A stretch of DNA of 51,526 bases, taken from Nitrospira sp. SB0662_bin_26. Its GTDB lineage: Bacteria; Nitrospirota; Nitrospiria; Nitrospirales; UBA8639. The first letter of the stretch is position 1; every line of letters begins with the position of its first letter. The position numbers and the translations under genes were made by a program. Positions 1-51,526 of the stretch are shown piece after piece. The notes beneath the pieces are model-generated. The model had not been told where the DNA came from. It searched no databases and saw nothing but the letters and a program-made list of their open reading frames with translations. Where the stretch lies: the NCBI GenBank assembly GCA_009840285.1, contig VXOF01000107.1, positions 1-51,526 on the forward strand, in the 5' to 3' direction.

Positions 1-115
1 CGGGCTGGCTGACGGCCAACGGAACTTGCCCCATCGTCAACATCACGCCGACGACAACGACGGCCGTGAGTGCGGCAATGATAAAAGACTTATTTTGATG
101 ATGACCCACTCGCAT
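1..115 (-). CDS. Partial secreted or membrane-anchored protein, N-terminus only
   Basis: The reading frame opens with ATG at 115 behind a very strong ribosome binding site (AAGGAGGAGC, 3 nt from the ATG) and runs off the left edge of the window. The 38 visible residues have a short polar N-region (MRVGHHQNK) and then a hydrophobic stretch of about 20 residues rich in Val, Ala and Ile (from about residue 11). This is the shape of a signal peptide or signal anchor, so the product is exported or anchored in the inner membrane. Nothing of the mature domain is visible and the function cannot be told. The 115 bp between it and the next minus-strand gene carry no further frame that I would call. Confidence 0.6.
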   Translation of the reverse strand, partial: MRVGHHQNKSFIIAALTAVVVVGVMLTMGQVPLAVSQP

Positions 116-230
116 AATGCTCCTCCTTGTAAGTGGTTTGAGGAAGCCTATTATGGCTCGGAACATGCCGTTATGCAACAGAAAATCAACAAATATGCGA
201 ATATTTTCGTCGTTTACCCTCGGGAGGCCA

Positions 231-755
231 TCATCCCACGGGATTGTCCTGGAATTGCTCGATGTGTTCGCAGAGCATTTCCGCGACCTTATCCAGATCG
301 AAGGGCCAGGCGTAAGTCAGGGTCACGCCGGGATATTTCTGACGAAGTTCGGCCATTTCCTCGGGAATTTCGTACTCCGAGTGCGATCCGCCAGGGGTGA
401 ACATGGTGGAGATCACGGTAATCTCCTTGGCGCCGTCGGCGATCTGCTGCTCGATGGCCTCGCCAAGCGTGGGGGTACAAAATTCGTTATAGGCCGTGGA
501 AAACCGTGCGCCGTGCAAGAGGGGTTTGAGGTGGGTGGCCAATAATTCCAGCCCGGCCTGATAAGGATCGGTTTCCGGGGTTCGGGGCCATCGCCGTATT
601 TTTTGGTCGAGTTCATGTTCCTCGTGGGACATCGGAACGCCCGCGGCACGTCGTTGTGCTTCCAACCGCTTGAGTTTCGTGACGAGATCCCCCGGATAAT
701 CCTTGGGAATGCCGCCATGCCCGACGAGTACGACACCTCTCGTTGAATCACTCAT
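231..755 (-). CDS. CbiX-like sirohydrochlorin chelatase family protein
   Basis: A 174-residue protein. The start at 755 is chosen because GAAGGAGAC lies 6 nt upstream and the protein then begins directly with the family's first strand and metal/tetrapyrrole histidine (VVLVGHGG, about residue 13). Near the C-terminus the segment TPGGSHSEYEIPEEM matches the second His region of class II chelatases (CbiX/SirB, GGxH followed by an acidic/Pro turn). Family members insert Co2+ or Fe2+ into sirohydrochlorin in cobalamin or siroheme synthesis. The central region (GDLVTKLKRLEAQRRAAG) is longer and more charged than in short CbiX proteins. No other cobalamin or siroheme gene is visible nearby, so the metal and pathway remain open. 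The family call is fairly secure; enzymatic activity is inference. Confidence 0.7.
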   Translation of the reverse strand: MSDSTRGVVLVGHGGIPKDYPGDLVTKLKRLEAQRRAAGVPMSHEEHELDQKIRRWPRTPETDPYQAGLELLATHLKPLLHGARFSTAYNEFCTPTLGEAIEQQIADGAKEITVISTMFTPGGSHSEYEIPEEMAELRQKYPGVTLTYAWPFDLDKVAEMLCEHIEQFQDNPVG

Positions 756-858
756 GTTTACGTCTCCTTCATGACAGACAGGCACGGGGCCTGTTGTCCC
801 TGCAGCATCGTCATCGTAGGGGAGGGCCTGCATGCCGTCCCGCATTGTAAATGTTCAC

Positions 859-1863
859 TCATCCGTGGACAGAATGCAACGTGAGTTCCTTGGGATGAGG
901 CGCAAGGTACACCTGGTCCCTCACGTATGGCACGTCCAGGATCCGGACGTAGTGTCCGATCAAGGCAACGGGGACGCTCAGCGGCACGAACCCATGGTGA
1001 TAGTCGCTCAGCACTCCGTGGAGTTCCGTCCGCGCCTTGGCGCTCAACGCATTCTTGAAATGACCGGCCAGGTGTTGCAGCACGTTCACGTGTTTGCGAA
1101 TGGTGGTCTTGACGGCCAGGGCCTCCATAAACAGGTGTCCGTAGGTCCGCGCCAACTCTCGAACGGGATGGTGTTTGGCATTGGCGACCAATCGACCAAG
1201 CTCCCGGTAATGACGCTGGCTGTGGGCCAACAGGAGGTATTTGTGGACCGTATGAAACGCCACCAGCCGCCCCTTGGTCAGGCGGGCGTTGAGCACTTGC
1301 CACCGATGATAGCCGAACACGCGTTCGATGAAGTTTTCCCGCAGGCCCTGGTCCCGGAGTCGTCCTTCTTCCTCGATGGGAGTCAAGGGAAACGCTCGTT
1401 GGAACGCCTCGGCAAACAATCCTTTCCCGGTTCCCAGGAGCCGGCCGTCGCGGGCATACACGCGAACGCGACGGGTCCCGCAACTGGGTGAATCTTTCTT
1501 GAACACGTAGCCGGACAGGTTCAAGGCTTGGAATTCGCGCACCCGCGTTTTGGCATAACGGCGCATCCGGCCGGTATAATCGTGATGAGAACGCACCGTG
1601 AGTAAACGCGGTTCAGCCACGTCATCGACCAACCGCATGGCTTCTCGCGGAGTGCCGAATCCGGCCTCCACTTCAGGACACACCGGAACCCACTCCACGT
1701 GTTGGCCGAGCACATCTACCAGAAATTGATTCTGTTTATGTCCGCCGTCGTACCGCACCGGTTCACCCAAGAGGCAGCGGCTGATACCCAACCGTAATGG
1801 GAGATCCGATCCCAAGGGTTCCTCTGCGGGCAACAGGTGCTCGGGCGTGACGTGGGACGGCAT
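859..1863 (-). CDS. DUF523/DUF1722 fusion protein
   Basis: A 334-residue soluble protein. Residues about 22-165 form a DUF523 domain with its conserved cysteines in GISRCLLGEPVRYDGGHK, VCPEVEAGFGTPRE and KKDSPSCG. Residues about 195-320 form a DUF1722 (YbgA C-terminal) domain with FHTVHKYLLLAHS and a Tyr/His-rich helical stretch. The same two-domain order is found in E. coli YbgA-type proteins, whose reaction is not established here; the fixed Cys residues suggest metal or substrate binding. Start: ATG at 1863 with GAGGAA 6 nt upstream. It follows the PDZ gene by 10 nt, so the two are probably co-transcribed with the DUF4149 gene. Some family members are linked to photolyase genes; none is present in this window. 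Confidence 0.85.
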   Translation of the reverse strand: MPSHVTPEHLLPAEEPLGSDLPLRLGISRCLLGEPVRYDGGHKQNQFLVDVLGQHVEWVPVCPEVEAGFGTPREAMRLVDDVAEPRLLTVRSHHDYTGRMRRYAKTRVREFQALNLSGYVFKKDSPSCGTRRVRVYARDGRLLGTGKGLFAEAFQRAFPLTPIEEEGRLRDQGLRENFIERVFGYHRWQVLNARLTKGRLVAFHTVHKYLLLAHSQRHYRELGRLVANAKHHPVRELARTYGHLFMEALAVKTTIRKHVNVLQHLAGHFKNALSAKARTELHGVLSDYHHGFVPLSVPVALIGHYVRILDVPYVRDQVYLAPHPKELTLHSVHG

Positions 1864-1873
1864 AAGAGGTTCC

Positions 1874-2350
1874 TCAGATCCGTTGTTCTTCTTCGGTCAA
1901 CTGCGCCTCGCTGGCTCGCATAATCTTCACTTCCTTCACGTCGGAGAAGGTTTTGACCAGCAGCGTGACGGACGTCCCGATCTCGCCCCGTATCATGGAC
2001 ACGACTTCCCGGTACGTCATGCCTTTGACGGACTGACCGTCCACGGCCAGGATTTCCTGCCCGTGCGTCAACCCCGCACTGACTGCGGGTCCCAGGGGGT
2101 GGGTCGCCCGGATGAACAGGCCGGCTGGGTCGCCGATGCGTTCCGCCGTGAGATGCAAGGCGACGCCGATGATGCCCGGCGGAGGCAGCATGGGGTTCGA
2201 CAGGTCACCGTGGGGATTGCCTTGTGGCGGAAGCCCTTGCTGCGCATGCCCTTGGATCGGGATCATCAACAGGAGGGCAAACAGGGCGGCAAGCAGAAGG
2301 CGAACATGGAAAGTCTCGAGAAGCGATAACGTTGTTGAAGATGATGGCAT
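1874..2350 (-). CDS. Secreted PDZ-domain protein
   Basis: A 158-residue protein with an N-terminal hydrophobic signal (about residues 15-36, VRLLLAALFALLLMIPIQG, then an AQQ cleavage-like site). A Pro/Gly-rich linker is followed by a single PDZ fold at about residues 60-145: GIIGVALHLTAE, LGPAVSAGLTHGQEILAVDG and TYREVVSMIRGEIGTSVTLLV correspond to the carboxylate-binding loop, the GxxVxxG helix and the last strands. No protease or other catalytic domain is attached. PDZ domains bind C-terminal or extended peptides, so a periplasmic adaptor or chaperone-like role is plausible but not shown. The start at 2350 has an excellent AAAGGAGGATC ribosome binding site. The C-terminus (SEAQLTEEEQRI) is short and charged. 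Confidence 0.75.
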   Translation of the reverse strand: MPSSSTTLSLLETFHVRLLLAALFALLLMIPIQGHAQQGLPPQGNPHGDLSNPMLPPPGIIGVALHLTAERIGDPAGLFIRATHPLGPAVSAGLTHGQEILAVDGQSVKGMTYREVVSMIRGEIGTSVTLLVKTFSDVKEVKIMRASEAQLTEEEQRI

Positions 2351-2362
2351 CTTGATCCTCCT

Positions 2363-2827
2363 TTAGATCAATCCGATCAGACACAATCCCAGTATGAGCA
2401 CCACGCTGTTGAGTTGAACCGCGCGGCGATGGAGGGAATCCCGGTTCTTACGGACCGGGGCAATGTCCACCCCGGGCTGAGGGGCCTCCTTGAGTCGGTC
2501 GCTCAACGCATTGATGCGTGGAGTTAATGGCGATCGGCAGTAAGTCTCGATTGCCAGGATGCCGGGCCAGAGTGTTGCGGCAACCAGGTCCGGCGGGCCG
2601 AACCCGTTGAGCAGTCCGAGACTCGTGACACTCGCCCAGCCCGCGGTGGCCGCGATCATGCCCAGCGCGTAGTAGCGTGGAATGAGGATACGCACCAGGC
2701 GGGCAAAGGCGTCCGCGTTCAAGGTTTGGGCGAGGACCGGTGCGGCGACGAACGACATGAAGACGACCTTACCGACCAACACGGCAACCGCCAGTAGATG
2801 GAGATAGGTGAGAATCTCGACGATCAT
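2363..2827 (-). CDS. DUF4149-like integral membrane protein
   Basis: A 154-residue protein with about four hydrophobic segments: residues 2-35 (one or two helices, LTYLHLLAVAVLVGKVVFMSF), about 52-75, about 83-95, and 138-154 at the very C-terminus. The pattern MIVEILTYLHLLAVAVLVGKVVF and the conserved Pro-Arg-Tyr-Tyr stretch (RILIPRYYALG) resemble DUF4149/TMEM205-type proteins and the CopD superfamily, which are small four-helix inner-membrane proteins of unsettled function. Its stop lies 12 nt upstream of the PDZ gene start, so the two are probably one transcript. No clear Shine-Dalgarno sequence precedes the ATG at 2827. The function is unknown. Confidence 0.65.
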   Translation of the reverse strand: MIVEILTYLHLLAVAVLVGKVVFMSFVAAPVLAQTLNADAFARLVRILIPRYYALGMIAATAGWASVTSLGLLNGFGPPDLVAATLWPGILAIETYCRSPLTPRINALSDRLKEAPQPGVDIAPVRKNRDSLHRRAVQLNSVVLILGLCLIGLI

Positions 2828-2949
2828 GTTATGAAGTACGCAGCTACGGGATCCGTCGAACCGAGGCGAAGTCGGGTGATCGGCTCATGAGCACACTCTT
2901 ACTATACCACGATGTTCCGCTCAGCCATTTCCATGACCGCGCGCGGCGG

Positions 2950-3879
2950 TCACCGGCCCTTCCCCAGGATTGCGGAAAACGCCGATTCCAGGTCCGGGTA
3001 TGTGAAGGTAAACCCCAATTGTTGCGCCATGAGGGGCGAGACTGACTGACCGTGTGTCAAGAGCGTCGACATTTCGCCCAATCCGATTTTAAGGGCCGAT
3101 GCCGGAACAGGAAGCCAGGACGGTCTTCCCAGTGCCCGCCCCAGTTGCCGGCAAAATTCTCTCATCGTGACCGGATGGGGAGCCGCCGCGTTGACCGCGC
3201 CGTTGTAAGAAGGCTGCCTAAGAATGGCCGCGATAAGCCGTCCCAGATCCTCGACGTGGATCCAACTCACGGGCTGAGTACCCTGGCCCACGGGACCGCC
3301 AAGAAAGAGTTTAAAGGGGAGAAGCATTTTTTGCAGGGCGCCGCCGTCTTTTCCCAACACCATACCGATTCTCAGGCACGTGGCCCGAATGCCGTAGTCC
3401 GTCGCCCGGAGGGCCTCGTGTTCCCATTCCACGCACAGGTCGGCCAAGAATCCGGTTCCCGGCCCTTGCCGTTCATCGACGTGGTCGGCCGGTTCGAGTC
3501 CATAAAACCCGATCCCCGATGCGTTGATCAGGACCTTCGGTCGCACGGGACCGGAGAGACGGGATAGGGCCATCACGAGCGTCCGCGTGGTCTCGATCCG
3601 GCTGGCACGAAGTACGGCCTTGCGTGATCTCGTCCACCGGCGTTCGGCAATCGGAGCCCCTGCAAGGTTGATGACCGCGTCCTGTTCCTGAAAGGGGTTG
3701 CCCGAGGTCTGTCCATTCAACGGATCCCATTTTCGAACGTGAACGTTCCCTTCGACAACGGCAGATGCCGCATGTGGGTTACGGGTCAGAATGGTCACCG
3801 TGTTTCCGCCGCAGGCAAGAACCGGCGCAATGTTCCTTCCTATAAATCCCGTCCCTCCGACGATGGCCACGTTCATCAT
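2950..3879 (-). CDS. TIGR01777 family epimerase-like protein (YfcH/SDR39U1 type)
   Basis: A 309-residue protein of the atypical extended SDR superfamily. The Rossmann fold opens with NVAIVGGTGFIGRNIA (NAD(P)-binding GxxGxxG), followed by NLAGAPIAERRWT, the family signature after strand 4, and a conserved C-terminal DUF1731-like region (SWLPVPASALKIGLGEMSTLLTHGQSVSP). The start at 3879 (ATGATGA) overlaps the stop of the upstream SUMF1 gene by 4 nt, which implies translational coupling; upstream in-frame starts would run deep into that gene. Family members (E. coli YfcH, human SDR39U1) have no firmly assigned substrate, so none is proposed. It is the last gene of the SUMF1 operon. Confidence 0.88.
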   Translation of the reverse strand: MMNVAIVGGTGFIGRNIAPVLACGGNTVTILTRNPHAASAVVEGNVHVRKWDPLNGQTSGNPFQEQDAVINLAGAPIAERRWTRSRKAVLRASRIETTRTLVMALSRLSGPVRPKVLINASGIGFYGLEPADHVDERQGPGTGFLADLCVEWEHEALRATDYGIRATCLRIGMVLGKDGGALQKMLLPFKLFLGGPVGQGTQPVSWIHVEDLGRLIAAILRQPSYNGAVNAAAPHPVTMREFCRQLGRALGRPSWLPVPASALKIGLGEMSTLLTHGQSVSPLMAQQLGFTFTYPDLESAFSAILGKGR

Positions 3880-4697
3880 TGACCTCGTTTCACCGGCCGG
3901 GGTGTCGCCGGAACGTCCATTGCACAACGGAATCCGGTCCCATGAGTTTTCAGGGCAAACCCTCCTTTCCCGCGGGCTGCCGTCCGAATGTCGGAGTCGA
4001 AGCTGTGCCACGACCCGCCGCGTATGACTTTGAGCAACCCGGTTTCAGGACCCTTGGGGTTTCGGTCCGGCGCAACCCGGTAATAATCTTTTGCGTACCA
4101 GTCCTGGACCCACTCTCGTGCGTTGCCGGACATGTCGTGCACGCCGTAGGGAGAGGCGCCATCGGGTAACGAGCCGACCGGGAGCAGCGTCCCCTTTTCC
4201 ACCCAATCACGATTGAAATTCACGTGCGGGGCTGAGGGGGCCGCGCTACCCCACGGATATTGTCGTCCATCGGTGCCCCTTGCGGCCTTTTCCCATTCGG
4301 CTTCCGTCGGCAACCGTTTGCCCACCCACTGGCAATAATCCGCGGCGTCGTGCCACGTGACCTGCACCACGGGTAAATTCCCGATGCCCTTCACGTCGAA
4401 CAGGGAGCCCGTGCCGTACACGTTGAACGGTTCCTGATGCCCCGTGGCTGCAATGAATCTGAGGTATTGGGCATTGGTGACTTCATATTGGTCGATCATG
4501 AAGGCCTTGAGATAAATCGTTCGACGAGGCCGCTCGTCGGCCCGTCCGTCTTCCGCCCCGCTTCCTCGAAGGAAACGGCCTTCCGCAATGGTGACCATGG
4601 AAACGGGGTCCTTCGCCGGAACGGGAGGCTCCGCGAAAGCGGAAACCTGCCCCAACAGGATGCACATGGTGAGTGTCGTCATCAAGATCACATTCAT
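3876..4697 (-). CDS. SUMF1/FGE-sulfatase-domain protein A, secreted
   Basis: A 273-residue protein with an N-terminal signal peptide (about residues 1-22, ending VSAFA) and a SUMF1 (formylglycine-generating-enzyme-like) domain filling the rest: FMIDQYEVTNAQYLRFI, WHDAADYCQWVGKRLPTEAEWE, DMSGNAREWVQDWY and VIRGGSWHSF ending in GTGFRCAM. The redox cysteine pair used by true formylglycine-generating enzymes in the segment after RGGS is absent (HSFDSDIRTAARG), so sulfatase maturation is unlikely. A structural or electron-transfer-accessory role like that proposed for NirV-type proteins is an alternative. The ATG at 4697 overlaps the preceding stop (ATGA), and its own stop overlaps the next start in the same way. 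Confidence 0.88.
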   Translation of the reverse strand: MNVILMTTLTMCILLGQVSAFAEPPVPAKDPVSMVTIAEGRFLRGSGAEDGRADERPRRTIYLKAFMIDQYEVTNAQYLRFIAATGHQEPFNVYGTGSLFDVKGIGNLPVVQVTWHDAADYCQWVGKRLPTEAEWEKAARGTDGRQYPWGSAAPSAPHVNFNRDWVEKGTLLPVGSLPDGASPYGVHDMSGNAREWVQDWYAKDYYRVAPDRNPKGPETGLLKVIRGGSWHSFDSDIRTAARGKGGFALKTHGTGFRCAMDVPATPRPVKRGQ

Positions 4698-5065
4698 GGT
4701 TTTTGCCTTCGACTCTTTTCTTTGATGCGCGTGGAAATTTCCCCGATGCGTGCGGTGAGTGAGGAGGCGGCACGCGTGTCGTTGTCCCGTGCGGCCTTGC
4801 GAGCATCGACCAACAGCAGCCGGGATGCATGCAAGTCCCGTTCGATCTGCGTCTGGATTGCCGGGGACGCCAGGGTGCCCCCGAGTGCGGCCCGATGGAA
4901 AGCTTCCCATGCTTCATTCACGTTCTTGTCGGCCAGGTAGAGCGATTCTTGCATAGGGCTTCGGGGATGAAAATGGGGCCCTGCGTGACCGGCCCACACT
5001 GGATCAATTCCCAAACTGATGCTCCATGCCATGAACATCATGGGCAAGTAGTAGAGGACTTTCAT
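4694..5065 (-). CDS. Small secreted helical protein of unknown function
   Basis: A 123-residue protein not recognised as a named family. Residues 1-25 are a signal peptide (MKVLYYLPMMFMAWSISLG, with cleavage likely after PVWA). The mature part of roughly 98 residues begins with a His-rich patch (GHAGPHFHP) and continues as predicted amphipathic helix with many Glu, Arg and Ala (EAWEAFHRAAL, IQTQIERDLHASRLLLVDARKAA). It sits between two SUMF1 genes and overlaps each by 4 nt (ATGA at both ends), so production is tightly coupled to them. A periplasmic partner of the SUMF1 proteins is a reasonable guess from position only. The His patch could bind metal; there is no cysteine. Confidence 0.75.
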   Translation of the reverse strand: MKVLYYLPMMFMAWSISLGIDPVWAGHAGPHFHPRSPMQESLYLADKNVNEAWEAFHRAALGGTLASPAIQTQIERDLHASRLLLVDARKAARDNDTRAASSLTARIGEISTRIKEKSRRQKP

Positions 5066-6069
5066 GATCCACCTCTCTTTGACTCTCTGTCATCTTGCAG
5101 GGGAAGCGCCTGCGAGAGCACTTCCCGTTCTATTTCCGGCGAGGCTGTTTTCGCACATCGAAAGCCCAGGCCCACTCCATAACTGTTGTTCAACGGATCA
5201 TTCCAGAACCGGTGGGTCGTGGTCACGGTCTGCTTGGCCGCGATCCATGAGCCCCCCCGGATCACTTTCTTGGCGCCGACCGTGAGGCGGTCCACGTAGG
5301 TTCCGGTTCCACCGAGCCACACGGCAGTCGAGGGACCGGAGGGATTTTCGGAAAACGGTGTTTGGGCATAGTAGGCCGGGTCATACCAATCGCTGACCCA
5401 TTCGAACACGTTGCCTGCCATGTGATGCAGGCCGTAAGGACTGGTACCGCCGCGCAACGAGTCCACGGGCATGGTGGCGTCATGTTGCTTCCCGTAATTC
5501 ACGTATCGGGCATCGAAGGAATTGCCCCAGGGGTACCGGAATCCGTCCGGGCCGCGGGCCGCGTTTTCCCATTCGGCCTCCGTGGGCAGGCGCTTGCCTT
5601 CCCATGCACAGAAGTCCTGGGCGTCGTACCAGTTCACACCGACCACGGGTTGGGTGGCACCGTTTAGTCGTGGATCATCCCAGTAGGCGGGCGCCGGATG
5701 TCCCGTCGCCTTCATGAACCGTTCGTACTTCACATTCGAGACCTCATAGGTATCGATGAAATAAGCACTCAAAGCCACCCAATGAGAAGGCCCCTCGTCA
5801 TGAAAAGCCTCTCTGGACCAGGGCATCGTCATTCTCCGTTGGTATGGCGTCTCCTCTATTTCCGATACGCCACTGGTCCACTTCTTGTCGATGCCGATGA
5901 CGGTAAGGTCGGATGGAATATACGTCATGTCCTCCGGGACCGCAGAAAGATCCTGTGCATGGATGGTCGAAAACAGGAGACTCCCGACGCCCAACACGAA
6001 TGCCAGCCACACCATCCCGATGCGGTCCAATGATTTCTTGGGGTTTTTCGAAGTCTTGATTGCGTTCAT
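5062..6069 (-). CDS. SUMF1/FGE-sulfatase-domain protein B, secreted
   Basis: A 335-residue protein. After a positively charged N-region (MNAIKTSKNPKKSLDR) comes a hydrophobic signal or anchor at about residues 18-38, then an unusual linker of about 65 residues (DLSAVPEDMTYIPSDL up to MTMPWSREAFHDEGP) before the SUMF1 core: YFIDTYEVSNVKYERFM, WYDAQDFCAWEGKRLPTEAEWE, HMAGNVFEWVSDWYDP, VIRGGSW and GVGLGFRCA. The core is very close to protein C (shared ATGHPAPAYWDDPRLN), indicating local duplication. The formylglycine-enzyme cysteine pair after RGGS is missing. Its ATG overlaps the stop of the upstream relic (ATGA), and it has a good site (GGGAGGAATCCG) that is repeated in front of the relic. Confidence 0.88.
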   Translation of the reverse strand: MNAIKTSKNPKKSLDRIGMVWLAFVLGVGSLLFSTIHAQDLSAVPEDMTYIPSDLTVIGIDKKWTSGVSEIEETPYQRRMTMPWSREAFHDEGPSHWVALSAYFIDTYEVSNVKYERFMKATGHPAPAYWDDPRLNGATQPVVGVNWYDAQDFCAWEGKRLPTEAEWENAARGPDGFRYPWGNSFDARYVNYGKQHDATMPVDSLRGGTSPYGLHHMAGNVFEWVSDWYDPAYYAQTPFSENPSGPSTAVWLGGTGTYVDRLTVGAKKVIRGGSWIAAKQTVTTTHRFWNDPLNNSYGVGLGFRCAKTASPEIEREVLSQALPLQDDRESKRGGS

Positions 6070-6370
6070 CGGATTCCTCCCGTTGGCGTAGGGGCAGGCC
6101 CCTCATCATGAAAAGCCTTCCATGACCAAGGCATCGACATTCTTTGTGTATACAGCGACTCTCGTGTTCCCGGGTCGACGCCGGGAGACTCTCTATCGAT
6201 GCCCATATCGGCAAGGCCATGAAAAATATACGCCATGTCCTTTGGCACGGATGAGAGATCCCGCGCATGGATGGTCAAATCAGGGGACCCCCAAGGCTCA
6301 ACGCGATGGCCAGCCATACCGGCCCCATGGTTTTCAAGAAGTGTTTTGGGATTGCTTCGAATGCGTTCAT
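6066..6370 (-). pseudogene. Relic of a SUMF1-protein N-terminus (tandem partial duplication)
   Basis: From ATG 6370, preceded by the same CGGGAGGAATCCG as gene B, the frame reads MNAFEAIPKHFLKTMGPVWLAIAL and stops after 31 residues. The -1/+2 shifted frame then continues with TIHARDLSSVPKDMAYI, then SLYTQRMSMPWSWKAFHDEGP, which aligns with the linker of gene B (TIHAQDLSAVPEDMTYI, TPYQRRMTMPWSREAFHDEGP). Directly after AFHDEGP the sequence runs into the ribosome binding site and start of gene B. The unit therefore looks like a duplication of the first ~300 bp of a B-type gene that lacks the SUMF1 core and has gained a frameshift. The 31-residue peptide might still be translated, and the overlapping frame reaches the ATGA junction with gene B. 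Confidence 0.8.
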
Positions 6371-6388
6371 CGGATTCCTCCCGTTTCT

Positions 6389-6417
6389 GGCTGGTGGGGG
6401 TATTCTCCCCACCAGCC
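6389..6417 (-). other. Intercistronic hairpin between SUMF1 gene C and the relic
   Basis: GGCTGGTGGGG (6389-6399) pairs perfectly with CCCCACCAGCC (6407-6417) around a 7-nt loop. It lies 9 nt downstream of the stop of SUMF1 gene C on the minus strand. No T-run follows, so it is more likely an mRNA-stabilising or processing hairpin than an intrinsic terminator. It could set the ratio of the promoter-proximal C protein to the distal genes. Confidence 0.6.
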
Positions 6418-6425
6418 AAGTCACG

Positions 6426-7373
6426 TTACATCTTGATTTGTTTCATGATGATGTCACGCGTTTGTTTGTATTCCACGTTGTTGGGATCGCCTTTGATAGC
6501 CTGGTCGATCGATTCCAACGCATCATTCCATTGCTCCTTGCCCATGCTGATGAGGGCGTGCATGAAATCGTATTTCACCACGTCTCCGGCGTGGGTGCCT
6601 GCCGACAGGGCGCACCGGAACCCAAGTCCCACCCCGTAGGAGTTATTCTCCGGCTGATTCCAGAAGCGATGGCTGGTGTGCAGGGACGTTTGAGGCGCCA
6701 GCCAGGAGCCGCCTTTCAGGACCTTGACCGGACCCTGGTTGGCAAAGTCGTAGCCGTCGTCCGGCCCTTGGGGATTGTAAGCCTCGCTCATCCGGAAATA
6801 GTTCGGATCATACCAATCACTCACCCATTCAAAGACGTTTCCGGCCATGTTGTACACGCCAAACCCACTCACGCCGTCAGGGTAGGAGTCTACGGGCATG
6901 GTCTTCCCCACGTTTTGACCATAGTTCGCTTTGGTGGCGTCGATGGTGTGTCCCCAGGGGAAATGGGTCCCATCCGGCCCCTTGGCCGCGTGTTCCCACT
7001 CTGCTTCCGTAGGCAGCCGTTTGCCGGTCCATTCACAGTAGGCATTGGCATCGAACCAGTTCACGCCGACGACGGGTTGGTCGGGTTTGTTCAGGCGTGG
7101 GTCGTCCCAGTAGGCCGGTGCCGGATGGTCGGTGGCTTTCATGAACTCCCGATAGTTACCGTTCGACACCTCATATTTGTCGATGTAATACCCGTCCAGC
7201 ACGACCTGGTGGAGCATTTCATCACTGTGATCCTTGCTGCCCATGGTGAACTCACCTTTTGGGATCAGGACCATGTCCGTGGTGTTTGCGGCCAGGGCCG
7301 CAGCCCAAGGACTGAAAATCAAGGTCAACGCCATGAACAATCCCGTGGTTGGTGAAAAAATACGCTTGTGCAT
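6426..7373 (-). CDS. SUMF1/FGE-sulfatase-domain protein C with TPR-like tail, secreted
   Basis: A 315-residue protein. A signal peptide spans about residues 1-29 (MHKRIFSPTTGLFMALTLI up to AALA). The SUMF1 core covers about residues 32-262: MVLIPKGEFTMGS, YYIDKYEVSNGNYREFM, WFDANAYCEWTGKRLPTEAEWE, MAGNVFEWVSDWYDP, VLKGGSW and GVGLGFRCAL. As in the two paralogues, the catalytic cysteines of true formylglycine-generating enzymes are replaced (LAPQTSLHTSHRF). A C-terminal extension of about 50 residues (YDFMHALISMGKEQWNDALESI) has the spacing of one TPR unit, absent from A and B. The start at 7373 has AAAAAGGAGATC 6 nt upstream. It is the most intact SUMF1 protein and lies nearest the proposed promoter. 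NirV-like accessory proteins are the nearest functional analogy. Confidence 0.9.
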   Translation of the reverse strand: MHKRIFSPTTGLFMALTLIFSPWAAALAANTTDMVLIPKGEFTMGSKDHSDEMLHQVVLDGYYIDKYEVSNGNYREFMKATDHPAPAYWDDPRLNKPDQPVVGVNWFDANAYCEWTGKRLPTEAEWEHAAKGPDGTHFPWGHTIDATKANYGQNVGKTMPVDSYPDGVSGFGVYNMAGNVFEWVSDWYDPNYFRMSEAYNPQGPDDGYDFANQGPVKVLKGGSWLAPQTSLHTSHRFWNQPENNSYGVGLGFRCALSAGTHAGDVVKYDFMHALISMGKEQWNDALESIDQAIKGDPNNVEYKQTRDIIMKQIKM

Positions 7374-7422
7374 GCTCGATCTCCTTTTTGTTGAAGGTGT
7401 TGTGGTTTATCCAAATTGACGG

Positions 7423-7707
7423 TCACCCGTGCAGTGGCTTCCTGACCAACGCTTCGACGCCCGTCCACCGTCTGCGACTCAAGAGTTTGAGAGCCGGAAG
7501 CTCCGCTCCCATCCGGTGCTTGAGGATAAGCGAATCCACGATATCTCCGCATTGCACGCACCGCCGTGCCCATCGGCGCATTTGCCCGGTATCGTCGAAC
7601 AGATCGAACAGGCCTTCCCTGAGCATCAGCCCGCCGCACCTCTTGCACGTGTGCATGTCTTGCGCTGTGACCAACCCCCGGCTTTGGATGTTTTTTGAGG
7701 TCGCCAT
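7423..7707 (-). CDS. Small zinc-ribbon protein
   Basis: A 94-residue cytoplasmic protein with two CxxC knuckles (HTCKRCGGLM at about 20-29 and RRCVQCGDIVD at about 49-59) separated by an acidic segment (LFDLFDDTGQM). This is a typical single zinc-ribbon geometry, and the C-terminal third is basic (LLSRRRWTGVEALVRKPLHG). There is no enzyme motif; a nucleic-acid- or protein-binding regulator is possible. The start at 7707 has AGAGGTG upstream. It is the first gene after the putative sigma-54 promoter, 49 nt ahead of SUMF1 gene C, and so heads the SUMF1 operon. I do not recognise a named family. Confidence 0.75.
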   Translation of the reverse strand: MATSKNIQSRGLVTAQDMHTCKRCGGLMLREGLFDLFDDTGQMRRWARRCVQCGDIVDSLILKHRMGAELPALKLLSRRRWTGVEALVRKPLHG

Positions 7708-7801
7708 ATCTGCACCTCTTCTTGGTTAAACAGTGAGTATTCCAGTTGTTGTTTTCTTCCAGAGACCCTTTGCTGAGTTTTTTCTGTCTCTCTCACTGTC
7801 T

Positions 7802-7818
7802 ATCAAATTGCGTGCCAA
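7802..7818 (-). promoter_or_regulatory. Sigma-54-like promoter of the SUMF1 operon
   Basis: On the minus strand TTGGCACG, 4 nt, TTGAT matches the -24 element of the sigma-54 consensus (YTGGCACG-N4-TTGCW) fully and the -12 element except for C to A at the most conserved -12 position. GG and GA keep the canonical 10-nt spacing. The implied transcription start near 7791 leaves a leader of about 84 nt before the zinc-ribbon gene. An activator gene of the sigma-54 class lies 0.9 kb away, and a dyad sits about 130 bp upstream. Confidence 0.5.
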
Positions 7819-7898
7819 TTTTTTCGATGAGAATTTTCATCGCTATTTCATAGAGTTAGATAAATTGTTGCCAAGATAATCAGCCGGCCTGTTTGTCG

Positions 7899-7942
7899 AT
7901 GAGACAATAAAGTGTCTCATTTATTATATGTGAGACACTTTA
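7899..7942. promoter_or_regulatory. TGTCTCA/TGAGACA operator cluster (putative upstream activating site)
   Basis: TAAAGTGTCTCA (7908-7919) and TGAGACACTTTA (7931-7942) form a perfect 12-bp inverted repeat with an 11-nt AT-rich centre. A third half-site, ATGAGACA (7899-7906), is inverted relative to TGTCTCAT (7913-7920). The rest of the 317-bp gap between the zinc-ribbon gene and the response-regulator gene (7708-8024) holds no frame worth calling. Location about 110-150 bp upstream of the putative sigma-54 start site is typical for NtrC-family activator sites. On RNA level the dyad could also act as a hairpin terminator for neither or both flanks, but no T-run follows. Confidence 0.6.
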
Positions 7943-8024
7943 GGAGGAACGGGCTGGAGTTAGAGGGGGCGCCCCGTAGGGCACAACGATCATTGTTTCC
8001 TACCTGATCGTGGATCTAATCGGG

Positions 8025-8441
8025 CTAAGGCAGGTTCGCGATCCGGATCCAAAAATATTCCAGTGCTTGGACCACGGCGATAAAAGCTTCGAAGTTGGCC
8101 GGTTTGGTCAGGTAACAGTTGGCGTGAAGGTCATACGCCTTGGCGACGTCTTCCGGATTTTGCGAAGAGCTGAGGACGATCACCGGCATCCGTTTCAGCA
8201 TCTCATGGCGTTTCACGAACTGTAATACTTCAAAACCACTTTTTTGGGGGAGATTCAAATCAAGGACCATCAGGTGGGGGAAGCCGTCCTGCATCCTCGT
8301 TTCCAAAAACCGTGTGGCCTCAAGTCCATCACGGACAAAATGCAGGGTGGGCTCGATGAAGGACGTATTGAGTGCTTCCTTGATCAGGCGAACGTCACCC
8401 GGATTGTCTTCGACGATCAGGATAACGGGAGATTTCTTCAT
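8025..8441 (-). CDS. Stand-alone response regulator, Rcp1-like
   Basis: A 138-residue single receiver domain. The acidic pocket is in LIVEDNPGD, the phospho-acceptor Asp in LMVLDLNLPQKSG (about residue 60), the switch residues in VIVLSSS and the conserved Lys in CYLTKPANF. The VEDNPGDVRL opening and the wording around the Asp are typical of Rcp1-type regulators paired with phytochrome-like kinases of the ASHDLQEPLR class, such as the kinase encoded 2 kb away. There is no output domain, so it acts by protein contact or as a phosphate sink. The start at 8441 is chosen because the receiver begins directly there; the longer frame from a TTG at 8513 would include the putative sigma-54 promoter. 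Confidence 0.88.
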   Translation of the reverse strand: MKKSPVILIVEDNPGDVRLIKEALNTSFIEPTLHFVRDGLEATRFLETRMQDGFPHLMVLDLNLPQKSGFEVLQFVKRHEMLKRMPVIVLSSSQNPEDVAKAYDLHANCYLTKPANFEAFIAVVQALEYFWIRIANLP

Positions 8442-8496
8442 TGAGGATCCACAGGGGGTGACTTCGGTGTTTTCGTTCCCTGATTCTTCAGGGATA

Positions 8497-8513
8497 TTCA
8501 AAGGTTGTGCCAA
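8497..8513 (-). promoter_or_regulatory. Sigma-54-like promoter of the Rcp1-like regulator gene
   Basis: On the minus strand TTGGCACA, 4 nt, TTGAA repeats the architecture seen at 7802-7818: a near-perfect -24 box and a -12 box with A in place of the usual C. The predicted start near 8486 gives a 45-nt leader to the ATG at 8441. Having the same variant twice within 0.7 kb argues against chance, although each site alone is imperfect. Confidence 0.45.
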
Positions 8514-8589
8514 AGGGCAGGTGGAAGCGATCAGTCTTGCAGATTCAACAAGTTATGCGTGTATAGCGTTCGTAGAACGTTCGTTGGCT

Positions 8590-8620
8590 GTCTTATTGTA
8601 GTGTCTCAGGGATGTCTTAT
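8590..8620. promoter_or_regulatory. Direct TGTCTTA/TGTCTCA repeats (putative upstream activating sites)
   Basis: Three copies of the heptamer in the same orientation: TGTCTTA at 8590-8596, TGTCTCA at 8603-8609 and TGTCTTA at 8614-8620. They are about 105-135 bp upstream of the predicted start of the Rcp1-like gene, the same distance as the dyad of the SUMF1 promoter. They lie 25 bp beyond the 3' end of the sigma-54 activator gene. Confidence 0.5.
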
Positions 8621-8644
8621 GGAGAAGCCGATAAGAGAGCCGGT

Positions 8645-10381
8645 TCATGAAAGGTCGCGTTTGGAAATATCCAAATCATCCAACCAGCGATAGAACGTGG
8701 CGCGACTGATGCCGAGCAGTTGAGCGGCTTTGGCTCGATTCCCGTTGGCCTTTTGCAGGGCGTCCAAGAGACGTTCCCGGTCCTTGACGGACGTGGTCGG
8801 TTTTGAGACGGGACTCACGGGTTCGGCTGATTCGAGCAATTCCGGAGGAAAATGCCGGGGTTGGATGGTGTCCCCTTCGCATTGGAGCACGGCATATTCA
8901 ATCACACTTTTCAATTCGCGAATGTTCCCCGGCCATGGATACCGGGTCAGGTGACCCACGGCATCGGCGCTGATATCTTGTACAAACAGTTTCTCCATCG
9001 CCTGGCGGCATTGGCCGACGAACGCCCAAATCAACAAGGGAAGATCCTCCTGGCGTTCACGGAGCGGAGGCAAGTGAATGCGTCCCACTCGAATGCGGTA
9101 CAGCAGGTCAGCCCGGAAGGTACGTTGGTCTACCTGTTCCTGTAAGTCGTGATGCGTGGCGCAGATAATGCGGACGTCCACTTTTCTCGGTTGGGATTCA
9201 CCCAGCCGGGTAATTTCTTTTTCCTGGAGCACCCTGAGCAGACTCGTTTGGACGGGCGCCGGCATATCGCCGATTTCGTCCAGGAAAATCGTCCCTCCTT
9301 GAGCGGATTCAAAAAATCCACGGTGGTCGCTGTTGGCTCCGGTAAACGCGCCTTTCTTGTGGCCGAACAATTGACTGCCCAGCAGGGATTCCGTGAGGCC
9401 GGCACAATTTACCGCCAGGAAGGGCTTGTCCTTTCGCGGGCTGGAATTGTGCAGGGCCCGGGCCACGAGTTCTTTTCCTGTTCCGGTTTCACCTTCGATG
9501 ATGACCGTCGACTCGACCTGGGCGAGGTTGCGAATCTGCCGGTACACGTCCTGCATGGGTTGGCACTTTCCGATGAGATCGTGAAATGAGGACTTGTCCT
9601 CCAGTTGTTTGCGGAGGGTGTTAATCTCCGTGACGTCATAGAGAAAGAACATTTTCGACCGAGCGTCACGCGGGTCATCGTGGATGTCGATCTCCAACGA
9701 ACGAGCGGCGTGGCCCGGCGGCTTGAAATGGACGATAAATTTTTCCCGTTCGTGCTGCTGCATAAGCTGTTCCAGACCATGGACGTCATGGTCGGGGAAC
9801 CCAACGGCTTTCTGCCAGGGTTGGTCTTCAGGAATGGGTTCGTTTTTCCCCAATAATCGAAGAGCGGACACGCTCATATGCAGAATCCGGCCTTTGGGGT
9901 CGATCAAAATCGTCCCGATGTGCAGTTGATTCAGGATGGAATGGAGATCTTCCGCGCTTTTCCGGAGCCGGGAATTCGCGGTTTCCAATTCGGCCTGGAT
10001 CCGTTTCCTCTCGACGGCGTAGTCAATGGCTCGAAGAAGGACGTGCCCGTCCACCTCGCCTTTGAGCAGATAATCCTGCGCGCCTTCTCGAACGGCCTGG
10101 ATGGCCGTTTCCCGGTCGTTCAGGCCGGTCAGGAGGACTTGCGGGAGTGAGGGATAGCCTTCCGCGAGTTTACGAAACGTTTCCAACCCGTGACTGTCGG
10201 GCAAGGAAAGGTCGACCAGAGCGAGGTCCACGCGGTTGGCTTGCAAACACTCATACGCCTTCCGGAAGGATTCGGCGGTGATGATGGTGAAGGTACGCCC
10301 TTGTATGTCGCGAAAGAGTTCCCGGATCAAGCGGGCATCGCCGGGATTGTCTTCCACCAGGAGAATGGTCGTCGTGTTCAT
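8645..10381 (-). CDS. Sigma-54-dependent response regulator (receiver-PAS-AAA+-Fis)
   Basis: A 578-residue NtrC-class activator. The receiver spans residues 1-125 (LLVEDNPGD, Asp in [10 protein letters not shown]), with a PAS-like domain at about 150-265. The AAA+ domain at about 280-505 has Walker A GETGTGKE (about 300), the sigma-54 contact loop GAFTGA (about 346), Walker [12 protein letters not shown] and arginine fingers in [10 protein letters not shown] Fis-type helix-turn-helix sits at about 540-575 ([20 protein letters not shown]). It remodels sigma-54 polymerase after phosphorylation, presumably by the kinase encoded just upstream. ATG 10381 is chosen because the receiver begins there. 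A TTG at 10420 overlaps the kinase stop (TTGA) and would add 13 residues encoded largely by a palindromic repeat; it cannot be excluded. Confidence 0.92.
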
Positions 10382-10383
10382 GT

Positions 10384-10406
10384 GCCTGCCCTGAGCTTGT
10401 CGAAGG
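10384..10406. repeat. Short palindromic-family repeat between kinase and activator genes
   Basis: The sequence GCCCTGAGCTTGTCGAAGG belongs to the CCTGAGC...GTCGAAGG family that also occurs at 21511, 21739, 31541 and 41150. Here it sits between the kinase stop and the activator ATG and has displaced any strong ribosome binding site. A TTG-initiated reading would translate it (LRQAQGRH). Confidence 0.65.
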
Positions 10407-10416
10407 GTCCGGTCCT

Positions 10417-12240
10417 TCAAGAAAGCATAGCGGATTCCGAGGAATCGGCCTTTGACGGTATGGACTTCACGACCTCTTGAGCGGTCGTCAGGGTGAAATA
10501 GAAGGTCGAGCCTTGACCGGGTTCGGATGCCACCCAGATGTGCCCGCCGTATTTTCCCACGATTCTCTTACAGATGGCCAGGCCGATCCCCGTGCCAGGG
10601 TATTCGCTTTGACCATGCAGGCGTTGAAAGATCGCGAAGATGCGTTCGAGTTGATCGCCCGGCATCCCGACCCCGTTGTCGCGGACGGAGAATTCCCATC
10701 CATCCGGGAGCGCCTTGACCCCCACGTGAATTTTTGGCGGGGCGTCGCCTTGGAACTTCAGCGCGTTGCCGATCAGGTTTTGGAAGATTTGGGTCAGGTG
10801 CGTCGGGCTGGCCCGGACAATGGGGAGCGGATCATGAGTCACTTCGGCGTGACGTTCCAGGACCGATGCGGAGAGATTCTGCATGGCCTGTTGAAACACA
10901 AGTTCACAGTCGGTTTCTTCAAAGGACTGACGCTCCGCCCCGACCCGCGAGTATTCCAGCAGGTCGCGAATGAGGCGTTGCATACGGGTGGCGCCATCCA
11001 CGGCGTAACCGATGAATTCATCGGCGTCCTGATCCAGCTTGCCCCGGTAGCGTTTCCCCAATAACTGGGTATAGCTCGAGACCATGCGGAGCGGTTCCTG
11101 CAGGTCGTGGGACGCCACGTAGGCAAACTGCTGAAGCTCGGCGTTGGATTGGGCCAATTCCCGCGTCTTGTTCGCCAATTCGGTTTCCTGGTGTTTGCGC
11201 TGCGTAATGTCCGTTTGAATCCCGATAAAATGCGTCAGCTTTCCCTGTTGATCCTTCACCGGCGCGATGTAAAGTTCGTTCCAAAACGGGCTGCCGTCCT
11301 TGCGATAATTGCGGAGTTCCGCTTTGGCCTCGGTGCCCTGCCGGACCGCCTGGCGAATGGCGTCGAGGCCGGGTTGCTGATGGTCCGTCCCCTGGAGGAA
11401 CCGGCAATTTTGACCGAGCACTTCCTCCGCGGCGTAGCCCGTGATTTTTTCAAACGCGGCGTTGCAATAGACCGTGGGCATGTCCGGCTGACGGGCGTCG
11501 GCAATGAGAATGCCGTTGGTGGCCGAATTGATCGAGCGGTCGCGCAAGGCACGCTCTTCCTCGGCTTTTTTGCGTTGCTCGATTTCCCGTTCGAGTCTGC
11601 GGCTGGTGGACACAACCTGTCGGGCCAGGACGATGCTCAGGAAAATGACCAGCAATCCGATAAACGGTTCGCTTTTCATGAGATCCACGACGTTTTGACG
11701 GGAACGGGCGCTGAATAGTTTGAACACGGTGTCGGCGTTGCGTTGAAGGTCATAGTGGAGTTGATTGAGCAGGGAAAACGATTCCGACGAGGTAAAGTGA
11801 GCAGGGTCTTCCCCCAGCAGGGTTTCGGTTTGGGAAAAAAACCGTTCGAGCAGGGAGCGTTGTTGCTCCAGAAGTTCCCGTATCCGGACGGTCGGGGCTG
11901 CGGGGATGGAGCGCCGTTCGTCGGTGTACAGGTTCACGATCACTTCTCCTCCGTTTTGCAAGGCATCGACGGAGTGCAACAATGCCTGCTCCATGGGCTG
12001 GAAATCCGTTTGAATCCCATGGGATGCCAACAGCAGTTGACTGAGGTGGCGTTGAATCATCATGCGTTGGCGCCCCGCCACGTCCATCACCACCATGTCA
12101 AGCTCGTGCGTTCCCACCGCGCTATGGGTAAAGGCCAGGATGGCACCCAACGCCAGGATGAAGATGACCACCATGGCGAGCAGGCGTTGCCCGATGGTCA
12201 AAGGAAACGTATTCCCCGGTTCGGACGATGCATTCATCAT
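10417..12240 (-). CDS. Membrane histidine kinase with PilJ/NarX-type sensor and LOV-like PAS
   Basis: A 607-residue sensor kinase. TM1 is about 19-41. A periplasmic PilJ/NarX-type four-helix domain follows, containing the box VAGRQRMMIQRHLSQLL (compare the nitrate-binding P-box region of NarX), with TM2 at about 188-206. A PAS domain at about 235-345 carries GQNCRFLQGTD, the flavin-adduct motif of LOV photoreceptors including the Cys. HisKA has the phospho-acceptor in ASHDLQEPLR (His about 376, phytochrome-kinase type), and HATPase has NLIGNALKF, DNGVGM and GTGIGLAICKRI. A strong AGGAGGG site precedes ATG 12240. It probably phosphorylates the sigma-54 activator downstream and perhaps the Rcp1-like regulator. 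The nitrite channel is divergent from it. Ligand and light response are inference; some PAS domains keep the motif without photochemistry. Confidence 0.9.
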   Translation of the reverse strand: MMNASSEPGNTFPLTIGQRLLAMVVIFILALGAILAFTHSAVGTHELDMVVMDVAGRQRMMIQRHLSQLLLASHGIQTDFQPMEQALLHSVDALQNGGEVIVNLYTDERRSIPAAPTVRIRELLEQQRSLLERFFSQTETLLGEDPAHFTSSESFSLLNQLHYDLQRNADTVFKLFSARSRQNVVDLMKSEPFIGLLVIFLSIVLARQVVSTSRRLEREIEQRKKAEEERALRDRSINSATNGILIADARQPDMPTVYCNAAFEKITGYAAEEVLGQNCRFLQGTDHQQPGLDAIRQAVRQGTEAKAELRNYRKDGSPFWNELYIAPVKDQQGKLTHFIGIQTDITQRKHQETELANKTRELAQSNAELQQFAYVASHDLQEPLRMVSSYTQLLGKRYRGKLDQDADEFIGYAVDGATRMQRLIRDLLEYSRVGAERQSFEETDCELVFQQAMQNLSASVLERHAEVTHDPLPIVRASPTHLTQIFQNLIGNALKFQGDAPPKIHVGVKALPDGWEFSVRDNGVGMPGDQLERIFAIFQRLHGQSEYPGTGIGLAICKRIVGKYGGHIWVASEPGQGSTFYFTLTTAQEVVKSIPSKADSSESAMLS

Positions 12241-12640
12241 TCACAACCCTCCTATGGCCCCTTGATGGTCGAGGAACGTCTGGCTGTAAGAAATTGTCAC
12301 GTGCGTAAACGCTGATGGCGAAGGTGATGACGCCGTTTGTCCCGTTACCCTATTATGGGTGGAGTCACTGCCTGACACAACCAATGCCCTCCTTCCGTCA
12401 TCCCCGGCTTGATCGGGGATCCAGGACTTTTGTCGTTGTCTACCCGAGCCGGAGGGGTTGGAAAAATTCGCGTGTTTCTTTTGGCCGTATCGCTCTATAC
12501 TATAGCTATGGAAGAATTCTTCGCGCATGGTGTCCATGGCGCGCCGTAGCGCCCCAATCCATGCCCTTCACGCAGTCTGAGTCACAATGGTTCCGACGAA
12601 CATTTGCGTCTAACTTCCATAAAGAGAAGAGGTGCGAGCC
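12241..12640. other. Divergent intergenic region with one palindromic repeat
   Basis: These 400 bp separate the kinase gene (minus) from the nitrite/formate channel gene (plus). The region holds one GTCATCCCCG...CGGGGATCCAG element (12397-12426, 7-bp stem ATCCCCG/CGGGGAT) and an AT-rich stretch with a candidate -10 box TATACT at 12496-12501. No convincing -35 box or TGTCTCA site was found. No frame here looks coding. Confidence 0.45.
12397..12426. repeat. Interspersed palindromic repeat, GTCAT-CCCCG family
   Basis: ATCCCCG (12400-12406) and CGGGGAT (12414-12420) form a stem with a 7-nt loop, flanked by GTC and CCAGGAC. Copies of the same design occur at 17545-17577, 17611-17650 (inverted) and 34911-34940. 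All are intergenic. Confidence 0.7.
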
Positions 12641-13459
12641 ATGTATCAAGAAGATCTCAAGCACATGTCGGACGTTTCACGGAAAAAAGTGGACTATATA
12701 CTCCACTCGCCCGGTGGCTATTTCATTCTATCGGCCCTGGCAGGCATTTATTTGGGATTCGGCGTCTGTTTGATTTTCAGCGTGGGAGCGCCCTTCTACG
12801 CTCAAGGGTCCGCTGCCCTCAACCTGGTTATGGGCGTGTCATTCGGCGTCGGCCTGACGTTGGTGATTTTCGCCGGATCGGAACTGTTTACGGGCAACAC
12901 GATGGTTTGCACGATCGGCGCGCTTTCCCGGGCGATCGCCTGGAAATACGTGGGTTGGATTCTCGTCTGGTCCTTCATCGGCAACCTTGCCGGATCGCTG
13001 GCCGTTGCCTGGCTGGTCGCGCAGTCCGGCGTGGTGGCGAAGGCTCCCCAGGCGGATCTGTTCTTGAAGCTTGCTGAAGTGAAAATGGCCGTCCCTGCCT
13101 GGGAACTCTTCAGCCGGGGCGTTCTCTGTAACATGCTCGTCTGCCTGGCCGTGTGGATGGCGGCCCGGACCACGAATGAAACCGCGAAAATCATGGTGCT
13201 CTTCTGGGGCGTGTTCGCGTTCGTGGGAAGTGGATTCGAGCACAGTATTGCGAATCAGTCGGCGTTGGGGATCGCGCTGTTCCTGCCGCATGGCGAGGCG
13301 ATTACGTGGAACGGGTTCATGTGGAATCAGGTCTTCGTGGGACTGGGCAACGTCGTGGGCGGAGCGTTGCTTGTCGGCGCGGCGTACTGGTTGAGCAGCC
13401 CTTATCGCGTGACCGACGACGGACATCGTCAGCCCAGAGGATTTTTTGCCAGGTCGTAA
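12641..13459 (+). CDS. Formate/nitrite channel (FNT family)
   Basis: A 272-residue integral membrane protein with six transmembrane helices. The two broken helices that build the FNT pore are visible: GSELFTGNT (TM2 gap with its constriction Thr) and SGFEHSIANQ (TM5 gap with the central gating His), plus CNMLVCLAVWMA in TM4. FNT pentamers move formate, nitrite or hydrosulfide across the inner membrane. The wording is closer to NirC/nitrite members, but substrate cannot be settled from sequence alone. The start at 12641 has AGAGGTG 6 nt upstream. It is divergent from the PilJ/LOV kinase, so nitrite sensing and transport may be linked. In a nitrite oxidiser it would feed or relieve cytoplasmic nitrite. 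Confidence 0.93.
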   Translation: MYQEDLKHMSDVSRKKVDYILHSPGGYFILSALAGIYLGFGVCLIFSVGAPFYAQGSAALNLVMGVSFGVGLTLVIFAGSELFTGNTMVCTIGALSRAIAWKYVGWILVWSFIGNLAGSLAVAWLVAQSGVVAKAPQADLFLKLAEVKMAVPAWELFSRGVLCNMLVCLAVWMAARTTNETAKIMVLFWGVFAFVGSGFEHSIANQSALGIALFLPHGEAITWNGFMWNQVFVGLGNVVGGALLVGAAYWLSSPYRVTDDGHRQPRGFFARS

Positions 13460-13509
13460 ACGGAGCGATTGAAAAACGTGTCCCGGTCTCAATAAGATAC
13501 GCCCTCGCC

Positions 13510-13920
13510 ATGCAGACACTCGACGTTGACAATCCCGGGTTGCCGGACCTGCAATTCGTGCTCATGGTGGCGGCTCTGTGTACCGCCGACATCCCGAGCC
13601 TGAATGTGCCGGAAGATGTTCGCCGAACGGTCTTCGATCGCTGTTGGGCGTTGCTGCACGACACGCCCCCGCCCGCCGGGAACGCCCAACGCGTCTTGGA
13701 CCTGCGAGCGGGGGACGAAGTAACCCTGGACGCACTCGTCGCAGTCATCCGCAACACCCTGCATGATCACGGCTATACCACACTGACTTGGGACCATGGT
13801 CCCAGTGAGCCCACGCAATCCACCAGCCCGGACGCCCAACCCCTGATCGACCGCTTACAGTATTGGGATCCCGCTCATCCGCCGCCGGTTGACGGACCGT
13901 CCGAGGCGGGCCAGAACTGA
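13510..13920 (+). CDS. Hypothetical cytoplasmic protein
   Basis: A 136-residue acidic protein without signal peptide or membrane segment. I do not recognise the family. The first part is helical and contains a Cys pair in different segments (LMVAALCTADI and FDRCWALL). The middle has RVLDLRAGDEVTLDALVAVI, and the C-terminal 40 residues are Pro/Ser/Thr-rich and probably disordered (TWDHGPSEPTQST). The ATG at 13510 is chosen because upstream in-frame codons overlap the channel gene; ATAAGATACGCC gives only a weak ribosome binding site. It lies 50 bp after the channel gene on the same strand, so co-transcription is likely. It converges with the DUF3565 gene, one base from its stop. Confidence 0.55.
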   Translation: MQTLDVDNPGLPDLQFVLMVAALCTADIPSLNVPEDVRRTVFDRCWALLHDTPPPAGNAQRVLDLRAGDEVTLDALVAVIRNTLHDHGYTTLTWDHGPSEPTQSTSPDAQPLIDRLQYWDPAHPPPVDGPSEAGQN

Positions 13921-13921
13921 T

Positions 13922-14116
13922 TCACGGCAATTCTTCATTGCACTTCTTGCAGAGAAGTGTTTCTCCCAGCTTCTGTGTTCTCCCCTCTTGAGTCACGACC
14001 CAAGGTCGTTGGCTCCAGGGCGGGTCATGCCGGACGTGTTGCCCGTGGCCGCATTCGAGATCCGCGACCCAATCACCGTGTTCGTCCTGGTGGAAACCGA
14101 TGATGCGTTGTTTCAC
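13922..14116 (-). CDS. DUF3565 family small protein
   Basis: A 64-residue protein matching the DUF3565 pattern almost throughout: IIGFHQDEHGDWVADLECGHGQHVRHDPPW, then WVVTQEGR and a C-terminal LLCKKCNEE. Cys and His residues (CGHGQH with CKKC) suggest a bound zinc ion. The start is the GTG at 14116, which overlaps the stop of the upstream permease gene (GTGA) and has AAGGAAACG in front, so it is translationally coupled. The family's role is not known; some members have been annotated as pressure-regulated proteins. Its tight link to an ABC permease operon is unusual and may be chance proximity. Confidence 0.8.
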   Translation of the reverse strand: MKQRIIGFHQDEHGDWVADLECGHGQHVRHDPPWSQRPWVVTQEGRTQKLGETLLCKKCNEELP

Positions 14117-14925
14117 GGCGTTTCCTTGACGGACCGATTCTTCACGTCCAGCCAATCGCGTAACCGGTCTCCGAGGAGGTTCATGGAGAGGACCACGCCC
14201 ATGAGCGCCAAGCCCGGAGCGACGACCATATGCGGAGCAACCAGCATGTACCGTGTGCCGTCACGGATCATGCTGCCCCAGGACGCGGCGGGCGGTTGCA
14301 CGCCCAATCCCAGATACGAGAGCCCGGCTTCACCGATGACCACGCTGGCCATGCCGAAACTGGCTTCGACGATCAACGGAGCGCTGATGAGCGGGAGCAA
14401 ATGACGGGCGATGATCTGTGGCGGGGGGATGCCGATCGCCACGGCGGCGCGGATGTGATCGCGTTCTTTCACCGAGAGAACTTGTGCACGGGCCAAGCGG
14501 GCGTACCCCACCCAACTCACGACCGACAGGGCGATGACCACGTTCTCGATGCCCGGTCCCATCACGCCGGCCAGCGCAATGGCCAGCAGGATTCCCGGGA
14601 AGGCGAGAAAGACGTCGATAACGCGAACAAGGACCATATCGATCCATCCTCCGGCGTACGCCCCGATGGTGCCCAGCAGGCTTCCGATGATCAGCGACAG
14701 GCTCACGACGGCAAAGGCCACGAGGAACGACGTGTGGGCGCCCACCAGCAAGCGGTCGAACACCGGCCGGCCCAGGTCATCGTACCCCAGGCCTTCATGC
14801 AGGCTGCCCGGCTTGAGGATATGCGGCAGATCTATGGCGTTCGGAGACAGGGGAAGCACGGGCGCGAGGAGCGCGACAAGGGCCCAGAGCAGAATGACGC
14901 CGAGAGGTATCCAGAGGCGGATCAT
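14113..14925 (-). CDS. ABC transporter permease, DppC/OppC type
   Basis: A 270-residue inner-membrane permease of the dipeptide/oligopeptide/nickel (PepT) class. TM1 is at about residues 4-25, then a periplasmic segment with the conserved HxLGxDxLGRPVFDRLL-like stretch (GLGYDDLGRPVFDRLL). The core has further helices and the EAA-type loop ERDHIRAAVAIGIPPPQIIARHLLP, which contacts the ATPase. The start at 14925 overlaps the stop of the DppB-type gene (ATGA), and its stop overlaps the DUF3565 start (GTGA). It works with the DppB-type permease and lipoprotein receptor encoded upstream; no ATP-binding subunit is present in the window. Confidence 0.9.
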   Translation of the reverse strand: MIRLWIPLGVILLWALVALLAPVLPLSPNAIDLPHILKPGSLHEGLGYDDLGRPVFDRLLVGAHTSFLVAFAVVSLSLIIGSLLGTIGAYAGGWIDMVLVRVIDVFLAFPGILLAIALAGVMGPGIENVVIALSVVSWVGYARLARAQVLSVKERDHIRAAVAIGIPPPQIIARHLLPLISAPLIVEASFGMASVVIGEAGLSYLGLGVQPPAASWGSMIRDGTRYMLVAPHMVVAPGLALMGVVLSMNLLGDRLRDWLDVKNRSVKETP

Positions 14926-15854
14926 GGCCGGCTCCCGAGCCGGACGCGGGGATCGATCCGGGCATACGCGAGATCCGTGAGCACGTTCAGCGCGACGTAG
15001 GACACGCTGATGCACAGCACGGTGGCCTGCACCACGGGATAGTCGCGGCGGTGAATGGCTTCCACGACCAAGGACCCGATGCCCGGCCAGGAAAACACGG
15101 TTTCCGTAATCACGGCCCCGCTCAGTAACGCCCCGAGTTGCAACCCCACCAACGTGATTACGGGGAGCAGCGCGTTCCGCAAGCCGTGTCGAAGAATGAC
15201 GGTCCGCTCGGCAAGGCCTTTGCCGCGCGCGGTGCGCATGAAATCTTCATTCAGGACCTCCAGCAGGGCGCTACGGATCATGCGCGAGAGAATGGCCGCC
15301 AGTGCCGTGCCCAAAGTCAGAGCCGGCAGGACCAGCGAGGCGATGCCTTCCCGTCCGCTCACGGGGAACCACCCAAGCCACAACGCCCCGACCAGAATCA
15401 GCATGGGCCCCATCCAGAAATTGGGAATGGAGACGCCGAACAGGGCAACCCCGGTCGCACCGATGTCCCACGCGGTCTCTTTTTTCACCGCGGCCAGAAT
15501 TCCCAGAGGTATGGCCAACAGCAGGGCCACCAGGAGTGCCGCCATCCCGAGTTCAACAGTGGCCGGGAGTCGTTCGAGCAGCAGGTCGCGGATCGGGCGT
15601 TTCGAGTAGAAGGAAGTCCCCAGGTCGAATTGAGACAAGTTGGCCAGGTAGTGGCCGAACTGCACGTGCAGCGGCAGGTCGAGTCCCAGGGCTTGTTGCA
15701 GGGCGGCTCTGTCCGCGGGGCGTGCGGATTCGCCCAGCATCACTTCCACGGGGTCACCGGGTACCAGGTGGAGCAAAAAGAAGACAAGACACACGACACC
15801 GAACACCACGGCCAATGCAGTCAGAACTCGTGATATGAGAAACCGGATGAACAC
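14922..15854 (-). CDS. ABC transporter permease, DppB/OppB type
   Basis: A 310-residue permease with the family's N-terminal signature (FLLHLVPGDPVEVMLGE), LGLDLPLHVQFGHYL, about six membrane helices, and the cytoplasmic coupling loop NEDFMRTARGKGLAERTVILRHGLRNALLP. The C-terminus has SWPGIGSLVVEAIHRRDYP, also typical. The start is GTG 15854, 6 nt after the stop of the substrate-binding protein gene; no alternative start fits the family length better. It pairs with the DppC-type permease to form the translocation pore. The substrate is not determined by sequence (peptides, nickel or others). Confidence 0.92.
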   Translation of the reverse strand: MFIRFLISRVLTALAVVFGVVCLVFFLLHLVPGDPVEVMLGESARPADRAALQQALGLDLPLHVQFGHYLANLSQFDLGTSFYSKRPIRDLLLERLPATVELGMAALLVALLLAIPLGILAAVKKETAWDIGATGVALFGVSIPNFWMGPMLILVGALWLGWFPVSGREGIASLVLPALTLGTALAAILSRMIRSALLEVLNEDFMRTARGKGLAERTVILRHGLRNALLPVITLVGLQLGALLSGAVITETVFSWPGIGSLVVEAIHRRDYPVVQATVLCISVSYVALNVLTDLAYARIDPRVRLGSRP

Positions 15855-15860
15855 GATCGG

Positions 15861-17357
15861 TTACAACGCGTCAGGGGGTGAACGGCGCACATGTGTCAGG
15901 CCGTCGTAATTGCCGTCCCGGGCCATGGTGAAGCCTTCGATCTCCCGGCGTGCGATAAAAATATGGTCTTCGTACCACAAGGGCACGTATGGCAGTGCGT
16001 CGGCCAGGTGATGCTGGAGTTGCAGGTACGATTCTTGTTTGGTTTCGAGATTAGGAGCCGCCCGCGCCCGATCGATGAACGCATCGGCCTGCGTACTGCG
16101 GAACCGGCCGCGGTTCGCACCGTTTGGGGGTATCGATCGGCTGTGGAACACGTAATCGAAGATATCGGGGGTATGGATGCCCACCCATGCCAGGCTGTAC
16201 ATCTGGAATCTGCCGGCTTTGATGTCTCCGTAAAACGTGCCCCAGTCGTAACTGCGCAGGTCCACGTCAATCCCGACGCTTTTCAGTTGATGTTGAAGAA
16301 TGGTGGCGAGACGGATTCGAAAGGGATCGCTCGACGTTTTGTAGACGATCCGGACCGGATCGTCGCGCGAGTATCCGGCTTGGTGTAACAACGTTCGCGC
16401 TTTTTCAGGATCGTAGGTGATCGGGTCGAGGTCTTGCGCGCCGGCCCAATGCTCGGGCGGCAATAACGACTGAGCCGGTCTGGCCGCGCCGTCCAGGACG
16501 TATTGGATGATCTCCCGGCGATTGATGGCGTGGGCAATGGCCCGTCGTACGTATGCCTGCCGGGTCACGGCGTCATCGAAGCTGAATCCGAGGTACGAAA
16601 AATTCGTGCCGGATGTTCGTAGGACTTTCAGTCTCGAGTCGTTTTCCAAGTAGCCGATGAGTTCCGGAGGGAGATCATTTTGGAGCATGTCGATTTCTCC
16701 GGCCATCAATTTCAATGCCCGCACCGTAGGGTCCGGGACCGTGATGAATTCAAAGCGTCGTTGATCCCGAATCCTAAGGAGGTGGAGTCGGGTCTCATCC
16801 GGACGTGCCAGGAAGGAAAATGGTCCGCTTCCAATCGGGCGCTCGTGAAGCGGATGGTTCGCGGCGATCAGGTGCGCAGGAACGATGCCGATGACGAGAT
16901 AACCCGGGAACAGTGGTTCCGGATAGTGCAGAAAAAAATCGAGACTCGTTTCGTTAGGAACGGCGATACGGTTGATGACTGTCAACGAGGCGCGATGCGG
17001 GGAGGCGTTGTCCGCATTCAGGATAAAGTCATAGGTGGCTTTGACGTCGTGGGCGGTCAGCATGGTGCCGTCATGGAACGGATGTTCGTTCGTTTTGAGA
17101 TGGAAGCGATAATGGGTGGGCGAAAGTTGTTCCCAATCGGCCAGGGCAGGCACGGGTTCAAAGGTGTCGTTGAAATCCACCAACCGGTCATAGAGGAGGC
17201 GGTTGATACGGGCCGACGTCGCATCCGTGGCAAAGCGCGGATCAAGGTTCGCGGGCGCGCCTGCCAGACCGAAACGGAACGCGTCAGACGCAGGGCCCGT
17301 ACAAGCCGCTACGAGGACAATCAGCAGGAACGCACACAGCCGTTTCAGGATGATCAC
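15861..17357 (-). CDS. Extracellular solute-binding lipoprotein, SBP_bac_5 family
   Basis: A 498-residue receptor of the peptide/nickel class. The signal sequence ends in a lipobox (FLLIVLVAAC, Cys about 19). The mature protein has the usual family landmarks: NLDPRFATDATSARINRLLYDRL, WEQLSPTHYRFHLK, FHDGTMLTAHDVKATYDFI, IGSGPFSF, and the C-terminal tail with LADALPYVPLWYED. GTG 17357 is chosen because it gives a standard short n-region (MIILKR). An ATG at 17426 would add 23 residues and is possible. It lies 6 bp ahead of the DppB-type gene and is transcribed away from phoB. Likely function is periplasmic capture of an oligopeptide-like solute. Confidence 0.88.
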   Translation of the reverse strand: MIILKRLCAFLLIVLVAACTGPASDAFRFGLAGAPANLDPRFATDATSARINRLLYDRLVDFNDTFEPVPALADWEQLSPTHYRFHLKTNEHPFHDGTMLTAHDVKATYDFILNADNASPHRASLTVINRIAVPNETSLDFFLHYPEPLFPGYLVIGIVPAHLIAANHPLHERPIGSGPFSFLARPDETRLHLLRIRDQRRFEFITVPDPTVRALKLMAGEIDMLQNDLPPELIGYLENDSRLKVLRTSGTNFSYLGFSFDDAVTRQAYVRRAIAHAINRREIIQYVLDGAARPAQSLLPPEHWAGAQDLDPITYDPEKARTLLHQAGYSRDDPVRIVYKTSSDPFRIRLATILQHQLKSVGIDVDLRSYDWGTFYGDIKAGRFQMYSLAWVGIHTPDIFDYVFHSRSIPPNGANRGRFRSTQADAFIDRARAAPNLETKQESYLQLQHHLADALPYVPLWYEDHIFIARREIEGFTMARDGNYDGLTHVRRSPPDAL

Positions 17358-17544
17358 CGCCTTTACTATTTCTCGGATTGAGGTGAACGGAGTTTCGGGA
17401 CGTATGGATGGGATCCTGTTGAACATGCCGTTAAAAGAATATCCTTAAGTGGAAATTGTGTTCAATCATAAAGAAGCGGTTCCGTACGCGAGCGTAGTCT
17501 GTTTTGCGCCTTTGTGCTACATTGTCGTATCCGGCACCTCCTTC

Positions 17545-17650
17545 TGTCATTCCCGCAAGTTTTTAGCGGGAATCCAGTGTCGTTATCCTTGCGGACGGAA
17601 GGAAAAGCAAAGACCCTGGATCCCCGATTAAAGATGTCGGGGATGACAGA
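17545..17650. repeat. Pair of inverted palindromic repeats upstream of phoB
   Basis: The first element (17545-17577) is TGTCATTCCCGC...GCGGGAATCCAG (8-bp stem, 17549-17556 with 17666 not involved; partner 17566-17573). The second (17611-17650) is the mirror image, CCTGGATCCCCGA...TCGGGGATGACAG. Facing copies flanking a ~35-bp centre resemble BIME-type composites. Together they occupy most of the 347-bp gap between the solute-binding gene and phoB (17358-17704), where I found no Pho box. Confidence 0.7.
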
Positions 17651-17704
17651 AAGGGAAAAGCAGATTCTTCGCCTTTGGCTCGGGATGACAGATTCGGGGC
17701 ACCC

Positions 17705-18394
17705 ATGTCGCTGAAAGCCTTAATCGTGGATGATGAACAGGCGATCGTCGATCTCGTTCGCCACCACCTGGAAAAGGAAGGACTGTCCTGTATCGAGGCG
17801 TCTGAAGGAGAAACGGCGCTGCAACTCGCACGGGCCGAACGCCCGGACTTGATCGTACTCGATCTTATGCTGCCCGGGATCGACGGGTTGGAAATTTGCC
17901 GGTTACTTCGTCGTGATCCGGCTCTCACCAACATAGCCATCATCATGTTGACGGCCAAGGCGGAAGAAGTCGATCGCGTGGTTGGCCTGGAGATGGGCGC
18001 GGACGATTACCTTGTCAAGCCATTTTCTCCCAGGGAATTGGTGGCGCGGATCAAGGCGATTTTGCGGCGGGGGCGCGAACCGCAAACGGGCGGCGTCCGG
18101 CGAGTCGGGACGCTGGAAATTGACGAAGCGAAGCATCAGGTTCGGGTTGCAGGCAGTCTGATCGACCTCACGGTCAAGGAATTCGATCTGCTCCGGGCGC
18201 TGATCCAAGCCAACGGCCGGGTGTTGAACCGGGAGCAAATATTGGAAATGGTTTGGGGGTATGCCAATGCCGTGGAGATCGAATCGCGGACGGTGGACGT
18301 GCACATCAGGCGTCTTCGGGAAAAACTCAAGGATGAAAGTCATCGGATCGTGACGGTCAAGGGCGTGGGCTACCGCTTCGAGGAAGAAGGGTAG
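17705..18394 (+). CDS. phoB: PhoB-type response regulator (OmpR family)
   Basis: A 229-residue two-domain regulator. The receiver has the acidic pair in IVDDEQ, the phospho-acceptor in LIVLDLMLPGIDG (about residue 53), Thr in IIMLTAKAEE and the Lys in DYLVKPFSPREL. The C-terminal winged helix (about 130-227) has LTVKEFDLLRALI, the recognition-helix region ESRTVDVHIRRLREKL and the wing VKGVGYRFEE. It is followed after 8 bp by its sensor kinase and then by pst genes, which identifies it as the phosphate-starvation regulator; it should bind the 11-bp-spaced heptamers described below. The ATG at 17705 starts directly at the receiver; the in-frame upstream codon lies in the repeat region. Confidence 0.92.
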   Translation: MSLKALIVDDEQAIVDLVRHHLEKEGLSCIEASEGETALQLARAERPDLIVLDLMLPGIDGLEICRLLRRDPALTNIAIIMLTAKAEEVDRVVGLEMGADDYLVKPFSPRELVARIKAILRRGREPQTGGVRRVGTLEIDEAKHQVRVAGSLIDLTVKEFDLLRALIQANGRVLNREQILEMVWGYANAVEIESRTVDVHIRRLREKLKDESHRIVTVKGVGYRFEEEG

Positions 18395-18402
18395 AAAAGG
18401 GG

Positions 18403-19797
18403 ATGCCGACGTTGAAGGTCCGGTTGATTTTCCGCATGGGCGTATGCCTCGGTTCCATGACGTTGATCGGTATGGGGGTCATGTGGCTGTTGACCTCTGC
18501 CGGGGCTGCAGGCGTCATGCTCGGGGCTGCTGTCCTGGTGGTTGCCGGGTTGGGGTTTCCTTTGGGCATGTGGTTAGGTCGCCGGCTTCTGATGCCGGTC
18601 CATGAAATCGACACCCGGGTCGAGCGGCTGTTGCAGGGTTGGTGTGAGCAGGAGAAAACAAGCGATGAAGATGAATTAAGAGGCTTGAGAAAGGCTTTGG
18701 ATTACATCACGGCTTACCCGCTGGCCAGGGTGGAAGGCCTGGAGTCCGAACGGGCCAAGGGCACCGCGATCCTGGAACATATGACGGAAGGCGTCATTGC
18801 CCTGGATGGGCAAGGGTACGTGATGCTCATGAATCCGGCTGCGCAGAGGATTCTCGGTGTTGCACATGATCAGGGAGAGCGGCGCACCTTATTGGAGGTC
18901 GTCAGGGACAAGGGATTGGCCGAGTGGGTGGAGATGTGTCAGGCCCTCGACACCGCGGAGCCGTGCAAGCGGGAAATCGAGAGTCATTTCCCCTCTCTGA
19001 GAATCATCGAGGTGAATGCCATGCCCATGCCTTTTACCTTGGAGCGCCGGGGATTTTTACTCGTCCTGCACGACATTACCGAACTCCGGCGGCTGGAAAA
19101 AGTCCGCGCGGAATTCGTGGCCAACGTGTCCCATGAGTTACGCACGCCGTTGACCGCCATCAAAGGCTACCTGGAGACCGTGCTTGATGAAACCAGGTTG
19201 GAATCGGACACGCACCGTCGATTTCTGGAGATCGCGAACAGCCACGCGGAACGCATGGGGCGCTTGATCAACGATCTGCTCAACCTGTCCGATATTGAGA
19301 CGGGGAAAGTGGTTCTGGATCCCGCCCCCATCGGTCTTGGGACTTTCGTGCAGGACGTCTCGGCGATGTTCGAGAAGGATGCCGCGAAAAAAAACGTGAA
19401 GCTTGTGAACCGGGTCCCCCCCGATTTGGCAGTGCAGGCCGACCGGGACAGGCTCTCACAGATTCTGGTGAATCTGGTCGATAATGCCTTGAAGTATACG
19501 CCGCAAGGGGGAACGGTGAGTTTTCTGGCGGCGAAAACGGACACGCACCAAATCCGTGTCACGGTCCGGGATACGGGGCAGGGCATTCCGCCAAACGATT
19601 TGCCTCGCGTGACGGAACGATTTTACAGAGTCGATAAAGCGCGTTCCCGCGAGGAAGGCGGCACCGGCCTGGGTCTCGCCATCGTGAAACATCTCGTGCA
19701 ATTGCACGGCGGCACGCTGCACATCGAGAGTGAATACGGCAAAGGCACCACGATCGAATTTCTGCTCCCGGCCGCGCAACTCCAACCTGCAAGTTAG
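18403..19797 (+). CDS. phoR: PhoR-type phosphate sensor histidine kinase
   Basis: A 464-residue kinase. Two membrane helices (about 8-31 and 36-58) are joined by a very short loop, as in PhoR proteins that lack a periplasmic sensor. A linker and PAS domain follow (ILEHMTEGVIALDGQGYVMLMNPAA). HisKA carries the acceptor His in FVANVSHELRTPLTAIKGYLE (about 250). The ATPase has LVNLVDNALKYTP, DTGQGIP, F-box ERFYRVD and GTGLGLAIVKHLV. In this class phosphate status is read through the Pst transporter and PhoU, whose genes follow. It lies 8 bp after phoB, so both are made from one transcript. Confidence 0.92.
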   Translation: MPTLKVRLIFRMGVCLGSMTLIGMGVMWLLTSAGAAGVMLGAAVLVVAGLGFPLGMWLGRRLLMPVHEIDTRVERLLQGWCEQEKTSDEDELRGLRKALDYITAYPLARVEGLESERAKGTAILEHMTEGVIALDGQGYVMLMNPAAQRILGVAHDQGERRTLLEVVRDKGLAEWVEMCQALDTAEPCKREIESHFPSLRIIEVNAMPMPFTLERRGFLLVLHDITELRRLEKVRAEFVANVSHELRTPLTAIKGYLETVLDETRLESDTHRRFLEIANSHAERMGRLINDLLNLSDIETGKVVLDPAPIGLGTFVQDVSAMFEKDAAKKNVKLVNRVPPDLAVQADRDRLSQILVNLVDNALKYTPQGGTVSFLAAKTDTHQIRVTVRDTGQGIPPNDLPRVTERFYRVDKARSREEGGTGLGLAIVKHLVQLHGGTLHIESEYGKGTTIEFLLPAAQLQPAS

Positions 19798-20107
19798 GCG
19801 CTTCTCCTCACCCCAGCCCTCTCCCAGGCCGAGGGAGAGGGTCTGAAGAATTAACAGACGTGTAACTCTTCTCATACGTAGCTGCAATTCGCTCCCCGTA
19901 TAGTGCAGAGGTCGATTGTCAGTGAACTTGGCCGTTCCGTCCGGCAGACCGGCGAAGCCGGAACAGGAGATTGCATCCGGGCAGCCCATGTTGCTTAACA
20001 CGTTCGTAACCTGCTTTTTACGTCCGGGAAACATTCAGCCTTTAGACTAGGTAACTGCCAGGGAACGGCGCATCAGATTCTTCTTTCAGAAGGAGGGTTG
20101 CGACATT
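19798..20107. other. phoR-pstS intergenic region with a G-rich palindrome
   Basis: This stretch of 310 bp holds a CTCACCCCAGCCCTCTCCC...GGGAGAGG palindrome (about 19806-19843), close to that at 41120-41182. It also has a weak extra heptamer pair GTGTAAC-TCTT-CTCATAC (19860-19877) and the strong Pho-box promoter at 19993-20048. No coding frame seen. Confidence 0.5.
19993..20048 (+). promoter_or_regulatory. Pho-box array and -10 box of the pst operon
   Basis: Four heptamers follow one another at exact 11-bp spacing: GCTTAAC (19993-19999), TCGTAAC (20004-20010), TTTTTAC (20015-20021) and GGGAAAC (20026-20032). After 10 nt comes a -10 box TAGACT (20043-20048). PhoB boxes in E. coli have the same geometry: 7-bp repeats separated by 4 bp, replacing the -35 box and ending about 10 nt before the -10. 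The shared core here is TAAC rather than the E. coli TGTCAT. The start would fall near 20055, giving a 53-nt leader to pstS. Confidence 0.75.
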
Positions 20108-21130
20108 ATGAGACGGTTCGCATTCGCAAACGTGACAAGCCGGTTTTGCGGTAACAGAATCGTATTCCTGTGTTCCTTTTTCCTGGCGATCAGCATTGGC
20201 AGTTCAAACCAAAGTTGGGCGGCATCCGAGTCGATGGTGGACCCCGCTTGGAAGGACTACAGGCAAGTGAGCGGGGTGTCCGGGAACTTGAACAGCATCG
20301 GGTCCGACACCCTCAACAATCTCATGACCCTGTGGGCCGAAGGGTTCAGAAGAGAATATCCCAACGTGAAAATTCAAATCGAGGGGAAAGGCTCCAGCAC
20401 GGCACCCCCGGCTCTGATTGAAGGGACGGCTCAGGTAGGTCCGATGTCCAGGCAGATGAAAGCGAAGGAGATGGACAAGTTCGAGGCGAAATTCGGTTAT
20501 AAAGCCACCAGTGTTCCGGTTGCCGTCGACGCGTTGGCCGTGTACGTCAACAAAGACAATCCCGTGAAATGCATGAGCATGGAAGAAGTGGATGCCGCCT
20601 TTTCAAAAACCCGGCGCCGCGGGCATGCCGTGGACATTGACGCGTGGGGGAAGGCCGGGCTCGACGGCAACTGGAAACGCACGAGGGTCAGCCTGTACGG
20701 TCGGAATTCAGCCTCGGGGACCTATGGGTATTTTAAGAAAAAGGTGTTGAAGAAAGGCGACTATAAGGATGAAGTCAAGGAGCAACCGGGCTCGGCTTCC
20801 GTGGTGCAGGGCGTGACGGAAGATCGCGGTGGTCTCGGGTACAGCGGCATCGGATATCGGACTTCGGGTGTCCGCGCGATTCCGTTGTCGGCCAAGAGCG
20901 GCGCAGGGTGCTTTGACCCGACCTTTGCCAATTCCTCGGCCGGCAAGTACCCGTTGGCCCGTTTTCTCTACCTGTACGTAAATAAGGCTCCGGGAAAACC
21001 GTTGCCTCCGTTGGTCGAAGAATTCCTGAAATACGTCTACAGCAAGGCGGGGCAGAAAATCGTGATCAAGGACGGCTATTTCCCCTTGCCGCAGACTGTC
21101 ATCACCAAAATATTGGGCGACATGCAATAA
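20108..21130 (+). CDS. pstS: Periplasmic phosphate-binding protein
   Basis: A 340-residue exported protein with a signal sequence (about residues 1-39, with cleavage near SWAA). Phosphate-ligand segments are visible: SIGSDTLNNLM, the loop EGKGSSTAPPALIEGTAQVGPMSR, and GRNSASGTYGYF where Arg, Ser and Gly-Thr cradle phosphate. It lacks a lipobox and so is free in the periplasm. It belongs to the group found in phosphate-scavenging ABC systems with long PstC/PstA. It is the first gene after the Pho-box array and ends 3 bp before pstC. AGAAGGAGGG gives a strong ribosome binding site before ATG 20108. Confidence 0.93.
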   Translation: MRRFAFANVTSRFCGNRIVFLCSFFLAISIGSSNQSWAASESMVDPAWKDYRQVSGVSGNLNSIGSDTLNNLMTLWAEGFRREYPNVKIQIEGKGSSTAPPALIEGTAQVGPMSRQMKAKEMDKFEAKFGYKATSVPVAVDALAVYVNKDNPVKCMSMEEVDAAFSKTRRRGHAVDIDAWGKAGLDGNWKRTRVSLYGRNSASGTYGYFKKKVLKKGDYKDEVKEQPGSASVVQGVTEDRGGLGYSGIGYRTSGVRAIPLSAKSGAGCFDPTFANSSAGKYPLARFLYLYVNKAPGKPLPPLVEEFLKYVYSKAGQKIVIKDGYFPLPQTVITKILGDMQ

Positions 21131-21133
21131 GTC

Positions 21134-23515
21134 ATGAACCAGGCTGACCTCTCAGCGAATCAGATTGAAACGGCGTCTCCGCCCGCGCCGGTATCGCGGG
21201 TGTCCTCACGGGCGTGGCGGCGTTGGGTGGATTCGAGCGCGCGCGTCGTGATCACCTTTGGAGGCTGGGCGACCATTGTCAGCATCTTTGGAATTTTTGC
21301 CTACTTGTTCATCGAAGTGGCTCCCTTGTTTGACGCCGCTTCATGGACTGAATCCGCTTCCGTACACGTTGCCCCGGTCGATGCAGCCGAGCCGGAAACC
21401 ATTGCCGTGGGGATCGATGAATATATGGAAGTGGGGTACGTGCTCCGAAAGAGTGACATTGCGTTCTATGCGTTGCCTGCGGGGACTCCTGTACCTCTCG
21501 ACCCGTCGGTCCTGAGCGGAGCGGAGCGAAGTCGAAGGATGCCGGATTTCGAAGACGGGGAAATTGCCGCTCTGGCCCGATCTCCGGGTAAAACCCATAC
21601 CTATGGTTTAGGGACGAAGACCGGCCGGGTCATTCCCTTTTATGTGTCGTTTCGAGTCACGTTCGACGATGACGTTCGAAACGTCGAACCGGTGGTGTCT
21701 TCGGGCGAGCCGTTTGAGGCCGTGCCGACGCCTGTCGGTCCTGAGCCCTTCGACTACGCTCAGGACAGGCATAGTGGAGCGAAGTCGAAGGATGCCCACA
21801 TTGCGCGACTGGCCTACCGGGAGACGGACAGCGGACCCATCGCCGCGGCCTTGACCGGGTCGGGACGATTATTTCTCACGAAGATGCAGGAATCGGAAGC
21901 AGGCGGGCTGTTTGCGCTCGAAACGGAAACGGAACTTCTCCAGGTCGAGGTCATTGATGAAGGCGTGGCGGCGCTTTCGGTGCTGCTGTTGGACGACTTG
22001 GGAGAAACCCTGTTGGGTGGCACGAAAGACGGCAGGTTGTTGTATTGGGATATTCAGGATATCCGGAACCCCAGATTGATGGGAATGTATTCCGCGGGGA
22101 CAGCCATCACCGCCCTGTCCTATCTGATCGGGGATCGGTCCATCGTGGTCGGCACGGAAAGAGGGACGGTCAGCGTCTGGATGCCCGTGATCGATCCTGA
22201 CGTCGGAGGCGATCCGCGTCTTCAAAAAATTCGTGACTTCGCCTCGCATGATGGGGCCGTGACTGCCATTTCCCCTTCCCTTCGGGATAAAGGCTTTCTC
22301 ACGACCGGCGCCTCCGGCGGGGTTGCCGTTCACCATTCGACCTCCGGCCAGACGCTTATCCAAATCCCGGGGAACGGTGCCGCCATCCGGGCGGCGATGT
22401 TTGCACCGAAAACCGACGGCGCTGTGGTGCTTGATGACTCGGGACGGCTGATCGCCTATGACATAGAGAACGAGCATCCCGAATCCACGTTCTCGTCTTT
22501 GTTCTTTCCCGTACTCTATGAAGGGTACGAAGAGCCTCACCATATCTGGCAATCGACAGGCGGATCCGACGCGTTCGAGCCGAAATTCGGCCTCTGGCCG
22601 ATCATGTTCGGCACGGTGAAAGGGACGATCTACGCGATGTTACTGGCGACACCGCTTGCCGTGCTGGGTGCGATCTATACCGCGATGTTCATGCGTCCCA
22701 ACATTCGAGCCGTGGTCAAGCCGGTCGTAGAGACAATGGCGGCGTTCCCCACGGTTGTCCTGGGGTTCCTGGCCGGGTTGTGGTTTGCGCCGTTATTGGA
22801 ACAAATCTTTCCTGCCGTGGTGGCCATGTTTCTCCTGCTTCCCTTGGCCGTGGCGTTGGTCTGCATCGGTTGGCAATTCCTGCCTTCACGCCTTAAGGGC
22901 CAGTCGGGGAACGTGACGGAGTTGGTCGCGTTCGTGCTGGTCCTTGTGGGCACGGTGTGGTTCTGCCTCCAGTTGAATCACCAGATCGAAACCTGGCTCT
23001 TCGATTCAGACTATAAGGGATGGTTACAATCCTCGTTCGGGTTGGCGTATGACCAGCGGAACGCCTTGGTCATCGCCTTTGCCATGGGTATGGCCGTGAT
23101 TCCCACCATTTTCAGTATCAGCGAGGATTCATTGAGCAACGTGCCGCCCCACCTGATCGCCGGGTCCTTGGCCTTGGGGGCCACTCCGTGGCAGACCCTG
23201 ACGAAGTTGGTCATCATTTCTGCGAGCCCGGGAGTGTTTTCCGCTCTCATGATCGGCCTGGGGCGGGTCGTGGGAGAAACCATGATCGTGCTGATGGCGA
23301 CCGGTAACACCCCGGTGATGGACATGAATCTCTTCAACGGATTCCGAACTTTATCGGCGAACATTGCCGTGGAAATGCCCGAGGCCCCGCACGGAGGCAC
23401 ACTGTATCGGTTGCTGTTCCTGGCCGGCCTCCTCCTGTTCGTGTTTACGTCCATCGTGAACACCCTGGCCGAAATTGTTCGGCAGCGGCTTCGGGCGCGC
23501 TACAGTCAATTCTAA
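21134..23515 (+). CDS. pstC: Phosphate ABC permease PstC, long form with periplasmic propeller-like domain
   Basis: A 793-residue protein, more than twice the E. coli length. TM1 is at about 41-63. A periplasmic region of about 420 residues has repeated beta-strand motifs (GRLLYWDIQD, GTVSVWMPVID, GGVAVHHSTSG, GRLIAYDIE) that look like beta-propeller blades. From about 485 the permease core follows (FGTVKGTIYAMLLATPLAVLGAIYTAMF, coupling loop LALGATPWQTLTKLVI, GRVVGETMIVLMATG). Long PstC forms are known in Pseudomonas and relatives. Two palindromic DNA elements are translated within the periplasmic region (about residues 127-137 and 202-221), which adds to the length. It is coupled to pstS (3 bp) and pstA (9 bp). 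Confidence 0.92.
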   Translation: MNQADLSANQIETASPPAPVSRVSSRAWRRWVDSSARVVITFGGWATIVSIFGIFAYLFIEVAPLFDAASWTESASVHVAPVDAAEPETIAVGIDEYMEVGYVLRKSDIAFYALPAGTPVPLDPSVLSGAERSRRMPDFEDGEIAALARSPGKTHTYGLGTKTGRVIPFYVSFRVTFDDDVRNVEPVVSSGEPFEAVPTPVGPEPFDYAQDRHSGAKSKDAHIARLAYRETDSGPIAAALTGSGRLFLTKMQESEAGGLFALETETELLQVEVIDEGVAALSVLLLDDLGETLLGGTKDGRLLYWDIQDIRNPRLMGMYSAGTAITALSYLIGDRSIVVGTERGTVSVWMPVIDPDVGGDPRLQKIRDFASHDGAVTAISPSLRDKGFLTTGASGGVAVHHSTSGQTLIQIPGNGAAIRAAMFAPKTDGAVVLDDSGRLIAYDIENEHPESTFSSLFFPVLYEGYEEPHHIWQSTGGSDAFEPKFGLWPIMFGTVKGTIYAMLLATPLAVLGAIYTAMFMRPNIRAVVKPVVETMAAFPTVVLGFLAGLWFAPLLEQIFPAVVAMFLLLPLAVALVCIGWQFLPSRLKGQSGNVTELVAFVLVLVGTVWFCLQLNHQIETWLFDSDYKGWLQSSFGLAYDQRNALVIAFAMGMAVIPTIFSISEDSLSNVPPHLIAGSLALGATPWQTLTKLVIISASPGVFSALMIGLGRVVGETMIVLMATGNTPVMDMNLFNGFRTLSANIAVEMPEAPHGGTLYRLLFLAGLLLFVFTSIVNTLAEIVRQRLRARYSQF
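21511..21543. repeat. Palindromic-family element 1 inside pstC
   Basis: CCTGAGCGGAGCGG followed by AGCGAAGTCGAAGGATGCC. It is translated as SGAERSRRMP. It shares an identical 21-nt tract (21523-21543) with element 2 (21776-21796). The offset of 253 bp is not a multiple of three, so the copies are read in different frames. The repeat therefore arose at DNA level, not by protein-domain duplication. Confidence 0.75.
21739..21796. repeat. Palindromic element 2 inside pstC
   Basis: A composite palindrome: GTCCTGAG (about 21738-21745) pairs with CTCAGGAC (about 21758-21765), and CTTCGACT pairs with AGTCGAAG further out. It is read in frame as EPFDYAQDRHSGAKSKDA without a stop. Fragments of the same element are at 10384, 31541 and 41150. 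Insertion into a surface loop of the periplasmic domain appears tolerated. Confidence 0.75.
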
Positions 23516-23524
23516 AGGGAATCC

Positions 23525-25159
23525 ATGCCTGACAGGATCAAGAAATTTCTCGACTCGGGGGCGTTGTTCATCTGGTTTTGCGGCACCGCGGTGGCCGCCT
23601 CGCTGCTCATGGTCGGCGGCGTCCTCCTCCTGATCATGATCAACGGCCTCGGGTTTTTCTGGCCGCATGCGTTGGTGGAAATGACGCTTTCAGACGGCAC
23701 GCGTGTGCTAGGAGAACTGAAAAGCGAAGAGGTCATCCCCTATTCGGAGACGCCGGAGTTTCCCAAAGGGAAAACCCGGGTCAGGCTGAAAGTCGGGAAT
23801 CGTGACCTCTACGGCCTGGACTTCAGGTGGGTGGATACCGACCGGATCGCGTCGGCGGACTCCCCGAAAGACGCGGTTGCGTTTGAACGGAGGGAATGGG
23901 GCAATTTTTACGGCCGGATTCGTGAGGTCTCGCGCGGCGAAGACATCGTCGCCACGGGCAATCAGGAAGGATGGCAGGCGTTACAGCCGCTGATCGGGCG
24001 GGCCAATGACCTGCATGAGGAGATCGAACACCTACAACGAGACGTCATCGGTGATATCAACTATGAAATCGAAGGAACCCGTTTGAGGATCCGGGAACTT
24101 GAATTACACGGTCGAAGTCAGACCCCGGAAGTTACCGAGCTTCAGGCCGCGACCAAGCAGTTGGAAAGCCGTTACCACAAGCACGTTGAGACCCTTCGGG
24201 CCTTGAGCCGTCAACTCGACGAGTATTCCGTGGTGCTTGTCGAGACTAACGGCAGTGAGAAACGTCTTGCGGTCGGTCAAATTGTGAAAGCGCTTCGTCC
24301 CAATGATATGAGCCTCATCGAAAAGATTCTCAGATACTTCATCAATTTCTGGTCCGTGCTGAGCGAGGAACCACGGGAAGCGAATACCGAGGGGGGCATT
24401 TTCCCGGCGATCTTCGGCACGGTCATGATGGTGTTGATCATGAGCGTGGCTGTGGTTCCGTTCGGCGTCCTGGCCGCGTTTTACCTGCGGGAGTACGCGC
24501 GGCAAGGGCTGATCGTTCGCGTGATCCGCATTGCCGTCAACAACCTGGCCGGCGTGCCGTCGATTGTGTTCGGGGTTTTCGGGTTGGGATTCTTCGTCTA
24601 CGCGGTGGGCGGGACCATTGACAACCTGTTCTATCCGGAAGCCTTGCCCACGCCGACGTTCGGCACAGGCGGCATTCTTTGGGCGTCGTTCACCTTGGCC
24701 CTGCTCACGGTGCCGGTCGTGATTGTTTCCACGGAGGAAGGGCTGTCCGCCGTGCCCCAGGAATACCGGGAAGGGTCCCTGGCGTTGGGTGCGACCAAGT
24801 TTGAAAGCATGCTGCGAGTGATTCTGCCCAGTGCCTTGCCGGGCATTTTGACGGGGTTGATCCTGGCAGTGGCCCGTGCCACGGGTGAGGTGGCTCCCTT
24901 GATGTTGACAGGGGTGGTCAAATTGGCGCCGGCCCTGCCCTTGGACCACCATTTCCCGTTTCTGCACTTTGAACGGAAATTCATGCACCTGGGCTTCCAC
25001 ATCTTCGACGTGGGCTTTCAGTCGCCCAACGTGGAAGCAGCGAAACCGATGGTCTACGTCACCACCCTGATCCTGGTGATGGTGGTCATTGGTTTGAATC
25101 TCAGCGCCGTGGCCCTCCGCAATTACATGCAGAAAAAGTTCAAGGCATCGGCGGTGTAA
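23525..25159 (+). CDS. pstA: Phosphate ABC permease PstA, long form with periplasmic coiled coil
   Basis: A 544-residue protein. TM1 is at about 15-42. A periplasmic domain of about 240 residues has a beta-rich part ([22 protein letters not shown], repeated in part as the related [15 protein letters not shown]) and a long coiled coil (about residues 160-235, [19 protein letters not shown] and following). The permease core starts near 290 ([21 protein letters not shown]), with EAA-type loop [23 protein letters not shown] and [12 protein letters not shown]. Ordinary PstA proteins are about 290 residues; long forms occur with long PstC, so the two extensions probably form one periplasmic assembly. 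The ATG at 23525 follows pstC by 9 bp. Confidence 0.92.
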
Positions 25160-25173
25160 GGTCCAACGGAAAA

Positions 25174-26025
25174 ATGAGTGCAGGTATTGACGCAGTCTTA
25201 CAACCCCATCACACTGCTGCCCAACAGACGGCGAATACGACCATGGCCTCTACCCAACGTTCTCAAGACATCAAACCCAAAATCACGGTTGAGAATACCG
25301 ACTTCTTTTACGGAGAGAAGCAGGCGCTGTTCAGAGTCGCCCTGACCGTCCCGGCTCATCAGGTCACGGCATTTATCGGTCCGTCGGGTTGCGGGAAATC
25401 CACGTTGTTACGATGTTTCAACAGGCTGAACGATTTGGTCGAGGGGGCTCGCATCACCGGCCGGATTTGTCTGGACGGCAAGGACATTTACGCCCCGTCC
25501 GTGGACGTGACCGATTTGCGGACCAGGGTCGGTATGGTCTTCCAAAAAGTGAATCCGTTTCCCAAATCGATTTACCAGAACGTGGTGTATGGGCCGCAAC
25601 TCCAGGGTGTCCGGCGTCGTTCCGTGCTCGACGGTATCGTCGAAGAAAGCCTCCAGGGCGCGGGCCTCTGGGAGGAGGTCAAGGATCGCCTGCATCAGAG
25701 CGCGCTGGGTCTTTCCGGCGGGCAACAGCAGCGCTTGTGTATCGCGCGGGCGTTGGCCGTCAATCCCGAAGTCCTCCTGATGGACGAACCCTGTTCGGCG
25801 CTTGATCCCATCTCGACCGCGAAGATCGAAGAATTGTTGCATTCCTTGAAAGCGCAGCTCACCGTGGTTATTGTCACGCATAACATGCAGCAGGCCGCGC
25901 GCATCTCCGACCTGACCGGCTTTTTTCTCATGGGGGAATTGATCGAATACGCCGAGACCAAAACCATCTTTACCAATCCGTCTGACAGCCGAACTGAAGA
26001 TTACGTCACCGGACGTTTCGGATGA
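25174..26025 (+). CDS. pstB: Phosphate ABC transporter ATP-binding protein
   Basis: A 283-residue ATPase. Walker [10 protein letters not shown] lies at about residue 68, Q-loop [11 protein letters not shown] at about 128, signature [15 protein letters not shown] at about 178 and Walker [14 protein letters not shown] at about 200, with the switch His in [10 protein letters not shown]. The C-terminus DYVTGRFG is the standard PstB ending. A poorly conserved N-terminal tail of about 35 residues precedes the ATPase fold; an internal ATG (MASTQRSQ, residue 24) could be an alternative start. It energises PstA/PstC import. It lies 14 bp after pstA and 26 bp before phoU. Confidence 0.95.
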
Positions 26026-26051
26026 TGGGGCCGGAGAGGAATTGAGCAAGC

Positions 26052-26720
26052 ATGGAACGTCACTTCGAAGAAGACTTTGACCGGATCAAAGGCAAAATTC
26101 TCATGATGGGTTCCCTGGTCGAAGACCAGATCAGGAACGCCTTGATCGCGTTGGTGGAACGCGATGAAGCCCTGGCGCGGCAGGTCATCGAGAACGATCA
26201 TAAGGTAAACACGTTTGACGTGGAAATCGACGAAATGGCGCTCGACGCGCTGGTCCGGTATCAGCCGGTCGCCAAAGATTTACGCTTCGTGACCACCGCC
26301 ATGAAGATTTCCACCGAATTGGAGCGGATGAGCGACTTGGCGGAAAATATCTGCGAGCGGGCGATCGAACTCAACGAAGAGCCCCAGTTGAAGCCCTATA
26401 TCGACATTCCTCACATGGCCGAGCGCGCCCGCATCATGGTGAAAGAATCGTTGGACGCCTTTGTCAAAATGGATTCGGCGCTGGCCCGGAAAGTCATTCA
26501 CGACGATGACTTCGTCGACAACCTGACGGAACAACTGTTCCGGGAACTCCTGTCCTTCATGATGGAAAATCCCAAGACGATCAGCCGGGCCATCCGGCTC
26601 TCATTTATTGCCAAGTACATCGAACGGCTTGGCGACCACGCGACGAACGTCGCGGAACTCGTGGTGTACATGGTCGAAGGAAAGATCATCCGCCACACAG
26701 TTCCCCCGCAAGAGAGCTGA
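26052..26720 (+). CDS. phoU: Phosphate signalling regulator PhoU
   Basis: A 222-residue all-helical protein of two three-helix repeats. Both repeats carry the metal-cluster type E/D motifs (LERMSDLAENICERA at about 92-106 and IERLGDHATNVAELVVYM at about 194-211). PhoU connects Pst transport state to PhoR, suppressing PhoB phosphorylation when phosphate is ample. It is the last gene of the pst operon. GGAGAGGAATTGAGC provides a good ribosome binding site before ATG 26052. It converges with ppk1 with only 25 bp between the two stops, and no T-tailed terminator hairpin is evident there. Confidence 0.95.
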   Translation: MERHFEEDFDRIKGKILMMGSLVEDQIRNALIALVERDEALARQVIENDHKVNTFDVEIDEMALDALVRYQPVAKDLRFVTTAMKISTELERMSDLAENICERAIELNEEPQLKPYIDIPHMAERARIMVKESLDAFVKMDSALARKVIHDDDFVDNLTEQLFRELLSFMMENPKTISRAIRLSFIAKYIERLGDHATNVAELVVYMVEGKIIRHTVPPQES

Positions 26721-26745
26721 GAAAGACCGGCAAGAGACGCGACGG

Positions 26746-28896
26746 CTACACGGTGCCCGTGCCGCGGCTTTTCCAATTTTCCAGGAACCAGTCCTGGGAG
26801 CCGAGGGGGGCATGCTCGGGCACGAGCTGGAGACGGGTGTAGTCCCCGTTCGACAGCAACTGGCGGACCTTGACGTTATCGTGAAGCGCCACTTGCAGGA
26901 GGTCTTCGACGAGGACCTTGCGAAGTTGCGGGGACTCGATCGGGAACAAGAGTTCCACGCGCCGGTCCAGGTTACGGGGCATGAGGTCGGCGCTCCCGAG
27001 AAACAGTTCTTCCTGCCCGCCATTGCGGAAATAATAAAGCCGTGCGTGTTCCAGGAATCGTCCCACCACCGAGGTCACGGCGATGGTTTCGCTGATTCCG
27101 GGAATCCCCGGACGAAGCGCGCAGACCCCTCGAACCTGAAGGTCGATCTTGACACCGGCCTGGGACGCTCGATAGAGCGCTTGAATACATTGTGTATCCA
27201 CGAGGGCGTTCATCTTGAATGCCAGATACCCGTCTCCTTTGTCCTTGTGCCGTTGAATCTCCCGCTCAATCCTCTCCAGAATTTGCTCCCGCATCAGTTG
27301 AGGCGCCACGAGCAGTGTGGCATAGGAATTTTTTCGAGAGTAGCCGGTTAACGAGTTGAAGAGGTCGGCCACGTCCGCCCCCATGGCCGGGTCGCACGTA
27401 AAGAAACTGAGATCGGTATACATCCGGCTCGTGACCGGATTATAGTTGCCCGTGCCGAGGTGGACGTATCGCCGGATGCTGTCCTCGTCGCGCCGGATGA
27501 CCAGACACATCTTGGCATGGGTTTTCAGCCCGAAGACCCCATAGACCACGTGAATGCCCTCATCTTCCAGTTTGCGTGCCCATTCGATGTTGTTCTCTTC
27601 ATCGAATCGCGCCTTGAGTTCAAGCAGGACTGCGACCTGTTTCCCGTTCACTCGCGCGTCCATTAACGCCTCGACGATAGGGGAATTGGCTCCCACGCGA
27701 TAGAGGGTCTGTTTGATGGCCAGCACGTTGGGATCGCTTGCCGCCTCGCGCACGAAATCGACAACCGGTGTGAAACTGTCGTAGGGATGGTACAACACGA
27801 CGTCACCACGCCGGATGATTGCGAACAGGTTTTCCTTCTTGTTAAAGACCTCCGGGATCTCCGGAACGAACGGCGGATATTTCAAATCCGGACGCTCGAT
27901 CCGGGTGAGCTCCATGAGGCTGGACAGACCCAGCGGCAGATCCTGCGTGTAAACCTGGTACGGAGCCAGAGAGAGATTCCTGATCAGGATGTCCCGGATG
28001 TGATCAGGCGTCGCCTGATCGATTTCCAGCCGGATCACCGAGCCGAAGTGACGGTTGTCCACTTGTTCTTCTATCGACGCCAACAAATCGTCGGCCTCGT
28101 CTTCTTCGATTTCGAAATCCGCGTCGCGCGTCACCCGAAAGAGGTAGGCGGCAAGAATGGTGATCCCCGGAAACAGAAGGTCGAGATTGGCGGCGACGAC
28201 GTCTTCGATCCAGACAAAGTTGTCGGCGGCCGAGTCGGACAAGCCTAATTGATCAGACTCGTCGACCATGTCTTCGTTGGGGATGCGGACGAGACGAGGA
28301 AAAATGTCGGGGATTTTCACACGGGCGAAACAGTCTCCTCGCTCGGGATCCTTTCCCACCACAGCCAGATTCAAACTCAAGTTGGAAATATGGGGGAACG
28401 GATGGGAAGGGTCGAAGGCCAGTGGAGTGAGAGCCGGAAAAATTTCTTTGGAAAAGTACCCGCGGAGCAAGTGTTGTTGCTTCGGTTTCAGTTGATGGTA
28501 GCGCAGGATCGCAATGTCCCGGCCATTGAGCTTCGGCAGAATATCGTTTTGCCAGCAGTCGGAAAACCGGGCCAGTTGACTAAGGACCTCCTGCCGAACG
28601 GCCGCTAATTGTTCCGAGGTGGTCATGCCGTCCGGGGGACCCTCAAGCACTCCACCGGATAATTGTTCTCGCAACCCCGAGATACGGATCATGAAAAACT
28701 CATCAAGGTTGCTCGAAAAAATCGACAGAAACTTGACTCGCTCCAACAGCGGGTTCTGCTGATCTTCCGCTTCCTCGAGCACGCGAGCGTTGAATTGGAG
28801 CCAACTGAGTTCACGATTCAAATACAGCTTGGGATCATTGAGGTCCGGCGGAGAAGAAGCGGCCGGGTATTGGGTTTCAGTAGAACCGAGTGCCAT
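26746..28896 (-). CDS. ppk1: Polyphosphate kinase 1
   Basis: A 716-residue enzyme, normal length for PPK1. N-terminal domain: YLNRELSWLQFNARVLEEA and FLSIFSSNLDEFFMIR. The catalytic C-domains contain the phospho-His site in FGLKTHAKM (about residue 458) and GTGNYNPVTSRMYTDLS, as well as the second conserved His region near the C-terminus. It polymerises the gamma-phosphate of ATP into polyphosphate, reversibly. It lies 54 bp downstream of the CYTH-CHAD gene, so both probably share the Pho-box promoter at 30.5 kb. It is convergent with phoU, which places phosphate uptake and storage back to back. Confidence 0.95.
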   Translation of the reverse strand: MALGSTETQYPAASSPPDLNDPKLYLNRELSWLQFNARVLEEAEDQQNPLLERVKFLSIFSSNLDEFFMIRISGLREQLSGGVLEGPPDGMTTSEQLAAVRQEVLSQLARFSDCWQNDILPKLNGRDIAILRYHQLKPKQQHLLRGYFSKEIFPALTPLAFDPSHPFPHISNLSLNLAVVGKDPERGDCFARVKIPDIFPRLVRIPNEDMVDESDQLGLSDSAADNFVWIEDVVAANLDLLFPGITILAAYLFRVTRDADFEIEEDEADDLLASIEEQVDNRHFGSVIRLEIDQATPDHIRDILIRNLSLAPYQVYTQDLPLGLSSLMELTRIERPDLKYPPFVPEIPEVFNKKENLFAIIRRGDVVLYHPYDSFTPVVDFVREAASDPNVLAIKQTLYRVGANSPIVEALMDARVNGKQVAVLLELKARFDEENNIEWARKLEDEGIHVVYGVFGLKTHAKMCLVIRRDEDSIRRYVHLGTGNYNPVTSRMYTDLSFFTCDPAMGADVADLFNSLTGYSRKNSYATLLVAPQLMREQILERIEREIQRHKDKGDGYLAFKMNALVDTQCIQALYRASQAGVKIDLQVRGVCALRPGIPGISETIAVTSVVGRFLEHARLYYFRNGGQEELFLGSADLMPRNLDRRVELLFPIESPQLRKVLVEDLLQVALHDNVKVRQLLSNGDYTRLQLVPEHAPLGSQDWFLENWKSRGTGTV

Positions 28897-28950
28897 GGTT
28901 GTTACCTCGGGTGCATTGCGTCATACATGGTTGAACGTCCGTGAGAAACG

Positions 28951-30411
28951 TCAGAGGGCAAAGACCTCACGGCCGCGCTTTTTGAGTTTGGCCCATTCTC
29001 GTGGAAGCATCGCTCTTGTCCGGCGCCGGCGAGCCCGGAGGCGCTCGATGATCTGACCGATGGCAAATGCGGTTTTCACACCACGGGTCGTTTGGAGTAA
29101 TTGCCGGAGTCTCTCCTCCGTAAAGACGGCGTCCTGGTGATCACCCAGAAGATCCTGGTTGCGCTTGGTTTGGCGGACGAACCGTATTGCGGGTTTCCCC
29201 ATGGTTTCAAGAGCGAGTTCGGCAACGTACCGGGTCCGTTTGGTGTGGATTCTCAATTGATGAAGTTCTTGGTCTGAGGGTTCGTCATTCCCACGCTTGC
29301 CGGCTTTGATCAATTGTTTGAACTCTTGGGCAGCCAAGTGTATCAGGGAACTCTCGGGCGCCTCACGCAAGGCCGGAGCTTGGGTGGCCTGTTCCAGGCG
29401 TCTCAAGAGATTCAGATAGCGATCGCTGCGAAGGGTGTCGAGTAATTGCATGCGGGCTTGGGAACGATGAGTTTCGAACGTGGTCAATAGTCGTTCGAAA
29501 ATTTTTCTTTCGGCCGGAGGAAGGACGTCGGCTTCCGTATACAGCCGGTCGAGCAGGACATCCTGGTCCCGAACGGTTCCCAGCATCGTACCCAGCCATC
29601 GGAGTTCCTCTTGCAGGGACGCGTACCATTCCGGTTCCAGTAAGGCCCTCGCCGTGCGGAGTATTGCGCGAAACCTTCTGATCCCGACACGCATCTGGTG
29701 AAGTTCTTCCGAGTCTTTACCGAGTCGCGTTCCGGGATCGTGGAGCAGGATATGTCGAAGCTGTGTTTGCAGAATGGTTTTGAATCGTTCCGACAAGGGC
29801 GCTGATTTGGAAGGGGAGGGACTCGAAACAATCAGATTCAAGGCCTGAACGACTTGAGGATGGCCATCTCCCTCGTACGCTCCTGCTTCGCGAAGGGCCG
29901 TCACGATCGCGGTCAGTTCCTTGTCCTTGCCCAAGCGGCGTTCGACTTTGATCTCGTTCAGATGTCCGACGACTCGCCGGCCGTTGAGAATCCTGACGCG
30001 ATCGATGACCACGTCGGCGATGGGCCTATCAAGAGATTGAATCCTGATGCCGGAGCGGCGTGTCCGGAGTTTGGCAATGGCCGTCAATGGTTCACGTCGT
30101 AACAAGGCAAACAGCAGATCTTCCAGCGGTGCCGGCGGAGTCGAGCGGCCGGATGCCATCTTCACTTCCAACCTAGCGGCGGGTCTCGGGATGTTCAGTT
30201 GCCACAAGACCTGGTGGTTTTCGGTTCTGCGACAGAGCGTCACCCCAAGTTGAGCCAGTCTGTGATCAGCGGTATCGAAATAGGTGGAGGTAAACAGTCG
30301 AGGCGGAAGCGGCTCACCCGGAAAATGGGGCAAGCGAAACGGGTGGCCTGTCTTGAGCTTGACTTTCCGCTCAGGAGTTTGCCGTAGAGCGCTTTCCATG
30401 GCATGCAACAT
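28951..30411 (-). CDS. CYTH-CHAD domain protein
   Basis: A 486-residue protein. The N-terminal part (about 10-190) is a CYTH triphosphate-tunnel-like domain (TSTYFDTADHRLAQLGVTLCRRTENH, WQLNIPRPAARLEVK, IADVVIDRVRILNGRRVVGHLNEIKVERRLG). The C-terminal part (about 205-480) is a CHAD helical domain with conserved His and basic residues (ELHQMRVGIRRFRAILRTARALL, ELHQLRIHTKRTRYVAELAL), known to bind polyphosphate. The CYTH signature ExExK reads ERKVK here, with the second Glu replaced by Lys, so triphosphatase activity is doubtful. It is cotranscribed with ppk1, consistent with targeting to polyphosphate granules. ATG 30411 is used; a second ATG 12 nt on is equally possible. Confidence 0.88.
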   Translation of the reverse strand: MLHAMESALRQTPERKVKLKTGHPFRLPHFPGEPLPPRLFTSTYFDTADHRLAQLGVTLCRRTENHQVLWQLNIPRPAARLEVKMASGRSTPPAPLEDLLFALLRREPLTAIAKLRTRRSGIRIQSLDRPIADVVIDRVRILNGRRVVGHLNEIKVERRLGKDKELTAIVTALREAGAYEGDGHPQVVQALNLIVSSPSPSKSAPLSERFKTILQTQLRHILLHDPGTRLGKDSEELHQMRVGIRRFRAILRTARALLEPEWYASLQEELRWLGTMLGTVRDQDVLLDRLYTEADVLPPAERKIFERLLTTFETHRSQARMQLLDTLRSDRYLNLLRRLEQATQAPALREAPESSLIHLAAQEFKQLIKAGKRGNDEPSDQELHQLRIHTKRTRYVAELALETMGKPAIRFVRQTKRNQDLLGDHQDAVFTEERLRQLLQTTRGVKTAFAIGQIIERLRARRRRTRAMLPREWAKLKKRGREVFAL

Positions 30412-30519
30412 TTAACGATACGGGGAATCTACTAAGATAGCACGACGGTTGATAGAAAAACAAAGGGAGATTGAGCGCGGGTACTTACTTGAAAACACTT
30501 GGACCGGGTTGTTCGGGAC

Positions 30520-30564
30520 AATTTATAATCTGAGGGTTACATTGCCGTGGCACCGGTGTTACAT
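30520..30564 (-). promoter_or_regulatory. Pho-box promoter of the CYTH-CHAD/ppk1 pair
   Basis: On the minus strand: ATGTAAC (30564-30558), 4 nt, GTGCCAC (30553-30547), 4 nt, ATGTAAC (30542-30536), an 11-bp heptamer spacing as in front of pstS. A -10-like TATAAA (30527-30522) lies 8 nt on, or TAAATT at 10 nt. The same AT-rich core gives a perfect TATAAT on the plus strand (30524-30529, with TTGGAC 19 nt upstream), which may serve the divergent phosphatase gene. Confidence 0.65.
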
Positions 30565-30613
30565 TGTCACGAGTTCATGAAAACCGACGCTGCGACCCGA
30601 ACGTGAGACTCTT

Positions 30614-31399
30614 ATGGATGCTGCCGAATTAAAACGCCTGCTGGATCTGTCAGTCCGTGCTGCGCAAACGCCGGCCGGGATGCTGCTCGACTATTTTATG
30701 GATCGTGCGCTACGCGTCGAACGGAAAGGCGACGGCTCTCCGGTGAGCATTGCCGACCGAGAGGCGGAAACCGCGATTCGGGACGTGTTGCAGGGTGATT
30801 CGGTCGCCTCGGGCTTTGATGTCTTGGGAGAAGAGTTTGGAGAGAAAGGAAGCAAGTCGCCTTATCGCTGGTTGATCGATCCCATCGACGGCACTCGCTC
30901 GTTCGTGAACCGGATCCCCTTATTCGGCACGATCGTGGCGTTGGAGGACCGGGAAACCGGGAAGGCGCTTATCGGCGTGATCCATTTGCCTACGCTGAAC
31001 AGGACGTATAGTGCGGCTCAAGGGCTGGGAAGTTTCTGTAACGGGAGGGCCGTTTCGGTTTCCCGGGAATCGGATCTTGAGACCAGCATTGTTGCAACGG
31101 GAGATATCGCCCAATTTGTCAGTGCGGGTTGCGAAGGGATGTTCCGGGCACTGGCCGGTGTGTGCCCGTACCTTCGGGGCTATACGGATTGTTTCGGCCA
31201 TACGTTGGTGATTGACGGCTCAGTCGGCGCCATGATTGATCCGGCCCTCAATCCCTGGGACGCCGCGGCTACCCAAGTTCTGGTTGAAGAGGCCGGCGGG
31301 ACGGTCATCACTCGTCCCTCTCGCGTGGAGCACAAGATCGATGCCCTGTTCGGAGCGCCGAAATTGGTCGAACGTTTGGTTGACTTGCTGCATTTCTAG
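30614..31399 (+). CDS. Inositol-monophosphatase family phosphatase (HisN-like)
   Basis: A 261-residue Mg2+-dependent phosphatase. The metal-binding motifs are SPVSIADREAE, the core LIDPIDGTRSFVNRIPLFGTIVAL (DPxDGT) and the distal LNPWDAAATQVLVEEAGG. The group includes inositol-1-phosphatase, fructose-1,6-bisphosphatase-like enzymes and HisN-type histidinol-phosphate phosphatases; the RSFVNRIPLFG wording is closest to HisN-like members, but no his genes are nearby. The ATG at 30614 lies 8 nt after CGTGAGAC, a weak ribosome binding site. It is divergent from the Pho-regulated CYTH-CHAD gene and may share its control region. Confidence 0.85.
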   Translation: MDAAELKRLLDLSVRAAQTPAGMLLDYFMDRALRVERKGDGSPVSIADREAETAIRDVLQGDSVASGFDVLGEEFGEKGSKSPYRWLIDPIDGTRSFVNRIPLFGTIVALEDRETGKALIGVIHLPTLNRTYSAAQGLGSFCNGRAVSVSRESDLETSIVATGDIAQFVSAGCEGMFRALAGVCPYLRGYTDCFGHTLVIDGSVGAMIDPALNPWDAAATQVLVEEAGGTVITRPSRVEHKIDALFGAPKLVERLVDLLHF

Positions 31400-31727
31400 C
31401 TTTTTCAGATCTGGTTCGGGTAGCGCAACCCAATCTGCTCCTTCCTCTACCTCCCGACTTTTCCCTCTTCGGGAAAAGTCCCCGTCCTTACAAAGGAGGG
31501 GAAACTGGGAAGAATGGCTGTCTTTTTCCTCCCCTTCGCCTGCCCTGAGCCTGTCGAAGGGTAAGGGGAGGGAAGGGTGAGGTAGAGCCACGAATGCAAA
31601 AAGAGAGAACAGAGGCGCCGTGAGTACCCGCACAATCGCAATATGCTCATAACAGTCCTGTTGGAGTACCTGCCTATCCTGTTAAAATGAAGCGGAATGG
31701 AGTGCAACCGCAGGTATAGGTGACACG
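31400..31727. repeat. Intergenic repeat cluster before ppx
   Basis: 328 bp without a gene. A perfect 10-bp hairpin GACTTTTCCC/GGGAAAAGTC (31456-31465 with 31471-31480) and a CCTTACAAAGGAGGGG segment are shared with the cluster at 38330-38445 (in the other orientation). A CCTGCCCTGAGCCTGTCGAAGGG element is at 31540-31562. Such composites are typical mobile palindromic debris; no open frame with coding character was found. Confidence 0.6.
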
Positions 31728-33293
31728 ATGTCGAAGATCGCTGTGATAGACATTGGGACCAATTCCATCCACATGGTGTTGGCGGAAGCCGAACCGGATG
31801 GCTCCTATAAGATTCTTGACCGGTTCAAGGATATGACCCGTCTGGGTGACGGGACCTTTCGCCAGCGACGGTTGTCCGCGGAATCGCGGACGCGGGGCGT
31901 TGAAGTCCTGAAAAACCTGACGACGCTGGCACGTAACAAAGGGTTTGATCGCATCCTGATGGCGGCGACCAGCGCCGTTCGTGAAGCGCGAAACAGTGGC
32001 CAATTCGTCGAGGAAGTGTCCGAGAGTACGGGTGTTCGCGTCAAAGTTATTACGGGTCAAGAAGAAGCCCGCCTCATTTATTTGGGTGTTCGCCAGAGTA
32101 TGGATTTGACGGACCAGCCGACGCTCCTGGTGGACGTGGGCGGCGGTTCGGTCGAAATCATCGCGGGGAATCGGAAGCGTCTACTGCACGCCGAGAGTCT
32201 CAAACTCGGGGCCATTCGCCTGAAAGATCTGTTTTTGACCAAGGCGCCGCCTTCGAAAGCCAAACTGCGGGCCATGTACGACATGATCGGAAAGGAACTG
32301 CACGCGGCTTTGGAGCGTTTTCGCCAGCCGGAGTTTGATCGAATCGTGATTTCATCCGGCATGGCGTCGAACCTGGCAGAAATCATTTATCTGGAACGGA
32401 CCGGTCATCCCATTCCACGGATCAATCTCTCGACCATTACCCTGAAAGAGATTCGTGGCGTGGAGCAACGGCTCGCAACGAGCGACGTGGACACACGGCT
32501 CGGCATTCCGGGCCTGGACCCGCGGCGGGTGGATACGCTGCTGGCGGCAACGTCGGTGGTTCGCCACTGTCTCGAAGCCATTGGGCATAAGGAGGCGACA
32601 ATCAGCGACAAAGCGATGCGTGAAGGCTTAGTGTACGATTTTATCCAGAAAAACCAGGAAGGCCTGCTGATTGAGCAGGAAATTCCGAATTTTCGATTGC
32701 GCAACGTCGTGGCCTTGGCCAGACGCTGTCATTATCCCCGGACGCATTCCCATCACGTGGCGAAATTGGCTCTGTCGCTGTTTGATCAAACCCAATCCCT
32801 GCATGGCATGGCCGACCAGGAACGCGAGTGTCTGGAATATGCCGCGTTGCTTCACGACGTGGGGTACGCCATCAATCCGCGCCAACACCATAAGCACAGC
32901 TATTATCTGATTACGAACAGCGATTTGGCCGGATTTACGGTCGAAGAAATCGAGATGATCGCCAACGTCGCCCGCTACCATCGTCGGGCGTTACCCGGCC
33001 CCCAGCACCTGCCGTATAAAGTCCTTTCACCTGCCAGCCAAAGGGTGCTGGAGACGCTCAGTGCAATATTACGTATAGCGGATGGATTGGATCGAAGTCA
33101 TTTTTCCATTATCCAAGGCGTCCACGTCACGCTCGGCAAGAAAGTCAATATCGAGTTGAAGGCGCTTGCCGACTCGGAGTTGGAAATCTGGACGGCACAA
33201 TCACGAGCGGACTTGTTTCAAAAAGTCTTCGGACGAGAGGTCACGTTCACCGTTGAGGTGGAACCCGGGCTTCCTGCAAACGCGACGGAATGA
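31728..33293 (+). CDS. ppx: Exopolyphosphatase / pppGpp phosphohydrolase (Ppx/GppA) with HD-like domain
   Basis: A 521-residue enzyme. The actin-like ASKHA core has phosphate-1 loop VIDIGTNSIHMVLAE, ATSAVREARN, phosphate-2 loop LVDVGGGSVEII and SLKLGAIRLKD. A C-terminal HD-type domain from about residue 325 contains HHVAKLALSLF (about 342), LLHDVGYAINPRQHHKHSYYLI (about 374) and a hydrolase-like cap. It degrades long polyphosphate from the end or hydrolyses pppGpp; the short/long separation cannot be made from motifs. It is found two genes from ppk1, its biochemical counterpart. The start at 31728 has AGGTGAC in front. Confidence 0.92.
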   Translation: MSKIAVIDIGTNSIHMVLAEAEPDGSYKILDRFKDMTRLGDGTFRQRRLSAESRTRGVEVLKNLTTLARNKGFDRILMAATSAVREARNSGQFVEEVSESTGVRVKVITGQEEARLIYLGVRQSMDLTDQPTLLVDVGGGSVEIIAGNRKRLLHAESLKLGAIRLKDLFLTKAPPSKAKLRAMYDMIGKELHAALERFRQPEFDRIVISSGMASNLAEIIYLERTGHPIPRINLSTITLKEIRGVEQRLATSDVDTRLGIPGLDPRRVDTLLAATSVVRHCLEAIGHKEATISDKAMREGLVYDFIQKNQEGLLIEQEIPNFRLRNVVALARRCHYPRTHSHHVAKLALSLFDQTQSLHGMADQERECLEYAALLHDVGYAINPRQHHKHSYYLITNSDLAGFTVEEIEMIANVARYHRRALPGPQHLPYKVLSPASQRVLETLSAILRIADGLDRSHFSIIQGVHVTLGKKVNIELKALADSELEIWTAQSRADLFQKVFGREVTFTVEVEPGLPANATE

Positions 33294-33345
33294 TTGATGC
33301 CCCGCGGATCCAGGCAGTCGTTGGGTTCGGCTTCACCAATCCGGC

Positions 33346-33855
33346 CTACTTTTCGCTTCTTGCCAATTTCCTCAGTTGTGCGGGTTCCAACCACCAGTGC
33401 ATCACCCCATTTCCGCACCGGGGCTTTGCGTGAAACCTGATGCAGCATGCTCCGGCTTTTTTAAACGACAACCCTGAAACGGGCTGACCCAACACCATAG
33501 CTCCGGCGGTATGACCCAATAGCGGTTCATGGCCGACGCAGAGCACGCAGTCATCCTCGGAAAACGCGGTCAGCACATTGAGGACATCTTCCGGTGAGGC
33601 GTCCGGCCGCAGTTCGGGACACAATTGGGGGCGACCGGTAAAGCCCAGCGTTTCTTGGACAATGTCGGCGGTTTGCCGGGTTCGGAGGTAGGGACTGCAG
33701 AGGAGGTGCGTGGGGCTGACGCCGAGCCGGACAAGGCCTTTCACGGCTTTTTCTGTTTTCTCGATGCCCTCATCGGTCAAGGGACGCGAGTGATCCTCCC
33801 GTTGCCAGTCCCGCCAGTCGGCGGCAATACCGTGTCTGAATAAAATACACTCCAT
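33346..33855 (-). CDS. sixA: Phosphohistidine phosphatase SixA family
   Basis: A 169-residue histidine-phosphatase-superfamily enzyme. The RHG triad is at the N-terminus (CILFRHGIA), followed by TDEGIEKTEKAVKGL, CSPYLRTRQTADIV and the catalytic VGHEPLLGH in the middle, as in SixA. SixA removes phosphate from histidine phosphotransfer domains; some relatives act on other small phosphates. It lies convergent to ppx in the phosphate island. No strong ribosome binding site is visible before ATG 33855. Confidence 0.85.
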   Translation of the reverse strand: MECILFRHGIAADWRDWQREDHSRPLTDEGIEKTEKAVKGLVRLGVSPTHLLCSPYLRTRQTADIVQETLGFTGRPQLCPELRPDASPEDVLNVLTAFSEDDCVLCVGHEPLLGHTAGAMVLGQPVSGLSFKKAGACCIRFHAKPRCGNGVMHWWLEPAQLRKLARSEK

Positions 33856-34145
33856 AGTCGGGCCTCGGGAAAAATTCTAACAGAGGCCGTTGAAGGAAAA
33901 AAGCGGAATGCGTCGGGCATCCGGAGCAGGGCCGCTGGCGGGCGAGGTGTGTATTGATAGGGTTTTCACGCAATGTAAACGGAAGATTTCCCCAAAGTTA
34001 GGAATGAGTAAACAAATACCGGAATCGCCAAATGCCACGTAGGGAACAGGGAAATTCGCCGTGACGTTATGCTAGAGTTCGCCCTTAAAAGGAGAAAATA
34101 TAGATCAAAGATCATTGGTTCTTGCTCAAGAAAGGAACGAGGAGC

Positions 34146-34808
34146 ATGAAAGCCTTGGCAGGACTCGGATTGAGCATGGTGTGGCTGCTGACCGCGTGTG
34201 CTGGCACGCCCCACGTCGTGACCCAGAAAGTCTATACGGACCCCAACCGGGAGGTCGGGCTTCAAACTGTTTCAGAGCGCAGCCGGGGGAAGGGATTTTC
34301 CCATCCGGCGTTTCTGAAGAACACCGATATTGCCAGCGTGCTGAAAGGGCTGTACGTCGAACGAGGAAGCTCGACCATCTCCCTGCCGTTGATGGGTGGG
34401 GGCGAATCTGAACGTTATCCTGTCTTCAATCAAAACGAAATCGCATTTTTTGCGCCCCTGCTGGCCCAAGGGTTCGGCTTGGCGCAGCCGAACGAGGTGG
34501 TCACCTTTTATGAGCGCGGTGAGATCTCCAAATTGCATGAAGTGCGGACTTCCGGAGGGCTGTTCATGCAGGGGGAGGTCCTGTATGTGATCCTCAGCAA
34601 TCACGCGGCCCAGACCGAGATTTGGCAGGACGTCGAAGAATACCATTCACCCGTCAGACTCCAGCCTCTCAAGCAACTCGAGCCGCAACCCGGCCGGCTG
34701 GTGTTTGATCCGCCTCAACACATGGTGCCACCTCAAAGAGAATCCTTCGGCAGCATCGCCAGGGGGAAGCCCTTGCAAGTCGGAGTACGCTTTAAGGAGT
34801 TGCGGTAA
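34146..34808 (+). CDS. Lipoprotein of unknown function
   Basis: A 220-residue protein with a clear lipobox (WLLTACAGTP, Cys about 18) and no recognised domain. The mature part has a beta-rich pattern (VERGSSTISLPLMGGG, EVVTFYERGEISKLHEVRTSGGLFMQGEVLYVILSNHA) and ends in a Pro/Gln-rich tail with VPPQRESFGSIARGKPLQVGVRFKELR. There is no cysteine other than the lipidated one. GAGGAGC gives a good site before ATG 34146; a longer frame from 34122 lacks one. The 290 bp upstream (33856-34145) hold no other gene. It resembles outer-membrane lipoproteins that I cannot name, and it may belong with the porin or phosphate genes by position only. Confidence 0.7.
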   Translation: MKALAGLGLSMVWLLTACAGTPHVVTQKVYTDPNREVGLQTVSERSRGKGFSHPAFLKNTDIASVLKGLYVERGSSTISLPLMGGGESERYPVFNQNEIAFFAPLLAQGFGLAQPNEVVTFYERGEISKLHEVRTSGGLFMQGEVLYVILSNHAAQTEIWQDVEEYHSPVRLQPLKQLEPQPGRLVFDPPQHMVPPQRESFGSIARGKPLQVGVRFKELR

Positions 34809-34910
34809 GGGTATTGAACGCCGCAGCCCGGCTGGCCTGCCGCTTTGCCATCCGTGGGCTTCTCCTCTGCCTTCCTCCATTTGGTCATTGACAAGCAAAT
34901 ACCCCGGACC

Positions 34911-34940
34911 TGTCATTCCCGCGCACGCGGGAATCCAGAG
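34911..34940. repeat. Interspersed palindromic repeat, GTCATTCCCG family
   Basis: TGTCATTCCCGCG and CGCGGGAATCCAGAG form a 9-bp stem (34915-34923 with 34926-34934). It is the best-preserved copy of the family also seen near 12.4 and 17.6 kb. Confidence 0.7.
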
Positions 34941-35055
34941 TCTTTTCCTCTTGCCGTTTATTAGGCAAACCCTCCTGAGACAAGAAAGCTCCTGATTCGT
35001 CCCCGCTGCCGCGAGCGAGGATTCCACAGAGAGAGCAGAGTCGGCAGGAGGGAGA

Positions 35056-35088
35056 AAGCTCCCTGGACCGACAGGTTCCAGGGAGCTT
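35056..35088. terminator. Strong hairpin downstream of the porin gene
   Basis: AAGCTCCCTGGA (35056-35067) pairs perfectly with TCCAGGGAGCTT (35077-35088), 12 bp with a 9-nt loop. On the minus strand it follows the porin stop by 44 nt and is trailed by a pyrimidine stretch (TCTCCCTCC), so it is a plausible transcription-termination or mRNA-protecting hairpin. With the repeat at 34911 it occupies the 323-bp gap after the lipoprotein gene. Confidence 0.6.
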
Positions 35089-35131
35089 CTCTACAGGAAG
35101 AGTCTGGACTCCTCTCAGGAAAAGAGATCGA

Positions 35132-36583
35132 TCAGAAGGACACGTCCCACTGGAGACGGACGCGTTGCTCGGCGTAGGCTTTCAGGCCGGGAGTTTCGTT
35201 TTCCAGCGTCAGGTGGGAGGCGTCGAGCGTCAGCTTGTTGCGATGACCGGCAAAGAACCAATTGAGGCCCGTGGTGAATTCCTGGCGCATATCTCCGCCT
35301 GCATCGGTGTTCGGATCGACGTGTGAATACCGGAAGGCCACTTCCAATGGCTTGGGAACGAACGGGATGAGAGAGTGCGGGAAATAGCCGGCCTGGAAAT
35401 AGCCCCCGAACAGTTTTGTTACGCGCCCCCCTGCCACCGCCTCCGTATCCTTGACTCTTTTCCAGTGCGTTTCATGTTGCCAGGCAAACCCGCGATACTT
35501 CATTGCCGACCCGACCTGCATGCCGCTGACCTGGTATCGGCCGTCTTTGACGTCAGCCGGCTTGTCAAAACCACTCAAATTTCCGCAGCCGCCTGACGAC
35601 CACCGCGTGCATTTGCCCTTGTTCGTGTACGCGCCGAACGAGATGCTGGCCGTGGGTTTCTTGTGAAATTTGACGTCGCTTTGTCGCCATTTGAGTTCCC
35701 GGCCGAATACGTTCCACTGCAGTCGTCCCATGTACATCATATTATCGTCGTCATTCTTGGCCATGCCTCGACCGCCGCCGGAAAAGATCCCGAGGTAATA
35801 GTTCGCATCGAGGAGCGTGCCGGGATTGACGCGGCCGTACAACATCATCCCGATTTGCCGGTCTATGGTAAAGACCCGGTTCATGATGGATCGTTCGACC
35901 ATGGTCTGCTTCCCCGAGGAGTCGACCCGCTCCCGGTTGTAATTGATTTTCCACTGGCCGACCCGCAACTTGGCCCATGGATATTTTTCCAACATGATGC
36001 GCCAATCGATCATTCTGGCGGAAGCGGCTTCCGAGTCATCGTCGAAGTCACGGCCGGGCTGCCAATCCACCTCAAGATAGTATTTGAGCCAGGGCCGGTA
36101 TCCGTGACCTCCGACCTTCAGCCGTATCCGGCGAAGCTCGAACGTACTTTCTTCGTTGTCTTCAAACGCGCTTTTATTGCGTGGGTCCGACCGTTCGGGA
36201 AAGCTATACCGGGCTTGAGTCCGCCATTGGATCTTGGTTTTGAACAATCCATCCGTGGTTGCCAACGTGAACCCCTTTTTCCCGTAGCCCACTTGCACCC
36301 CGGATTTCTTCTTGGAAGACTCCGACGCTTTGACAACTGCCTGCTTCTCTTTTTTGACACCGACTTCGATTTCTGGCTTTTTCCTGGTTTGCGCAGCGGC
36401 TTTTGCGGCTTCCCGCTTCTTTTCTTCGGCTTTGATCTGAATCAACTCTTCCTTGGTCAGGATGCCTTTTTCCAGCAAAATTTCCAGGAGCAAGTCCCCA
36501 TCCATTGCCGACGCTGGGAACGTCATCGGGGCCAGCATGATCAAGAGTGCCATAATTCCAACAATCCATCGCTGACTGCACAT
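35132..36583 (-). CDS. OprO/OprP-type phosphate-selective porin
   Basis: A 483-residue outer-membrane protein. After a signal peptide (about 1-26, ending PASA) comes a helical coiled-coil segment with the LLEKGILTKEELIQIK pattern common in this family. The beta-barrel has alternating strands (KIQWRTQARYSF, ESTFELRRIRLKVGGHGYRPWLKYYLEVDWQ, RVGQWKINYNRERVDSSG) and ends in a terminal aromatic residue (VRLQWDVSF), the barrel-assembly signal. OprO/P porins pass phosphate or polyphosphate. It has a Pho-box-like pair about 95 bp upstream, in keeping with that role. ATG 36583 is chosen because AAGGGAGA lies upstream and the signal peptide begins there. Confidence 0.85.
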   Translation of the reverse strand: MCSQRWIVGIMALLIMLAPMTFPASAMDGDLLLEILLEKGILTKEELIQIKAEEKKREAAKAAAQTRKKPEIEVGVKKEKQAVVKASESSKKKSGVQVGYGKKGFTLATTDGLFKTKIQWRTQARYSFPERSDPRNKSAFEDNEESTFELRRIRLKVGGHGYRPWLKYYLEVDWQPGRDFDDDSEAASARMIDWRIMLEKYPWAKLRVGQWKINYNRERVDSSGKQTMVERSIMNRVFTIDRQIGMMLYGRVNPGTLLDANYYLGIFSGGGRGMAKNDDDNMMYMGRLQWNVFGRELKWRQSDVKFHKKPTASISFGAYTNKGKCTRWSSGGCGNLSGFDKPADVKDGRYQVSGMQVGSAMKYRGFAWQHETHWKRVKDTEAVAGGRVTKLFGGYFQAGYFPHSLIPFVPKPLEVAFRYSHVDPNTDAGGDMRQEFTTGLNWFFAGHRNKLTLDASHLTLENETPGLKAYAEQRVRLQWDVSF

Positions 36584-36660
36584 GAGAAAATCTCCCTTCG
36601 AATGAATGGTCAATGGCATGGAACTATCGACTTGCGCCTGATGCCACCACGTCAATGAAG

Positions 36661-36694
36661 GGTGTAAAGAAGTTTCGTTACGGTGGCGTTACAG
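36661..36694 (-). promoter_or_regulatory. Pho-box-like pair upstream of the porin gene
   Basis: On the minus strand CTGTAAC (36694-36688), 4 nt, CCGTAAC (36683-36677): two copies of the heptamer seen at pstS with the same 4-bp spacer. At 10 nt downstream the -10 region reads TACACC (36666-36661), a weak match. This is the only recognisable signal in the 282-bp gap between porin and DUF3422 genes. Confidence 0.6.
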
Positions 36695-36865
36695 AGGTAT
36701 CAACGAGCCGTAAATTATTGAAACGACGCGGAATTCACCGGAGGATACAAAGGGAGAGGGGCTGGGAGTCGAGGCTGTGTGGTCGTAGTTCTGCTTTCAG
36801 GCTGACAGAGGCCTGATCATGGAGAGAAGGCTCTCCCAAGTTTGGTTTTTTGAATGGATCGATCG

Positions 36866-38266
36866 TTACCGGTTTGACGGGTCGGACAAGGTTGCGTCGG
36901 ACGTGGAATCCTCGAATCGGCGTTGGTAGATGAATCTTCGGCCGAGCAGGATGAGTCCGAACGCGATCCCCAGGGAAATGGGAACGAACAGGCCTGAGAA
37001 CAGGTCGGCGTTCTCAATCCAGCCCAGGGTTTTCATGGCCTTGAACACGTAACTGCCGAGGCCGCTCAGGTAATACGAGATCACGATCACCGAGAGGCCT
37101 TCGACCGTATGTTGCAGAATGGCTTGGCGGCGAGTCGTCTTGTCCATGCTTCGCAGGAGCTTCAAGATCTGGTTTTCCAGCGCCAGGTTTTGGTCCTGCA
37201 GTTGAAGTTCGACCTTTGTGCGGATCATGGCAATGGAGCCTTGGAAATCATTCACCAGCGCATTGATCCGCCTGACGAATTGCTGGTATCCATCCGCGAC
37301 CCCGATGGTTTTCCCGTCCACATAGTCCGAGATTCGCCGGCAGCCCGCGAGGGTTTGTTCATGCAGTAACGCCAAGTTGGCTCGAATGATGCGATCGTAC
37401 GGCACGGACGCGGACAGCTTGTACCGCATGGATTCAGCCATGCGACTGACGTTCATGAAATCCTGCGTCATCACGGTCAGCCAGCGCTGGAGTTTTTGCG
37501 GCGTCGCGTTCTCGATCTCCGTGGCGATGACCCCGCGTTGATACAGATGACGTTGTTCGTACTGGTGGACCTGATCGACGGATTGGGCGAAGGCCTGAAA
37601 CGGAAACAGGATCAGGTGCGTATAGTTTTCAATGGCCACGAGGGTATCGATCGTGCGCGCCACGTGTGTGAGCAATACGTCAAAAGACGGTGAGACAATG
37701 AGATAGCGTTCGCGTTTATATTCATCCGGAGTAAACGTGGTCATCACGGAAATGTCCTGCCCAAAGATCCGGCTGCCATAGAGTTGGGGACCGGGCATCA
37801 TGTTCTTGACTTCTTCGACGCCCAGGCTCACGTGCGGGAGCACCAGAATATCCAAGGCATTGACCAGAATGCCCAATGGCGAAAACGGCATCAGGTAGTC
37901 GGGAAACGTGAGCGGCCCGAACTCGAGCGGTTTCCATTTGTCGTCGGGTATGTGCCAGACCTGGTAACTGTAGTATTCGGTGTGCGCTTCCCACGTGACC
38001 AGCAGGCGGTCCCCGTTGGAGGCCACTTTGGCGCCGTGGCCGAACTTTTCATGAATAACCGTATGTTCATCGGGTATGTCCAGGCACTGGAGGAGCTGTT
38101 GAAACTCGTGCCTGCTTTGGGGGCGGTCCAGCGGCGGGTTCGCCATGTGATGGGCGACGTGGTGAATGTGCGCCGGCACGTCGAACCATTCTTCCAGATA
38201 TTTTTTGGAAGGCTCGTGCAGGTGCCGGAGGAATCCCCGGTTGGAAGCGGGTAGGTTTTGGCTCAT
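36866..38266 (-). CDS. DUF3422 family membrane-anchored protein
   Basis: A 466-residue protein of the DUF3422 family. The large N-terminal cytoplasmic part has HANPP-type opening (MANPPLDRPQSRHEFQQLL), WEAHTEYYSYQVW and ARTIDTLVAIENYTHLILFP. A predicted helical/coiled-coil region (residues about 300-400) follows, and then two C-terminal membrane helices (GLSVIVISYYLSGLGSYVF at about 395-415 and LFVPISLGIAFGLILLGRRFI at about 430-450). The topology puts the bulk in the cytoplasm with a tail anchor. No reaction is known. The start at 38266 follows a GAGGGAACACC site. It is read divergently from purC. Confidence 0.85.
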   Translation of the reverse strand: MSQNLPASNRGFLRHLHEPSKKYLEEWFDVPAHIHHVAHHMANPPLDRPQSRHEFQQLLQCLDIPDEHTVIHEKFGHGAKVASNGDRLLVTWEAHTEYYSYQVWHIPDDKWKPLEFGPLTFPDYLMPFSPLGILVNALDILVLPHVSLGVEEVKNMMPGPQLYGSRIFGQDISVMTTFTPDEYKRERYLIVSPSFDVLLTHVARTIDTLVAIENYTHLILFPFQAFAQSVDQVHQYEQRHLYQRGVIATEIENATPQKLQRWLTVMTQDFMNVSRMAESMRYKLSASVPYDRIIRANLALLHEQTLAGCRRISDYVDGKTIGVADGYQQFVRRINALVNDFQGSIAMIRTKVELQLQDQNLALENQILKLLRSMDKTTRRQAILQHTVEGLSVIVISYYLSGLGSYVFKAMKTLGWIENADLFSGLFVPISLGIAFGLILLGRRFIYQRRFEDSTSDATLSDPSNR

Positions 38267-38329
38267 GGTGTTCCCTCGGTAAGGCCGTTCTGTCTCCTAC
38301 CTTGTTCTACCTAATCCCTTCAAAGAGTA

Positions 38330-38445
38330 CAAGGGGAACACGGATTCTGCTCTTGAACCCCCCTCTTCGCCTATGGGGAGAGGGGGCCTCCCATTCTTTC
38401 CCCTCCTTTGTAAGGAGGGGCGAAGGGGAGGTAGAGGAAGGGGCA
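38330..38445. repeat. Intergenic palindromic repeat cluster before purC
   Basis: Two hairpins stand side by side: CCCCCTCTTCGCC...GGGGAGAGGGGG (about 38360-38387) and CCCCTCCTTTGTAAGGAGGGG (38400-38420), then GGGGAGGTAGAGGAAG. The last part is the inverse of the segment at 31441-31500. No gene is present in the 285 bp between the DUF3422 gene and purC. Confidence 0.6.
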
Positions 38446-38551
38446 CGTACGAGAGAATTGGGCAGGTCAAGAACGTTGACGCATGGGATCGGTCTGATTA
38501 GAGTGCAATTTTTGCCACTTGTGACAACCTTAACAAGAAAGAGCGCCTATC

Positions 38552-39460
38552 ATGAGTGACGTGTGGACATCTCCGGCGGTGTTTGAAACAAACCTTGGTC
38601 TTGGCGGGAAACGGCAAGGAAAGGTGCGGGATATGTACGACCTCGGTGACAGCTTGCTGTTGATCGCGAGCGACCGGATTTCGGCCTTTGACGTGGTCTT
38701 GCCGGAAGGGATTCCGGGAAAAGGCTACGTGCTCACGCAACTGTCGAAGTTCTGGTTCGATCGTCTGTGGCAGGACGGCGGCTTGGTGCCTCATCACCTG
38801 CAGACCATGAACCCCGAGGAATTCCCCGAGTCGTGCCGGCCTCACGTGGACATCCTGGCGGGCCGCAGCATGATCGTGGAGAAAGCCGAGCCGCTGCCGG
38901 TGGAATGTATCGTGCGCGGGTACCTGTCCGGGTCGGCATGGAAGGAATACAAGAAGCAGGGCACCGTGTGCTCACAGCCGCTTCCCGCAGGCTTGCGGGA
39001 ATCCGACAAATTTCCGGAGCCGTTGTTCACCCCGTCGACAAAGGCGACCGAAGGGCATGACGAAAACATTTCCTACGACACCATGAAAGACCTGATCGGC
39101 GAGGATCTGGCGGAACAGGTCAAGTCGGTCAGTATCACGCTGTACCAGCGTGCGGCTGCCCTGGCCGAGGAGCGCGACATTATCATTGCGGATACGAAAT
39201 TTGAATTCGGCCTGCACCGGGACACGAAGCAGTTGCTGGTGATCGATGAATTACTTACCCCGGACTCGTCACGGTTTTGGCCCAAGCAGCAGTATGCAGC
39301 CGGGAAGTCGCAACCCAGTTTCGACAAACAGTTCGTCCGGGATTATCTGGACTCCGTAGGATGGGACCATACTCCGCCCCCGCCCCATTTGCCCGATGAG
39401 GTGGTTGCGCAGACGAGTGCGAAATACCGTGAGGCCCTGGAACGGTTCATAGAAGCCTGA
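38552..39460 (+). CDS. purC: SAICAR synthetase
   Basis: A 302-residue enzyme of the longer, Ade1-like type. Landmarks are GKVRDMYDLGDSLLLIASDRISAFDVVLPEGIPGKG, the signature VECIVRGYLSGSAWKEY, STKATEGHDENIS and the acidic ADTKFEFGLH with VIDELLTPDSSRFW. It joins CAIR and aspartate with ATP in purine synthesis. The ATG at 38552 has AAGAAAGAGCGCC upstream. No other purine gene is in the window, so it is a single housekeeping unit. It overlaps nothing and is convergent with the YheT-like gene (4 bp between stops). Confidence 0.95.
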   Translation: MSDVWTSPAVFETNLGLGGKRQGKVRDMYDLGDSLLLIASDRISAFDVVLPEGIPGKGYVLTQLSKFWFDRLWQDGGLVPHHLQTMNPEEFPESCRPHVDILAGRSMIVEKAEPLPVECIVRGYLSGSAWKEYKKQGTVCSQPLPAGLRESDKFPEPLFTPSTKATEGHDENISYDTMKDLIGEDLAEQVKSVSITLYQRAAALAEERDIIIADTKFEFGLHRDTKQLLVIDELLTPDSSRFWPKQQYAAGKSQPSFDKQFVRDYLDSVGWDHTPPPPHLPDEVVAQTSAKYREALERFIEA

Positions 39461-39464
39461 TCGG

Positions 39465-40451
39465 TCAGTCCTGTTGAATGAACTCAATGATTCGATTTTC
39501 AGCCCACCGCTCATCTTCGTTCGTATGTGCTCGTTGGAGAAAGCCACAGTGCCCGCCCTCGGCGGTGGTGATGACCTGAATGCAGGGATTGCGACGGATG
39601 CGTGGGAAATCGAACGAGGTAAAAGGAATAAAGGGATCATCCTCAGCCGTAATGAGTAGGGTTGGGACGCGAATGGATTCGAGTACGTGCCGGGCTCCCG
39701 AGCGTTCATAGTAGTCGGCCGCATTCCGGTAGCCCCCATCGGGCGCGGTGTACACATCATCGAATTGAGTCACGGTCCGGACGCTATTTAAAAGGGAGAC
39801 GTCCCATTCCCCCGGAAAACATTTTGCTTTACGTTCGACTCGCGCCTTGAGTTTGCGCAGAAAGTATTGATGATAGATATAGTTCCGCCGTTGCTCTAGA
39901 GCCGCCACGCAAGGCGCGGGATGCACGTTTGGACAGACGGCGGCTACGCCTCGCAGACCGGGACAGGTCTCCCCGGTCTCACCGGCCATTTTCAACACCA
40001 AATTCCCACCCATCGAATACCCAGCGACCCAGATAGCCTGGATGCCGTCCTTTCCGACAAGCTCGTCCACCACGGCCCGAATGTCCCGGCTCAACCCCGC
40101 GTTGTAGAGCGTGGGGGTGAGGTGTTCGGTCCCGGCACAATTGCGCTGATTCAAGCGGACGACGTTGAACCCGGCATACCATGCCTTGTGGGCAATGCCT
40201 CGCATATAAGGCGAATCATGGCACCCTTCCAACCCATGAACCAGGATGAGACCGGGGGCCTGACGGTCCGGTTGCCAACTGCACACACCCTTGATCTGCG
40301 ATTGAGGATCAACTCGGAACAGGCGTTCCTCGCCAGGCGCATCGGCAAGCAGATGGGGCCGGCGTCGAAACCGGGACACCAAGGTCTGGAGGTGAGGATT
40401 CGTCAGCCAGGGCTGAGGTGTGAACGGTAGAGAAACAGGATTGGTCAGCAT
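39465..40451 (-). CDS. YheT-like alpha/beta hydrolase
   Basis: A 328-residue hydrolase of the YheT/ABHD1-3 family. The oxyanion region is LILVHGLEGCHDSPYMRGIAHKAW, the nucleophile elbow GYSMGGNLVLKMAGE (Ser about 147), the acid in LLITAEDDPFIP and the catalytic His in EGGHCGFLQR. The N-terminus (TPQPWLTNPHLQTL) is the typical YheT opening. Natural substrates are unknown; lipid esters are usual for the human relatives. ATG 40451 is chosen because the family motif begins about 8 residues later; more upstream starts add only unconserved residues. Confidence 0.9.
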   Translation of the reverse strand: MLTNPVSLPFTPQPWLTNPHLQTLVSRFRRRPHLLADAPGEERLFRVDPQSQIKGVCSWQPDRQAPGLILVHGLEGCHDSPYMRGIAHKAWYAGFNVVRLNQRNCAGTEHLTPTLYNAGLSRDIRAVVDELVGKDGIQAIWVAGYSMGGNLVLKMAGETGETCPGLRGVAAVCPNVHPAPCVAALEQRRNYIYHQYFLRKLKARVERKAKCFPGEWDVSLLNSVRTVTQFDDVYTAPDGGYRNAADYYERSGARHVLESIRVPTLLITAEDDPFIPFTSFDFPRIRRNPCIQVITTAEGGHCGFLQRAHTNEDERWAENRIIEFIQQD

Positions 40452-40587
40452 GGATAATGGTCTTCCCGGCATCAGCCTACCAAAAACGCGCGTCACAATG
40501 CTGCCCCGGTTGGTGGGGACCCTCAGCATGTGCTAGAACTACGCGGTTAAACGCCATCAGATCGACTCCTGCCGAAAGAGAAGGCCC

Positions 40588-41115
40588 GTGGCTGCGAAGA
40601 AGAAATCGGTTCAGTTGAATAAAGAAACGATCATCATCTTTCTGCTCATGTGCGTGGTATTCTTCTGGACGCTTCAACGCATCGGATTGGATGATCAGCC
40701 ACAGGAGGAAACGATTGAGCAGGAAAAGGTTGGACAACCCAAAGAAGAGACCGTAAAGGTGGTAGAGAAGGCCCTGGTGCCCCTGGCCACGGGGAAAGAG
40801 CCCATCGACAAGATTTTCGTCCAGTCCGGATGTACGGCCTGTCACATGATTCCGGGCATTCGCGTTGCCAAGGGACGGGAAGGCCCGAAATTGGAACTAG
40901 GCACGACCGCCCGCCGGCGCCTGGCCGATCCGAATTATCGCGGGCAGGCCAAAACCGATTGGGAATACGTGCAGGAATCCATTCTCTATCCGGGCGCCTA
41001 TATTGTCGAAGGGTATCCCGACCAAGTCATGCCGCGGTGGTATGGACAAAAACTCACCGCCGGCGCCTTGGACAAGATCATTACCTATCTCCTGAAGATC
41101 GAGGAAGTGTCGTAA
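40588..41115 (+). CDS. Membrane-anchored monohaem c-type cytochrome
   Basis: A 175-residue protein. A basic N-terminus (MAAKKKSVQLNK) precedes one membrane helix (about 14-31, IIIFLLMCVVFFWTL). A Glu/Lys-rich flexible linker of about 40 residues follows, then a small cytochrome domain with the haem motif CTACH (about 82-86) and the distal Met ligand region around QVMPRWYGQKLTAGALDKIITYL. It should face the periplasm and shuttle single electrons. The start is GTG 40588 with GAGAAGG upstream. It stands alone between unrelated genes; partner complexes are not in the window. In a nitrite oxidiser it could act downstream of nitrite oxidoreductase, which is inference only. Confidence 0.88.
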   Translation: MAAKKKSVQLNKETIIIFLLMCVVFFWTLQRIGLDDQPQEETIEQEKVGQPKEETVKVVEKALVPLATGKEPIDKIFVQSGCTACHMIPGIRVAKGREGPKLELGTTARRRLADPNYRGQAKTDWEYVQESILYPGAYIVEGYPDQVMPRWYGQKLTAGALDKIITYLLKIEEVS

Positions 41116-41119
41116 TTCA

Positions 41120-41182
41120 ACACCCTCTCCAAGGCGGGAGAGAGCCTGCCTTGAGCTTTTCGAAGGGGCTGGGGTGAGGGGG
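41120..41182. repeat. Composite repeat between cytochrome and ggt genes
   Basis: ACCCTCTCC...GGGAGAG is followed by GCCTGCCTTGAGCTTTTCGAAGG and GGGGCTGGGGTGAGGGGGA. It combines two repeat families found separately at 19806 and at 10384/31541, as if one element had inserted into another. Confidence 0.6.
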
Positions 41183-41192
41183 AACAGAACCC

Positions 41193-42956
41193 TCAGCGGC
41201 CGATGGCCGTACCTTCCCGCCTCGGATCGGCGCCTCCCAAGAGCGTCCCGTCCGGCAGGATGCGAATGATGTGCAGCCCGGAGGTCATCTCCGCCTCCTC
41301 GATCTCATGGCCCAGGGCTTTGAGGCCCTCGACGACGGAGGCCTGCATGCCGGGCTCAAGCGAGACTGTTCCACGGTTTAGCTGTGAAACGTGCGGCAGG
41401 GCCGTAGCAGTGGCCGGGTCGGCCTCAAAGGTCAGCATGGCGACGAGACTCTGCGCGACGTATTCCGGAATGCAGCCGCCCCCCGGTGAACCGGTCAAAA
41501 CGACCGGCGTGTTGTCCAGATAGGCGATAGTCGGTGCCATGGACGAACGAGGACGCTTCCCTGGTGCCGGAGCATTGGCGATGGGAACGCCGTCGGCATC
41601 CGTCGCGCGGAATGAAAAATCGGTCAACTGGTTGTTGAGCAAGAATCCTGCCGCCATGCGGCCCGAGCCAAAGACGCCTTCGATTGACGCGGTCAGGCTG
41701 ATCACGAGCCCGTCCTTGTCGATAACCGAGAGGTGGGTCGTGCCGGGCAGGTCTGGTTGCACGTCCGGTGCATGGAGATCTTTCGCGCGCCCCGGCGGAT
41801 CACCGGCGGTGGCTTTATTCTTCGCGGCTTCGAATGGATTTATCAAACCCGCGCGCGAGTCCATGTAGGCGGGATCCAGCAAACCTTCGACGGGCACCTG
41901 CACGAAATCGCCGTCCGCGAGATAGCGGGCGCGATCCGCATAGGCCAGCCGCGAAGCGCTTGCAAACAGATGCCAAAGCCGTGGTTCGTCCAGCGCGAGG
42001 TCATCCGGCTTGAACCGGTCGAGAAGCATCAGGATCTGGCCGGTCGTGGTCGCTCCCGAGGAAGGCGGCCCCATGCCGCAGATGCGATAGTGCCGGTACC
42101 GATGACAGACCGCGGGACGTTCGATGACCAGGTAGGCGGAGAGATCATGAAGGCTGAGCGTTCCCGGGCGCGGGCCGCGGCGTGCCGACTCGACGATTCG
42201 TTCAGCCAGGGGGCCGGTATAGAAGGCGTTGCCGCCATACGTGGCAATGCTGTCCAACGTCGCGGCGAGTCGTGGTTGCTTGAGGATCGCGCCCGCCACT
42301 ACCGGTTTGCCGCCGGGCAGGAACACGGTCGCGGCATCCTTTTCTGTCAAGAGGTCCGCGTATCGAGCCAGCATCTTTGCCAGGCGCGGGCTCACCTCGA
42401 ACCCGTTGCGTGCCAACAGGATCGCGGGCTGGAACAGATTAGCCCATGGAAGTTTGCTGTGGCGTGCATGGAGCGCTTCCATTAGGCGCACGAGACCCGG
42501 CACGCCAATGGAACGTCCGGAGGCCACCGCCGAGCGAAAGGGCAGGGGTTCGCCGTTCTCCATAAACATGTCGGGCGTGGCGCCTGCAGGCGCGGTCTCG
42601 CGCGCGTCCCACGTGGCAAGCCCGTCCGGGCCGTGGACGAGTGCGAAACCGCCGCCGCCGATACCGCTGGACTGCGGTTCGACCACGTTGAGGACCAACA
42701 GCGCGGTAATCACAGCATCCGCTGCCGATCCGCCGCCGGCCATGATCCGGTCCCCTGCCTGCGCCGCCAGAGGATGTGCCGCGACGATCATGTGTTCCTG
42801 CGCCGTTACAAGCGGCTTTGCGGCAAAGCCTGGGGCACCCGTCGATTCCGCCTTCGTCTGGGCCAAGACCGGCACCGCCAACAGAAAGGCTGTGAGCAGG
42901 GGGATCAGGAGCATGACCGGACTTCTCGGTTGGGATTGCGAGTTAAGTGATAGCAT
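41193..42956 (-). CDS. ggt: Gamma-glutamyltranspeptidase
   Basis: A 587-residue secreted proenzyme. A hydrophobic signal lies at about 15-33 (MLLIPLLTAFLLAVPVLA). The large subunit starts with HPLAAQAGDRIMAGGGSAADAVITALLVLNVVEPQSSGIGGGGFALV. The autocatalytic cleavage and nucleophile are at the Thr-Thr of LPGTTHLSVIDKDGLVISLT (about residue 405). The small subunit holds RPRSSMAPTI and GSPGGGCIPEYVAQSL. It hydrolyses glutathione and other gamma-glutamyl compounds in the periplasm. ATG 42956 is used because it keeps an Arg before the hydrophobic core; ATG at residue 15 is the alternative. Confidence 0.93.
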   Translation of the reverse strand: MLSLNSQSQPRSPVMLLIPLLTAFLLAVPVLAQTKAESTGAPGFAAKPLVTAQEHMIVAAHPLAAQAGDRIMAGGGSAADAVITALLVLNVVEPQSSGIGGGGFALVHGPDGLATWDARETAPAGATPDMFMENGEPLPFRSAVASGRSIGVPGLVRLMEALHARHSKLPWANLFQPAILLARNGFEVSPRLAKMLARYADLLTEKDAATVFLPGGKPVVAGAILKQPRLAATLDSIATYGGNAFYTGPLAERIVESARRGPRPGTLSLHDLSAYLVIERPAVCHRYRHYRICGMGPPSSGATTTGQILMLLDRFKPDDLALDEPRLWHLFASASRLAYADRARYLADGDFVQVPVEGLLDPAYMDSRAGLINPFEAAKNKATAGDPPGRAKDLHAPDVQPDLPGTTHLSVIDKDGLVISLTASIEGVFGSGRMAAGFLLNNQLTDFSFRATDADGVPIANAPAPGKRPRSSMAPTIAYLDNTPVVLTGSPGGGCIPEYVAQSLVAMLTFEADPATATALPHVSQLNRGTVSLEPGMQASVVEGLKALGHEIEEAEMTSGLHIIRILPDGTLLGGADPRREGTAIGR

Positions 42957-43082
42957 TTTAGTTTTACTTTCAAATATGCTTTAGTGTCGACTGTTGAAAA
43001 GTCATCAACAAACGTCTCAAGTTGTCTGGCCTTTCAGGTTTCGGGCTTGCCATGCCTTGACCATGGAGAAAGTCGATACAGA

Positions 43083-43946
43083 ATGCCTTCAGCCTTCTTA
43101 CGAATATTAAATATCCACTGTATTGGTCTACAACACATGGTCGTCTCACTAGTGCTGGCGCTTGCGCTGGTCGGCGTCCAGAATGCGGGAGCGCAGACGT
43201 TTGATGACGCCAAGGCTGCCTATAAACGTGGCGACTATGCCATCGCCTTGGAGTCATTCCGCAATCTTGCGGAGCTGGGCGACACCCGTGCCCAGTTCGC
43301 TCTCGGGTCCATGTATGCCGAAGGAAAAGGTGTGCTGCAGGACGAGGCGGAGGCCGTGCGCTGGTATCGTCGGGCCGGGGAGGAGGGCTTAGTCGGCGTC
43401 CAGTTGTTGCTCGGGACCATGTATGACTCCGGAGAAGGTGTGCCGCAGGATTATGCCGAGGCTGCACGCTGGTATCGTCTAGCCGCGGAGCAAGGTGATG
43501 CCCGTGCCCAAGTCAATCTCGGGTACATGTACTCCCAAGGCAGGGGCGTGTCGCAGGACTACGCCGAGGCGGTGGGTTGGTTTCGCCAGGCGGCGGAGCA
43601 GGGCAACGCCAAAGGCCAGACCAGGCTCGGGATCATGTACGAGCAGGGCTATGGTGTGCCTCGGGATTACACCGAGGCGCGACGCTGGTATCATCTGGCG
43701 GCCGCACAGGGCAATGCCTTCGCTCAGGCCAGTCTCGGGTTCATGCACTATCTCGGTAAAGGCGTTTCGAAAGACTACGTTCAGGCGCACAAGTGGTTCA
43801 GTCTGGCGATTTCCCGGTTTTCGAGTTCTGAGCGGGACTCGCAGGACAGGGCCGTGCAATTTCTCGAGAAGGTTGCGTCGAACATGACTCCGGAACAGAT
43901 CGCCGAGGCGGAACGGCTGGCTAGCGAATGGCAACCGGCCCAGTAA
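43083..43946 (+). CDS. Secreted Sel1-repeat protein
   Basis: A 287-residue protein with an N-terminal signal segment (about 19-38, MVVSLVLALALVGVQNAGA) and then about six Sel1-type TPR repeats of 36 residues, each with a variant of AQxxLGxMYxxGxGVxxDYxEAxxWYRxAAEQG. The last, KWFSLAISRF, precedes a short helical cap. Sel1 arrays are protein-binding superhelices; here exported, so likely in the periplasm. ATG 43083 is chosen for GGAGAAAG upstream; the longer frame from 42984 begins in the ggt promoter region. ATG 43137 is a second option. Adjacent repeat units are closely similar, suggesting recent internal duplication. Confidence 0.85.
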   Translation: MPSAFLRILNIHCIGLQHMVVSLVLALALVGVQNAGAQTFDDAKAAYKRGDYAIALESFRNLAELGDTRAQFALGSMYAEGKGVLQDEAEAVRWYRRAGEEGLVGVQLLLGTMYDSGEGVPQDYAEAARWYRLAAEQGDARAQVNLGYMYSQGRGVSQDYAEAVGWFRQAAEQGNAKGQTRLGIMYEQGYGVPRDYTEARRWYHLAAAQGNAFAQASLGFMHYLGKGVSKDYVQAHKWFSLAISRFSSSERDSQDRAVQFLEKVASNMTPEQIAEAERLASEWQPAQ

Positions 43947-43987
43947 TAAGGCTCTAGAAGGAGAAATGGAACCTGATTGCTGGATCG

Positions 43988-45157
43988 CTAGATTACCGCC
44001 ATCTTTTTCCCTGTCTTCCAAAACGCAGTCACCACTGTCTCCAACTGTTCTTCCGTATGTTCCGAACTCACGGTGAGACGTAGCCGGCTGCTGTTCTTGG
44101 GCACGGTCGGCGGACGGATGGCCGGGGCGTAGATGCCGGCATCGTACAGGGCTTGCGACATTTTCAAGGCCGTCTCCGATGACTTCACGATGATCGGCAG
44201 GATGGGGCTTTGCGTTTCGGTGAGTTGAAAGCCCAAGCCGGTCAAGGCTGTATGGAGAGTGTCTCTGTTCTTCCAGAGCTTTTCCCGGCGAGCGGGTTCG
44301 TGTTGGATGATTCGAATAGCGGCTGATGCTGCGGCGGCGATGGCGGGTGGTTGGGCGGTGGTATAAATAAAGGCCTTTGCGGTGTTGAGCAGATAGTCTT
44401 TGAGGGCAGCCGTTCCCGCGACGTAGCCGCCGCCTGTGCCGATGGCTTTGCTGAGCGTTCCCATCTGGATCACGTCTCGCGGGTTCAACCCGAAGTGTTC
44501 GATTGTCCCTCGACCGTTTTTCCCCATGACGCCGGTGCCGTGGGCGTCATCAATGACCAGCGTGGCCTCATGCTGCCGGCAGAGCGTCAGTAAATCCGGG
44601 AGTGGCGCGAGGTCGCCATCCATGCTGAAGACGCCTTCGGTCACAATTAAGATCGGCCGGGCTTTTTCCCGCTTCTTCAGCAGTGTTTGCAGGTGCTCGA
44701 CGTCGTTGTGGTGAAACACGCGCAGTGTGGCTTTGGCCAACCGGCAGGCTTCGATGAGACTGGCGTGACAGTAGCGGTCGGCCAGGATGAGGCCATTCCG
44801 GTCGATGAGTGCCGGAATCAGACCCAGGTTCGTGGTGTAGCCCGTGCCGAAGGTCAGAGCGGCTTCGACTTGTTTGTATTGGGCGAGGTCCTGTTCCAGT
44901 TGGTCGTGTGGCGTCATGGTTCCGGAAATGAGACGTGCGGCGCCGGCGCCGACACCCCATTGTTCGATCGCTTCGATGGCCGCCCGTTTGACCGTGGGAT
45001 GGTTGGCCAACCCGAGATAATTGTTCGAGGCCATGGCAATGAACCGGCGGCCTTCGAAAGTGATGGTTGTATCCGAAGGAGACTCCACGATCCTGAGTTG
45101 CCGGCGCAGGTGCAGCGTTTCCAAATCTTTTATCTCTTGTTTAAAGTCGCGTAACAT
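43988..45157 (-). CDS. bioF: 8-amino-7-oxononanoate synthase-like alpha-oxoamine synthase
   Basis: A 389-residue PLP enzyme of the alpha-oxoamine synthase family: NNYLGLANHPTVKRAA, SRLISG-type segment ARLISGTMTPHDQLEQDLA, the PLP-stacking His in RYCHASLIEACRLAK, DDAHGTGVMG, and the Schiff-base Lys in MGTLSKAIGTGGGYVAG (about 240). BioF joins pimeloyl-CoA/ACP with alanine in biotin synthesis; 2-amino-3-ketobutyrate ligase is the main alternative, and C-terminal motifs do not separate them with certainty. There is no other bio gene in the window. ATG 45157 lies 9 nt from a weak site. It is divergent from the ilvB promoter. Confidence 0.85.
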   Translation of the reverse strand: MLRDFKQEIKDLETLHLRRQLRIVESPSDTTITFEGRRFIAMASNNYLGLANHPTVKRAAIEAIEQWGVGAGAARLISGTMTPHDQLEQDLAQYKQVEAALTFGTGYTTNLGLIPALIDRNGLILADRYCHASLIEACRLAKATLRVFHHNDVEHLQTLLKKREKARPILIVTEGVFSMDGDLAPLPDLLTLCRQHEATLVIDDAHGTGVMGKNGRGTIEHFGLNPRDVIQMGTLSKAIGTGGGYVAGTAALKDYLLNTAKAFIYTTAQPPAIAAAASAAIRIIQHEPARREKLWKNRDTLHTALTGLGFQLTETQSPILPIIVKSSETALKMSQALYDAGIYAPAIRPPTVPKNSSRLRLTVSSEHTEEQLETVVTAFWKTGKKMAVI

Positions 45158-45290
45158 GAAGCTACGTCCGGGTGAGTAATATTGGCTGGTGTCGCTACGC
45201 TACCCCGACCTGAGGCATTGTTCTTCCTCACCTCATCAATTTCCCGCATGGGGAGAAGGTGTCGGGCCTTGGGGATTGCCAAGGTTTGAG

Positions 45291-45319
45291 TTGACTTGTG
45301 GATAACGCAGGTTTATCAT
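45291..45319 (+). promoter_or_regulatory. Sigma-70-type promoter of ilvB
   Basis: TTGACT (45291-45296), a 17-bp spacer, TATCAT (45314-45319): five of six and five of six matches to the consensus boxes at ideal spacing. The start would be near 45326, leaving a leader of about 130 nt before ilvB. The rest of the gap to bioF (45158-45290) holds only a CCCGCATGGGGAGAAGG repeat fragment. Confidence 0.7.
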
Positions 45320-45325
45320 CACTCA

Positions 45326-45455
45326 TTTAGGTCTACAACCCCTGAAAACAATTGGTTTTCTTGGCTGACAAGAAACCTGGGGTGGCACCAAATATTTTTA
45401 ACTGAACCGTTCATGCATGGTTCGGCATGGATGGTTCAAACCGAAGAGGGAGATC
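45326..45455 (+). promoter_or_regulatory. Structured ilvB leader RNA (putative attenuator or riboregulator)
   Basis: Three stems compete. GAAAAC (45344-45349) pairs with GTTTTC (45355-45360). GGTTTTCTTG (45354-45363) pairs with CAAGAAACC (45369-45377, one bulge), which excludes the first stem. ACCCC (45338-45342) pairs with GGGGT (45379-45383), closing a larger domain. A GGTGGCACC motif and AAATATTTTTA follow, then GAACC/GGTTC near the ribosome binding site. The switch-like overlap suggests regulation of ilvB; no known class was matched. Confidence 0.45.
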
Positions 45456-47228
45456 ATGGCACAGCTTACAGGAGCCGAAATTTTTGTGGAAGCCTTGAAA
45501 CGCGAAGGAGTGAAAACGATTTTTGCTCTTCCCGGCGGGGTAGTCCTGAAAATTTTCGACGTCCTGCATCAACAGAAAGACATCGAAGTCATTTTGACCC
45601 GGCATGAACAAGCGGCCGGCCACATGGCGGAAGGCTATGCAAAAGCCACGGGAAAACCCGGAGTGGCCTTGATTACGTCGGGGCCCGGCATGACCAACGT
45701 GATCACCGCGTTGGCCGATGCCTACATGGATTCCGTGCCCATGGTGTGCTTTTCCGGTCAGGTCCCCACGGCGCTCATCGGGAACGATGCCTTTCAGGAA
45801 GCCGATAACATCGGGCTCAGTCGCCCCTGCACGAAATATAATTTCCTGGTGAAGGACGTGAATGACTTGGCGCAGACCATCAAGGAAGCGTTTTACATCG
45901 CCTCCACCGGCAGACCCGGTCCCGTGTTGGTGGATATTCCCAAGGACATTTCCATGGATAAGGTCGATTTCAAGTATCCGGACTCCGTCTCGATTCGCGG
46001 CTACAACCCGACCTATGAAGGCAGCAAGTGGAAGATCAAACAAGCCGCCGATGCCATCATGAAGGCGCGCCGGCCCGTCATCTACATTGGCGGTGGCGTG
46101 CAGTTGTCCGGTGCCTCGGCGGAGGTGCGCGAATTGGCCGAGATGACCCAGATCCCCGTGAACCAAACCCTGATGGCCTTGGGCGCGTTCCCCGGTCAAC
46201 ATCCGTTGTCCCTCGGCATGCTCGGCATGCACGGCACCTACGTGGCCAACATGGCCATCCATTATTCCGATCTGGTGATTGCCATCGGCGCCCGGTTTGA
46301 TGATCGCGTCACCGGCAAGGTGTCCGAGTTCTGTCCGAGTGCCAAGATCATTCATATCGATATTGATCCGACGTCGATTCGCAAGAACATTCACGTGGAC
46401 GTTCCCATCGTGGGTGATTGTAAATGCGTCTTGCAGGAATTGAACAACGTGTTGCGTGCGACGGTGAACGGCGACCAGAAAGAATTGCGCAAGCCGTGGT
46501 GGGATCAATTGACTGAGTGGAAGACCGCTCACCCCCTGAGTTACCGGCAGGAGCCGGATCAGTTGATCAAGCCGCAGTATCTGATCGACCGGGTCCATCA
46601 ACTGACTAAGGACCGCGACCCGATCGTGTCCACCGACGTGGGACAGCATCAGATGTGGGCGGCGCAATACTTTCATCTCACCAAACCGAATACGTGGCTC
46701 ACGTCCGGCGGATTGGGGACAATGGGTTTTGGCTTCCCCGCGGCCTTGGGAGCGCAGGCGGCCTATCGTGATCGACTCGTGTTGTGTATTGCGGGTGACG
46801 GGAGCGTGCAGATGAACAGCCAGGAATTGGCCACGGCCGCGATCGAAAAGCTGCCCGTCAAGGTGTTTATCATCAATAACCGGTTCCATGGCATGGTTCG
46901 GCAGTGGCAGGATTTGTTCTATGAAGGTCGCTATGCGTGCAGCTATTTGGACCAATCGCCGGATTTCGTGAAACTCGCGGAAGCCTACGGCGCGGCCGGG
47001 CTTCGCGTGCAAAAGGTCAGTGAAGTGGATGATGGGATTCGAGAGGCCATGGCCATTGACAAGCCGGTCTTCATTGACGTGCCGGTGGATCAATTCGAGA
47101 ATTGTTATCCCATGATTCCGGCCGGTGGCTGCAACCATGAAATGATTCTGGAAGATCCGCCTGAGTTGCAGAAGCGACAAGGGACGACGGGCAAAGCGGA
47201 GAGCAAAGACACTATTTTGACGGCGTAA
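45456..47228 (+). CDS. ilvB: Acetolactate synthase large subunit
   Basis: A 590-residue thiamine-diphosphate enzyme. The catalytic Glu lies in [18 protein letters not shown] (about residue 48), the FAD region is in the middle, and the ThDP/Mg motif is [29 protein letters not shown] (about 448-475). It condenses two pyruvates, or pyruvate with 2-oxobutyrate, to the first intermediates of valine, leucine and isoleucine. GAAGAGGGAGATC precedes ATG 45456; the longer frame from 45417 has no site. It lies 22 bp before the regulatory subunit. An FAD-linked catabolic form is unlikely given the adjacent ilvN and ilvC. Confidence 0.95.
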
Positions 47229-47250
47229 ACGGCAAAAGGGTAGAGCATTC

Positions 47251-47772
47251 GTGGAACACATTATTTCGGTCACGTTGGAAAATAAATCCGGGGCCTTGTC
47301 ACGGGTCGCGGGCCTGTTCAGCGGGCGGGGTTTCAATATCGAGAGTTTATCGGTGGCGCCCACGCTCGACCCGAGCGTGTCGATGATGACCGTGGTCACC
47401 AACGGGGATGAGCGCATCATTGAGCAAATCCTCAAGCAATTGAACAAAATCATCGACGTCATCAAGGTGGTGGACCTCAATGAAAGCGACGCCGTGAGCC
47501 GTGAGAGTGCCTTGATTAAAGTGCACGCCCGGTCTGAGGATCGGGCCGAGGCTCTGCGGATTGCCGATATCTTTCGAGCGAACGTGATTGATTCCTCTCC
47601 AACGTCCTATACGATCGAAGTCACGGGTGACGTGCACAAGATTCACGCCATTATCCAGTTGCTCCAACCCCTCGGCATCAAGGAAATCGTCAGGACCGGC
47701 CGGATTGCCATCGCACGGGAACCCGTTCGCACGGTGGCGACTCAGTCGCGTCCGCTTGCCAAAGCCAACTAG
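47251..47772 (+). CDS. ilvN: Acetolactate synthase small (regulatory) subunit
   Basis: A 173-residue protein with an N-terminal ACT domain (HIISVTLENKSGALSRVAGLFSGRGFNIESLSV) and the C-terminal activation domain (about 85-160, ALIKVHARSEDRAEALRIADIFRANVID). The GALSRVAGLFSGRGFNI segment is the valine-feedback site in the family. Start is GTG 47251 with AAGGGTAGAG upstream; no ATG fits. It activates IlvB and confers end-product control. It lies 22 bp after ilvB and 131 bp before ilvC; the gap to ilvC contains no recognisable terminator. Confidence 0.94.
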   Translation: MEHIISVTLENKSGALSRVAGLFSGRGFNIESLSVAPTLDPSVSMMTVVTNGDERIIEQILKQLNKIIDVIKVVDLNESDAVSRESALIKVHARSEDRAEALRIADIFRANVIDSSPTSYTIEVTGDVHKIHAIIQLLQPLGIKEIVRTGRIAIAREPVRTVATQSRPLAKAN

Positions 47773-47831
47773 TCGGAATGCCAATGAGTCAGCGGGCCAC
47801 AAGGCTGGACGGAACTGTTTGACCATTCTGA

Positions 47832-48917
<1,086 letters not shown>

Positions 48918-48960
48918 GGGAGGAAACAACGATCTTGTTCCTCACGGGAAACGGGTTCGA

Positions 48961-49611
48961 ATGACTGATCGTGCGAAAGATCTCCCCATTGCGCCGGAAG
49001 GGGTCCCCTTTGTCCTGGGAGCGGCGACGCCGGCCCTGCTGGCCAGGTTGCTGGGTTTGCGAAAAACCGCCATGGCCTTTGGAGTTCTCGCGTGTTTTAC
49101 CGGCTGGTTTTTTCGAAACCCGCCGCGCACGCCCCCGCGGGGTGACGATTTAATCCTTGCACCCGGGGACGGGAAAGTCATCGCGATTCGGAAGGAATTT
49201 GAACCGAGATATTTGAAAGAGCAAAGTATCCGGATCAGTATCTTTCTGAATATTTTCGACGTGCACATCAATCGAATGCCGTGTGCAGGCACCGTGATGG
49301 ACATGGCCTACCAGCCGGGACGGTTTCTCGACGCCAGCGATCAGGATGCCACGATGCATAACGAACAGAATGCGTTGATGATTGAAACGCCGTCGAAGAA
49401 AAAGGTGCTCTGTGTCCAGGTGGCGGGGCTCGTGGCCAGGCGGATCGTGTGCTGGGCACAGCCCGGCGATACCGCCGTGTCCGGTGAACGCTTTGGTCTG
49501 ATCCGGTTCGGATCCCGGATGGATACGTATTTTGACGTCGACAGCCGGGTTCGCGTCGGGGTCGGAGACCAGGTGAAGGGTGGAGAATCCATACTCGCGG
49601 AGTTCACGTGA
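48961..49611 (+). CDS. psd: Phosphatidylserine decarboxylase proenzyme
   Basis: A 216-residue short-type decarboxylase. There is one N-terminal hydrophobic stretch (about 37-55, TAMAFGVLACFTGWFF), then FRNPPRTPP, LAPGDGKVIAI, the catalytic region FLNIFDVHINRMPCAGTV and the self-cleavage site in IRFGSRMDTYF (Gly-Ser; Ser becomes the pyruvoyl group, about residue 182). It converts phosphatidylserine to phosphatidylethanolamine at the inner membrane. Its TGA overlaps the pssA GTG start (GTGA), giving paired synthesis of both enzymes of the route. ATG 48961 has GGGAAACGGG upstream. Confidence 0.94.
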   Translation: MTDRAKDLPIAPEGVPFVLGAATPALLARLLGLRKTAMAFGVLACFTGWFFRNPPRTPPRGDDLILAPGDGKVIAIRKEFEPRYLKEQSIRISIFLNIFDVHINRMPCAGTVMDMAYQPGRFLDASDQDATMHNEQNALMIETPSKKKVLCVQVAGLVARRIVCWAQPGDTAVSGERFGLIRFGSRMDTYFDVDSRVRVGVGDQVKGGESILAEFT

Positions 49612-50399
49612 AGGGACGGATATTCAAAAATAAGGAAGGGGCTCGCCGACGTGGCGTTCACCTGATCCCAAACATCCTCACCACGGGCAATCTGTTCAGC
49701 GGGTTGGCCGCGATGGTGTTTGTGTACCATGGTCGTTTGGAAGCGGCGGCCATTGCAATCCTGATTGCGATGGTCTTCGACGTCCTGGACGGCACGTCCG
49801 CCCGTTTGACCAACAGTACGAGCGAGTTTGGCGTGGAATACGATTCCCTGTCGGATCTGATTTCATTCGGGCTCGCCCCCGGGTTTTTGATTTATGCGTG
49901 GGCGCTGAAATCCCCGGGTATGTTGGGCGCGGCGATCATGTTTGCGTACGTGGCCTGCGGTGCCCTGCGTTTGGCCCGGTTCAACGTCATGGCGAGCAGT
50001 GCGGAGAGCCGGTTTTTTACGGGTTTGCCCATTCCCGCGGCGGCCGGGTTTATCGTGACGTTTTATATTTTCGACACGCACATCAGCCGTCTGCCGGCAA
50101 GTGTGCTGCCCTCGGTGGTGATCGCCTTGAGCCTGCTGATGGCGTTTCTCATGGTGAGCACGGTGAAATACCGTAGCGTGAAGCAGTTGAAGTTTGCAGG
50201 CCACAATCATTTCATGTATTTGGTCTGGGCCGTCTTGATTCTGGTGTCCGTCATGGCCTATCCTGAATTGATGTTGTTTGTGATTAGTTTGGCATACGTG
50301 AGTTCCGGTTTGTTGGAAAAAGGCTGGAACGTTGTCGCCGCACCAACGACGCGGGAGACGCCGGTTCGGGCGCCCGTGTCGTCGGAGTCAAAGGACTGA
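49608..50399 (+). CDS. pssA: CDP-diacylglycerol-serine O-phosphatidyltransferase
   Basis: A 263-residue polytopic membrane enzyme. The CDP-alcohol phosphatidyltransferase signature DG-x2-AR-x8-G-x3-D-x3-D is complete in DVLDGTSARLTNSTSEFG and VEYDSLSD (about 64-91), preceded by PNILTTGNLFSGLAAM. About six to eight membrane helices are visible. It makes phosphatidylserine, the substrate of Psd encoded just before it. GTG 49608 overlaps the psd stop. The hydrophilic tail after about 235 is unconserved. The ilvC-psd-pssA-leuA order mixes amino-acid and phospholipid pathways. Confidence 0.95.
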   Translation: MKGRIFKNKEGARRRGVHLIPNILTTGNLFSGLAAMVFVYHGRLEAAAIAILIAMVFDVLDGTSARLTNSTSEFGVEYDSLSDLISFGLAPGFLIYAWALKSPGMLGAAIMFAYVACGALRLARFNVMASSAESRFFTGLPIPAAAGFIVTFYIFDTHISRLPASVLPSVVIALSLLMAFLMVSTVKYRSVKQLKFAGHNHFMYLVWAVLILVSVMAYPELMLFVISLAYVSSGLLEKGWNVVAAPTTRETPVRAPVSSESKD

Positions 50400-50447
50400 T
50401 CGCATGGATCAATGGCAAGGAAAAGGCGGAGGCCCCCTTCTTTTAGG

Positions 50448-50517
50448 TGATGCGACACTGACACTGGCAAGTCTGCTTAAAACAGCAGTGTCCCCCTGAT
50501 GACCCCGAAACAGGTCG
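50448..50517 (+). ncRNA. Structured segment before the leuA-proximal terminator (putative leader or small RNA)
   Basis: In the 283-bp gap between pssA and leuA, ACACTG...CAGTGT can form an outer stem around CTGCT/AGCAG. Next come CCTG/CAGG or GACC/GGTC alternatives in CCTGATGACCCCGAAACAGG and CGAAAG. The segment feeds directly into the terminator at 50518. It could be the sensor part of an attenuator for leuA, an independent small RNA, or merely the pssA 3' end. No known riboswitch class was matched and no promoter was identified. Confidence 0.35.
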
Positions 50518-50551
50518 AAAGCCTTCACCTCTTCGGGGTGAAGGCTTTTTT
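50518..50551 (+). terminator. Intrinsic terminator with UUCG loop upstream of leuA
   Basis: AAAGCCTTCACCTC pairs with GGGGTGAAGGCTTT (50518-50531 with 50536-50549, one T-G wobble) around a TTCG tetraloop, followed by TTTTTTATT. This is the best intrinsic terminator in the window. It ends 130 bp before leuA, so it either ends the ilv-pssA transcript or attenuates leuA. Confidence 0.9.
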
Positions 50552-50682
50552 ATTATGGGGGCTGGTTATGCTTGGGTGAATGATTGGGGTATGATTGAGA
50601 AAGACCGGAAGCAGAGCTCGATGAACATGTGGGCAAGGTCTTGCCGGAAGGCCGTGAATCATCTTCGTGAGGAGCATGGGCG

Positions 50683-51526
50683 ATGAAGCGACACATCAGA
50701 ATTTTCGACACCACTTTGCGTGACGGCGAGCAGTCTCCGGGAGCCAGCATGAACGTGGAAGAAAAAGTGCTGGTCGCCAAACAACTCGCTCGCTTGAACG
50801 TCGATATTATTGAAGCCGGGTTCGCCTTCAGTTCCCCCGGCGATTTCGAGGCGGTGCAGCGCATCGGACAGGAGGTGGAAGGCCCGACGGTCTGTAGTCT
50901 GGCACGAGCCAAGCCTGCGGACATTGATTCGGCGTGGAAGGCATTGAAAGGAGCGCCCAAACCGCGCATTCATACCTTCCTGTCCACGTCGGACATTCAT
51001 CTGAAACACCAATTCCGCATGACGCGAGAGGAAGCGCTTCAGCGTGCGGTCGAGATGGTCCGGCACGCGCGCAGCTACGTCGATGACGTTGAGTTTTCCC
51101 CCATGGACGCGACGCGGTCGGACGTCTCCTACCTGTGCGAAGTCGTGGAGGCGGTCGTGGACGCGGGCGCGGGTACGGTAAATATTCCCGATACCGTGGG
51201 GTACACGACCCCCAAGGAATTTGAAGATATTATCCGAACGCTCAGGACGCGGGTGCGTGACTGCGATCGGGCGGTTATCTCCGTGCATTGTCACAATGAT
51301 TTGGGGTTGGCCGTTGCCAATTCCATGGCGGCCATCCACGCCGGCGCCGGGCAAGTGGAATGTACGATCAACGGCATCGGCGAACGGGCCGGCAATGCGT
51401 CGATGGAAGAGATCGTGATGGGGCTGCGGACCCGCAAGGATTTTTATGACGCCGGAACGCAAATTCGCACGGAAGAAATTTCCAAGACCAGCCGGCTGGT
51501 CAGCAAGATCACGGGAATGGTCGTCC
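50683..51526 (+). CDS. leuA: 2-isopropylmalate synthase (3' end cut by the window)
   Basis: The first 281 residues of an HMGL-like TIM barrel. The N-terminal signature is [17 protein letters not shown], with substrate and metal residues in [35 protein letters not shown] and [17 protein letters not shown], and the second signature in [21 protein letters not shown]. Sequence style is LeuA type 1 rather than citramalate synthase, although the C-terminal allosteric domain that would confirm this is beyond the window. It commits 2-oxoisovalerate to leucine, following the IlvBNC reactions. TGAGGAGCATGGGCG gives the ribosome binding site for ATG 50683. It lies behind an intrinsic terminator. Confidence 0.92.

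Follow-up and report, generated by a model that had tools for sequence, protein, structure and literature searches.

A predicted two-component sigma-54 regulon joining an Rcp1-like response regulator and a zinc-ribbon/SUMF1 operon in Nitrospira

The closest described relatives of the locus analysed here are the NtrC-type regulons (NtrC, ZraR, GlrR/QseF, AtoC and the PEP-CTERM response regulator), which it resembles in having a REC-AAA-Fis activator with a GAFTGA loop encoded beside a kinase, an enhancer approximately 100 bp upstream of -24/-12 promoters and very few targets. Sigma-54 enhancers are usually located 70–150 bp upstream (PMC3844500), and an activator site composed of three half-sites has been demonstrated by EMSA for DVU2956 (PMC4641369). 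Promoters lacking the usual C of the -12 element are also on record, since sigma-54 is bound at STM0649.S (TTGA) and pspA (TTGT) of Salmonella (PMC3844500), and a non-C -12 element is therefore unusual, not impossible.

Within the window, i.e., the whole analysed stretch of 51,526 nucleotides from Nitrospira sp. SB0662_bin_26, a block of genes very probably forms a narrow, autolinked two-component sigma-54 regulon, in which a kinase and an activator would drive an Rcp1-like gene and a zinc-ribbon/SUMF1 operon. The original prediction had paired this activator with the SUMF1 operon and the Rcp1-like regulator, and sequence comparison supports the pairing through the co-occurrence of dyad and activator, the movement of the dyad with the SUMF1 operon and the distant loci, all the comparative tests that could be run being in its favour. 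One refinement is that the SUMF1 operon begins with the zinc-ribbon ORF.

Gene block and SUMF1 proteins

All genes of the block lie on the minus strand. A PAS sensor histidine kinase found by domain search (10417–12240) is the likely cognate sensor, as its gene overlaps by 4 bases that of a REC-PAS-AAA(sigma-54)-Fis activator (8645–10420, probable ATG start at 10381, also from domain search) and the two are adjacent in related loci. The block further comprises an Rcp1-like single-domain response regulator (8025–8441; domain search and related loci), a small two-CxxC, zinc-ribbon-like ORF, the first gene of the operon (7423–7707; sequence and related loci), SUMF1a, an exported SUMF1/FGE-fold protein (6426–7373; domain and structure-sequence matches), SUMF1b (5062–6069; domain search and related loci) and SUMF1c (3876–4910; domain search and related loci). 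The GAFTGA loop and the Fis helix-turn-helix foreseen for a sigma-54 activator of this block were both found, with matches to PF00158 (E 8e-70) and PF02954 (E 3e-10), and the genome encodes rpoN (PF04552, E 1.4e-59) and eight strong sigma-54 activator domains. The activator scores below the curated cut-offs for NtrC (TIGR01818, 371.6 vs 558.6 bits), the PEP-CTERM regulator (TIGR02915, 351.1 vs 502.6), GlrR (NF011695, 326.8 vs 763) and ZraR (NF007689, 314.8 vs 760). Residues ~50–145 of the kinase weakly match a PilJ-like sensor region and include an AGRQRM motif, a combination that resembles nitrate/nitrite-sensing P-box kinases; at E 0.0016, under the Pfam cut-off, a PilJ-like identity of this sensor domain was not accepted.

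SUMF1a carries an FGE-sulfatase domain (PF03781, E 5e-56), matches FGE structures (E ~1e-34) and by reading has an apparent signal peptide. FGE possesses a catalytic cysteine pair; in SUMF1a this pair is absent after GGS(Y/W), where GGSWLAPQTSLH aligns to GGSYMSHRSYCY of an FGE chain, and with no cysteine in the catalytic segment, formylglycine formation by SUMF1a is, judging from the alignment, unlikely. Our guess is that the protein serves at the cell surface, in a structural or binding capacity. The segment of P0006 and P0007 that matches the FGE catalytic site has, by reading, no cysteines, and by sequence the single operon includes three FGE-fold proteins (6426–7373, 5062–6069 and 3876–4910) devoid of the FGE catalytic cysteines. 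Just upstream of SUMF1b there is a SUMF1b-like gene remnant (6066–6419, minus strand; 52% identity to SUMF1b residues 35–95), which suggests tandem duplication and decay within the operon, and a short stretch resembling it is also found in G005 (L129).

Promoters and enhancers

Both -24/-12 promoters named in the original prediction are present on the minus strand, TTGGCACGCAATTTGAT on the SUMF1 side (7802–7818) and TTGGCACAACCTTTGAA on the Rcp1 side (8497–8513), each identified by pattern match and conserved in relatives. They contain the -24 TTGGCAC and the -12 TTG, with the usual C after TTG replaced, mostly by A: the predicted A is found at both promoters and is kept in 19 of 26 promoter copies, the others having T (4), G (2) or C (1). 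When the genome (2.2 Mb, 98.8% complete) was searched with patterns, TTGGCACNNNNNTTGMW (TTGGCAC-N5-TTG[AC][AT]) gave two matches, both at these promoters, and its reversed-pattern control gave none. The looser pattern TGGCAY-N5-TTGMW retrieved five TTGC sites, three of which are near other activators and four of which lie outside ORFs of at least 110 codons, the fifth overlapping an opposite-strand ORF of 134 codons. Four other genomic TTGA-type matches (L167, L168, L172 and L175) were regarded as background because they are ORF-internal and have no heptamer within 350 bp upstream. Since the other intergenic sites of the same type are TTGC, the -12 substitution characterises this regulon, not the sigma-54 of the organism in general.

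Upstream of the two promoters, all six of the predicted TGTCTCA-type sites were recovered, as a dyad plus third half-site on one side and three direct copies on the other. The SUMF1-operon enhancer (7900–7937, minus strand) reads TGTCTCA-N11-TGAGACA-N6-TGTCTCA on the coding strand, with heptamers of mixed orientation at 7900–7906, 7913–7919 and 7931–7937; its minus-strand TAAAGTGTCTCA...TGAGACACTTTA is a perfect 12-bp inverted repeat, to which a third half-site is added. The enhancer of the Rcp1-like gene (8589–8619, minus strand) reads TAAGACA-N4-TGAGACA-N6-TAAGACA on the coding strand, with direct heptamers TGTCTTA, TGTCTCA and TGTCTTA at 8589–8595, 8602–8608 and 8613–8619, the outer two bearing a one-base change. 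Heptamer centres lie 86, 99 and 117 bp (SUMF1 side) and 80, 93 and 104 bp (Rcp1 side) upstream of the -24 TGG. Half-sites are arranged differently at one promoter than at the other, and their arrangement on the Rcp1 side also varies among species.

Both enhancers are supported by rarity and conservation. Each 132-bp region holds three heptamers vs 0.035–0.048 expected, a number that 5000 dinucleotide shuffles never produced, and TGTCTYA-N2-30-TGTCTYA occurs genome-wide only at these two promoters (control 0), which are also the only ones that were found to combine TTGGCAC-N5-TTGA with TGTCTCA sites. This site (TGAGACA) is undescribed in the literature searched.

Alignment of copies tentatively places an IHF-like element in each enhancer-promoter interval, TAACTTGTTGAAT on the Rcp1 side (8543–8555, minus strand) and TAACTCTATGAAAT on the SUMF1 side (7845–7858, minus strand). 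The TAAC-N3/4-TGAA(A/T)T common to both spacers resembles the IHF consensus YAANNNNTTGATW on the opposite strand; three HU/IHF-family genes are present in the genome, and a role of the element as a DNA bend site is plausible.

Conservation, movement and distant homologues

Ten further genomes of the genus have orthologues of the activator (79–92% identity), as do two of a sister genus (73–75%), and the block of kinase, activator, Rcp1-like gene, zinc-ribbon ORF and SUMF1 genes recurs in these 10 + 2 genomes with gene order largely kept. Next to the orthologues, each of the two promoters is again found with its heptamers, as the original prediction demanded. In an alignment of 13 SUMF1-side and 13 Rcp1-side copies, most of them from one genus, heptamer columns are 95% (SUMF1 side) and 87% (Rcp1 side) identical and promoter columns 95% and 96%, whereas the remaining columns reach 67% and 65%; three random 7-bp windows matched the heptamer conservation in 1 (SUMF1 side) and 27 (Rcp1 side) of 20000 draws. 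The most constant SUMF1-side unit is TRAGACR-N6-YGTCTYA at 99/86 bp from the -24 element; with a tolerance of 1 bp, 10 of the 13 copies are listed with both half-sites at these distances. In the other three (G011, G001 and G024) one half-site is off by a base, the distance being unchanged in G011 and G024 and shifted by ~3 bp in G001. On the Rcp1 side, the window's genus has direct repeats 10–13 bp apart with variable spacing and the sister genus an inverted N6 dyad, which is thus found at both of its promoters and ties them to one binding protein.

The elements are also lost and relocated together. In three members of the genus that are 90–99% complete (G002, G007 and G009), activator (presence being a match at E <= 1e-100), SUMF1a and dyad are absent together; in G010 dyad and promoter are retained by a SUMF1 operon located ~11 kb away from the activator, and in G006, where the zinc-ribbon ORF is gone, the dyad-promoter module directly precedes SUMF1a. 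With profile R1 of the module, most genomes of the two genera that carry the activator give a single strong match. Second copies occur in G008 (G008:C69, L180:801-952), before a signal-peptide ORF running off the contig, and in G011 (G011:C42, L232:2656-2796), before a signal-peptide ORF that is followed by an autotransporter/cadherin ORF; the SUMF1 module copy of G008 is split by a contig end. As it moves with the SUMF1 operon and is duplicated, the enhancer-promoter module behaves, as far as these comparisons go, as a unit able to recruit new targets, with secreted proteins apparently recruited into the regulon in G008 and G011.

Elsewhere in the order, in further genera and families, activators of ~47–53% identity occur, most of which share the recognition-helix core SR(A/S)T(F/L)YR (SRATFYRWL in the window's activator, typically SRATFYRRL in the distant homologues), from which the helices of six other activators of the window's own genome differ. 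Heptamer clusters lie in the spacer 3' of the activator gene, or one gene on, in most of the 17 loci read, the exceptions being G030, with no heptamer cluster, and G045, with scattered single sites. The matched promoters are mostly TTGA (L185, L186, L190, L191, L195 and L233–L235), that of L194 (G030) being TTGG. The best match of profile R1 falls within 2 kb of an activator homologue in G016, G026, G029, G059 and G062; in other distant genomes best matches are weak and located elsewhere. Downstream genes common at the distant loci encode a further response regulator (REC-LuxR or single receiver) and DUF481 proteins, accompanied by ORFs that by inspection are MscL-like, and the thread common to the loci is one response regulator placed beside a second one, its probable target.

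In another family of the order (L181–L192, from G059, G062, G069, G076, G046, G072, G075, G056, G093, G079, G082 and G073), the genes after the homologous activator are mostly those for a REC-LuxR-type regulator, DUF481 and an MscL-like protein, and the spacer contains TGAGACA clusters. L184 has a pair of these clusters as well as an additional short match to the activator C terminus. None of the 80 loci from an activator search of named genomes (homologues of ~35–52% identity) contained the strict N6 dyad, so the dyad site appears confined to this order. Dyad-pattern matches that some distant genomes (e.g., G052, G083, G088 and G089) have outside any activator locus examined were deemed chance, as the reversed-pattern control gives similar numbers.

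Proposed circuit, its alternatives and known systems

In the circuit that we propose, the membrane sensor kinase (10417–12240) would phosphorylate the adjacent REC-PAS-AAA-Fis activator, whose Fis domains would bind TGAGACA half-sites 80–117 bp upstream of the -24 element at two promoters, possibly assisted by DNA bending at the IHF-like element. The GAFTGA loops would then remodel the sigma-54 holoenzyme waiting at the two TTGGCAC-N5-TTGA promoters, one leading to the second, single-domain response regulator (Rcp1-like) and the other to the zinc-ribbon/SUMF1 operon with its exported FGE-fold proteins, the transcription starts and the operon extent being predicted. That the arrangement is kept in relatives and follows moved target genes argues for a real, otherwise classical control circuit. 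Points that weigh against it are the unequal half-site layouts, the missing C at -12 and the homologous loci with few or no heptamers (G030 and G045).

With eight strong sigma-54 activator domains in the genome, and with the contact between activator and heptamers being a prediction, the promoters could be sigma-54-dependent while the heptamers are read by another activator or some other DNA-binding protein, a repressor included, and the neighbouring activator acts elsewhere. We consider this unlikely, as the heptamers adjoin this activator and its distant homologues and vanish with it, and the six other activators of the genome have different recognition helices. A perfect 12-bp inverted repeat between two co-directional genes could in principle also serve mainly as RNA structure, terminating the Rcp1-like transcript, instead of as an operator; however, the arms of the repeat at 7900–7937 are not G+C-rich, conservation is limited to the heptamers, in direct as well as inverted order, and the repeat stands at a constant distance from the promoter and has relocated together with it, leaving the Rcp1-like gene behind. 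The terminator was rejected on these grounds, and we regard it as highly improbable. Least credible of all, to the point of being almost negligible, are chance matches or shared ancestry without function: one genus does supply most of the 13 copies, but no shuffle reached three heptamers, conservation is confined to heptamers and promoter vs 65–67% elsewhere, and the elements are found again in other genera and in the duplicated modules.

It is possible, if rather doubtful, that the lack of C at -12 acts as a code specific to this regulon: the weakened promoters would respond only to their own locally bound activator and be insulated from the cell's other sigma-54 activators, recognition helix, heptamer and -12 A having been retained together in several genera. 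Weaker basal binding and promoter insulation through the -12 substitution are what we infer here. As a sigma-54 regulon in which a -12 substitution has persisted naturally and in repeated instances, the system allows the question of whether promoters are insulated from one another's sigma-54 activators to be put to the test.

Judged by sequence, the system belongs with the classical enhancer-dependent sigma-54 regulons; its activator family, its site and its targets are new, and one conserved promoter trait is unusual. An undescribed activator family thereby gains a candidate DNA site (TGAGACA), two probable targets in the genome analysed and a circuit that is conserved, in which a response regulator probably switches on a second response regulator plus exported FGE-fold proteins; since the module has moved and been duplicated, the regulon should be traceable by sequence in uncultured relatives.

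Unlike the NtrC-type regulons, the system has an activator that stays under the curated cut-offs of all named NCBIfam regulators and in which a PAS domain separates REC from AAA, the half-site TGAGACA, and an Rcp1-like receiver and SUMF1 genes as its putative targets. With the sigma-54 activators of Desulfovibrio vulgaris, DVU2956 among them (PMC4641369), it shares a three-half-site site, co-localisation of activator gene and promoter, order-level conservation and a small regulon, mostly one to four operons in that species, but the organisms and motifs are different and the likeness noted here is one of arrangement. Like STM0649.S and pspA of Salmonella (PMC3844500), where sigma-54 binding was observed, the promoters recognised here by sequence have no C at -12; those are isolated promoters, whereas in the present case the substitution is kept regulon-wide and across genera.

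Follow-up and report, generated by a model that had tools for sequence, protein, structure and literature searches.

A probably mobile repeat with a 24-nt core lengthens pstC and other genes in frame in a Nitrospirales genus

RESULTS

The pstC locus

The window, i.e., the whole stretch of 51,526 nt that was analyzed, is contig C96 of a 113-contig, 2.2-Mb genome (G000; completeness, 98.8%). Those close relatives of G000 that bear names are metagenome-assembled Nitrospirales. The features around the two insertions are as follows; the names of the neighboring genes come from reading their translations.

20108-21130: pstS, 5' neighbor of pstC
21134-23515, + strand: pstC, a single 793-codon open reading frame (ORF) hosting both insertions
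~21503-21543, + strand: site 1, short element CCGTCGGTCCTGAGC...GTCGAAGGATGCC, net gain of 11 codons relative to empty relatives, read as LDPSVLSGAERSRRMP
~21734-21796, + strand: site 2, long element, net gain of 20 codons by codon alignment, read as VGPEPFDYAQDRHSGAKSKDA
21747-21770, + strand: 24-nt unit CCTTCGACTACGCTCAGGACAGGC, nested in the site 2 element, coding for PFDYAQDR
23525-25159: pstA, 3' neighbor of pstC

The pstC product has a Pfam BPD_transp_1 match and weak WD40-type matches, which identify it as a predicted phosphate ABC transporter permease; a beta-propeller-like domain separates its first transmembrane helix from the later ones. In the shared part of the gene, dN/dS equals 0.12 to 0.20 for five pairs, and the gene is therefore under purifying selection. 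A structure model built on ten aligned sequences has a mean pLDDT of only 53 and is trusted for the propeller part, where values are mostly 70 to 88. Both inserts map between strands of the modeled propeller, in inter-strand loops, and the pLDDT falls below 50 in part of site 1 (residues 130 to 135) and most of site 2 (200 to 217).

A sequence-only reading of this DNA had reported two copies sharing an identical 21-nt tract, 253 bp apart and read in different frames, within pstC. Both observations are exact. The window contains two occurrences of the 20-mer GAGCGAAGTCGAAGGATGCC (21524-21543 and 21777-21796) at a distance of 253 nt, and the identical tract reaches 21 nt once the preceding G is counted. 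With up to three mismatches allowed, the 20-mer had zero matches across 100 shuffles. The tract is translated as ERSRRMP at site 1 and as SGAKSKDA at site 2.

Empty and filled pstC alleles

PstC was compared in a codon alignment of 16 proteins, three from the family and 13 from the genus; the fourteenth genus genome, G002, was added afterwards. Gaps appear where the sequence-only reading had predicted them, with empty and filled alleles among the 14 genomes. Site 1 is filled in four (G000, G004, G011, and G008) and site 2 in three (the long form in G000, the short form in G003 and G013). The remaining genus genomes have a short, empty loop at these sites, apart from G002, which carries a tandem repeat unrelated to the element at site 2. 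The gain in filled alleles, always in frame, is 11 or 19 codons for site 1 and 12 or 20 codons for site 2. Insertion at the DNA level into pstC is thus supported by empty and filled orthologues.

The short and long forms differ by exactly 24 nt, namely CCTTCGACTACGCTCAGGACAGGC, both at site 1 (G008/G011) and at site 2 (G000/G003). This nested piece is the reverse complement of a free-standing unit, GCCTGTCCTGAGCGNAGTCGAAGG. The short form is similar to composite copies elsewhere in G000 (contigs C7, C37, and C69), and its 5' part, GTCGGTCCTGAGC, recurs in composites of other genus genomes. The insertion reading is thereby extended beyond the earlier one, to a nested 24-nt copy at site 2 and to the other genes described below. 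In G007, pstC has a third insertion site, occupied in frame by a different palindromic repeat, read as PPLGDFLPFPLGEGLGEG (L044).

The compared genomes appear to be nearly all metagenome assemblies, in which repeats can be mis-assembled, and the inserts could in principle be assembly or binning artefacts. Yet the junctions recur unchanged in assemblies with separate names (JAJEJG, JAHRAK, JAPPLK, VYFB, and JAJDZI records) and differing contig-naming schemes, and every pstC insert keeps the frame. An artefact is extremely improbable.

Abundance and settings of the 24-nt unit

The 24-nt core unit (CCTTCGACTNCGCTCAGGACAGGC / GCCTGTCCTGAGCGNAGTCGAAGG) also stands alone, scattered in G000. The sequence-only reading had pointed to a wider repeat family, and the unit proved abundant elsewhere in this genome: 29 matches to a pattern with a 4-nt spacer and 22 to one with a 3-nt spacer, 51 altogether, against 0 for reversed controls. 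A looser pattern gave 62 matches in G000 (control, 2), 54 to 100 each in G001, G003, G004, G005, G008, G011, and G012, 12 to 29 each in G006, G010, and G013, and four each in G002, G007, and G009, three genomes among the most diverged of the genus. A stricter pattern matched once or more in 203 of the 395 phylum genomes; amplification is patchy, with a maximum of 138 in G177. A 65-nt composite had zero matches in the plasmid collection.

The unit was seen in several settings: alone, in a composite of ~40 nt, in the loop of another palindromic family, and inside its own copies. The three further copies reported near 10384, 31541, and 41150 do exist outside the longer ORFs of the window, the first two as a 23-nt version and the third in degenerate form:

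10385-10407, + strand: 23-nt (3-nt-spacer) relative CCTGCCCTGAGCTTGTCGAAGGG, outside the longer ORFs
31539-31561, + strand: 23-nt relative lying within the loop of a CCTCCCCTT...AAGGGGAGG palindrome, intergenic
41144-41168, + strand: degenerate unit copy GCCTGCCTTGAGCTTTTCGAAGGGG, intergenic

Other features of the window and phylum were recorded alongside these copies. The 23-nt copy in the region 10379-10407 begins 4 nt upstream of a start codon, that of a response-regulator/sigma-54 activator gene on the minus strand, and its AGGGCAGG occupies the expected position of the ribosome-binding site. Two inverted copies of the CCCCTCCTTTGTAAGGAGGGG-type palindrome, a repeat of the kind that hosts the nested 24-mer elsewhere, are present at 31481-31504 and 38397-38420. 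A tandem array with a period of 108 nt, whose copies are 66 to 71% alike, spans 43269-43700. In G177, from a different Nitrospirota family, a related sequence, ATCCTGAGCCTGTCGAAGGAT, forms inverted doublets of ~72 nt (L305-L334; 138 genome matches).

The 24-nt unit alone folds no better than its shuffles, whereas the long composite does fold well (z-score, -2.4). Stems of at least 7 bp flank 4 of the 31 complete units in G000, compared to a shuffled mean of 0.6. Hairpin loops may therefore be favored as targets, which is a tendency at best and no requirement. Hairpin-loop targeting as a strict rule was rejected, given that only 4 of 31 units lie in stems and that the unit in HflX sits in plain coding sequence.

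Stepwise growth of other genes

In-gene surveys covered G000 (51 matches) and G001 (30 of 92 matches). Since ORF-based in-gene calls in G000 are too loose, genes with copies were kept only on orthologue support. Eight of the 51 G000 matches fall in six genes with orthologues: three in pstC and the others in five genes that appear to encode an AmiC-like amidase, a nitroreductase-like (SagB-type) protein, HflX, a TrpD-like glycosyltransferase, and an MltD-like transglycosylase. The MltD and TrpD2 cases are weaker, with copies in variable linkers.

A difference of exactly 24 nt was found in six orthologue comparisons from four genes, with no target duplication beyond an ambiguity of 1 to 2 bases:

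pstC: site 1, G008/G011; site 2, G000/G003
AmiC-like: G000/G001
Nitroreductase-like: G000/G004 and again G001/G013
HflX: G005/G006 (read off the compared sequences)

In these steps the 24 nt entered the loop of a hairpin, plain coding sequence, or a 24-mer already in place. In the AmiC-like gene, the insert is absent from G013, G012, and G004. G001 has an in-frame palindrome, CCTCCCCTTACAAAGGGGAGG, and G000 has this palindrome with 24 nt in its loop; the compared stretch otherwise differs at one base. The nitroreductase-like gene is without the palindrome in G009 to G012, carries the palindrome in G004 and G008, and carries the palindrome plus 24 nt in G000 and G013. In G001 it contains a triple nest, in which a palindrome (CCCCTCC...GGAGGGG) holds a 24-mer that holds a further 24-mer, while G005 and G003 have other partial or altered forms.

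In HflX, the unit is absent from G006, G007, and G009, and G005 carries the 24-nt unit, read as ACPERSRR, in plain coding sequence without a pre-existing palindrome. Forms similar to that of G005 are found in G004, G003, G010, and G012, and in G013 and G008 shorter remnants are left. The unit of G000 and G001 holds an additional 48 nt, and that of G011 holds a different nested piece.

The direction of the 24-nt step is clearer from the AmiC-like, nitroreductase-like, and HflX series than from pstC, where the step may be a deletion in the short form. Composite elements may also be copied whole, so that nested copies need not each be separate insertions.

Additional occurrences were read in G001 from this genome by itself. 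An APS-kinase/CysN fusion and a large Calx-beta adhesin (L292 and L294) contain eight-residue units in tandem, two or three in number; a Csm6-like protein contains a single unit.

Reading frames and translated peptides

Five of the six frames of the 24-nt unit are without a stop. As 24 nt equal eight codons, insertion lengthens a protein without a frameshift. Most sampled copies lie outside proven genes; in pstC and at least three other genes the copies are in frame and the frame is open. The 24-nt form makes up 7 of the 8 in-gene copies and 22 of the 43 others (one-sided p = 0.06). This weak enrichment in genes is suggestive only, because not all of the other 43 have been shown to lie outside genes.

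Four frames are used in genes, giving PSTTLRTG/PSTSLRAG, PFDYAQDR, ACPERSRR, and PVLSGVEG. This use of different frames argues that the peptide itself is not selected and that the DNA is what spreads. It would be very improbable for the inserts to be adaptive modules selected for their amino acid sequence: although inserts are retained at the same sites in several species, the different frames yield unrelated peptides, the pstC inserts are absent from most species and lie in low-confidence loops, and site 2 of G002 is taken up by an unrelated tandem repeat.

History of the pstC alleles

In the pstC gene tree, G000 with G004 and G008 with G011 form separate, well-supported clades, and the nearest relatives of these clades, G005 and G001, are empty. 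Both site 1 junctions are nevertheless common to the two filled clades. Near site 1 the clades are unexpectedly alike (top 0.3 to 2.7% of windows, depending on their size). In the vicinity of site 2, G000 resembles G003/G013 more than it does G004, its sister (top 0.4 to 1.4% of windows). From this signal, which comes from short windows in one gene, we infer that homologous recombination carried short tracts of insert-bearing pstC alleles from one species to another. Alternatively, the shared site 1 junctions may reflect recurrent insertion at the same place.

DISCUSSION

Mobility and possible mechanisms

The presence and absence of the unit among genomes suggest that it moves. In this Nitrospirales genus, a very small dispersed repeat with a 24-nt core is probably mobile or was so until recently, lengthening proteins in a frame-neutral manner. 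We tentatively propose, as a plausible reading that falls short of probable, that the 24-nt DNA is the mobile unit itself, inserting with no target duplication and no Y1 transposase and stacking inside its own copies. Insertion of the repeat would use a single-stranded target, either a hairpin or a replication fork, and would proceed through some enzyme or through template switching, with another copy as the template; these two routes are proposed because a Y1 transposase was not found. Copies landing in surface loops or linkers would survive because they do little harm.

Transposases were sought with the Pfam Y1_Tnp profile in 59 relatives and 20 unit-carrying genomes of the phylum. G000, four copy-rich relatives (G001, G003, G004, and G005), and the closed, single-contig G010 gave no match, and five of the 14 genus genomes gave weak matches. 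Other genera of the phylum commonly have Y1 genes. None of 41 Y1 loci from phylum relatives carries the 24-nt unit in the flanking DNA examined. The RAYT-type transposase raised in the sequence-only reading was therefore found neither in G000 nor beside the unit in these 41 loci.

These data bear on a conventional REP/REPIN family, moved in trans by a RAYT (Y1 HUH) transposase that is now lost or missing from the assemblies; copies within genes would then be REP insertions of the ordinary sort. Such a family would fit the REPIN-like inverted doublets of ~72 nt that the related sequence forms in G177, a member of a different Nitrospirota lineage, as well as the abundance of Y1 genes in other genera. 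It would also fit the insertions without target duplication, which are expected of HUH enzymes. It is unlikely, however, in view of the Y1_Tnp results for G000, G001, G003, G004, G005, and G010 and for the 41 loci; moreover, the unit has no strong internal hairpin, and no regular inverted doublets are seen among the G000 copies listed.

Replication slippage or template switching at existing palindromes could also give rise to nested copies, with other copies as templates and no mobile element involved. Many nested copies do lie at palindrome loops or unit centers, the junctions are ambiguous by 1 to 2 nt, and there is no target duplication. Against this, the inserted piece stays at 24 nt in six comparisons from four genes, and the HflX unit entered plain coding sequence with no earlier palindrome. 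This origin is possible, though we consider it rather doubtful as an explanation of the series. For the 24-nt insertion itself, an enzyme-driven and a template-switch model are both plausible.

Most protein indels have no visible cause, and here several steps survive among relatives. Because these relatives preserve the empty gene, the palindrome, the palindrome with a 24-mer, and the 24-mer within a 24-mer, protein growth through repeat DNA can be traced base by base in conserved genes. The unit is a tractable case for how repeats of ~20 nt move without a known transposase. If it is indeed the mobile unit, it would be among the smallest known and would act as a frame-neutral module for protein lengthening.

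Comparison with known repeat systems

The small dispersed repeats (SDRs) of cyanobacteria, described by Elhai et al. in 2008, are reportedly 21 to 27 nt long, dispersed in many copies, and nested in other repeats and in themselves. They are not known to have a transposase. Set against these traits, the Nitrospirales units are similar in being 24 or 23 nt long and dispersed (51 G000 matches to two patterns) and in nesting within other repeats and within themselves. They differ in belonging to another phylum and in that several copies are in frame in genes. SDR work is cited in passages of PMC3116915, and the term also appears in PMC2884548. With the REPIN/RAYT system, as presented in parts of PMC3116915, the likeness lies in the inverted doublets of the related sequence in Nitrospirota genome G177, whereas the Nitrospirales element is without a RAYT in the loci examined.

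Rickettsia palindromic elements (RPEs), according to passages of PMC10969869, are palindromic, ~150 bp long, and found inside genes. They lie in frame in genes and also between genes, and their translated peptides are tolerated (passages of PMC10969869; PMC3733652, section 15). The likeness to RPEs drawn by the sequence-only reading holds for the mode of action, as the Nitrospirales element is also found in frame within genes and between genes. It does not extend to membership: RPEs have ~150 bp and a conserved peptide, while the Nitrospirales element has 24 to 65 nt, is self-nested, is read in several frames, and belongs to another phylum.

According to Di Nocera et al. (2013, PMC3733652), intragenic GTAG/CGTC REPs occur in several species, sometimes twice per gene; REPs that sit within palindromes are described as well, and so are CGTC REPs that lack a dedicated transposase. 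They share with the Nitrospirales element short in-gene repeats, two copies in one gene, and nesting in other palindromes. The main text of PMC3733652 contains neither Nitrospira nor any of four core strings of the unit, and the parts of it consulted show no series of orthologues that differ stepwise by an exact, frame-neutral 24 nt.

In the open-licence literature, no paper was found with the core strings GAGCTTGTCGAAG / CTTCGACAAGCTC and none on Nitrospira palindromic repeats; for CCTGAGC with TCGAAGG, the papers among the matches listed appear unrelated by title. A description of the 24-nt Nitrospirales family was thus not found in this literature. The element works like Rickettsia palindromic elements, intragenic REPs, and cyanobacterial SDRs, and we claim membership in none of them. 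The in-frame, self-nesting 24-nt repeat of Nitrospirales is a new form of a known kind of element.
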